Translations under genes and position numbers: made by a program
Notes under the pieces: model-generated
What the model saw: the letters and a program-made list of their open reading frames with translations, nothing else
What the model was told of the DNA's origin: nothing
The model's database searches: none
Assembly: GCF_000429925.1 (NCBI RefSeq)
Contig: NZ_AUCU01000042.1
Coordinates: forward strand, 1 to 36,716
DNA length: 36,716 bases
From: Desulfatirhabdium butyrativorans DSM 18734
GTDB lineage: Bacteria > Desulfobacterota > Desulfobacteria > Desulfobacterales > Desulfatirhabdiaceae
Direction: 5' to 3'
Shown here: piece by piece, positions 1 through 36,716 of the stretch
Numbering within the stretch: position 1 is the stretch's first letter
Layout: every line of letters starts with the position of its first letter

Positions 1-160
1 CTTCAGCCTTGCGGCTTACGGCCTGCCAGTTCGCTGTCCTACGCTTAACGCTCGGGGTCACCCCCTTACGTCCAAGGACTCGCTATCCGGTGGCTGGCTA
101 TGCCTTCCGGGATGGGCTTCTCACCCACTAAAACACGCGACCTTGCCCGGCCGCACTCGG
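1..160. repeat. Non-coding repeat-like segment abutting a truncated symporter
   Basis: This segment does not continue the symporter reading frame that follows: an in-frame TAA sits at 129-131 and recognisable symporter sequence starts only near 162. It is rich in short inverted repeats, for example TGGG/CCCA around the loop at 113-127 and a GGGGT-C-ACCCC dyad near 56-66. The style resembles dispersed palindromic repeats of Desulfobacterales, but that is recalled, not searched. It could be the edge of a mobile element or an assembly boundary in a multicopy repeat. The left limit lies outside the window. Confidence 0.4.
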
Positions 161-173
161 GTTTGCCACCGCC

Positions 174-941
174 ATGTGTCTGGGTTGCATCTGTTTTCCT
201 CAGCCCTACATGCACAGCTATTCCAGCAAGTCGGTCAACGGGTTCAAGGCCATGTTTCTGGCCTTTGGCGGCATATGCATCGTCGTCATCACCATCCCGA
301 CGCTTGTCGGGATTGCTTCGAGAAGCATCGTTCCTGGGCTATCGGGTGTTCAGGCGGACAAGGTCTTCGGCATGGTCGCTTCGGCAACCATGCCCAACTG
401 GCTGGCGGCAATGGCGGTTGCCGGTGGATTCACTGCGGCGATGTCCACGGTCAACGGCCTTGTTTTCGGCAATGCCACCAATATTTCCATTGATCTTTAC
501 AAAACCCTCAGGCCGGATGTCGAGCCCCGCCGCCTGATTCACATCGCCATGGCTTGTGTGGCGATCATCATGGCCGTATGCACCTGGATCGCGTGGAACC
601 CGAATACGCCCGTGGCGGAACTTTCGGTCATTGCCTTCGGGATGGTGGCTGTAACGATCTTTCCCCTTTGGGGGGCTTATTTCTGGAAAAGAGCCACGGC
701 TGTTGCGGCCATACTTTCCGTCATTGTCGGCTCCGGTCTGAATGTGGTCTTCTTTTTCCTGGGCGGAAAGGGGATGATCCTCAATCCGCAGCCGCAATTC
801 TTTCAGCTCAATGGATTTCTCGTGGCCTTCATCGCATCCGGCATCGCTTTTGTCGCCGTCAGTTTGCTGACAAAACCGGGAGCGGTCGAAGAAAATAGCC
901 TTGCCCTTTTCTTCCATCCCGCGCTGAAGCGCATACACTAA
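174..941 (+). CDS. Sodium:solute symporter (SSS family), C-terminal remnant
   Basis: Only the C-terminal half of an SSS-family transporter is present (about 255 residues; the family usually has 480-550). The start resembles a conserved mid-protein SSS segment (MCLGCICFPQPYMHSYSSKS), followed by about five hydrophobic membrane segments, including strong ones near residues 30-48, 108-130, 145-165, 171-190 and 213-231. Family-like sequence extends slightly upstream of this ATG, to about position 162, before being lost at the repeat-like segment; a stop lies in frame at 129-131. The piece is probably non-functional, or the rest lies beyond an assembly junction. It ends 12 bp before the benzoate-CoA-ligase-like gene, so the intact gene was probably the carboxylate importer of that operon. 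The substrate is inferred. Confidence 0.75.
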   Translation: MCLGCICFPQPYMHSYSSKSVNGFKAMFLAFGGICIVVITIPTLVGIASRSIVPGLSGVQADKVFGMVASATMPNWLAAMAVAGGFTAAMSTVNGLVFGNATNISIDLYKTLRPDVEPRRLIHIAMACVAIIMAVCTWIAWNPNTPVAELSVIAFGMVAVTIFPLWGAYFWKRATAVAAILSVIVGSGLNVVFFFLGGKGMILNPQPQFFQLNGFLVAFIASGIAFVAVSLLTKPGAVEENSLALFFHPALKRIH

Positions 942-953
942 AGGAGTTGTACC

Positions 954-2510
954 ATGAACATTTCATTGAACCTTCCCGAAAAATTCAATGCGGCTGATTA
1001 TTTTGTGGATCGGCATATCCGGGCAAACCGGGGACATCGGGTCGCCGTGTATTGCAGGGACCGAAAGTTTACCTACACGGATATCCAGATCGGCATGAAC
1101 CGCTTCGGCAACGGATTGAAGTCCCTCGGTATCGCCATGGAAAACCGGGTCGCCCTGCTCTTGCACGACACGGAAGTGTATCCGATGACATTCTGGGGCG
1201 CCATCAAGATCGGAGCGGTTCCGATCTGCCTCAATACCCTGATGCGGCCGAAGGACTACAAATATTTTCTTCAGGACAGCCGGGCCAGAGTGCTTGTCGT
1301 CGATCACGCCCTGCTCGATGTGATCGAGCCGATTCGAGGGGAGCTCACTTTTCTGGAGCGGATCATCGTGGCAAACGGACCGGTCTCGGGGAAAGATGAT
1401 CTTGAGCTGGCAAGCTGGCTTCCCGCGCAGGCAAGCGAGCTTGCCTGCGCACCCACGACGCCGGATGATCCCTGTTTCTGGCTGTACAGCTCCGGCTCTA
1501 CCGGACAGCCCAAGGGCACGGTGCATTTGCATCACGACATGGTTTATGCTACGGAGACCTATGCCAAACAGGTGCTGGGCATTCGGGAGGATGACATCTG
1601 TTTTTCTGCCGCAAAGCTTTTCTTTGCCTATGGTCTTGGCAACGGTCTTTATTTTCCGTTTGGCGTCGGCGCATCGGCTGTATATCTGCCCGAACGGCCG
1701 CTTGCGGAAACCGTATTCAAAACCATCGAGCATTATCGCCCCACACTGTTTTTCGGCGTGCCGACGCTGTTCAACAACATGCTCGTATCCGATGGCAAAT
1801 TGAATGGCGTCCGCTACTGCATATCCGCAGGAGAAGCCCTGCCTCCGGATATTCTCAAACGCTGGCAGGAGCGATTTCAGGTCCAGATTCTCGACGGGAT
1901 CGGATCGACCGAAATGGCCCATATCTATATTTCGAATGCACCCGGAGACATTCAGCCGGGAAGCACGGGAAAACCCGTACCCGGGTACGATGCGCGGATT
2001 GTCGACGAGCATTTTCAGGATGTTGCGGAAGGGGAAATCGGAACCCTTCTGGTCAGCGGTGACAGTGCGGCGGCTTACTACTGGAACAAGCACGAAAAAT
2101 CCAAGGAAACCATGCTGGGTGGTTGGCTCAATACCGGGGACAAGTTTTTCAGGAACGATCAGGGGTATTACTATTATGTCGGGCGATCCAACGACATGCT
2201 CAAGGTCGGCGGTATCTGGGTTTCCCCGATCGAAGTGGAGGCCTGCCTGATCGAGCATCCGGCCGTTCTGGAATGCGCCGTTGTCGGCGCTCCCGACGAA
2301 GAGGGTCTGATCAAGCCGAGGGCGTTTGTCATTCTGAACAAGGGGCAAGTGCCGTCTGAAGCGCTCGAAAAAGAATTGAAAATGCATGTGAAGACAAAAC
2401 TGGCCCCATACAAATTTCCCCGGTGGATCACCTTTGTCGATACATTGCCCAAAACGGCAACCGGAAAGATCAAGCGGTTCGAGCTGAAGGATAATTCGTT
2501 TGAGAATTGA
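954..2510 (+). CDS. Benzoate-CoA ligase family protein (AMP-forming)
   Basis: An adenylate-forming enzyme of 518 residues that activates a carboxylate with ATP and CoA to the acyl-CoA thioester, cytoplasmic. The N-terminus (NLPEKFNAADYFVDRHI) is the signature opening of the benzoate-CoA ligase family. The P-loop motif LYSSGSTGQPKG lies at about residues 177-188, the core motif GIGSTEM near 315-321, and the C-terminal PKTATGK motif carries the catalytic lysine K505. Length is normal. AAAGGAG lies just upstream of the ATG, supporting the start. The neighbours are a symporter remnant 12 bp upstream and a second acyl-CoA ligase 35 bp downstream, suggesting one transcript for uptake and activation. 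Benzoate is the likely substrate by family resemblance; 2-aminobenzoate, hydroxybenzoate or a cyclic acid are alternatives. The downstream benzoyl-CoA pathway is not in the window. Confidence 0.85.
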   Translation: MNISLNLPEKFNAADYFVDRHIRANRGHRVAVYCRDRKFTYTDIQIGMNRFGNGLKSLGIAMENRVALLLHDTEVYPMTFWGAIKIGAVPICLNTLMRPKDYKYFLQDSRARVLVVDHALLDVIEPIRGELTFLERIIVANGPVSGKDDLELASWLPAQASELACAPTTPDDPCFWLYSSGSTGQPKGTVHLHHDMVYATETYAKQVLGIREDDICFSAAKLFFAYGLGNGLYFPFGVGASAVYLPERPLAETVFKTIEHYRPTLFFGVPTLFNNMLVSDGKLNGVRYCISAGEALPPDILKRWQERFQVQILDGIGSTEMAHIYISNAPGDIQPGSTGKPVPGYDARIVDEHFQDVAEGEIGTLLVSGDSAAAYYWNKHEKSKETMLGGWLNTGDKFFRNDQGYYYYVGRSNDMLKVGGIWVSPIEVEACLIEHPAVLECAVVGAPDEEGLIKPRAFVILNKGQVPSEALEKELKMHVKTKLAPYKFPRWITFVDTLPKTATGKIKRFELKDNSFEN

Positions 2511-2545
2511 TGACATAACGCATCAGAATCTGCTGGAGACCGAAC

Positions 2546-4102
2546 ATGCAAGACTTTGCTACCTTGAAGACGATCGTTGCCCGAAACCTCGAATATCATC
2601 CGGATAAAATCGCGCTCATCGAAGGGGAACGCCAGCTGACGTTTCGGCAATTTGCAGACAGGACCCGGTCCATGGGAAATGCGCTGCTGGCGCTTGGGCT
2701 GAAGAAAGGGGATCGTGTGGCGATCCTGAGCCAGAACAGCATCGAAAATGCGGAAACCTATTTCAGCATTCCCAATGCCGGGCTGGTGCTGGTGATGCTG
2801 AATTTCCGGCTGGCATCCCCGGAAATTCTCACGATTCTCAAAGATGCCCATGTCAGCGCCTTGATGGTCAATGAGCGGTTCATGGCGCCAATCGAAGCCA
2901 TCCGGGACAAGCTCTCCTTTGTCGATCATTTCATCTACATCGGCGACCGGGGCAAAACGCCTGGCGGATGGCATCATTACGAAAGCATGATCGAGAATGC
3001 TTCCTCCGATATACCTCCGGCAACCGTCGAGGAACAGGATTTGGCAGCCCTCATGTATACCAGCGGGACGACGGGATCACCCAAGGGATGCATGGGCACC
3101 CATGGCAACTTCTACCATATCGGCAGAAGCCTGACCCTCGAGATGAAAACCGATGAAACCGATGTCGGCATTGTCGCCTCCCCCCTGTTTCATGCGACAG
3201 GGGAGGTCGTGCTGATGAACTGTATGTACAGCGGAACGACTGCGGTCATCATGCCTGCATGGGATGCGGAGGAATTCATGCGGCTGGTGCAGGCGCATCG
3301 GGTGAGCACCGGCATGATCGCCACCCCCATGCTGCTCTTTCTCGTCCAGCATCCCCGTAACCGGGATTATGATCTCAGCAGTCTTAAAAAGCTCTTTTTT
3401 GCCGGAGCGCCCGTCACGCCCGTGGTGTTCCAGCAGGCCATCGCGCTCTTCGGAAACGTATTTCTGCATCTGTTCGGCACCAGCGAAACCGTCGGTCAGA
3501 TCACGATCCTGCGTAGAGAGGACATCACCCGCGCCCTGGAGCAGGGCAAGAGCGAAATCCTGGCTTCCTGTGGCAAATCCTTTACCGACATGCAGGCCGA
3601 GGTTGTGGATGAATTCGGCGTGCCCGTTGCTCCCGGGGAAGTCGGCGAAATTCGCGCCCGGGGGCTGGGTGTCACGATGGGCTACTGGAACAAGCCTGAG
3701 GAAACGGCCAAAGTCTTCCGGAACGGGTGGTATTATCCGCTGGATCTGTGCCGGATGGATGCGGATGGCTTCATTTATGTGGTGGATCGCAAAAAGGACA
3801 TGATCATTACGGGCGGGGAGAACGTCTATCCGGCGGAAGTGGAAAATGTCCTGTATGAACATCCGGTTGTGGCTCAGGCTGCCGTGATCGGCACGCCGGA
3901 TGAAAAATGGGGGGAGGCCGTTACCGCCTTCATCGTGAAAAAGAAAGAGATGACGGCAACAGCCGAGGAAATCATGCGCTTTTGCAAACAGCGTATCGCC
4001 GGATACAAGACCCCGAAGAAAATCCTCTTTGTCGATGCGCTTCCCATGAGTGTCAGCGGGAAAATTCTGAAGTATAAATTGAGGGAAACAGCCTCCCTGT
4101 GA
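2546..4102 (+). CDS. Class I acyl-CoA synthetase (AMP-dependent ligase)
   Basis: A 518-residue acyl-adenylate/CoA ligase. It has the P-loop LMYTSGTTGSPKG at residues 169-181, the LFGTSETVG core motif near residue 310, a YVVDRKKDMIITGGENVYP hinge region, and C-terminal VSGK with catalytic lysine K506. The sequence is closer to the medium/long-chain fatty acid and cyclohexane-carboxylate ligase group than to the benzoate-CoA ligase 35 bp upstream, so the two are not a recent tandem duplication. GGAG lies about 8 nt before the ATG. The substrate cannot be read from the sequence. Its position implies a second carboxylic acid handled by the same operon, perhaps a product of the aldehyde oxidoreductase encoded 1.3 kb downstream. 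Confidence 0.8.
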   Translation: MQDFATLKTIVARNLEYHPDKIALIEGERQLTFRQFADRTRSMGNALLALGLKKGDRVAILSQNSIENAETYFSIPNAGLVLVMLNFRLASPEILTILKDAHVSALMVNERFMAPIEAIRDKLSFVDHFIYIGDRGKTPGGWHHYESMIENASSDIPPATVEEQDLAALMYTSGTTGSPKGCMGTHGNFYHIGRSLTLEMKTDETDVGIVASPLFHATGEVVLMNCMYSGTTAVIMPAWDAEEFMRLVQAHRVSTGMIATPMLLFLVQHPRNRDYDLSSLKKLFFAGAPVTPVVFQQAIALFGNVFLHLFGTSETVGQITILRREDITRALEQGKSEILASCGKSFTDMQAEVVDEFGVPVAPGEVGEIRARGLGVTMGYWNKPEETAKVFRNGWYYPLDLCRMDADGFIYVVDRKKDMIITGGENVYPAEVENVLYEHPVVAQAAVIGTPDEKWGEAVTAFIVKKKEMTATAEEIMRFCKQRIAGYKTPKKILFVDALPMSVSGKILKYKLRETASL

Positions 4103-4152
4103 GAATGCCCCCCAATTGAAGGGAAGTCCTTTCTACTTTGTTTCATTTTCGG

Positions 4153-4196
4153 GGCTGATTGTGAGCTTCTTTGTATGTGCAGCTTCGCAATCAGCC
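4153..4196 (+). terminator. Stem-loop after the ligase operon (possible terminator)
   Basis: A 9-bp perfect stem GGCTGATTG / CAATCAGCC encloses a loop of 26 nt, starting 51 bp after the acyl-CoA ligase stop. No clean T-run follows (a CCTTTT lies a few bases beyond), so intrinsic termination is only possible. It fits the operon end before the ferredoxin gene. Confidence 0.35.
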
Positions 4197-4260
4197 TCGC
4201 CCGCCTTTTCCCGGTTTATCTTGCGCCTTTCGCTTGACAATGCCCAATGGACTGATCGTG

Positions 4261-4297
4261 CTGCGTTGCACCGCAGGAGGGGGTAGGTGCAATGCAG
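4261..4297 (+). promoter_or_regulatory. Strong hairpin with purine-rich loop upstream of the ferredoxin gene
   Basis: Arms CTGCGTTGCACC and GGTGCAATGCAG pair over 12 bp with one G-T wobble. The 13-nt loop contains AGGAGGGGG, an SD-like purine run. It lies about 215 bp before the ferredoxin ATG in a 411-bp gap that otherwise holds the 4153-4196 stem-loop and a dispersed repeat at 4354-4429. It could be an RNA regulatory hairpin or part of another repeat; the function is unknown. Confidence 0.35.
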
Positions 4298-4353
4298 AGA
4301 TCGGATTTGTTGTGGAATTTCTCTTTCAACGTCGGTTGGAATCGGCTACTGTA

Positions 4354-4429
4354 GTGCCTGAGCGGAATCTCCGTTTTTTTCCGCCTGCAAGCGATGCGCT
4401 GCTCCGAATATGGGTTTCCGTTCTGGCAC
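4354..4429 (-). repeat. Dispersed palindromic repeat, copy A (inverted orientation)
   Basis: The ends GTGCCTGAGCGGAA and TTTCCGTTCTGGCAC form an imperfect terminal inverted repeat. Read on the minus strand, the inside carries ATTCGGAGCAGCGCATCGC, matching the core of the copies at 9832-9956 and 17433-17513. At 76 bp it is the shortest copy. It lies between genes and has the character of a REP/MITE-like non-autonomous element. Confidence 0.6.
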
Positions 4430-4513
4430 GGGGCTACCCATGGAAGCAGTGGCGCTTGCTGGAACAACTTCTTACAGCAAAATGGAATGAGCCGGTCGAT
4501 CCAGGGAGGGGAA

Positions 4514-5251
4514 ATGGATTCTGAGAAAGAACGGGAAATCATTCAGGTTGCGGCCAGTGGGACCGGCATGGATACCGTGCTTTCCCGAAGGCAGTTTCTG
4601 GTTTTTTCGGGTCGTGCAATCACGGTTCTTGCGACCATGGACATCTGCCGGGCGTGGGGATCCGATTCAGCCCTTGTCATTCTAGACAATGCCAAAGGGC
4701 TTGTCGTTGCCGACGCGAGCCGTTGCGTCGGATGTCAGCGCTGCGAGCTGGCATGCACCGAATTCAACGATGGCCGAGCACAGCCTTCCCTGGCCCGAAT
4801 TCAGGTTGGCCGCACCATCAATTTCGGACCGGAAGGTTCATTGGGCAGGAATCAGGCGCAGGGGCTATGGGGCGGTGGCACTTTCTCGCAGGATATCTGC
4901 CATCAATGCCCCCATCCCGTGCCCTGCGCCACGGCCTGCCCGAATGACGCCATCCTGGCCGATCCCCGAACCGGGGCGCGGGTTGTCGATACATCCCGAT
5001 GCAGCGGCTGCCGCCTGTGCTTGCGGGCCTGTCCCTGGGACATGATCCGCTTCGATGAGGAAAGCCAGAAAGCTACAAAATGCTTCCTGTGCCAGGGAAG
5101 CCCCAAATGTGTCGAAGCCTGCCCGGCAGGTGCGCTGCGATATGTTCCCTGGCGCAACATTGCTCGGGAGACAGCCCCTCGTACCGCAGTCTTTCCCGTT
5201 ATTTCGGCCGAGAAGGCCAGGGGCTGTCTGGATTGTCATCTTGGCCGGTGA
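4514..5251 (+). CDS. YdhY-like four-cluster ferredoxin subunit with Tat-type leader
   Basis: A 245-residue electron-transfer protein, partner of the oxidoreductase encoded 129 bp downstream. Four Cys sets fit four [4Fe-4S] clusters: C71/74/77/81, C129/132/138/142, C163/166/169/173 and C190/193/199/203. Residues 60-215 follow the E. coli YdhY pattern (NxxKGLVV, RCxGCxRCE, FNDG, CPWDM). Residues 24-29 read SRRQFL, a twin-arginine motif followed by a short hydrophobic stretch, so Tat export is possible, or it may be a vestigial leader as in YdhY. A tail of about 30 residues beyond the usual YdhY end finishes with CLDCH (238-242), a CxxCH heme-c-type motif four residues from the end. The start at 4514 is chosen for the GGGAGGGG just upstream; an upstream ATG at 4394 would place the start inside a repeat. 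Confidence 0.8.
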   Translation: MDSEKEREIIQVAASGTGMDTVLSRRQFLVFSGRAITVLATMDICRAWGSDSALVILDNAKGLVVADASRCVGCQRCELACTEFNDGRAQPSLARIQVGRTINFGPEGSLGRNQAQGLWGGGTFSQDICHQCPHPVPCATACPNDAILADPRTGARVVDTSRCSGCRLCLRACPWDMIRFDEESQKATKCFLCQGSPKCVEACPAGALRYVPWRNIARETAPRTAVFPVISAEKARGCLDCHLGR

Positions 5252-5380
5252 AAATCCCATCCTGTTGACAGGCCGGAGCGCTACAAGCCATTCTCATCAT
5301 GTTCGGATTGTTGCCGGGACGAAAATGGAAAAGACGGCGCTTGGCCTTTTGTCTGAAAACGGTATTTTCTGGAGAAAAGC

Positions 5381-7498
5381 ATGCGTGAACGAGCTGGCGG
5401 ATTTGCGGGTAAGGTTCTCCGGGTAGATCTTTCAACCGGTAAAATCGGCTTCGATGACACCGTGGATCGATACCGGGAGGTACTGGGAGGCACTGGTATC
5501 GGGTACCAGGTGATGTGGGAGGAAGTGCCCCCCGGGACGGCTCCGTTCGATGCCGCCAACAAGATCGTTTTCGCAACCGGTGTTCTGGCGGGAACCGGTG
5601 TGCCCTGCAACGGTCGAACGGCCGTAACCACGCTGTTTCCATCGTGCTGGCCCAAGCCGCTTGTGGCAAGCGGGCACATGGGCGGCCAGTTCGCAGCCAA
5701 ACTCAAGTATGCCGGTTACGACGCTTTGATCGTGGAAGGCAAGTCGGACAAGCCGGTATGGATCATGATTCGGGATGGAATGGTGCAGGTGCGTGACGCG
5801 GGGCATTTGTGGGGTTGCGGCATTCGCCGGACCACGTTTGAGATCAGCCGGGAGATGGGTCCGGATTGCGTTGTGGCGGCCATCGGTCAAGCCGGAGAAC
5901 ATCTTGTCCCCCTGTCCGTCGTCATGAATTCCGCATCCCATTCCGCAGGTGGTGTGGGAGCGGTGATGGGCGCCAAGAACCTCAAGGCCATCGGGGTGCA
6001 GGGCAGTGGCGCCGTGCGCATCGCCGGGGATCGATCCGAGTGGGAGCGCCTGGTCAAGTTTCATCTGTCCATCCTGGGAAGCAACAACCAGCATGTGGTG
6101 CCGAGCTTTCCGCATCCGCAGGCGGAGTACTACAATCCCTCATCCCGCTGGGTGGGAGCTCCCGGGAGACGATGGGGCGCAGCCGAACCCCCGGTCGAGA
6201 TCAATGGCGGTCTTTTCGATTTGAACCGGATCGCCTTTCGCGCCAACAACGGCGTCTTCTATCTGGGCGAGCAGGTATGGCAGCATACGGTGCGTGGCAA
6301 CGGATGCACCGGCTGCCCCATTCGTTGTCACACCATCATCAAGGTTCCCTCGGTTGCCGCCAAATACGGTATCCGGGAAGTCGCCCAGAATACGTGCGTC
6401 GGATTGCTCTTTGGCCGATCCTTTTTTAGAACGCTCCCCGGTGGTCTCATGTCCCAGGCCGCGCTGGAAGCGAGCATGGTCGGCATGCACCTGGCGGACG
6501 ATCTGGGAATCTGGTGCAATTATGGCCAGTTGCAGCGGGATATGATCAAACTCTACTACGAAGGTACGCTCCATGACAGGCTCGGCTCCAAGGAGTATGC
6601 ATCGTATTCCTGGGACAAATTCGAAAACGGCGATCCACGGTTTCTTTTTGAAATCATTCCCCGCATTGCCATGCGCCAGGGTGAATTGGCGCATGATCTC
6701 GGACTTGGCACCGGATACCTCCTGGATCGCTGGTCCATTCCGGAAACGGCATGGACCGGGGACATGGTCAGCTCCTACTGGAAATTCGGTCATCCAAAAC
6801 ACCACGCCAATGAAGACGACGGGCAGTGTGGCGTCATCATCAACACCCAGTACAATCGCGACGCACAATGTCATTCGCACGTGAATTTCATCCGAAACGG
6901 TCTGCCGCTGGCGATCCAGAAGAAACTGGCAGCCGAGATTTGGGGCTCGGGCGATGCCGTTGACGCCGTAGGCGCCTATACGCCGATGAACATTCACAAA
7001 GCCCGGCGGGCGAAATGGTCATTGATCCGCAAGGAACTTCACGACAGCCTCGGTTTGTGCAATTGGATGGGACCTTGGGTGGCATCGCCGATCAAAGCGC
7101 GTGGCTATTCGGGAGATGACAGTCTGGAGTCCCGGTTCTACAGCCTGGCAACGGGTCATCAAACGAGTCGCGAAGAACTGGACCGGATCGGCGAGCGGAT
7201 TTTCGTCCTGCACCGGGCGCTTACGATTCGGGATATGGGGGAGATCGACATGCGCCGGCGGCACGATCTTTACCCGGAATGGATCTTCCGGGATTCAAAC
7301 GATTCCCAGCCTTTCACGAAGGGTACTATCCGGATGGATCCGCTGGATATTGCCAAAGCCATGGACATGTTCTATGAAGTCATGGGCTGGGGGAAGGAAT
7401 CCGGGGCGCCGACAGCCGAAACGTATGCACGATTGGGGCTCAAAGCGGTAGCACAGGAACTGGCCGCAAAACGCCTTGTTCCGGGGGCGCAACCATGA
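5381..7498 (+). CDS. YdhV-like aldehyde ferredoxin oxidoreductase family enzyme
   Basis: A 705-residue catalytic subunit of the AOR family (tungsten or molybdenum bis-pyranopterin cofactor plus one [4Fe-4S]). It opens with GKVLRVDLSTGKI and follows E. coli YdhV closely along its length (VPPGTAPFDAANK, AAIGQAGEHLVPLS, GAVMGAKNLKAI, LCNW). Cluster ligands visible are C309, C312, C316 and C339 in CTGCPIRC and NTC. The length equals YdhV (about 700) and exceeds archaeal AOR (about 605). No signal peptide is visible although the ferredoxin partner has a Tat-type leader. GGAG precedes the ATG by 7 nt; a TTGACA at 5265-5270 lacks a good -10. The gene overlaps the next by 4 bp. The reaction of this clade is not established; with two acyl-CoA ligases upstream, aldehyde oxidation or carboxylate reduction is inferred. 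Confidence 0.88.
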   Translation: MRERAGGFAGKVLRVDLSTGKIGFDDTVDRYREVLGGTGIGYQVMWEEVPPGTAPFDAANKIVFATGVLAGTGVPCNGRTAVTTLFPSCWPKPLVASGHMGGQFAAKLKYAGYDALIVEGKSDKPVWIMIRDGMVQVRDAGHLWGCGIRRTTFEISREMGPDCVVAAIGQAGEHLVPLSVVMNSASHSAGGVGAVMGAKNLKAIGVQGSGAVRIAGDRSEWERLVKFHLSILGSNNQHVVPSFPHPQAEYYNPSSRWVGAPGRRWGAAEPPVEINGGLFDLNRIAFRANNGVFYLGEQVWQHTVRGNGCTGCPIRCHTIIKVPSVAAKYGIREVAQNTCVGLLFGRSFFRTLPGGLMSQAALEASMVGMHLADDLGIWCNYGQLQRDMIKLYYEGTLHDRLGSKEYASYSWDKFENGDPRFLFEIIPRIAMRQGELAHDLGLGTGYLLDRWSIPETAWTGDMVSSYWKFGHPKHHANEDDGQCGVIINTQYNRDAQCHSHVNFIRNGLPLAIQKKLAAEIWGSGDAVDAVGAYTPMNIHKARRAKWSLIRKELHDSLGLCNWMGPWVASPIKARGYSGDDSLESRFYSLATGHQTSREELDRIGERIFVLHRALTIRDMGEIDMRRRHDLYPEWIFRDSNDSQPFTKGTIRMDPLDIAKAMDMFYEVMGWGKESGAPTAETYARLGLKAVAQELAAKRLVPGAQP

Positions 7499-8061
7499 CG
7501 GATGAGGAACGGGCGAAATGTTGTGACATCCTCGCAACAGCTATCCGGGAGGCGAGCGTTTCAGGGAAGCTGATCGGAAAGGACCGTTTGGAACACATTT
7601 TGGCGGATAGCGGCATTGCGGATTTGGACGATGGGCAAAACGCAAGCCTGGATTCATTGATCGCCCAGATGCTGGCCGCCCATCCGGATTTGGCGGTTTT
7701 GAGCAGTGTCAGTGGACAGGCGCTTTACCACGACACGACCTTGCTGAGCCGGACATACGCCGCCATTCTGGATCGAAAGGGATCACCGGTGATTCTCATT
7801 GCCGAAGAGGTTCGGAAAAACTCGGCCGAATACCCGAGAACCCTGCCCGTCGATCTCTTTGAGCAGCCTCCCTTCGATCTCCGTGTCGAGGAAATCGAAG
7901 TCAGTCTCAAAAGCATGGCTGTCAATCCGGAATATCAGGATATCTCCATGACGATCACCTCAACCGGTTCGGTCCATCTGTTTTCAAGCCGTTACCTGGA
8001 GCGATCCTATGCCGCATTTCTTGCCGAGCGGGCAGATACCGGGCTGCTGTTGAACCCGTGA
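7495..8061 (+). CDS. Small protein in ydhW position, overlapping the oxidoreductase gene
   Basis: A 188-residue protein with no signal peptide or membrane segment and no cofactor motif. Its ATG overlaps the oxidoreductase stop (ATGA), so it is very likely translated together with it. It is acidic and mostly alpha/beta, with an N-terminal helical part (residues 1-55) and a longer C-terminal region that includes EEVRKNSAEYP and ITSTGSVHLFSSRYLERSY. In E. coli ydhW follows ydhV in the same position. I do not recognise clear sequence identity to YdhW, so homology is only suggested by synteny. It is likely an accessory factor, assembly protein or small subunit for the oxidoreductase. Confidence 0.65.
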   Translation: MTDEERAKCCDILATAIREASVSGKLIGKDRLEHILADSGIADLDDGQNASLDSLIAQMLAAHPDLAVLSSVSGQALYHDTTLLSRTYAAILDRKGSPVILIAEEVRKNSAEYPRTLPVDLFEQPPFDLRVEEIEVSLKSMAVNPEYQDISMTITSTGSVHLFSSRYLERSYAAFLAERADTGLLLNP

Positions 8062-8099
8062 AAATCGAAGCGGAGCCCAGGTCAGGCAGATAACGGAGT

Positions 8100-8181
8100 T
8101 ACCTGTCAGGTACCCGGAAAGCCGAATCCTTGCCCAGCCTATGGGGAGATGGCCTGTCCATGCGCGGGGGCGGAGCAGGCC
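8100..8181 (+). other. Gap with a dyad and a terminator-like stem-loop
   Basis: The 209-bp gap after the oxidoreductase cluster contains a perfect short dyad, TACCTG-T-CAGGTA (8100-8112), and a 6-bp stem GGCCTG (8151-8156) / CAGGCC (8176-8181) followed by GTTTTC. The second could be a weak intrinsic terminator separating this cluster from the secreted-protein gene. The first could be an operator or chance. I see no known riboswitch consensus. Confidence 0.25.
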
Positions 8182-8270
8182 GTTTTCACGGAGCAGCGAT
8201 TGTGATGAAGTCATCCGCTTGATGGAGTTGGGATATTTGACGGGTAGACCAGAGCCGAGGAGATCAGCAA

Positions 8271-8909
8271 ATGAAAAACGGAATGATTGGAAAATGGATT
8301 GTCGGGATTGCTCTGATGGTGATCATGACCGGAATGGCTTCGGTGGCGCTTGCCGGCCCGCCCCGTGGAATTGCCGGATTTACGCTGGGAGATGATTTGG
8401 CGAAATACCAGCAAAGGATTCTGCCCGATACGGCGCTTCCGGTTCGCTATGCGGAGTCCATCACGGAGGTGGAGGTAAAGGTTGAATCCGGATTCAAAAC
8501 CGGTATCGTTGCCTATGGCTCCTGCGCTTACCCTGAAAAAATCCTGCGGTTGAAATTCAAATACGCCGATGACAGCCGGGATTTTTTCGAGGAGCTGGTT
8601 CGCCGGTTGAAAATGCGATATGGGGAAAAGGCGGAATGGCGCGGAGACCCTTTCCAGAACGTTCTGGCCTGGAAATGGTCTTTCCGGGATGCCAATGGCA
8701 GAAATCTTAGCCTGATCGTTCAGCACAACCGGCGCGATACGGATGAGAAAATCGGCAACACAATCAAACTGGCCTGGATGGATGCCATCGAAAAGGAACA
8801 GTTGTGTTTCAACAAGGGCCATCGGCAAGCCCGAACACCGAAGAAAGGCTATGCGGGTGGCAGCGGGGCGAACGATCACCAGCCATGGGAAATTCTGATG
8901 CCCAATTGA
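8271..8909 (+). CDS. Secreted protein of unknown function
   Basis: A 212-residue protein with a clear Sec signal peptide: basic MKNGMIGK, a hydrophobic core to about residue 24, and a VALA|GP cleavage site near residue 28. The mature part begins GIAGFTLGDDL, a pattern I have seen at the start of small exported proteins of deltaproteobacteria, followed by alternating strands and a charged helix around FFEELVRRLKMRYGEKAEW. The C-terminal 30 residues are basic and low in order. A GAGGAG-type RBS 7 nt before the ATG supports the start. Its stop overlaps the next start as TGATG, so the two proteins are probably made together. Function unknown. Confidence 0.75.
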   Translation: MKNGMIGKWIVGIALMVIMTGMASVALAGPPRGIAGFTLGDDLAKYQQRILPDTALPVRYAESITEVEVKVESGFKTGIVAYGSCAYPEKILRLKFKYADDSRDFFEELVRRLKMRYGEKAEWRGDPFQNVLAWKWSFRDANGRNLSLIVQHNRRDTDEKIGNTIKLAWMDAIEKEQLCFNKGHRQARTPKKGYAGGSGANDHQPWEILMPN

Positions 8910-9832
8910 TGATGGAATTGACAGAACGCCGATCCATGGGAACCGGAGCGTTTTTTGGCTGGAATGGCATTTGTTTCGATCTCCCGGAGGGTTGGGAGCT
9001 TGCGAGAATCGGCAAGTCCGACCTGGCCTTCGAAGAAGCGGATCGCATGATCCTGGAAATGCGCTGGAAGCGCGGCGAGGATCGGGTTGGGCTGGAGCGA
9101 ACCATCCGGCGCAGAATCGAACGATATGCTCGGGACGGCGTTCAGGTGCATCGCAGACAGCCGCCGCCCGGATGGCTGCAGGCTCAGGAGGAGCAGGAGG
9201 CCGAATGGGCTTTTCTGGAATGGCGGCGTAAGCCGGATCTGGGGATGGAAATCGTTCGTGCCTGCTCCGTATGCGGCATGGTCTGTATCTTTCGGGTGCA
9301 TCCGCCTGGCGATGCCGCATGCCGATGGACGGATGGATGGTGCAGGATGGAAAGCGTTCTGCGTTCATTTTCGGACCACGTTCATCCCGGAGGAATCCGT
9401 TTTTCACTCTACGATATCGATTTGCTCGTTCCGGAAGATTTCCGCCTCAACCGATTTTCTTTCCATCCCGGCGCATTCGAATTGCAATTTTACGCAGATC
9501 ATGGGAATATCCGCTTTCACCGATGGGCGCCTGCGGCGCTGCTGCTGCAGGGAAAACCGCTGGAGTTCTTCGGAGCGACGATATTTGAGCAGGCCCGGTG
9601 GCGCCGCCTGCATGTTCGAGCCGATGAAGAAGCGGTTCTGGGCGATCTGCAACCGCAGGGTTGGCTGGACAGGATTCGCTTGAGAGCGGAAAATCGCTGG
9701 TTTTGTCTGCAATATGATCGAACGAGCGATCGCCTGCTTGGCATCCGGTATGCGGGCAGGAAGCGCCATACGGATGACCAGATCGAGCGGCTTTCGCGGC
9801 TGTTCCGGGTGCGAAGGCAGATTTCCATTTAG
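8909..9832 (+). CDS. Unknown protein with two similar halves
   Basis: A 307-residue protein without signal peptide, predicted cytoplasmic. Two segments look alike: ICFDLPEGWELARI, then an acidic helix and a strand ending in RW (residues 21-55), and IDLLVPEDFRLNRF, then a similar stretch ending in HRW (about 167-205). This suggests an internal duplication of a domain of about 140 residues, loosely reminiscent of PsbP/DcrB-like folds with their I-x-x-P-x-x-W start; the fold name is a guess. The start at 8909 is chosen because it overlaps the previous stop (TGATG); the ATG at 8912 or one at 8885 are alternatives. Its stop is the first base triplet touching repeat copy B. Confidence 0.6.
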   Translation: MMELTERRSMGTGAFFGWNGICFDLPEGWELARIGKSDLAFEEADRMILEMRWKRGEDRVGLERTIRRRIERYARDGVQVHRRQPPPGWLQAQEEQEAEWAFLEWRRKPDLGMEIVRACSVCGMVCIFRVHPPGDAACRWTDGWCRMESVLRSFSDHVHPGGIRFSLYDIDLLVPEDFRLNRFSFHPGAFELQFYADHGNIRFHRWAPAALLLQGKPLEFFGATIFEQARWRRLHVRADEEAVLGDLQPQGWLDRIRLRAENRWFCLQYDRTSDRLLGIRYAGRKRHTDDQIERLSRLFRVRRQISI

Positions 9833-9956
9833 CGCCTGAACGAAAAAACCCTATTCGGAGCAGTGCGCCGCCTGCGGGCAGACAAGTTCCCGCTGCATCG
9901 TAAAACAGCCTGCCCTCCGGCTCGGGTTGTTCTAAAAATGGGATTTCCGTTCTGAC
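9832..9956 (+). repeat. Dispersed palindromic repeat, copy B
   Basis: Begins GCGCCTGAACG directly at the stop codon of the upstream gene and ends TTTCCGTTCTGAC, an imperfect terminal inverted repeat. It contains the core ATTCGGAGCAGTGCGCCGC identical to copy C. It is longer than the others (125 bp) because of an extra internal stem around CCTGCCCTCCGGCTCGGG. It fills most of the gap before cvpA (9833-10040); the remainder shows only the RBS AGAAGGA for cvpA. Confidence 0.6.
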
Positions 9957-10040
9957 CCTTTATAGCACTGCCCCCAGAACGGGTCCGACTCGTGGGAATG
10001 CCGAACAGTTTCGATAATGCTTGATTGATCAGAAGGATAT

Positions 10041-10568
10041 ATGAACACACTCGATACGATCGTCCTTGTCATTTTGGCTTATTGTGTCATTCGGGGCTTT
10101 TTCCGGGGGATTGTCCGGGAAATCAGCTCGATCGCAGGGGTGATATGCGGCTACTACGCTGGATATACCTACTATGAGGGGGTTGCGGAATCCCTGAAGC
10201 ACTGGATCACCAATCCGTCCTATGCCAATATCACCGGTTTTGTGGTTCTGTTTTGTGCGGTATTCATCGTGGTCAATGTGCTGGGCCTGATCATCCGCTA
10301 TTTCATGAACGTGACTTTCATGGGTTGGCTCGACAGGATGCTTGGCTTTGTTTTCGGGACTGCGAAAGCCATTCTGATTTGCTCCATCATTGTGGTCATG
10401 CTCACCGCATTTTTGCCCAGAGGCGCCCCGCTGGTTCGGGATTCGGTCACCGCTCCCTATATCAGCCGGATTTCGGAGTGGATCGTCATGGTGGTGTCGC
10501 AGGAGATGAAGTTCGAATATGAACAGAAAATCAGGGAACTGAAGAAACATTGGAACATTCCGGTTTAA
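10041..10568 (+). CDS. CvpA family membrane protein
   Basis: A 175-residue inner-membrane protein of the CvpA (colicin V production) family. It has four hydrophobic segments at about residues 4-22, 27-45, 62-85 and 105-128, and the family pattern ILAYCVIRGFFRGIVRE after the first helix. The Gly-x-x-x-G spacing and GWLDRMLGFVFG before the last helix are typical. The charged C-terminus is probably cytoplasmic. AGAAGGA precedes the ATG at good spacing. The last 19 bp overlap the mazG start. CvpA family members are linked to colicin export, biofilm and envelope robustness; the precise role here is unknown. Confidence 0.85.
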   Translation: MNTLDTIVLVILAYCVIRGFFRGIVREISSIAGVICGYYAGYTYYEGVAESLKHWITNPSYANITGFVVLFCAVFIVVNVLGLIIRYFMNVTFMGWLDRMLGFVFGTAKAILICSIIVVMLTAFLPRGAPLVRDSVTAPYISRISEWIVMVVSQEMKFEYEQKIRELKKHWNIPV

Positions 10569-11389
10569 CAGAGAACCATGGGGTCCTTCAGAAAGTGATG
10601 GACCTGATCGAAAAACTGACCGCCCCTGATGGCTGCCCATGGGATCGCAAGCAGACCCCTGAAAGCCTGACCATCTATCTGGTCGAGGAAACCTACGAAC
10701 TGGTTGATGCCATTCGCAGAAACGAAGCGGAGGATATCGAGGAGGAAATGGGCGATGTCCTGTTCCAGTTGCTGTTTCTGCAGCATCTGTACAGGATGGA
10801 CCTGCAGAAAATCGTGGAGCGAAACCTCGAAAAAATGATTCGCCGTCATCCCCATGTTTTTGGAGACGAATCGCTCGAAACCAGTGAAGCCGTGCGCAAG
10901 AGATGGCAGCAGATCAAACAGGTGGAAAAACAGGGGAAAGCCGAAAACGGCCTCTTTGACTCCATTCCGAAGGGGGTTCCCGCGCTGATTCGGGCCTACC
11001 GGGTTTCGGATCGTGCGGCAAAGGCAGGGTTCGATTGGGAAACGCTGCCGGATGTGATGAAGAAAGTCGAAGAGGAATGGCGTGAATTCCTCGCCGAAGT
11101 ACATCACTGCCCGGAAGCGCAGGCCGCCGGTGCGGATGATCGGCAGCGGCTCTCCATGGAATTCGGGGACATTCTGTTCACGCTTGTCAATGTGGCGCGG
11201 TTTGCCGGCATTCATCCCGAAACAGCGCTTGCCGAATCCACCCGAAAATTTGAGGAGCGGTTTCGGATGATGGAAAATGCCGTCAACCGGGAAAACGGCT
11301 CCCTGCAGGAGCTGAGTGCGGAGCAGTGGCAGCAATTGTGGGACCGGGCCAAACAGCAGATGCACGATCAAGAATTGGGAACACCATGA
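10550..11389 (+). CDS. mazG: Nucleoside triphosphate pyrophosphohydrolase MazG
   Basis: A 279-residue all-alpha NTP pyrophosphohydrolase that hydrolyses (d)NTPs to NMP and PPi, cytoplasmic. It has two MazG domains in tandem: GCPWDRKQT with EETYELVDA and EEMGDVLFQ (residues 28-73) carries the metal-binding acidic residues E46, E47, E66 and D69, and the second repeat has EEEWREFLAEV and EFGDILFTLVN (about 168-220). Between them is the conserved RRHPHVFGDE. The start shown is TTG, inside cvpA, with AGGGAAC upstream; a GTG at 10595 is an alternative but would trim the first helix. It lies 10 bp before hisH. MazG belongs to the same fold superfamily as HisE, which makes the hisHF neighbourhood notable. 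Confidence 0.9.
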   Translation: MEHSGLTENHGVLQKVMDLIEKLTAPDGCPWDRKQTPESLTIYLVEETYELVDAIRRNEAEDIEEEMGDVLFQLLFLQHLYRMDLQKIVERNLEKMIRRHPHVFGDESLETSEAVRKRWQQIKQVEKQGKAENGLFDSIPKGVPALIRAYRVSDRAAKAGFDWETLPDVMKKVEEEWREFLAEVHHCPEAQAAGADDRQRLSMEFGDILFTLVNVARFAGIHPETALAESTRKFEERFRMMENAVNRENGSLQELSAEQWQQLWDRAKQQMHDQELGTP

Positions 11390-11399
11390 CAGGAATGCC

Positions 11400-12026
11400 A
11401 TGATCGCTATCATCGATTATGAAGCAGGAAATCTCACCAGCGTTCAGCGCGCTGTCTCGTATCTGGGCAAGGCTTGCGTGGTCACGCGGGATGCGGCGCA
11501 GTTGCTCGAAGCGGATCGGATCATCTTTCCCGGTGTCGGAGCCGCAGGCTCTGCCATGGAGAGCCTTGTCCGTTTCGGGATCGATCGCATTCTCCGGGAT
11601 GCGTTCGGCATGGGCAAACCCATCCTCGGCATCTGTCTGGGCTCCCAGGTGATCCTTGAATATAGCGAGGAAAACGATACCGCCTGTCTCGGGCTGGTGC
11701 CCGGCAGCGTAAAGGCTTTCCCGCAGGACATGCACGGGCCGGACGGCCGGCGGCTCAAGGTGCCGCACATGGGGTGGAACCGGCTGCTGTGCAAGGGAGG
11801 GCATCCGATCCTGGAAGGGCTCGATCCGAGGGACGAATTTTATTTTGTTCATGGCTACTATCCCCAGCCGCAGCAGGAGAGGCACATCGTTTGCCGAACC
11901 GACTATGGGATCGAATTCCCTTCCGTGATCGGATTTCGGAACCTGATTGCCACCCAGTTTCATCCGGAAAAGAGCGGAAGGCCGGGTCTACGGATCCTGA
12001 ACAATTTTTGCCAATGGAAGCCCTGA
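11400..12026 (+). CDS. hisH: Imidazole glycerol phosphate synthase, glutaminase subunit HisH
   Basis: A 208-residue class I glutamine amidotransferase supplying ammonia to HisF in histidine synthesis. The catalytic triad is visible: C79 in GICLGSQ, H188 and E190 in HPEKSG. The oxyanion strand FPGVGA (43-48) is normal. A Ser replaces the Met that commonly follows in GICLGMQ. The start at 11400 is chosen because the protein then opens MIAIIDYEAGN as in the family and AGGA lies just upstream; longer frames run into mazG. HisF starts 13 bp later. Paralogous HisH/HisF pairs also serve in surface-sugar amidination, but the HisF here looks like the histidine-pathway type. Confidence 0.92.
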   Translation: MIAIIDYEAGNLTSVQRAVSYLGKACVVTRDAAQLLEADRIIFPGVGAAGSAMESLVRFGIDRILRDAFGMGKPILGICLGSQVILEYSEENDTACLGLVPGSVKAFPQDMHGPDGRRLKVPHMGWNRLLCKGGHPILEGLDPRDEFYFVHGYYPQPQQERHIVCRTDYGIEFPSVIGFRNLIATQFHPEKSGRPGLRILNNFCQWKP

Positions 12027-12039
12027 TTGAGGAAGCCGC

Positions 12040-12819
12040 ATGCTGAGCAAACGGATCATTCCCTGTCTCGATGTCCGGGAAGGGAAAACCACCAAGGGAA
12101 TCAAATTCAAGGGAAACGTCGATATCGGTGACCCGGTGGAGATGGCCCGCATGTATTACGAAGCGGGGGCCGATGAAATCGTGTTTTACGATATCACGGC
12201 ATCGAGCGACAAGCGGGATATCATGATCGATGTCGTGCGCAGGGTGGCGGAAACGATCTTCATTCCGTTTTCGGTCGGCGGCGGCATCCGCAATGTGGAA
12301 GACATGCGGCGGGTGCTGCTGGCAGGAGCCGAGAAGGTGAGTGTGAATTCAGCGGCTGTTCTGCATCCGGAAATCATCGCCGATGGGGCGCAGGCTTTTG
12401 GGAATCAGTGTATCGTGCTCGGAATGGATGTCAAACGCGTCGAGCCATCGGAGACCATCCCATCGGGGTATGAAATCGTGATCAACGGCGGCCGGAAATT
12501 CATGGGCATCGATGCCCTCGGATGGGCGAAACAGGCCGAAGCCCTGGGCGCCGGAGAGATCTGTCTCAACTCGATCGATGCGGACGGCACTCGGGAAGGC
12601 TATGAGTTGAACCTGACCGCAATGATCTCTCAGGCTGTCTCCATTCCGGTAATTGCATCAGGAGGCGCCGGGAAGCCGGAGCACCTTCTCGATGTGCTCA
12701 CAACAGGACATGCCGATGCGGCGCTGATCGCCTCCATGGTGCATTATGGCACTTACTCCGTCGGGGGGATCAAGGAATATCTGGCCGAAAGCGGCGTGCC
12801 GGTCAGACGAACGTGGTAG
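12040..12819 (+). CDS. hisF: Imidazole glycerol phosphate synthase, cyclase subunit HisF
   Basis: A 259-residue (beta/alpha)8-barrel that closes the imidazole ring, producing IGP and AICAR from PRFAR and ammonia delivered by HisH. Catalytic acid/base residues D11 (IPCLD) and D130 (GMD) are at canonical positions. The phosphate-binding loops SVGGGIR (78-84) and ASGGAG are intact. Loop 1 reads [16 protein letters not shown] instead of the KGVNFVNLRDAGDP common in other bacteria; this variant is what I recall from Desulfovibrio and relatives, so it supports the taxonomic placement. GAGGAAG precedes the ATG. The stop overlaps the next gene by 7 bp. Confidence 0.93.
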
Positions 12820-14687
12820 CACAGCCGGAAGGGCCGGTGTGCTCCAGGGCAAAATCGTTTGCCCTTTCTGCAGGTCGGGCTGATGATGCGGATCCTCGCA
12901 GGCGCCTTCTCCGGCGTGTGCTCCTCAACCTGCTCTGGGTCGGTTGGGCGATCCTGCTGATCGATCTGCTGGTTCATCTCGTTCTTCTGTTTTCCCCCTT
13001 TACCATCGATGATGCCTTCATCACTTTCAGCTATACCCGCAATCTCGTATTGGGAAATGGACTGGTGTTTACGGTGGGCGAGCGGGCCGAAGCGACTTCT
13101 TCCCTGCTGTGGGCCTTGATGCTCGTTCCGTTTGAAGCCTGGCTTGCAGATGGTGCCATCCTGGGGAGCAAGCTTCTGGGCTGCATCGGCATGGTCAGCG
13201 CGATTTTTCTGGGGATTCTGCTGATCCGCAAGGGTGTGGATGGGAGCGTTGGAAACGATGGTTCGAAGCTGATTCGCTGGGCGGCCTGCCTCTTCTTTGC
13301 GACGCTGTGCGTGCTCGCTGCGCCCTTCGTCCAATGGTCCTGTTACGGTATGGAGAATGGGGCGGTGGCGGCGTTGCTGATGCTTGGTGTTTTCCTGTTC
13401 GATCGGGAAATGGTCCGGCATTCGGGATGGATTTCCGCCGTGCCCGTTTTTTTGCTGGAAACTATCCGGCCGGAAGGATTTCTGGCGATATTTGTCTTCG
13501 GGGTGTTTCGCACGGTCGTGTCCATGCGGAAGGAGGCGTCCTGGAAGCCCTGGAAGGACCCCTGGTGGCTTCGATGGGTTGCCGTTGCGGGAACGATGCT
13601 GTTCGCATACGAGGTCTTTGGATTCGTCCAGTTCGGGAATCTTTTTCCCAATACGGCATCCGCCAAGGCCGGGTCATTTTCCTGGGAAAAAATCCATGAA
13701 GGCATTTATTACTTTTCGACCACTGCGGGCAGGCTCTATCTGGGAATGATCGGCATTCTCGGGCTCTGGCTGGGATGCCGGATGCTTCTCCGGTTCATGC
13801 AATGCCGGAATCGGGCGTTACCATCCCAGCAGCAGATTCCCCCGATGGATATGGGGCTCCTTCCACCCGGCCAACCGATGGAGCAGCGCTTCCACCTGTT
13901 GGGATGCTTTGCCTCGGACAATGCGCTCCTTCTGGATCTGCTGGTCTACGGGCTTGTTGCCACCCAATGCGTTTTCATTGTTCTGGTTGGCGGCGACTGG
14001 ATGATCGATTTCCGGTTTCTCAGCCATATCGTACCGCTTATTTCACTGCTCTGGGTGCGCATGACGTTCCCGGTCCGAATCGATCCACCGGAGAATGATA
14101 CCGTATTGTCCGGCACCGGCCAGGAGGCTTCGGCGGGAAGCCGATCCGGTTGGCCGGCTGCCATCCGTTTTCCGGATGGCCTGGTTCGCCACCCGGCTTT
14201 CCAGGTTCTGTTCCTGCTGGTGTATGTTGCATGCCAGATTCAGGCCGGAACGAAGGGCTATGAGTGGGCCAAGCGGCTCGCCGATGCAGAAGAACGGGTG
14301 CTGAAGGGAACCGCCCTGCTGCTCGAATCCTGGCGGAAAACTCCGCAAGACATGGTGGCCTGCAGCGATGTGGGACGCATTGGGTATTACTACAGGGGCC
14401 GCGTATATGACTGGTGGGGACTTGCCACGGAAGAAGTGGCCCGATCCGGTCAGGCCATGGGAAAAATCGAATCCCGTACGGTGTTGCGGCATCAACCGCG
14501 GTTTATCGTGCTGTATTCGAACGAGAGTTGGCTTGGGCCGGACACGATGCAGCGGGATATGGCGCGCTATTCCCGCCCCTTTTTCAACGATCCCGATTTC
14601 CGATCTGATTATGCGGCCGTTGCATCGTTCCATTTCTGGGAGGATCGCTGGCATATCGTCTTCGAGCGGATCGTCCCGGCTTCATGA
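12813..14687 (+). CDS. Polytopic membrane glycosyltransferase (GT-C-like)
   Basis: A 624-residue integral membrane protein with roughly ten to twelve hydrophobic helices, the first at about residues 38-60. The first outer loop reads [19 protein letters not shown] with the paired acids D66/D67. This is the pattern of polyprenyl-phosphate-sugar-dependent GT-C enzymes such as AftB-like arabinofuranosyltransferases and GT39/ArnT relatives. A soluble C-terminal part of about 150 residues (from about 475) follows. It starts at GTG 7 bp inside hisF. It probably modifies a surface polysaccharide, lipid or protein; sugar and acceptor are unknown. It ends exactly against the convergent DMT transporter gene. 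Membership of the histidine operon by overlap suggests shared transcription, not shared pathway. Confidence 0.7.
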
Positions 14688-15593
14688 TAGGGAAGGCTTT
14701 CGGCCGATCAGGGGAGCAAGCTGCACCACCAGCATCCCGGCAAGCATCAGCGCGCATCCGCAGATGGCGCGCGGGCTGAGGCCCTCGCCCAGAATGATCC
14801 ATCCAGCGATTGCGGCAACAACCGTCTCCATGCTCAGAATGACTGCGGCGTGGGTGGGCGGCGCGTCCTGCTGGGCAACCACCTGGAGGGTGTAGGCGAT
14901 GCCCACCGAAAAAAATCCGCCATAAAGGATGGGAATCATGGCGGAGCGAATGGCATCCGCAGTGGTGCTTTCGATCAGAGCTGCCATGATGAGGCTCAAC
15001 AGGGAGCAGACCAGAAATTGCGCGCAGGCGAGCTGCACCGGCTCGATTCGAGGGGAAAGCCATCCGATCAACAGAACGTGGGCCGACCAGAAAATCGCGC
15101 CCAGCAGCACCCAAAGGTCTCCGGGCGCAAATGCCAAGTCTTCGTTGATACTGAGAAAAAACAGCCCGATCGTTGCCAGCATGGCCCCGATCCATCCTCC
15201 CGTGCCGATCCGCTGCCCCAGAAATCTGCCGATGAACGGAACCAGGATCACATACAGTCCTGTGATAAACCCGCCCTTTGCCGCCGTGGTGTACACCATG
15301 CCGATTTGTTGCAGACTTGCGCCGCAGAACAGGATGGCGCCAACCAGAAGTCCCTGCCCGAGGGTGATCCCGGAAAACAGGCGCATCGGCCTGAAACTGC
15401 CGCAGTGCTTCTGCCGAACCCGGTCCCGGTGAACAATCAGGGGGATCAGCGCCATGGCGCCCAGGAAGAAACGGATGCCGTTGAAGGTGAACGGGCCGAT
15501 GTATTTCATCCCTTCCCGCTGGGCCACGAAGGCACACCCCCAGATGACCGCGGTCAGCAGCAGCAGCCAGTCGGCTTTCAAGGCTTTGTTCAT
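14682..15593 (-). CDS. EamA/DMT-superfamily permease
   Basis: A 303-residue inner-membrane transporter with ten predicted helices in two homologous EamA halves (about residues 8-138 and 152-290). The first half opens WGCAFVAQREGMKYIGP, typical of the family, and the second repeat starts at VLLGAIFWSAHVLLIGWLSP. Family members export amino acids, metabolites or nucleotide sugars; no substrate can be assigned. The start codon overlaps the stop of the ABC permease gene (ATGA), so the two are translationally coupled. Its 3' end meets the 3' end of the convergent glycosyltransferase gene with the two stop codons abutting, leaving no room for a terminator. Confidence 0.85.
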   Translation of the reverse strand: MNKALKADWLLLLTAVIWGCAFVAQREGMKYIGPFTFNGIRFFLGAMALIPLIVHRDRVRQKHCGSFRPMRLFSGITLGQGLLVGAILFCGASLQQIGMVYTTAAKGGFITGLYVILVPFIGRFLGQRIGTGGWIGAMLATIGLFFLSINEDLAFAPGDLWVLLGAIFWSAHVLLIGWLSPRIEPVQLACAQFLVCSLLSLIMAALIESTTADAIRSAMIPILYGGFFSVGIAYTLQVVAQQDAPPTHAAVILSMETVVAAIAGWIILGEGLSPRAICGCALMLAGMLVVQLAPLIGRKPSLS

Positions 15594-16285
15594 GATTTCA
15601 GGGAAGGGTCGAGCAGGTAACCCGAGATGCGGAACTCGATTTTGCGGAATGCCCAGATGACACCGTAAACCAGACAGAGATAGAAGATAGCCGCCGTAAA
15701 ATACAGTTCGTAAAAGGCGAAGCTGCGTGAAGCGATGACCCGGGCGACACCGGTGATATCCATGATCGTGATGATGGACACAAGGGAAGTGGCCTGAAGC
15801 AGGAAGACGACTTCATTGGTGTAGGCGGGCCAGGCCAGGCGGAATGCTTTGGGGAGGATGATCCGTCTGTAGAGCAGGCTGCCCGACATGCCGCAGGCCT
15901 TTGCTGCCTCGATTTCACCGAAAGGTACGGCTTCGATGGCCCCGCGAAGAATTTCAGCCGTGTAGGCTGCCGTATTCAGGGTGAGGGTGAGGATGGCGCA
16001 GAAATGGGCCTCCTTGAAGAATACCCAAAGACCCCATTGGGAAAGGGTTTCCTGGAATTGGCCGCTTCCGTAGTAGATCAGAAAAAGCTGCACCAGAAGC
16101 GGCGTTCCCCGGAAATAAAAGATGAAGCCGTAGGCAGGCATCCACATCAGGGGATTCTTGCTGACCCGCATCAGCGCACTCGGCACGGCGATCAGCAGTC
16201 CGATTGCGACGCTGAGCGCTGTCAGTTCGATGGTGATCAGCGTGCCGTTGAAAAATTTTGGAAGATTGGTCAGAATAATGTTCAT
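15590..16285 (-). CDS. Polar amino-acid ABC transporter permease (HisM/ArtQ type)
   Basis: A 231-residue inner-membrane permease with five hydrophobic segments. The EAA loop (GEIEAAKACGMSGSLLYRRIILPKA, about residues 122-146), which docks the ATPase, is well conserved, and FFRGTPLLVQLF-type sequence near 58-70 is the hallmark of the polar amino-acid uptake subfamily. No substrate-binding protein, second permease or ATPase gene is adjacent, so partners must be encoded elsewhere. A recognisable sigma-70 promoter lies 43-71 bp upstream. It is first in a two-gene operon with the EamA permease, overlapping by 4 bp. The substrate is not determinable; polar or acidic amino acids by family. Confidence 0.88.
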   Translation of the reverse strand: MNIILTNLPKFFNGTLITIELTALSVAIGLLIAVPSALMRVSKNPLMWMPAYGFIFYFRGTPLLVQLFLIYYGSGQFQETLSQWGLWVFFKEAHFCAILTLTLNTAAYTAEILRGAIEAVPFGEIEAAKACGMSGSLLYRRIILPKAFRLAWPAYTNEVVFLLQATSLVSIITIMDITGVARVIASRSFAFYELYFTAAIFYLCLVYGVIWAFRKIEFRISGYLLDPSLKS

Positions 16286-16327
16286 GGGAAATGGATTCGG
16301 GCTCCGATTTTCGTTTCGATGGCTGAC

Positions 16328-16356
16328 GGTATAGGAATTTCGGGCAGCCCTGTCAA
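16328..16356 (-). promoter_or_regulatory. Sigma-70-type promoter of the transporter operon
   Basis: On the minus strand TTGACA (16356-16351) is followed by a 17-nt spacer and TATACC (16333-16328): a perfect -35, optimal spacing and a 4-of-6 match at -10. Predicted transcription begins near 16321, giving a leader of about 35 nt before the ABC permease ATG. It is the clearest promoter I can read in the window. Confidence 0.6.
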
Positions 16357-16529
16357 CGAAAAATTGGGGTAGGGATCAATACACGTGTTCCCTACGACAG
16401 GCTTCCGTCAGAATGACGGGTTGGAAATCATCCATGGGGGTGGTGACTTCCGTTGGCATGACGGGAGGGGATATTCTTCGACTTTTGGCAAGTTCATCGA
16501 GATGGACAATAAAAAAGGGGGATTCTGGA

Positions 16530-17348
16530 ATGAATGCGGTGAAGACGGATGAGATCCGCCAGACGGTTCGAGAAAAATATGGCAGGATTGCTGGGGGCAA
16601 TGGCATAGGTTGCTGCTCTGGCGGCGGAAGCGGGTGCTGCGGTTCGCAAATCGGCGATCCCGGCATGATCTCCAAAGGCCTTGGATACAGTGATGATGAT
16701 GTTGGCGCGGCTCCTCAGGGGGCGAACCTGGGACTTGGTTGTGGGAATCCAACGGCGATAGCGGCGCTCAGGCCGGGAGAGTTCGTTCTGGATCTGGGTA
16801 GCGGCGGAGGGTTCGACTGTTTTCTGGCAGCCGGACAGGTCGGGGAGACGGGGCATGTCATCGGCGTGGACATGACACCGGAGATGATCTCCAAGGCAAG
16901 GGCCAATGCGGAACAAGGCGGCTATCGCAACGTGGAATTCCGTCTTGGTGAAATTGAGAACCTGCCGGTGGCCGACGGCATCATCGATGTGATTCTCTCC
17001 AACTGTGTCATCAACCTGTCGCCGGATAAAGCCCGGGTCTTTGCGGAAATGTTCCGGGTATTGAAGCCGGGAGGCCGGTTGGCCATCTCGGATGTGGTCG
17101 CCTGTGGCGAGATGCCGGAGGAAATCCGCAGGGACATGGCCTTGTACACGGGGTGCATTGCAGGGGCTTCCCCGGTATCGGATATTGAACGAATGCTGGC
17201 GGATCGGGGTTTCGTCGATATTCGCGTGTGCCCGAAGGATGAAAGCAAATCCTTTATCCGGGACTGGGCTCCGGGAACGAATGTTACCGATTATGTGATT
17301 TCAGCAACGATCGAGGCCGTCAAACCAGCCAATGTGTCGTTATTCTGA
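16530..17348 (+). CDS. arsM: Arsenite S-adenosylmethionine methyltransferase ArsM
   Basis: A 272-residue cytoplasmic methyltransferase converting arsenite to methylated arsenicals with SAM. The SAM-binding motif VLDLGSGGGFD lies at residues 87-97, followed by VIGVDMTPEM. Arsenic-binding cysteines are visible at C71 (LGCGNP), C159 (SNCVINLSPDK) and C209 (YTGC). The N-terminal Gly/Cys segment has two CC pairs (28-29 and 36-37), common in ArsM. The start is set at 16530 by a GGGGG run 8 nt upstream and the family-like opening VREKYGRIA; a longer frame upstream lacks an RBS. No arsR, arsB/acr3 or arsC gene is nearby, so the gene stands alone between a divergent transporter operon and a convergent gene. 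The upstream gap (16286-16529) shows only the transporter promoter. Confidence 0.92.
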   Translation: MNAVKTDEIRQTVREKYGRIAGGNGIGCCSGGGSGCCGSQIGDPGMISKGLGYSDDDVGAAPQGANLGLGCGNPTAIAALRPGEFVLDLGSGGGFDCFLAAGQVGETGHVIGVDMTPEMISKARANAEQGGYRNVEFRLGEIENLPVADGIIDVILSNCVINLSPDKARVFAEMFRVLKPGGRLAISDVVACGEMPEEIRRDMALYTGCIAGASPVSDIERMLADRGFVDIRVCPKDESKSFIRDWAPGTNVTDYVISATIEAVKPANVSLF

Positions 17349-17432
17349 ACCATCACTGTTGTGACTTCTTGGAGTATGCCAACGGAACATGTGGTGCTGT
17401 TGGGGAACAAGCCAATTCGGTCCATTTGGGCA

Positions 17433-17513
17433 GTGCCTGAACGGAAAGGCCCCATTCGGAGCAGTGCGCCGCCTGCGGGCGGGCTGTACCCAAAACGGGT
17501 TTTCCGTTGAGGC
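17433..17513 (+). repeat. Dispersed palindromic repeat, copy C
   Basis: Runs from GTGCCTGAACGGAAA to TTTTCCGTTGAGGC, arms that pair over about 14 bases, with the core ATTCGGAGCAGTGCGCCGC between. It is an 81-bp sequence lying between the convergent ends of arsM and the polyglycine protein gene. As a hairpin-forming element with A-rich and T-rich arms, it may act as a bidirectional terminator here. Confidence 0.6.
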
Positions 17514-17532
17514 AATAGATGGCCCAATGGAA

Positions 17533-18657
17533 TTATCTTCCACCGCCACCACCGCCACCACCGCCACCACCACCACCTCCACCACCGCCGCCGCCACCTC
17601 CACTGCCGCTACCGCCGCCAGGTCCGGATCCGCCGGCTCCGGCAGCGGATGCGCCTCTGCCGGTAGCGCCATGCGTCGCTTCCGGGTTGTCATGCTTTGC
17701 GCCGCTTGCCTGGAGGCTCTTGGCGGTTTCATGAAGCAGGACGGCCAAAGTCACCTTCGGTTTTCCGCTTTCCCGCTGCAGCGTTAGGATGAACCGCTCC
17801 GAAAGCTGATTGACGGAAATGGATGGCCCGCATTCCAGAAATGCATTGGGAAGGGATTGCAGCTCCGTTGTGGATGCCGTCGAACGAATGGCGTGGATGA
17901 GGACTTGCGCGACGAGGGGCGGGGAAATGCCTAAGCGTGCAAGATCTTGGGATGTTGTCAGAATTTGGCTGATAGCCGATGAAGATCGGGAAGCCTTCGA
18001 TGTATCTTGCAGGGCATCCTCGGATGCATGGATGATCGAATCGATTTGCACCATGGACAGGCCCGATGCCATTGCTTCGGCGATACCGTTTGCGATTTGG
18101 TTATTTTCGGGTTTCGGAAAAGAAAAATGCTGTGATGTATAGTGATAGGCCGTCTGATATCGGTCGTGGACCCGGCGAAGGGCTTCGCGTATCTGGGAGT
18201 TGCCCACGCCTTTTGCCAACCCTTCAAACGCCTTGTCCATCATCGGCTGCGCAGGCAACCCATCGTCGATGGTGCCCCGGATGGCTTGCAGGATGGCGTT
18301 GGCGGATTCGATATCCGATCCCGCTGCAAGCATCTGCCGGGCCAGGCGGTTGACATCCGCCGCTGGAACGAAACGCTCGATCAGGGCATCAACCGATGGT
18401 TTCAGGGCATCGGGCAGATCATCGGCGGGAAAGCCCCGATCGGGGAAGTACAGGCAAAAGACGGCAAGGACGAAGAGTATCTTGCTGAAACGGGATGCGA
18501 ATCGCAGGGTTTGGGAGAGCAGCCCAGTCCCGGCGATCCATCTTCCCGAAAGTCCGAGCATCGGCAATGCCCAAGGAAAGCGAAGCTCGCCGGGAAAGAA
18601 AGCGATGGCGCGCCGAAGCTGCATCATTGCGCTGGAATCAGGATATCCGTTTCTCAT
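17533..18657 (-). CDS. Exported protein ending in a 21-residue polyglycine tail
   Basis: A 374-residue protein of unknown function, third in the ECF sigma operon (8 bp after the anti-sigma gene). Around residues 56-70 a hydrophobic stretch (KILFVLAVFCLYF) preceded by basic residues looks like a signal peptide or anchor, so the true start may lie inside the frame; no convincing RBS is seen at any candidate. Residues 80-320 are helical and Ala/Ser-rich. Residues 330-352 become Gly/Ser/Ala-rich and the chain ends in 21 consecutive Gly plus Arg, encoded by a GGT/GGC/GGA microsatellite (17539-17601). I recognise no domain. An exported surface or matrix protein controlled by the sigma factor is inferred. 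Confidence 0.7.
   Translation of the reverse strand: MRNGYPDSSAMMQLRRAIAFFPGELRFPWALPMLGLSGRWIAGTGLLSQTLRFASRFSKILFVLAVFCLYFPDRGFPADDLPDALKPSVDALIERFVPAADVNRLARQMLAAGSDIESANAILQAIRGTIDDGLPAQPMMDKAFEGLAKGVGNSQIREALRRVHDRYQTAYHYTSQHFSFPKPENNQIANGIAEAMASGLSMVQIDSIIHASEDALQDTSKASRSSSAISQILTTSQDLARLGISPPLVAQVLIHAIRSTASTTELQSLPNAFLECGPSISVNQLSERFILTLQRESGKPKVTLAVLLHETAKSLQASGAKHDNPEATHGATGRGASAAGAGGSGPGGGSGSGGGGGGGGGGGGGGGGGGGGGR
17539..17601 (-). repeat. In-frame polyglycine microsatellite
   Basis: Twenty-one consecutive Gly codons, mostly GGT and GGC with four GGA, form a trinucleotide tract directly before the final Arg and stop. Such tracts change length by slippage; because it is in frame, unit gains or losses alter only tail length. 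A serine-interrupted Gly-rich stretch continues to about 17640. Confidence 0.85.
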
Positions 18658-18665
18658 GGTGGTCG

Positions 18666-19235
18666 CTATCCGATGCGGAGAATCGAATTGACGGTCCCGA
18701 AATCATCCGCCTCTTTCAGGGGTACGGTTGGATCGGCCATTCGGGATTTTCGATCCAGCAGGATGCTGTAGCGGTATTCTCCGGGTTTCATGGAAAGGGT
18801 CAATTCCCAGTATCCGTCAGCGCCGGTCGGTTTCATGGGAATGGGGTTCCAGTTGGAAAAACTTCCGGCAATTTCCGCTTGCCGGGTATCGGGGGCATAG
18901 ATCACGAAGCGGTGTGAAATGGGCGCCGGTGCGGTTGCCGTCATCGGAACGGGATCCGGTTTGTATCCGATCAACAGAAACAGCAAGGCTGCTGCAACCG
19001 GAATGGCCGCTGCCCATCGCCACCAGGAAAAGGCGGGCTTTTCCCGGTGGCGGGATGCAAGATTCAGCATGGGACGATCCAACTTCACCCGGCGGGCGAG
19101 AACCGCCTCCTGTTCGAGAAGCCCGATGGCTTTTTCACAGCAGGCCGGATCGTTCCGAATCGATCGCAGGAAAGCGATTTTTTCCGAAAGACTGAGTTCA
19201 TCGTCGATAAATTGGCTGATGAGCGTCGTTTCCAT
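18666..19235 (-). CDS. Membrane anti-sigma-like protein with C-terminal CBM48 (glycogen-binding) domain
   Basis: A 189-residue protein in three parts. Residues 1-60 form a helical cytoplasmic region with an anti-sigma-like start (LISQFIDDELSLSEKIAFL). Residues 71-91 form one membrane helix (WWRWAAAIPVAAALL). Residues 107-189 match an AMPK-beta/isoamylase-N type carbohydrate-binding module: AGSFSNW (123-129), GYWELTL, GEYRYSILLD and FGTVNSIL. W129 and N183 align with the glycogen-contacting Trp and Asn of AMPK beta; the second Trp is not kept (S/R there), nor is the key Lys (Arg here). The gene begins 7 bp after the ECF sigma gene, so anti-sigma function is inferred from position and architecture. 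By topology the sugar-binding module should face the periplasm. Confidence 0.8.
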   Translation of the reverse strand: METTLISQFIDDELSLSEKIAFLRSIRNDPACCEKAIGLLEQEAVLARRVKLDRPMLNLASRHREKPAFSWWRWAAAIPVAAALLFLLIGYKPDPVPMTATAPAPISHRFVIYAPDTRQAEIAGSFSNWNPIPMKPTGADGYWELTLSMKPGEYRYSILLDRKSRMADPTVPLKEADDFGTVNSILRIG

Positions 19236-19242
19236 GACTACC

Positions 19243-19710
19243 TCATTTCAGGGCTTCCCGAAGCCGCATTCTTGCCCGATGCACCCGAATGCGGACGTTC
19301 CCCTCCGAAATTCCCAGGATCCTGGCAATATCCCCATATCCAAGCTCATCGTCTCCCGAGACGAGGGCGAGAATTTCCCGATCTTCCGCTTTCATCTGCT
19401 GCAGGGCTTCGAGCGTACGTCGGAATTCGCTGTGTACCGTTGCATCCATCTCAGGATCGTTTCGTTCATCGATCAGCAACTCGGTCAGCGACGTGTCGGG
19501 TTTCCTTTTCCGGAAGGCATCGATCATCAGGTTCCGGGCAATTCGATAGAGCAGGGCAGGTTCGATTCGATCGACGCCATATCGGGATGCATAGCGCAGA
19601 AATGCGTCCTGGGTCAAATCCGCAGCGAGATCGGCATTGGCGCACAGCCGAAGCAGGTATCCATAGAGCCGGTCCCGGCTGGTGCGGTAATAGGTTTCAA
19701 GATCGGTCAT
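19243..19710 (-). CDS. ECF-type RNA polymerase sigma factor
   Basis: A 155-residue sigma-70 family protein of extracytoplasmic-function type, with only regions 2 and 4. Region 2 spans about residues 5-70, with DLTQDAFLRY at 31-40 (core binding) and YRIARNLMIDAFRKRK (-10 recognition). Region 4 spans about 97-150, with the helix-turn-helix YGDIARILGISEGNVRIRVHRARMRLR (-35 recognition). The linker between is short. It is the first gene of a three-gene operon with the membrane CBM48 protein and the polyglycine protein, so its activity is probably restrained at the membrane. No ECF-type autoregulatory promoter is obvious in the upstream 100 bp. Confidence 0.9.
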   Translation of the reverse strand: MTDLETYYRTSRDRLYGYLLRLCANADLAADLTQDAFLRYASRYGVDRIEPALLYRIARNLMIDAFRKRKPDTSLTELLIDERNDPEMDATVHSEFRRTLEALQQMKAEDREILALVSGDDELGYGDIARILGISEGNVRIRVHRARMRLREALK

Positions 19711-19774
19711 GTGATTGAGGGGTTCGGGATTTCACTGGCGGCCTCAAAAATGGATCAAAGGGCTCGGATTTGCC

Positions 19775-19793
19775 GCTGCTTCGCAAAAGCAGC
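19775..19793. promoter_or_regulatory. Perfect hairpin upstream of the ECF sigma gene
   Basis: Arms GCTGCTT and AAGCAGC with a 5-nt loop lie 65-83 bp before the sigma start codon. It could be an operator or an RNA hairpin in the leader; nothing else supports a role. The rest of the gap 19711-20367 up to position 20035 holds nothing I recognise. Confidence 0.25.
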
Positions 19794-20131
19794 CACTCTC
19801 CCCATGCTCGGGTCTGGAACCAGCTTGAAATCGGGGTTGGGGAGACGCGTTGCGAGATGGCCATCTGATACGATAACGAAAAGGGGCTGGTTTTGTTACA
19901 CGAAGAACGAATCCGCAATTGCCCAGGCAGAAATCCGGTTAAATGGGATGGGCGTTTCCATCAGGCCGGGATGAAACGCTTGTCTGATTTGTGCGGCCTG
20001 ATTTGGATGGACCCGCAATCAATGTTCATGGTGGAGTCGCCGCCTCTGGCGATGAAAATTCGGTCGTCATTCCGGCGAAATCCCGCCAGTGGCGGGAGGA
20101 ATCCTGAAACTTGGCCCAACGCTGGACCTCG

Positions 20132-20159
20132 TAGGGGCGACCGGCCGGTCGCCCCTACA
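20132..20159. repeat. 28-bp perfect palindrome, copy 1
   Basis: A self-complementary 28-mer centred on CCGG, made of GTAGGGGCGACCGG and its reverse complement. An identical 28-mer lies at 25086-25113. Beyond it, AGGCTA and a distal ATTTTCACGAT are shared with the other copy in inverted orientation, so the repeated unit is larger than the palindrome itself. Confidence 0.85.
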
Positions 20160-20275
20160 GGCTATACGTTGCCCACTACAGTATTTTCACGATAATCCCC
20201 CATTCAACCGGGGCTTCACCCCGATGAATGGAAGTCGGGGGAGCGAGCCTGAAAAAACAGGAGCTATCCGCTTTT

Positions 20276-20317
20276 CTTCTGACTTCTGACTTCTGACTCC
20301 TGACTTCTGACTCCTGA
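20276..20317 (+). repeat. Tandem heptads CTTCTGA/CTCCTGA (six units)
   Basis: Six 7-bp units: three CTTCTGA, then CTCCTGA, CTTCTGA, CTCCTGA. A related array (CTCCTGT/CTTCTGA/CTCCTGA) sits at 25391-25425. The period of seven rules out coding selection. It probably arises by slippage within the repeat island. Confidence 0.85.
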
Positions 20318-20367
20318 TGTTCGACTTCCGTAGGAAGTTGACAGGTTTGAAACGATCCGCCTGCACT

Positions 20368-21705
20368 TCAGCCGATTTCCCGCCGCACGATGCCGGCGAG
20401 GGTCTCCGCCAGATAATACACCAGGCTTTTGGTGGGGCCTTCCACCATCACCCGGCACAAGGGCTGGGTGCCGGAATATCGGATCAGCACCCGGCCTTCA
20501 TTCCCAAGCTGCTCTTCCACCCGCCGGATTTCGGCCTGCAGATTCGGCAGCTTTTCAAGCTCCGGTTTATGGCTGACAGGCACGTTCAAGAGCATCTGGG
20601 GAAACACGCTCATGATGGATGCCATCTCCGAGAGTGCCCGGTCTTCTGCGGAAAGCACGTTCAGCAGCGTGATGGCCGATAGCATCCCATCCCCTGTCGT
20701 GTGCCGATCCAGAAACAGGATATGCCCGGAATCTTCTCCGCCCAGGATCGCACCGCACCCTTTCATGGTTTCCATGACATGACGATCGCCTACCTTGCTG
20801 CGGATATGGACAATCCCATGCTGTTTGAGCATGACCCCGAGGCCCATGTTGCTCATGACGGTGGTGACCACGGGCTTGTTACGCAGTCTGCCCGATCTCC
20901 GGAAATGATCGGCGAAAATGGCGATCAGTTGGTCGCCGGTCAATACCCTGCCTGTGTCGCCAACCGCCACAACCCGATCGGCGTCCCCGTCGAAAGCGAA
21001 ACCGACGGCTGCCCGCATCTGGAGGACCCGGTTGGCGAGTTCCTGCGGATGCTCCGATCCGCAATTCTCGTTGATGTTGGTGCCGTCGGGGCTGTTGTGG
21101 ATGCAATCGACGCGCGCCCCCAACCCTTCAAAGACTTGTTGGGCAATCGAGGAGGCCGCGCCGTTGGCACAATCGAGAACGACGTGAATCCCCTGGAGCG
21201 AGAATGCCGCATCGACGCTGTCCAGCAGAAAATCCCGGTAGGCCGTGACGGCTTGAGGTTCATATCGGACCATTCCGGGTGATGTATCGCGGGATACCGG
21301 TCTGGCCTCGATAATCAGGGATTCGATGGCTTCTTCCTGTTTTCGGGAAAGCTTGAACCCCGCGGCGTCGAAAAGCTTGATCCCGTTGTCCGTGTACGGA
21401 TTGTGGGATGCGGAGACGACGACTCCGGCAGATGCGGACAGGTGCCGCACCAGATAAGCGACGCCGGGTGTGGGGACGACTCCGAGAAGAACGACATCCG
21501 CTCCGACAGCGGAAATGCCTGCCGCAAGGGCATGGGCAAACATATCCCTGGATTGTCTGGTGTCGGTGCCGACCAGAATCGGCGCATGCGTTTTGGGTAA
21601 AAAATGGCGGCCGATGGCCATACCGATCTGCAGGACCGTTTCGACATTCATCGGCATTACGTTTACGGCTTGCCGGATTCCGTCCGTGCCAAACCATTCA
21701 TGCAT
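20368..21705 (-). CDS. glmM: Phosphoglucosamine mutase GlmM
   Basis: A 445-residue enzyme interconverting glucosamine-6-phosphate and glucosamine-1-phosphate for peptidoglycan and LPS precursors. The phosphoserine loop VVVSASHNPYTDNGIK holds the catalytic Ser at about residue 100, the metal loop is DGDADR, the sugar loop GEDSGH, and the phosphate loop RYSGTQP, where Gln replaces the Glu of the usual SGTEP. The start at 21705 (MHEWFGTDGIR) is preferred over an ATG three codons earlier because AGGAG directly abuts the earlier ATG but is 9 nt from this one. It is the last gene of the operon typA, LbH protein, glmM; the upstream stop TAG overlaps its Shine-Dalgarno sequence. Confidence 0.92.
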   Translation of the reverse strand: MHEWFGTDGIRQAVNVMPMNVETVLQIGMAIGRHFLPKTHAPILVGTDTRQSRDMFAHALAAGISAVGADVVLLGVVPTPGVAYLVRHLSASAGVVVSASHNPYTDNGIKLFDAAGFKLSRKQEEAIESLIIEARPVSRDTSPGMVRYEPQAVTAYRDFLLDSVDAAFSLQGIHVVLDCANGAASSIAQQVFEGLGARVDCIHNSPDGTNINENCGSEHPQELANRVLQMRAAVGFAFDGDADRVVAVGDTGRVLTGDQLIAIFADHFRRSGRLRNKPVVTTVMSNMGLGVMLKQHGIVHIRSKVGDRHVMETMKGCGAILGGEDSGHILFLDRHTTGDGMLSAITLLNVLSAEDRALSEMASIMSVFPQMLLNVPVSHKPELEKLPNLQAEIRRVEEQLGNEGRVLIRYSGTQPLCRVMVEGPTKSLVYYLAETLAGIVRREIG

Positions 21706-21717
21706 GTGTTGCATCTC

Positions 21718-22938
21718 CTATGGTTCCATCAGTGATGGACAAAGCCCGCCAACGATCTGGCGCATGCCCGAATCGACCAGCCCCTGAAGCCACGCCTTGC
21801 CTGTTTCAGCCGATTCCAGGTCCAATCCCCGAATCGTATCGATATAGCGATCGCCATGGCGATCCATCGCCTGCCGAATGGATTGGAGCAGGCTCTCGAG
21901 CGCTTTGCAGGCTCCTTCCTCCTGCATCAGCGAATCGACGATTCCGGGCAGCGCACCGGCGTTTTCCGCCAGTTCGTTCTGGCGCATGGCCTGAGGGCCA
22001 GAGGGTTCGTTTTCGCGCGGCATGTTGCGGGTATATTCCCCCAATCGTTTCACCCGTTCCCCGATGGCGATATCGAGGGTGGCGCACAACCCGCCGTGGA
22101 GGGCTTCCGAAAACCGCTCACCGACGAACAGCGCCCTGATGTGCCGGTACCATTGCCGCAGCGCCAGAAGATTGGCGATATACCGGGCGTTGTTGAGCAC
22201 GATCCGTTTGAGACTCAGGTGCAGGCCGGGCGTGAATTCGACATTGACGCTTCTGGCTCCGCCATCCTGGATCAGCCGGTTGGGCCTTGTCTCATCCTTG
22301 CGGACAATGGAGCCGGCCGCCACAACCGTGCCATAGCTCAGCACGCAGGGGCCGACCATCCCGCCTTGACCGCCCAGAAAAATCGGGCGCTCCCGGAGCA
22401 TTACCCCAGCGGGGACATCCCCGATCAAAGACGGAGTCGCCTTGTCCTGGTTCGGGGTGAAGTTGAAATGGATGTAGGCGCTGCCGACTTCGCTGTGGTT
22501 CTTGCGGCTGGTTCCCCCGGCCATGAAACAGTCGCAGAAATTGATGAGACTGCCCAGGGTGACGAAAGGGAAGAGGATGGTCTGCTTCAACGCCACGGTA
22601 TGCCCGGCAAAGGATTGCTCCTCCATGATCGTGCCTTCGCGCACATGGGCGCCGCTGTTGAAGCCGACATCATCGAGAAAGACGGATTTTGCGAAATAGC
22701 CGCCCCGCAAATCCACCCGCCTGCCGATCCAGCAGTCCACGATGGTGACCGGCGCTTCGGCGCCGATGCTCGAACCTTCTGAAATCAGGGTGTTTGCACC
22801 GGAAAGCCGGGTGCCGGCATGCAGGATCACACCGGGTGCGATTCGCTCCGGATCGATCTCTTCCCCGATCTGGACACTGGCCGGGCAGGGGATGATGACG
22901 CCCCGCCGGATCAGGCGCTCCACCATGGAAGCCATCAT
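21718..22938 (-). CDS. Left-handed beta-helix (GlmU C-terminal-like) protein
   Basis: A 406-residue protein. Residues 15-235 show the imperfect hexapeptide pattern of left-handed beta-helix acyltransferases and GlmU C-termini (IGEEI, APGVILHAGTRL, ISEGSSIGAEA, VTLGS, VGPCVLSYGTVVAAGSIV). The N-terminal LxxGxGTRM nucleotidyltransferase signature of GlmU is absent. Residues 250-406 are helical and not recognised. Its ATG follows the typA stop directly (TGAATG), with GGAGGG inside the typA end, and its stop runs into the glmM RBS. Position next to glmM suggests a sugar-1-phosphate or hexosamine step such as acetylation or uridylyl-GlcNAc formation, but the activity is unproven. A second ATG one codon on is possible. 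Confidence 0.7.
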   Translation of the reverse strand: MMASMVERLIRRGVIIPCPASVQIGEEIDPERIAPGVILHAGTRLSGANTLISEGSSIGAEAPVTIVDCWIGRRVDLRGGYFAKSVFLDDVGFNSGAHVREGTIMEEQSFAGHTVALKQTILFPFVTLGSLINFCDCFMAGGTSRKNHSEVGSAYIHFNFTPNQDKATPSLIGDVPAGVMLRERPIFLGGQGGMVGPCVLSYGTVVAAGSIVRKDETRPNRLIQDGGARSVNVEFTPGLHLSLKRIVLNNARYIANLLALRQWYRHIRALFVGERFSEALHGGLCATLDIAIGERVKRLGEYTRNMPRENEPSGPQAMRQNELAENAGALPGIVDSLMQEEGACKALESLLQSIRQAMDRHGDRYIDTIRGLDLESAETGKAWLQGLVDSGMRQIVGGLCPSLMEP

Positions 22939-24780
22939 TCATCCCTCCGCCTTGAGTTTGGCGGAACGCAGGGTATGCCGTTTCTGGGCATCGAGCACTG
23001 CCTTGCGCATCCGGATCGATTTGGGGGTGACTTCCACCAGTTCGTCATCCATGATGAAATGGATGGCCCGCTCGAGGGTCATGGCCTTGACCGGGGAGAG
23101 GATGATGTTTTCGTCTCGGCCTGCAGCGCGCATGTTGCTGAGTTTCTTCTCCTTGCAGGGGTTGACGTTGATATCGTTGTCCCGGTTGTGCTCGCCGATG
23201 ATCATGCCCTCGTACACCGGGGTGCCCGGCGTGATGAACAACTGGCCGCGCGGTTCGAGGTTGAACAGGGCGTAAGCGACGGCCTCGCCCCTGCGGTCGG
23301 AAACGAGCGAACCGGTAAAGCGCGTCGGGAAATCCCCCCGGTAGGGTTCATACCCGCTGAAATAGGAATTCATGATCCCCGTGCCCTTGGTGTCGGTCAG
23401 GAATTCGTCCCGGTAGCCGATGAGCGAACGGGAAGGAATGCTGAATTCGATGCGGACCCGTCCCCGGTTGTGGTTCACGAGGTTGAGCATTTTCCCCTTT
23501 CGCAGGGAGAGCTTTTCGGTGACGATGCCCAGAAAATTTTCGTCGCAGTCCACCAGCAGGCGCTCGATGGGTTCGAGTTTTTCGCCGTTTTCCTCCTTCA
23601 GAATGACATGGGGCCTGCCCACGCACAGCTCGAAGCCTTCCCGTCGCATCGTCTCGATCAGGATAGCCATCTGGAACTCTCCCCGGCCCTTGACGAGGAA
23701 GGTTTCCTTGTCTGTGGTCTCTTCGATGCGGATCCCGACATTCATGAGGGTTTCCTTGAACAGGCGCTCCTTGATCCGGCTTGACTGCACGTAGCGGCCC
23801 TCTTTTCCGCCGAACGGGGAATCGTTGATCCGGAAGACCATCGACACCGTGGGCTCATCCACCCGGAGTCTGGGCAGTTTGGCCGGGGTCAGGCGGTTGC
23901 AGATGGTATCCCCGATTTTGACGTTGTCGATACCGGAAAGCACGATGATGTCTCCAGGCTCCGCGCTGTCGACTTCCTTGAGGACAAGGCCCTGATAGGT
24001 CTGAAGCCGGGAAATCTTGAGGGGCACCTGGCGCTCGTCGGCATCGATACAAATCAGGCTGTCGTGAAAGCGGGCGGTGCCGTGAACGATTTTTCCGATG
24101 GCAAGCCTGCCAAGGTAGTCCGAGTAGCTCAAATCCGATACCAGCATTTGGAATGGGGCCGCCGGATCATACGTCGGGGGCGGGATTTCCTTCAGGATGG
24201 TGTCCAGGAGCAGGGCAAGGTCCTGCGGTTCCTCCCCGATCTCTTTCCACACGAGACCATCCCGGCCGACGGCATAGAGCAGGGGAAAGTCGAGCTGTTC
24301 TTCATTGGCGTCCAGATCGATGAACAGATCGTAGATTTCATCGAGCACTTCGTTGATACGGGCATCCTTTCGATCGATCTTGTTGATGACGACGATGACC
24401 TTCAGCCCGCGATCGAGGGTTTTTTTGAGCACAAACCGGGTCTGGGGAAGCGGCCCCTCGGAGGCGTCGACCAGGAGCAGCGCGCCGTCGGTCATGGAAA
24501 GGGCCCGCTCCACTTCGCCGCCGAAATCGGCATGACCCGGCGTATCGACAATGTTGATCTTGACGTCATTCCAGATGACGGAACAGTTCTTGGCGGCGAT
24601 GGTGATGCCGCGTTCGCGCTCGAGGTCCATCCGGTCCATGATGCGTTCGGCCACATCCTGGTTGTCCCGGAACAGGCCGCAACGCCGGAACATGGCATCG
24701 ACCAGCGTGGTTTTTCCATGATCGACGTGTGCGATGATGGCGACATTGCGGATTCGTTCATTGACTGCAGTAGATTTCAT
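22939..24780 (-). CDS. typA: Ribosome-associated GTPase TypA/BipA
   Basis: A 613-residue translational GTPase that acts in ribosome assembly and stress adaptation. G motifs: AHVDHGKT (residues 17-24), RGITI (switch I), DTPGH (G3) and NKID (G4), followed by an EF-G-like domain II with VxxGxx strands, and C-terminal domains III/V plus the TypA-specific C-terminal domain (GRDENIILSPVKAMTLERAIHFI). Length is typical (about 605-615). It is first in the operon with the beta-helix protein and glmM. No strong promoter is visible in the 100 bp upstream; a perfect dyad lies at 24876-24890. Confidence 0.96.
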   Translation of the reverse strand: MKSTAVNERIRNVAIIAHVDHGKTTLVDAMFRRCGLFRDNQDVAERIMDRMDLERERGITIAAKNCSVIWNDVKINIVDTPGHADFGGEVERALSMTDGALLLVDASEGPLPQTRFVLKKTLDRGLKVIVVINKIDRKDARINEVLDEIYDLFIDLDANEEQLDFPLLYAVGRDGLVWKEIGEEPQDLALLLDTILKEIPPPTYDPAAPFQMLVSDLSYSDYLGRLAIGKIVHGTARFHDSLICIDADERQVPLKISRLQTYQGLVLKEVDSAEPGDIIVLSGIDNVKIGDTICNRLTPAKLPRLRVDEPTVSMVFRINDSPFGGKEGRYVQSSRIKERLFKETLMNVGIRIEETTDKETFLVKGRGEFQMAILIETMRREGFELCVGRPHVILKEENGEKLEPIERLLVDCDENFLGIVTEKLSLRKGKMLNLVNHNRGRVRIEFSIPSRSLIGYRDEFLTDTKGTGIMNSYFSGYEPYRGDFPTRFTGSLVSDRRGEAVAYALFNLEPRGQLFITPGTPVYEGMIIGEHNRDNDINVNPCKEKKLSNMRAAGRDENIILSPVKAMTLERAIHFIMDDELVEVTPKSIRMRKAVLDAQKRHTLRSAKLKAEG

Positions 24781-24875
24781 ATAACTTTCGTTGTCCCTTT
24801 AAACGCCATACCCTGTCGAACACGGCGATCCTGAAGCTCATTGGAGGCGCTAAATAGCCTGTTGTCTTGAAAATA

Positions 24876-24890
24876 TTCATTCAGAATGAA
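24876..24890. promoter_or_regulatory. Perfect 7-1-7 dyad upstream of typA
   Basis: TTCATTC-A-GAATGAA lies 96-110 bp before the typA start and directly abuts a heptad tandem repeat. It could be an operator for a dimeric regulator or simply the border of the repeat island. The gap 24781-25487 holds no gene. Confidence 0.3.
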
Positions 24891-24939
24891 GTTTTAAGTT
24901 TTAAGTTTTAAGGGTTAAGGGTTAAGGGTTAAGGGTTAA
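24891..24939 (+). repeat. Tandem heptads: three GTTTTAA then four GGGTTAA
   Basis: Seven 7-bp units in a row switch from GTTTTAA to GGGTTAA, followed by GGGG. The second unit is G-rich enough that the four G-runs could stack as a quadruplex on this strand. It borders repeat island 2 on the typA side. Confidence 0.85.
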
Positions 24940-24959
24940 GGGGTGGATGGGAACGTTTT

Positions 24960-25435
24960 GGATTTGTAGGGGCGGCCCCCTGTGGCCGCCCTCCCGGAAG
25001 CAAGGATCGGATTTTCATCCCTTGGGGCGGCGATGCCGCCATGGACATTGATCGTGAAAATACATCAGCGGCCATTGGGTAGCCTGTAGGGGCGACCGGC
25101 CGGTCGCCCCTACGAGTTCCTGCGAATGCCTTGGGCTGTATTGCCGCATCTGCCGGAATGACGACATGATTTTCATTTCCGGGGGCGGCGCCACCGCCGT
25201 GCACACTCTTACGAAAGTGGCCAGTGGGCAGTGGCCAGTCGGCAGTGTCGTAGGGCGGCTGTCATGTTGCCACACTCTTGAGGAAGTCGCCGCAGCGACT
25301 TTCATTAACCGGGGTGCAGCCCCGGCTGCATGGGCGATTCCTACGGAAGTCGCAGGAGTAAGCCCGGAAAAACCGGAGCCATCCGCTTTTCTCCTGTCTT
25401 CTGACTCCTGACTCCTGTCTCCTGACTCCTACCAG
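24960..25435 (-). repeat. Composite repeat island 2
   Basis: A non-coding mosaic resembling island 1 at 20036-20340. It includes an interrupted inverted segment around GTAGGGGCGGCCC (24966-24990), a GATCGTGAAAATA end, the 28-bp palindrome, a CCGGAATGACGAC segment, a perfect stem AAGTCGC-CGCA-GCGACTT (25284-25301), a perfect stem CCGGGG-TGCAG-CCCCGG (25309-25325), a GGAGCCATCCGCTTTT segment, and CTCCTGT/CTTCTGA heptads (25391-25425). The palindrome half is inverted relative to island 1, while the stem-heptad half is in the same orientation. Confidence 0.7.
25086..25113. repeat. 28-bp perfect palindrome, copy 2
   Basis: Identical to 20132-20159. The flanks AGCCT on the left and, further left, GATCGTGAAAATA correspond to the reverse complement of the right flank of copy 1, showing that the larger units are inverted with respect to each other across the typA-glmM block. 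Confidence 0.85.
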
Positions 25436-25487
25436 AATGACGGATTGTATTTCTATCTGCGGCTCCGATGGCTCTTACCGTACCCAT

Positions 25488-26603
25488 CTACTTCAACAGG
25501 CTCTCGATTGGCGTGATAGGCATACCGAAGGCTTCGGCCACACCGGCGAAGGTCACATGACCATCGATAATGTTGGCGCCCAGCCGGATGTCCGGATGCT
25601 CATTCATGGCCCGTTTCCAGCCCTTGCCGGCAATGGCGATCGCGTAGGGCAGAGTGGCGTTGGTCAGGGCAAGCGTCGATGTTTTTGCCACGCCCCCGGG
25701 CATATTGGCCACACAATAATGGATGACGCCGTCCACGACGTAAGTGGGCTTGTCGTGGGTGGTCGGTTTGGAGGTTTCAAAACATCCGCCTTGATCGATG
25801 GCGACATCAACCAGCACGGAACCCGGTTTCATGGTCTTGAGCATATCCCGGGTGACGAGTTTCGGAGCCTTGGCGCCCGGAATCAGCACAGCGCCGATGA
25901 CGACATCGGCTTCCTTGATCATCCGCCGGATGGTGGAGGGTTTGGACATCAACAGGAAACAATTTTTCGGCATGACGTCACTGAGATAGCGCAGCCGATC
26001 CAGGTTGCTGTCGAGAAGATAGACCTTGGCGCCCAGGCCGCAGGCCATCTTGGCGGCATTGGTGCCGACCACCCCGCCGCCGATCACCATCACCGTTGCG
26101 GGTTCGACGCCGGGAACGCCGCCCAGAAGCACGCCCTGGCCGCCCTGAGCCATTTCAAGATATTTTGCCCCTTCCTGAATGGCCATCCTGCCGGCGACCT
26201 CACTCATCGGGGTCAGCAGGGGAAGCGAACCGTCCGGCTTCTGGATGGTTTCATAGGCGATGCAGACGCTGCGTGATGCGATCAGCGCGCGGGTGAGTTC
26301 TTCGGATGCGGCCAGATGCAGATAGGTGAACACGATCTGGCCGGACCGGATCAGGCCGTATTCCGACGGGAGCGGCTCCTTGACGTGCATGACCATTTCG
26401 GCGCGTTCATAAATTTGTTTGGCATCGGAGACGATTTCGGCCCCGGCTTCGGCGTACGCCGCATCGCTGAAACCGCTGCCCAGCCCGGCACCCTGTTCCA
26501 CCAGGACGGTGTGCTGTTTCATACCCATCATTTCCACGCCGGAGGGGGTCATGGAAACGCGATTTTCCAATGCTTTGATTTCCTTTAAAATTCCGACAAT
26601 CAT
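25488..26603 (-). CDS. ald: Alanine dehydrogenase
   Basis: A 371-residue NAD-dependent enzyme for reversible L-alanine oxidative deamination to pyruvate and ammonia. Active-site residues fall at canonical positions: R15 (NRVSMTP), K75 (VKEP), H96 (YLHLA) and the Asp of VDVAIDQGG near 269. The Rossmann motif VIGGGVVGTNAAKMA starts at about 173. Length is typical. AGGAG lies 7 nt before the ATG. It follows the LysM gene by 54 bp on the same strand, last of the guaB-to-ald row. No terminator is visible after it, only repeat island 2. Confidence 0.96.
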   Translation of the reverse strand: MIVGILKEIKALENRVSMTPSGVEMMGMKQHTVLVEQGAGLGSGFSDAAYAEAGAEIVSDAKQIYERAEMVMHVKEPLPSEYGLIRSGQIVFTYLHLAASEELTRALIASRSVCIAYETIQKPDGSLPLLTPMSEVAGRMAIQEGAKYLEMAQGGQGVLLGGVPGVEPATVMVIGGGVVGTNAAKMACGLGAKVYLLDSNLDRLRYLSDVMPKNCFLLMSKPSTIRRMIKEADVVIGAVLIPGAKAPKLVTRDMLKTMKPGSVLVDVAIDQGGCFETSKPTTHDKPTYVVDGVIHYCVANMPGGVAKTSTLALTNATLPYAIAIAGKGWKRAMNEHPDIRLGANIIDGHVTFAGVAEAFGMPITPIESLLK

Positions 26604-26657
26604 TCTATGCTCCTTTGTTTTCTCTGATGGGATCGCGTATTGAGGCTGTCGCGACCA

Positions 26658-27437
26658 TCATGGTTTTACACGCAATTTCTGCCCGATCTTGATCGGATCG
26701 TTGGGTCCGAGGTTGTTGAGTTTTCGCAGTTCATCCTGGGAAATGCCGTATTGCTTGCTGATGCGGAAAACGGTCTCTCCCGGCTGAACGGTGTGGTATT
26801 CCGCTTTGCCTGCGGCTGATTCAGCAGTTTTGGCGGCGGGGGCAGCCGGCGGTTGGGCAACCGGTTTTACCGATGGTTGCGCCGCGGTCTTTTCCGGGGC
26901 AGATGGAGCCGGCCTGGCGGCCTGTTTTTCCGCTGCAGCGGATTTTGCCGCCGGAGGCTCATGCCTTGCCGGCGCCGCTTCTGTCTTGGCATTGCCTCCC
27001 TTTCGCGCTTCTCCGATATCCCGGCTGAGCTGGTCCATTTTCTGGGCGATGGCCAATTCCATGTTGTTGATGCGATTGGCCAGTTGATCGATGCGCTCGT
27101 CCTGATGGGAAACCTGACCGGTGGTGACCACCTTCGTTTCGAGATCGCCCATCCGGTTTTCCAGCGCCTTCAGCCGGGCTTCGAGATCCTTGTTTCCCTG
27201 GGAACCAGAGCTTTTCATCAGCATCGGCAGAAAAACCACCAGTGCGATGACGACAAACAGGATCGTTGCAAGAATGCCGTAAAACAGGCCGGTATTCTTG
27301 CTGGCGGCGGCAAGCAGGTTTTCGGATCGGTCCTTGGTGTAGGCATAGGCCGATTCAGCGGAATAATCCTTGTCGTCGTGATCCCCATCGTGGCGTTCGG
27401 ATGGTCGGATTTGATCGGGTGAATAAGGCTCAGCCAT
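26658..27437 (-). CDS. Membrane-anchored coiled-coil LysM protein
   Basis: A 259-residue envelope protein: a charged cytoplasmic N-terminus (1-50), one membrane helix (51-72, LFYGILATILFVVIALVVFL), a coiled coil (about 83-145), a Pro/Ala/Lys-rich linker (150-212) and one C-terminal LysM domain (214-258, YHTVQPGETVFRISKQYGI), which binds peptidoglycan glycan chains. The topology (N-in, LysM in periplasm) suggests tethering or spacing between inner membrane and cell wall. A strong AGGAGGAAG RBS precedes the ATG. It lies 33 bp after the sugar aminotransferase gene. The partner or enzyme it serves is unknown. Confidence 0.85.
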   Translation of the reverse strand: MAEPYSPDQIRPSERHDGDHDDKDYSAESAYAYTKDRSENLLAAASKNTGLFYGILATILFVVIALVVFLPMLMKSSGSQGNKDLEARLKALENRMGDLETKVVTTGQVSHQDERIDQLANRINNMELAIAQKMDQLSRDIGEARKGGNAKTEAAPARHEPPAAKSAAAEKQAARPAPSAPEKTAAQPSVKPVAQPPAAPAAKTAESAAGKAEYHTVQPGETVFRISKQYGISQDELRKLNNLGPNDPIKIGQKLRVKP

Positions 27438-27470
27438 GTTTCTTCCTCCTGTACTGAAGCTGTTCAGAAA

Positions 27471-28613
27471 TCACGTGTGGCGGCGAAAATAGCTCGCGAT
27501 GATATCAACCACCCGCTCCATTTGGGCCGGCTCGAGCTCCGGAAAGATCGGAAGCGCCAGCGTTTCGCCGGCCGCCCGTTCGGATTGCGGAAAATCGCCG
27601 GCCTGTTGCCCGAGATAGGCAAAGCAGGGCTGGAGATGCAGCGGAATGGGATAGTAAATGGCGACCCCAATGCCGTTTTCGGCCAAATGGCGTTGCAGTG
27701 CGTCCCGGTGTCGGGGTGCACGGATGACGAACTGGTTGTAAACATGCTTGCCGTTGACTTCGATGGGCAACCCGACATGCTCCTGAAGTCCGGCGTCCGC
27801 AAACAGCATCCGGTATCTTGCGGCATTGTCCCGCCGCATTGCCGTCCATTGATCGAGATATGCGAGCTTGACCGAAAGAACGAGCGCCTGCAAGGCATCG
27901 AGACGGAAATTACCACCGATTTCCGTGTGGCGATAGCGCTCGGCTCCGCCATGAACGCGCAACCGGACAAGGTGATCCCGGTCGCTTTCGCTCTGGGCGC
28001 TTACCAGCCCACCATCTCCGAATCCGCCCAGATTTTTGGACGGGAAAAAGGAAAAACAGCCATAGTCGCCCATTGATCCGGCGCGTTTTCCCCCATATTC
28101 GGCCCCGATGGCCTGTGCGGCATCTTCGATGATGCTCAGATGGAAGGTTCTGGCGATTTCGGTGATGGGGCCCATGTCGGCGCACTGGCCATAGAGATGG
28201 ACAGGGATGATGGCCTTGAGCCGTTCGCGATCGGATGGTTTCAAATCGTCGATTGTATGCGCCAGTTTCGCCGGATCGATCGTGAAGGTGCGGGGCTCGA
28301 TATCCACGAACAGCGGTATTGCGCCAAGGCGGGCAATGGCGCCCGCGGTGGCAAAAAACGTGTAAGGACTGGTGATGACGAGATCGCCTGGCCGGGTACC
28401 GATGGCCATCAGGGAGATCAGCAGGGCATCGGTTCCGGAGGAGACGCCGACGGCAAAGGGGACGCCGCAGTAATCGGCCATTTCGGCCTCGAATTGGCGG
28501 ACGGGTTCTCCGAGAATGAATTGCTGGGATTCCAGAAGCGCCGTCAGACGGGGCGTCAGACGATCCCGAATCTGGTCGTATTGCCGGGTCAAATCGAGCA
28601 AGGGTACGTTCAT
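27471..28613 (-). CDS. DegT/DnrJ/EryC1/StrS-family sugar aminotransferase
   Basis: A 380-residue PLP enzyme (fold type I) that transaminates keto-sugar nucleotides, usually using glutamate. The internal-aldimine lysine is K193 in FFPSKNLGGFGDGG; the cofactor-binding SSGTDAL (58-64) and EDAAQAIGA (163-171) are intact. The N-terminus (VPLLDLTRQYDQI) and the C-terminal NQFVIRAPRHRDALQ segment are typical of the UDP-amino-sugar group. Its ATG overlaps the manC stop (ATGA). With manC it points to synthesis of an amino sugar for surface polysaccharide; the exact sugar (for example a 3- or 4-amino hexose) cannot be assigned. Confidence 0.9.
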   Translation of the reverse strand: MNVPLLDLTRQYDQIRDRLTPRLTALLESQQFILGEPVRQFEAEMADYCGVPFAVGVSSGTDALLISLMAIGTRPGDLVITSPYTFFATAGAIARLGAIPLFVDIEPRTFTIDPAKLAHTIDDLKPSDRERLKAIIPVHLYGQCADMGPITEIARTFHLSIIEDAAQAIGAEYGGKRAGSMGDYGCFSFFPSKNLGGFGDGGLVSAQSESDRDHLVRLRVHGGAERYRHTEIGGNFRLDALQALVLSVKLAYLDQWTAMRRDNAARYRMLFADAGLQEHVGLPIEVNGKHVYNQFVIRAPRHRDALQRHLAENGIGVAIYYPIPLHLQPCFAYLGQQAGDFPQSERAAGETLALPIFPELEPAQMERVVDIIASYFRRHT

Positions 28614-29995
28614 GCATTTTCCTCTTGGGTATCCGGCGCCGTCGTTTCGATTTCCAACAACCGGATTTCATCGGAGGACGGGTTTTCGATCCGGATCGTC
28701 TCCATCGGTGTCACCGAAACGGCGCTGCCGGGTGTCAGCCGGATTTCACGGTCATTCTGGAGGATTCTGGCCGTTCCGTCAACCGAAACAAGGGTTTTGA
28801 CACCTGGACCTTCATCGTGGATTTCGGCGCATTCTTTCGGGAACATATTGAGCCGGTGCACCCGGTATCCGGGTTTTGCCTCCAGTGTCGTCCGGCTGCC
28901 CCACGGTGTGGTCACGGTCGTGTGTTTCTGGGCCTGAAGCCGTTTCTGGGCCTTGAGAATGGCGACGATTTCCTTCACATCCCGGCTCGTTTCCATGTCC
29001 GAGACGAAGATGGCGTCCGGGGTTTCCACGATGACGATATGCGAGAGCCGGTTGATGGCGATCAGACGCTCGTGGCTCATCACGAAGCAATGATCGCTTT
29101 GCTGAACGATCACGTCGCCGTTCAGGACGTTGTTGGCTTCATCCTTGGGCAGGAAATCATAGAGGGATTTCCAGGACCCGATGTCACTCCAGCCCAGATC
29201 GGCCGGCAGTACGACGCCGATCTTCGTTTGTTCCATGACGGCCACATCGATGGAGACATTGGGCAGGCTGGCGTAATCTTCCAAGGCAAGGGAAGGCGAG
29301 CCGTTCATCATCTGGCGGAAGCGCTCGCTCATGTCGGGTTGAAGGCGCGCGAATTCGCGGGCCATCACCGAAGCGCGGAAGGCGAACATCCCGCTGTTCC
29401 AGAAGAAATTTCCGGAGGCCAGATAGACCTCTGCGGTTCGCCGATCCGGCTTTTCCACGAAGCGCCGGATGCTGAGGGCGGCTTCGCCCGCCGGATCGCC
29501 GCCTTCGATGTATCCGTATCCGGTTTCGGGATAATAGGGCTTGATTCCGAAAGTGACGATGTGGCCCGCCTCCGCCAGCCTCTGCGCAGCGAGCAGCTTT
29601 TCCTGGAATCGTTTGGGATGGCGGATGACATGATCCGCCGGAAAGATGAAAACCACCGCATCGTCGACTTCCTGCAGAATGTGCCGGAGGGCCAGCAGGA
29701 TGGCCGGGGCCGTGTTTCTGCCGCAGGGCTCGGTGATGATCTTGTTTTGCGGATCGATGCCGATCTCCCGCAGATGCCTGCCGATGTCGCTTTCATGGTC
29801 TTTGCCGCAGACGATTCGTACCAGGCCGGTGTCGAGGGCGGGGGAGAGCCGTTTGATCGTCGCCTGGATGAGGGAGTCTTCGCCGAAGAGTTTGGCAAGC
29901 TGTTTGGGGAAAAGCTCTCGGGATACCGGCCAGAGCCGGGTTCCGGAGCCGCCTGCCAGGAGCACCGGGTAGACGGGAATGGCCTTGGACGTCAT
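28610..29995 (-). CDS. manC: Mannose-1-phosphate guanylyltransferase with degenerate isomerase domain
   Basis: A 461-residue protein. The N-terminal nucleotidyltransferase has the pyrophosphorylase signature LLAGGSGTRLWPVSRE and FPKQ (about residues 12-32) and FVEKPD, supporting GDP-mannose formation from mannose-1-phosphate and GTP. The C-terminal cupin (about 365-450) normally carries phosphomannose isomerase activity, with metal ligands in QxHHHRAEHW and a later GxxHR; here those positions read AEIHDEG and METIRI, so the zinc site appears lost. The start at 29995 is set by the ATGA overlap with dnaE and by AAAGGAC upstream; the open frame extends further but inside dnaE. Its stop overlaps the aminotransferase start. 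Confidence 0.9.
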   Translation of the reverse strand: MTSKAIPVYPVLLAGGSGTRLWPVSRELFPKQLAKLFGEDSLIQATIKRLSPALDTGLVRIVCGKDHESDIGRHLREIGIDPQNKIITEPCGRNTAPAILLALRHILQEVDDAVVFIFPADHVIRHPKRFQEKLLAAQRLAEAGHIVTFGIKPYYPETGYGYIEGGDPAGEAALSIRRFVEKPDRRTAEVYLASGNFFWNSGMFAFRASVMAREFARLQPDMSERFRQMMNGSPSLALEDYASLPNVSIDVAVMEQTKIGVVLPADLGWSDIGSWKSLYDFLPKDEANNVLNGDVIVQQSDHCFVMSHERLIAINRLSHIVIVETPDAIFVSDMETSRDVKEIVAILKAQKRLQAQKHTTVTTPWGSRTTLEAKPGYRVHRLNMFPKECAEIHDEGPGVKTLVSVDGTARILQNDREIRLTPGSAVSVTPMETIRIENPSSDEIRLLEIETTAPDTQEENA

Positions 29996-32900
29996 CGGCC
30001 GTTGTCCTTTCTGAATTTGCGTTTGCCGTTTGTCCTGGACGGATCCCGAACGAGCGGAATGCACCGGAAGCTCACCGTCCTGGATCCGGTGATGGCCTGC
30101 ACGCTCCGTTTGAATTCCGGATTCGCCTGTACCATCGTATTTTCGGGAAGGGCAATGCAGGCGACTGCGCCCGATGGCTGGGCCAGATCGATGTGAACCC
30201 GGCACAGGCCCGGGTGCTCCTGCAGGGTCTGCTTGAGCCGGAGAAGCTCTTCCCGCTCGATCCGATCGGCGTCGAGCCGGATATGGACGGCGGCGGACCA
30301 GAGCTCCGGCGCCTTTTCCATCGGGATGATGTCCTCCGCGATCAATTTGGCGCTTTTTTCATCCTTTTCCACCTGCCCCTGAACGATGATGGCCCGATCC
30401 GTTACGAGCATTTCGCTGGTTTTCCCGTAGAGATCGGAGAATACCGTCACTTCGACACTGCCGCTGCGATCCTCGATGGTGAGAAAGGCCATGAGCTCGT
30501 CTTTTTTTGTCCGGATGACCTTGCACTGCCGGATGAGCCCGCCTACACGGACGAGCTCCGCCGGTTCCCGCTCCATCAGCCCGATGGTGTCCGCATCGGT
30601 GAATGCGGCCAGTATCGTTTCATAGCCTTCGAGGGGATGGCCGGAAAGGTAAAAACCCAGGCATTCCTTTTCCTGTGCCAATTTTTCCTTCCGGTCCCAT
30701 TCCGGAATCCGGGGTAGTTGCGGATGATCGTTCCATTGGCCTTCTTCCAGGATTTCACCGAAAAGGCCCAACTGCGGATCGTTTCGCTTTTTCTGGCGGA
30801 GCTGGCCCTCGATCATGGCTTCTTCGAGCACGGCCATCATCTGGGAGCGGAAGGCCCCCGTCGAATCGAAAGCCCCGCTTTTGATCAGGCTCTCGATTAC
30901 CCGCTTGTTGACTTTTTTCAGTTCCACCCGGTTGCAGAAATCGAAGATGGAGGAAAACAGCCCTTTTTTGCGGGTTTCGAGCATGCAGTCGATGGCCGCC
31001 TCACCGACATTTTTCACGGCCACCAAGCCGAAGCGGATTGCCCCGTCCACGACGGTGAAGTTTTTGTCGCTTGCATTGATGTCGGGAGGCAGGATGGGAA
31101 TCTGGTGCGCGCGGCATTCGGAAATGTATTTGACCACCGCATCGGTGGTGTGCATTTCACTGGTCAGCAAGGCTGCCAGAAATTCGACGGGATAGTGGGC
31201 CTTGAGATAGGCGGTCTGATAGGAGATGAGTGCGTAGGCTGCGCTGTGGCTCTTGTTGAATCCGTAGCCGCCGAATTTTTCGATCAGGTCGAAGAGCTGT
31301 GCGGCTTTTTCGGCAGGCACGCCCTTGGCTGCCGATCCCTCGATGAAACGGCCCCGGTGTTCGGCCAGAATTTCCGGTTTCTTCTTGCCCATCGCCTTGC
31401 GCAGCTCGTCCGCCTGGCTCATGGTGTAACCGGCGAGCTCGACGGCGATTTTCATCACCTGTTCCTGGTAGACGATGACCCCGTAAGTCTCTTTCAGGAT
31501 CGGTTCGAGCTGCGCAACGAGGTATTCGACGGGTTTGCGGCCATGCTTGCAATCGACAAAATCATCCACCATCCCGCTGTCGAGCGGTCCCGGCCGATAG
31601 AGTGCAACCAGCGCAACGATATCGGCGAAGCACTCCGGTCGCAGCCGCACCATCAGATCCTTCATGCCGGAGCTTTCCAACTGGAAGACGCCGGTCGTAT
31701 CGCCTGTAGCCAGCAACCGGTAGGTGTCCGCGTCGTTCAGATCGAGATTGGCCAGATCCGGTACGGGTTTGCCCTGGCTTTCGATGAGCCTGAGGGCGTC
31801 GGCCATGACGGTGAGGTTGCGGAGCCCCAGAAAATCGAATTTGACCAGCCCGATCTTCTCGACGCATTTCATGTCGTACTGGGTGATGACTTCGCCTTTT
31901 TTCCCTTTGAACAGGGGGAGGTATTCCACCAGCGGCTTGTCGGAGATGACTACCCCCGCAGCGTGCGTGGAAGCGTGGCGGGGAAGCCCTTCGAGGACTT
32001 TGCAGATGTCGATGAGTTCGCCGATTTCGGGTTTGGATGCTGCCAGCTCGGCCAGCTTGGGTTCCTGCCTGAGGGCATTGTCCAGGCTGATGTTGAGCAC
32101 ATCCGGCACCATCTTGGCGATGGCGTCCACTTCCTTGAGCGGGATGCCGAGCGCCCGGCCCACGTCCCGGATGACGGCCCGGGTCATGAGTTTCCCGTAG
32201 GTGATGATCTGGCTGACGTATTCGCCTCCGCCGTAACGTTCCACCACATACTTGTAAACGGCCTCGCGGCCGTTGATGCAGAAGTCGACGTCGATGTCGG
32301 GCATGGAGTTTCGGGCCGGGTTCAGGAACCGCTCGAAGAGCAGACCATGCACGAGGGGGTCGAGGTCTGTGATCGCCAGGCAGTAGGCCACCAGACTTCC
32401 GGCTGCCGAACCGCGGCCGGGTCCGACCGGGATGCCGTTTTTCTTGGCATACTGGATGAAATCGGAGACGATCAGGAAGTATCCGGAAAAGCCCATTTTC
32501 TGGATGACTCCGATTTCGTAGTCCAGGCGCTCCTGATATTGGCTGAAATCGGCCTGGGGGTTTTTCTGCCGAATGATCCGCCACTTTTCATCAAAACCGG
32601 CGCGCACCAGGGATTCGAAGATTTCTTCCGCGCTCCGTTTCTCCCCCGGCGGGCTGTAGCGCGGAAAATGGTAGCCCTTGAAGCCGAGATCGACCTGGCA
32701 TCGGGCGGCGATGCGGGATGTGTTTTCGATGGTATCGGGCCTTGCGCCGAAATAATCGGTCATTTCCCGGGGAGATTTGAAATAGAGCTGATCCGTGCGG
32801 AATTTCATCCGCTCGGTGTCGTGGATGGTCTTTCCCGTCTGGATGCAGAGCAGCACATCGTGGGCTTTGACGTCCTGGGCGTCGAGATAATGGCAGTCGT

Positions 32901-33513
32901 TTGTCGCCACAACCGGAATGGAGAGCCGGTCGGAGAGCGCGAACAGGGCCTCGTTGACGGTCGTCTGATCGGGGATGCCGTTGTTCTGGACTTCGAGGAA
33001 AAAGCGATCTTCACCGAAGAGGGAAAGATACCAACGGGCGGCGCCTTCCGCAGCCTGGTCGTTTCCGGCGAGGATCAGACGGGGGATTTCGCCGTGAAGG
33101 CAGGCAGAAAGGGCGATCAGTCCTTCGTGATGCGCCTCGAGGACCTGCTTGTCGATCCTCGGCTTGTAGTAGAACCCCTGCAATTGCGCAATGGATGCCA
33201 GCTTGCACAGGTTGCGGTAGCCTTCGTCGTTTTCAGCCAGCAGGATGAGATGGCGTAGTTCCTTGTGGTCCTGCGCGGTGCGGTCGGCAATCGTGCGGGG
33301 CGCCACATAGGCTTCCATGCCGATGATCGGACGGATGTTCGCGTGGTGGCATTTGTCGTGGAATTCGATCGTGCCGAACATCGTGCCATGGTCGGTGATG
33401 GCAACCGCATCCATTCCGAAACCGACAGCCTTCTGGATCAGGGAATCGAGTCGGATGGCCCCATCCAGAAGGCTGTACTGGGTATGCACATGAAGGTGTA
33501 CGAAACCGGGCAT
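29992..33513 (-). CDS. dnaE: DNA polymerase III subunit alpha
   Basis: The replicative polymerase catalytic subunit, 1173 residues (typical 1150-1180). An N-terminal PHP domain starts at HLHVHTQYSLLDGA; the palm carries GPGRGSAAGSL and the catalytic acids in PDIDVDF (405-411, D406 and D408), with the third acid further on. Tandem helix-hairpin-helix follows, then an OB-fold near residues 985-1060 (VRVGGLIRQCKVI to GSVEVTVF). The start at ATG 33513 is preferred; a TTG three codons earlier overlaps the guaB end. It lies 5 bp after guaB and overlaps manC by 4 bp, so replication, GMP synthesis and GDP-sugar synthesis share a transcript. Confidence 0.96.
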   Translation of the reverse strand: MPGFVHLHVHTQYSLLDGAIRLDSLIQKAVGFGMDAVAITDHGTMFGTIEFHDKCHHANIRPIIGMEAYVAPRTIADRTAQDHKELRHLILLAENDEGYRNLCKLASIAQLQGFYYKPRIDKQVLEAHHEGLIALSACLHGEIPRLILAGNDQAAEGAARWYLSLFGEDRFFLEVQNNGIPDQTTVNEALFALSDRLSIPVVATNDCHYLDAQDVKAHDVLLCIQTGKTIHDTERMKFRTDQLYFKSPREMTDYFGARPDTIENTSRIAARCQVDLGFKGYHFPRYSPPGEKRSAEEIFESLVRAGFDEKWRIIRQKNPQADFSQYQERLDYEIGVIQKMGFSGYFLIVSDFIQYAKKNGIPVGPGRGSAAGSLVAYCLAITDLDPLVHGLLFERFLNPARNSMPDIDVDFCINGREAVYKYVVERYGGGEYVSQIITYGKLMTRAVIRDVGRALGIPLKEVDAIAKMVPDVLNISLDNALRQEPKLAELAASKPEIGELIDICKVLEGLPRHASTHAAGVVISDKPLVEYLPLFKGKKGEVITQYDMKCVEKIGLVKFDFLGLRNLTVMADALRLIESQGKPVPDLANLDLNDADTYRLLATGDTTGVFQLESSGMKDLMVRLRPECFADIVALVALYRPGPLDSGMVDDFVDCKHGRKPVEYLVAQLEPILKETYGVIVYQEQVMKIAVELAGYTMSQADELRKAMGKKKPEILAEHRGRFIEGSAAKGVPAEKAAQLFDLIEKFGGYGFNKSHSAAYALISYQTAYLKAHYPVEFLAALLTSEMHTTDAVVKYISECRAHQIPILPPDINASDKNFTVVDGAIRFGLVAVKNVGEAAIDCMLETRKKGLFSSIFDFCNRVELKKVNKRVIESLIKSGAFDSTGAFRSQMMAVLEEAMIEGQLRQKKRNDPQLGLFGEILEEGQWNDHPQLPRIPEWDRKEKLAQEKECLGFYLSGHPLEGYETILAAFTDADTIGLMEREPAELVRVGGLIRQCKVIRTKKDELMAFLTIEDRSGSVEVTVFSDLYGKTSEMLVTDRAIIVQGQVEKDEKSAKLIAEDIIPMEKAPELWSAAVHIRLDADRIEREELLRLKQTLQEHPGLCRVHIDLAQPSGAVACIALPENTMVQANPEFKRSVQAITGSRTVSFRCIPLVRDPSRTNGKRKFRKDNGR

Positions 33514-33518
33514 GGCGA

Positions 33519-35000
<1,482 letters not shown>

Positions 35001-35109
35001 TCAAAATGGTGGATGATGATGTGATTGTTTGCGCCGGGTTTCGAACGAAAGGCGACTGGTTGCGATGTTCGCAATCTGCAGGATTCAAAAAGCCGCTTAT
35101 GCAATATCA

Positions 35110-35135
35110 AAACCATGCACAAATGACAATGGTTT
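35110..35135 (-). terminator. Weak stem-loop between the secreted-protein gene and guaB
   Basis: AAACCAT (35110-35116) pairs with ATGGTTT (35129-35135). On the minus strand the stem is followed by TTTTGATATT. It lies 160 bp after the end of the secreted-protein gene and about 130 bp before guaB, where a terminator would be expected. The 7-bp AT-rich stem makes it weak. Confidence 0.3.
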
Positions 35136-35293
35136 ATTTTGCCGAAAAGCGGGGTGAATCCTGATAATTGCTTGATATGAAATCAAATTGGAAGTGATTG
35201 GCCAAAATGAGAGGGGTCGCTGGAGAGGCGGGGCCAGGGACGACGGCATGGGTCGCCCCCTTCAGGGATGATGATGCTGATGCCGCTGTTTGA

Positions 35294-35950
35294 TCAATTG
35301 CCGGATTGAATGAGTTTGAACCAGATGGGACTGGCGGTCGTACCGGAGCCATCATCCGAGCCATTGAACAGGATGGATTGGATGTCGACGCCGAGAACCT
35401 GGGGGGTTGCCGAAGCGACATCGTCCACCAGGAGCGCCGTGAACGTGATCTGACCGGCAAAATTCCAGTCTGTAACGAAATTCAGAAGATTGGTGGTCGT
35501 GTTGGCGGCCACTGCTTTCGCCAGATAGAGTGTCGTCAGGTCCGTCTTGTCTACGGCAACCGTGTCTCCCGATGCTGTCTTGGTATTCTGGACCAGTTCC
35601 ACATTCTTCACTGGTCCCAAAGGACCGTTAACGGTTCCGTATTTCATCCACACGGTAGAAACCGATGTCGTATTGGCAGCGCTGGTGCAGTCCACAATGT
35701 CCACTTTGATGATGATGTCTCCCTTGACGGCGTTTTTCACGGATATGCCGACCTCTCCCCCACTGTAAACCGCCTTTTCCTTCCAGGGCAGGGTTACCGT
35801 CTTGGTTGTGGTTCCGCTGGTATAGGTGATTTTGTTTGCGGCAGTGTTGCCTCTCGAATTGACATTCAAGGTGATGTTGGCGAAACTGATCTGACTCCAG
35901 GCCAGAATGAGAAATACAGAGATTCCGGTTACAACGATGCGCTTTTTCAT
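35294..35950 (-). CDS. Secreted protein of unknown function
   Basis: A 218-residue exported protein. The start at 35950 is fixed by GGAGGG 4-9 nt upstream and by the signal peptide that then opens MKKRIVVTGISVFLILAW with a SFA|NI cleavage site near residue 25; the frame extends upstream without an RBS. The mature protein is rich in Thr, Val, Ala and Asn in alternating patterns, consistent with an all-beta domain, with a single Cys and GTTASPIWFKL at the end. No domain is recognised. It could be a periplasmic or surface beta-sandwich protein. It stands alone, between the insertion sequence remnant and guaB. Confidence 0.75.
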   Translation of the reverse strand: MKKRIVVTGISVFLILAWSQISFANITLNVNSRGNTAANKITYTSGTTTKTVTLPWKEKAVYSGGEVGISVKNAVKGDIIIKVDIVDCTSAANTTSVSTVWMKYGTVNGPLGPVKNVELVQNTKTASGDTVAVDKTDLTTLYLAKAVAANTTTNLLNFVTDWNFAGQITFTALLVDDVASATPQVLGVDIQSILFNGSDDGSGTTASPIWFKLIQSGN

Positions 35951-36396
35951 TTTCCCTCCTGTTGTTCCTGAATACATGATGCCCGAAAGGACTATGGTAT
36001 GGAACGGACAGCATCTCGTTGATATGGTTATCGGCAGCTTGGGAATAAACTTGAGAAAAAATGAAAAACCCACCCGGCCGCATGCCCATGCCCGGCAACA
36101 GATAGAAATTCCGGTTTGGCGGCATTTGGCCGGATCGGCAATATACCGCCCATATCGCTTCCATCAAATGGCAATGGATCGGGTCCTACCGGATGACCTC
36201 ATCCACCCAGGATTCATGGGAATGGAGAATCCAGGGCCAGATCCTGAAGATCATCGGCCCGTTCAGGAAGCAGAGGGGTCATCTGACTGATTGAGTCGGG
36301 CATGGGGATATTCCTTGTTGCCGATATTTATGCCGGTCGCAACTGTGCGCAACAGTGCAACTGTATTGAGCCCACATTCCACACCCTTTTGAGGCG
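35951..36396. other. Intergenic region without visible gene
   Basis: This 446-bp stretch between the secreted-protein gene and the transposase end contains no credible gene. The outer terminus of the insertion sequence should lie somewhere near 36290-36390, but I cannot define it because the other end is outside the window. Confidence 0.5.
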
Positions 36397-36716
36397 TTAT
36401 CCGGATAATTTTTTCGGAAAAGGTGGCGGCAAACTGGATATAAAGATCTCCTCGGTAAGGCCAAGCGCCTGGAGATAGGCCAGTTGAACCGGTTTGAGCG
36501 GTTTCTTGAGCATCCGTATATTGCCGCAGCGGATGATCTGGACATAGCGGAACTTGGTGGTCAACACGTAAGAAGTGGGGCGGTTGGTCTTGCGGCGATC
36601 CAGCCCTTCGATGGTGGATTTGGTTTTATCGAGGTACATGCGCATCTGGCGTTGAATGAGGTTCCAGATGAGCAGCGAGAGCAGCAGGATTAATCCGAGG
36701 GCCTCGATGCGCTGCG
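36397..36716 (-). mobile_element. IS1634-type transposase, C-terminal end
   Basis: The frame is open to the window edge on the minus strand and reads QRIEALGLILLLSLLIWNLI followed by QRQMRMYLDKTK and later RRKTNRPT. This hydrophobic RIEAL segment and basic tail match the C-terminal end of IS1634/IS4-like DDE transposases, where it follows the catalytic Glu. About 105 residues are visible and the gene is incomplete because the window ends. The stop lies at 36397-36399. Whether the full element is intact cannot be told. Confidence 0.75.

Follow-up and report, generated by a model that had tools for sequence, protein, structure and literature searches.

RseB is the accessory envelope protein of RseA-type systems, and ECF promoters of the Bacillus SigW/SigM type read TGAAAC-N16-CGT. 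RseA-type class I systems combine an ECF sigma factor with a single-pass, N-in anti-sigma factor (PMC7406223). In the SigI/RsgI systems of Clostridium thermocellum, as described in excerpts of PMC4711584, an autoregulated sigma factor is encoded alongside a membrane anti-sigma factor with an extracytoplasmic carbohydrate-binding-type domain.

We analyzed an operon in a 36,716-nt stretch of DNA from Desulfatirhabdium butyrativorans DSM 18734 (NZ_AUCU01000042.1; hereafter, the window) that has features of both. Like RseA-type systems, it has an ECF sigma factor and an N-in, single-pass membrane partner, and the operon of most relatives also encodes an accessory envelope protein; unlike them, it has an AMPK-beta-type domain common to the ectodomain and that accessory lipoprotein, a dedicated Gly-tailed helical protein, and a small, local predicted regulon. 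It differs from SigI/RsgI in that the sigma factor is of the ECF type (region 2 + region 4) rather than SigI, the extracytoplasmic domain is a CBM48 lacking two glucan-contact residues rather than the CBM3, PA14 or GH10 domains given for RsgI in excerpts of PMC4711584, most relatives encode a paralogous lipoprotein, and the predicted targets are exported Gly-rich proteins rather than the cellulosome genes named there. No RsgI/SigI family was found in the window's proteins (Pfam, E <= 1) or in the family matches listed for 66 aligned anti-sigma proteins. We found no description of a CBM48- or AMPK-type anti-sigma factor in the open-access literature searched, although the ECF reclassification may contain one. 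A word search within PMC7406223 and PMC8103513 returned no carbohydrate or glycogen terms, and the passages of PMC2702500 on these proteins only count ECF and anti-sigma proteins in Desulfobacterium autotrophicum.

Gene content and conservation of the module

The initial annotation described three minus-strand genes separated by gaps of 7 and 8 bp, and this organization was borne out. The first gene (19243..19710) encodes a 155-aa sigma factor with Sigma70_r2 (6.9e-10, residues 8-70) and Sigma70_r4_2 (2.5e-11, residues 98-150) but no region 3 family at E <= 1 (Pfam), which is the ECF composition. TIGR02937 matched at 72.2 bits, over its cut-off; the best NCBIfam match, to the SigM subfamily, was under its cut-off. 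The second gene (18666..19235), 7 bp downstream, encodes a 189-aa anti-sigma-like membrane protein with a CBM48 domain (AlphaFold2 pLDDT 86, pTM 0.50).

The third gene (17533..18657), a further 8 bp downstream, encodes an exported Gly-tailed helical protein of 374 aa as listed; its start is uncertain because ~56 aa separate the listed ATG from the hydrophobic stretch. That putative signal stretch (aa 57-71, 18445..18489, assigned by hydropathy only) is followed by an all-alpha domain (aa 78-325, 17683..18426; AlphaFold2 pLDDT 93.2, pTM 0.88) and a poly-Gly tail encoded by a tandem array of 9-bp units (17540..17620), and the protein ends in Arg. Gly makes up 30% or more of the last 50 residues in 75 of 77 Gly-tail members. 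The window protein matched no Pfam family at E <= 1, and no family recurred in the 56 aligned members (six families were each matched by a single member, the best at 7.9e-4). Against solved structures, the helical domain gave a best Foldseek E of 8.7e-3 and a best VIA Z of 12.3, to designed helical repeats, which is in the range of common helical arrangements; PDB matches of an earlier Gly-tail alignment (A2) fell mostly on the Gly tail and were discarded. In a search of 57 genomes, the protein occurred once in each of the nine module genomes, with one extra weak match (G026) beside that genome's CBM48 match.

We next compared the neighborhoods of the best 80 of 120 relatives. The sigma gene adjoins the anti-sigma gene in 79/80 loci (sigma-profile match, distance rules), a lipoprotein gene is near the anti-sigma gene in 76/80, and the Gly-tail gene in 74/80. 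All four genes occur together in 72/80 loci under our distance rules, a layout far beyond chance. The fourth core gene, encoding a small lipoprotein, lies between the anti-sigma and Gly-tail genes in most relatives. Hence the three-part layout of the initial annotation holds for the genes that it listed and is conserved in relatives, but the window carries a reduced copy of a four-gene module. We rejected the possibility of a lipoprotein remnant in the window, since a six-frame search of 17300-19900, with the anti-sigma domain itself set aside, yielded nothing better than E 2.5; elsewhere in the genome, the lipoprotein search matched only one stand-alone CBM48.

Among incomplete loci, two have sigma and anti-sigma genes with neither lipoprotein nor Gly-tail gene (L049, L074), and in two others the Gly-tail gene was not found (L050, L062). 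The remainder were counted incomplete because the lipoprotein gene is present but not adjacent (L108), the contig ends (L068, L076), or the sigma gene lies beyond the distance rule (L058). A locus with a broken frame (L042, in G021) was excluded from the anti-sigma family. Alignments comprised 66 of 83 anti-sigma (A4), 56 of 77 Gly-tail (A5) and 60 of 79 lipoprotein (A6) sequences. Redundant sequences and ORFs cut by contig ends were omitted, as were a single Gly-tail ORF of excessive length and four anomalous lipoprotein ORFs. We rejected a conserved larger cluster, as every other neighbor family occurs in at most 8/80 loci (BLAST clusters, 1e-12). The family found in eight loci resembles di-haem cytochrome c peroxidase. 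Divergences of the module's parts correlate (r 0.55-0.77, 76 loci), as shared ancestry alone could yield. The module occurs in Desulfobacterota and Deferribacterota.

The predicted promoter and its candidate targets

Upstream of the sigma gene, 163 nt from its start, is a predicted sigma-dependent promoter, TGTAAC-N16-CGTTA (19874..19900, minus strand), which scores 14.5 bits with our PWM and is the sole exact match in the 4.48-Mb genome. An ECF-type TGTAAC-N16-CGTT(A) promoter precedes the sigma gene in 62/81 loci, predicting autoregulation in silico from an AAC/CGT-type site; together with the conserved gene pairing, this supports the sigma/anti-sigma signaling unit proposed in the initial annotation. 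The site resembles Bacillus SigW/SigM promoters in its -35/-10 elements and spacing, and differs in sequence and in its position. In 49 of the 62 motif-bearing loci it is so close to the sigma start codon that the transcript is predicted to be leaderless; for Desulfoluna limicola, a sigma mRNA with no leader or almost none is expected. The GTAAC..CGTT pair occurred in 60/81 upstream regions, whereas no pair exceeded 7 in any of five mononucleotide shuffles, and spacing was identical in 62/62 matches in a scan that admitted spacers of 10-16 with a mild scoring preference for 12-14. The strict motif is missing from 19/81 upstream regions, among them those of 7 of 8 Deferribacterota loci; nine of the 19 instead have a site before a gene that encodes an exported Gly-rich protein and lies upstream of sigma.

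Scanning 86 loci with the PWM at >=13 bits gave 176 matches, versus 1 for the PWM read backwards. At >=16 bits, 80 loci gave 140 matches, of which 55 precede sigma and constitute the training set, whose loci share ancestry; 37 precede the Gly-tail gene and 27 precede other exported Gly-rich ORFs, some sites being counted twice because the motif is near-palindromic. The suggestion that the sigma factor controls an exported Gly-rich protein is supported by the 37/80 loci where the Gly-tail gene has its own promoter copy; the PWM scan found none before this gene in the window.

The motif is also tied to the module at the level of the phylum. TGTAACCTT-N13-CGTTAT is present in 9/395 genomes (reversed control, 1), and all nine are among the 19 genomes that encode a full-length module protein (Fisher 1.6e-13). 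In 24 module genomes the motif gave 18 matches versus 1 for the reversed control, with no match in 10 of the 24; three of the 18 are away from the module, all before small exported-looking repeat proteins. The looser TGTAAC-N16-CGTTA gave 30 matches in 23 module genomes versus 28 for its reversed control, and only 16 of the 30 were located before these module genes, 11 ahead of sigma and 5 ahead of the Gly-tail gene. We rejected a genome-wide regulon defined by a loose motif in the window's genome, where TGTAAC-N16-CGTT gave 5 matches versus 10 for the reversed control, and where, by eye, none of the four off-module matches precedes an exported Gly-rich gene. One exported gene of the GPGDGTG type in this genome (L202) has no motif in the 300 nt upstream. 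DNA coding for GPGDGTG was found in 13/25 genomes with the module versus 4/20 without it. Four exported proteins with GPGDGTG repeats or poly-Gly matched no Pfam family, and the string "GPGDGTG" was not found in the open-access literature searched.

The ectodomain, the lipoprotein and the signal

The initial annotation assigned a glycogen-binding-type module to the C-terminal part of the membrane protein, and structure prediction agrees. Residues 104-189 (18669..18926, minus strand) form a CBM48/AMPK-beta-like domain by fold and family profile: Foldseek gave an E of 6.4e-8, the predicted structure superimposes on 1z0m with Z 14.0 and rmsd 1.4 A over 81 residues, and Pfam matched AMPK1_CBM (1.6e-7, residues 116-188) and CBM_48 (2.9e-6, residues 108-158). 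AMPK1_CBM was found in 66/66 aligned members. The domain resembles the AMPK-beta glycogen-binding domain (1z0m, 1z0n) in fold and at the W100 and N150 positions, and differs in being predicted to be periplasmic and fused to a transmembrane helix and N-terminal helices.

The lipoprotein domain is a paralogue of this ectodomain, the two profiles aligning in hhalign at 99%. The lipoproteins have a signal peptide and lipobox Cys (strict regular expression, 61/79), with Cys at the aligned lipidation site in 77/79 and a Cys89/Cys102 pair in 77/79. Asp follows the lipid Cys in 0/77, although the +2 sorting rule by which this would be read derives from Enterobacteria. RseA/RseB-type and RcsF-type circuits are models for signals such as envelope state, lipoprotein mislocalization or proteolysis. 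Based on this paralogy and these lipoprotein features, it is quite possible, if short of an even chance, that the CBM48-like domains are only protein-interaction modules. The ectodomain and lipoprotein would then make contact across the periplasm, with one another or with the helical protein, and the signal would be of this kind. This proposal concerns the signal only, and the window, which retains sigma, anti-sigma and promoter without a lipoprotein, argues against it. More tentatively, the module may be a circuit that maintains homeostasis in the secretion of low-complexity extracellular proteins. In such a circuit, a near-single-operon sigma factor translated from a leaderless mRNA would set output, and the paralogous AMPK-beta-type domains of the inner-membrane anti-sigma factor and envelope lipoprotein would read the state of exported Gly-rich material via the Gly-tailed helical protein rather than glucan.

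We consider it unlikely that sigma release is triggered when the periplasmic CBM48 domain binds a glycan, be it an alpha-glucan or another one of the envelope or extracellular space, in the way that the CBMs of Clostridium RsgI proteins bind glycans. This proposal about the signal is itself compatible with a sigma/anti-sigma switch. The fold favors it, as do W at the W100 position (83/83 family members) and N at the N150 position (82/83), columns being set by HMMER alignment to 1z0n. Anti-sigma proteins with extracellular CBMs are also known, namely the RsgI proteins of Clostridium (excerpts of PMC4711584). By contrast, the K126 position is K in 0/83 members and the W133 position is W in 0/83, leaving two of the four contact residues, whereas two stand-alone CBM48 proteins of the window's genome have K and W there. 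This loss disfavors alpha-glucan sensing, as proposed in the initial annotation, and sets it back as the main reading. By eye, we recognized no glycan enzyme among recurrent neighbors or predicted targets. For AMPK-beta1, a critical role is reported for W100, K126, W133 and N150, and the plant subunit AKINbeta2, which has both Trp residues but lacks K126 and N150, still bound starch (excerpts of PMC4032982); loss of two contact residues is therefore compatible with binding. Overall, a protein or non-glucan envelope ligand is the more likely signal than glycogen or starch.

The N-terminal part of the membrane protein is a cytoplasmic helical, putative anti-sigma domain (aa 1-66, 19038..19235), with helices predicted by AlphaFold2 at 2-10, 16-25 and 30-52. 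S7, D11, E13 and K19 are invariant in 45 aligned members; D11 in RseA helix 1 is a conserved sigma4 contact (PMC7406223, excerpts), to which D11 here is only putatively equivalent. Family matches were weak: zf-HC2 in 10/45 members at E <= 0.1, an NCBIfam anti-sigma family in 3/66, and no PDB match to the domain profile at E <= 10. A single transmembrane helix (aa 74-92, 18960..19016, by hydropathy only) is present in 81/83 family members, with a mean of 3.3 K/R before it versus 1.5 after it (15-residue flanks, 83 members), indicating an N-in/C-out topology and placing the CBM48 module outside the inner membrane, as originally claimed. The protein thus has the class I traits of being encoded beside its sigma factor, single-pass and N-in. 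The weak family matches would suit a membrane protein that is not an anti-sigma factor, merely co-transcribed with a sigma factor controlled otherwise (e.g. solely by its own transcription), but this is very improbable given the pairing in 79/80 loci, the N-terminal helices, the single N-in helix and the invariance of S7, D11 and E13.

A proposed envelope switch

The interpretation in the initial annotation is partly supported. We consider it likely that the module is a compact, self-amplifying ECF sigma/anti-sigma envelope switch whose regulon is small, lies mostly nearby and consists of exported Gly-rich proteins. At rest, the cytoplasmic helices of the membrane protein would hold the sigma factor. 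The periplasmic AMPK-beta-type beta-sandwich, minus two of its four glucan-contact residues, would be the sensor, and in most relatives, though not in the window, the paralogous lipoprotein may co-sense. A signal would free the sigma factor to read TGTAAC-N16-CGTT(A) promoters, including its own, predicted from sequence to amplify its expression through a usually leaderless transcript, and those predicted ahead of the genes for the Gly-tailed helical protein and for a few Gly-rich repeat proteins that are exported. The regulon would be small and mostly beside the module, with one strict promoter in the window's genome. Most likely, the switch tunes how much of an exported Gly-rich layer is produced, probably at the surface or in a matrix.

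The system is directly testable, since carriers with strain-level genome records exist: Desulfoluna limicola ASN36, Desulforhopalus singaporensis DSM 12130 and Desulfogranum marinum DSM 2058. An ECF system of Desulfobacterota and Deferribacterota gains a concrete promoter, a predicted regulon and a four-gene definition; two paralogous, receptor-like proteins of a bacterial envelope are described that are based on the AMPK-beta fold; and a sigma factor is linked to exported GPGDGTG-repeat and poly-Gly proteins.

The four-gene unit and its members

The three minus-strand genes of the window, their order and the gaps of 7 and 8 bp between them are as the initial annotation described. ORF1 (19710–19243) encodes an ECF-type sigma factor (Sigma70_r2 and r4_2 in Pfam), ORF2 (19235–18666) a membrane protein whose AMPK1_CBM/CBM_48 Pfam matches fall inside residues 108–188, and ORF3 (18657–17533) an exported protein with a glycine-rich tail (Gly-tail protein), for which a Pfam search at E≤1 returned no family. 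Among 57 genomes searched, that of the window included (4.48 Mb, 97% complete; the window is its contig C28), seven others contain full-length relatives of ORF2, and in an eighth, G021, the match runs from residue 101. In G021 (locus L042) the sigma gene and the anti-sigma N-terminus are split across frames, suggesting a pseudogene or an assembly error. In 8/8 of these relatives, the anti-sigma and Gly-tail genes are separated by a short frame encoding a lipobox-like Cys and, at the C-terminus, a pair of Cys. A contig scan gave 120 relatives, the best 80 of which we analysed further; these come from Desulfobacterales, Desulfobulbaceae, Syntrophaceae and other 'Deltaproteobacteria' by record title, with eight Deferribacterota and a few titled merely 'Proteobacteria' or 'uncultured bacterium'. 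The three-gene layout proposed initially is conserved beyond the window, but most relatives add the lipoprotein gene, and the true unit is of four genes: under our distance rules, these best 80 of 120 relatives have the sigma gene at 79 loci, the lipoprotein gene at 76, the Gly-tail gene at 74 and all four at 72. The eight loci without the full set include L068 and L076, at contig ends, and L058, whose sigma gene is beyond the distance rule; at L049, L074, L050, L062 and L108, one or two of the four genes are missing from the expected place. At L108, a lipoprotein-family ORF (6751–7092) is inverted and does not adjoin the anti-sigma gene, lying ~1.2 kb downstream of it. In the window the lipoprotein gene is absent, and a search for a remnant found none. 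In a phylum sample of 395 genomes, 70 had some match and 19 a full-length match (table count).

The operon is convergent with a Methyltransf_31 methyltransferase gene (16413–17348) whose product has a Cys-rich N-terminus and is arsenite-methyltransferase-like by eye. Upstream, on the same strand, positions 20368–24780 contain a phosphoglucomutase/phosphomannomutase-family gene, a BipA/TypA GTPase gene and a third gene with no Pfam match at 1e-5; these genes were not seen among the recurrent neighbours of the sigma/anti-sigma gene set (the module) at the 80 loci.

The mature domain of the Gly-tail protein is predicted to be all-alpha (pLDDT 93.2, pTM 0.88), with no convincing relative among PDB structures. 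Gly-tail proteins share, in 77/77 cases, the four fixed residues of a K..EG..K motif; 75 of them have at least 30% Gly across the last 50 residues and 63 a K or R among the last four. The protein occurs once per module genome (9/9 among the 57 genomes searched), and G026 has a weak match immediately after its CBM48 match. The Gly-tail protein seems to be a component dedicated to the system and not a generic effector.

Putative sensor domain and anti-sigma region

An AlphaFold2 model of ORF2 has three N-terminal helices, a transmembrane helix and a beta-sandwich (pLDDT 86, pTM 0.50), and its top Foldseek matches in the PDB are AMPK-beta subunits (E 6.4e-8). The resemblance to AMPK-beta anticipated by the initial annotation is borne out by VIA-align of the sensor domain with 1z0m (Z 14.0, rmsd 1.4 Å, 81 residues). 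Glucan residues reported for AMPK-beta1 in PMC4032982 are W100, K126, W133 and N150. In 83 family members, with equivalents set by HMMER alignment to 1z0n, W100 is W in 83 and N150 is N in 82, whereas K126 is K in none and W133 is W in none. Thus, the modelled sensor retains the AMPK-beta fold and has lost two of the four glucan residues; ORF2 is a CBM48 protein by predicted fold, not by a complete set of binding residues. The proposal of alpha-glucan sensing has the CBM48 fold in its favour, but the loss of those two residues makes glucan binding less likely, though conceivable: according to PMC4032982, a plant subunit without K126 and N150, with both Trp present, still bound starch. The window's genome also encodes two stand-alone 114-aa CBM48 proteins (L002 and L003) with K126- and W133-like residues, reading YKFVMDDIW and YKFMVDGKW at that place; at L002 the gene is followed, by eye, by a small Cys-containing one and one of ferredoxin-like type.

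Profile comparison matches the lipoprotein to the CBM48-like domain of ORF2 (hhalign 99%, E 9.3e-18), and an aromatic residue, F or Y, takes the W100 position in 77/79 lipoproteins. A Pfam search at E≤0.01 returned no CBM family for the 60 aligned lipoproteins.

The sigma gene adjoins the anti-sigma-like gene at 79/80 loci. One transmembrane helix is predicted in 81/83 members; K/R averages 3.3 before it and 1.5 after. S7, D11, E13 and K19 are invariant in 45 aligned members, and 10/45 N-terminal domains match zf-HC2 at E≤0.1 (best 1.2e-5); 3/66 members have an NCBIfam anti-sigma match, and the N-terminal profile found nothing in the PDB at E≤10. Judged from context, topology and sequence, ORF2 is probably an anti-sigma factor, one that would bind sigma.

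Predicted promoter and regulon

A GTAAC...CGTT pair lies upstream of sigma at 60/81 loci; in five mononucleotide shuffles of the upstream regions no pair rose above 7. A variable-spacer pattern, allowing spacers of 10–16 with ties scored slightly towards 12–14, matched 62/81 loci, every one as GTAAC-N16-CGT. At 49/62, no more than 9 nt separate the end of the 33-bp site from the start codon of sigma, and 4 of these 49 show a Shine-Dalgarno-like word within the final 18 nt; hence a leaderless or nearly leaderless sigma mRNA is predicted. A PWM built from these sites gave 176 matches at 13 bits or more across 86 loci (819,836 bp), as compared to 1 for the backwards PWM, with L035 and L036 duplicating L046 and L047 and some sites scored twice, once per strand, because the motif is near-palindromic. 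The 80 loci gave 140 matches of at least 16 bits. Of these, 55 precede sigma (by construction, since the PWM was built from these sites) and 37 the Gly-tail gene; 27, spread over 26 loci, precede other ORFs whose N-terminus is hydrophobic and whose Gly content is 14% or higher, and 5 precede further ORFs that look exported. Cytochrome c peroxidase-like ORFs and the lipoprotein gene account for 2 each, 4 precede something else and 8 nothing. The exported-and-Gly-rich rule, in which 'exported' means hydropathy alone, holds for 60/901 selected ORFs at the same loci. The strict sigma-proximal motif is missing at 19/81 loci, including 7/8 Deferribacterota; nine of the 19 (L046, L047, L071, L072, L082, L092, L097, L119 and L120) have a site in front of a gene for an exported Gly-rich protein that itself lies upstream of sigma.

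At L055, L057, L059 and L041, predicted promoters (16–21 bits) also lie at nearby genes resembling di-haem cytochrome c peroxidase, assigned by CCP_MauG (Pfam 9.9e-37) for L057 and by eye for the others; a flank family of this resemblance occurs at 8/80 loci. Others lie upstream of PAS-like proteins (by eye) at L075, L079 and L098; that of L079, with several Cys pairs, has no Pfam match at E≤0.05.

Genome-wide, TGTAACCTT-N13-CGTTAT occurs in 9/395 phylum genomes (reversed control, 1). All nine belong to the 19 genomes that encode the full-length protein (Fisher 1.6e-13); some also trained the PWM, and the absence from 376 module-less genomes is independent of training. The other 10/19 have no match. 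The sites precede sigma in G303 and G418, the Gly-tail gene in G384, G160 and G186, exported Gly-rich/repeat genes in G261, G304 and G002, and an ambiguous ORF in G260. Across 24 module genomes, TGTAACCWTT-N12-CGTT matched 18 times, in 14 genomes, versus 1 in the control; coordinates or an identical site place 15 of the matches at the module, and three lie 92–183 nt before small exported-looking repeat proteins, two of GPGDGTG type. The looser TGTAAC-N16-CGTTA gave 30 matches in 23 module genomes versus 28 for the reversed control; 11 lie before sigma and 5 before the Gly-tail gene, the others being informative individually only. GPGDGTGNG-type repeats build small exported-looking proteins at L048, L055, L063, L105, L107, L115, L202, L205, L206 and L215, with no Pfam family for those tested; GPGDGTG-motif coding DNA occurs in 13/25 genomes with the module and 4/20 without.

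TGTAAC-N16-CGTTA has a single occurrence in the window's genome (19900–19874; 14.5 bits), 163 nt upstream of sigma; no second site was seen in the window at 13 bits, and none lies in the 300 nt upstream of a GPGDGTG gene on contig C53. The predicted regulon in this organism may therefore be the operon alone.

Proposed mechanism

Computation establishes a conserved gene set, a predicted sensor fold with an altered binding site, topology signals and a promoter linked to the module. The system would work like RsgI, an anti-sigma factor with an extracellular binding module (PMC4711584); the window's pair is not a SigI/RsgI member. Its sigma is ECF by domains. We found no description of the system in the open-access literature searched; ECF classification work could include the sigma group. 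The N-terminal helices of the anti-sigma protein would sequester sigma, and the switch would also work like RseA-type systems (PMC7406223). Sigma would be freed by an event on the periplasmic side, at the CBM48-like domain, in which the paralogous lipoprotein, where there is one, probably takes part; alpha-glucan is a less likely signal than a protein or non-glucan ligand. Freed sigma would amplify its own expression and raise that of exported Gly-rich proteins.
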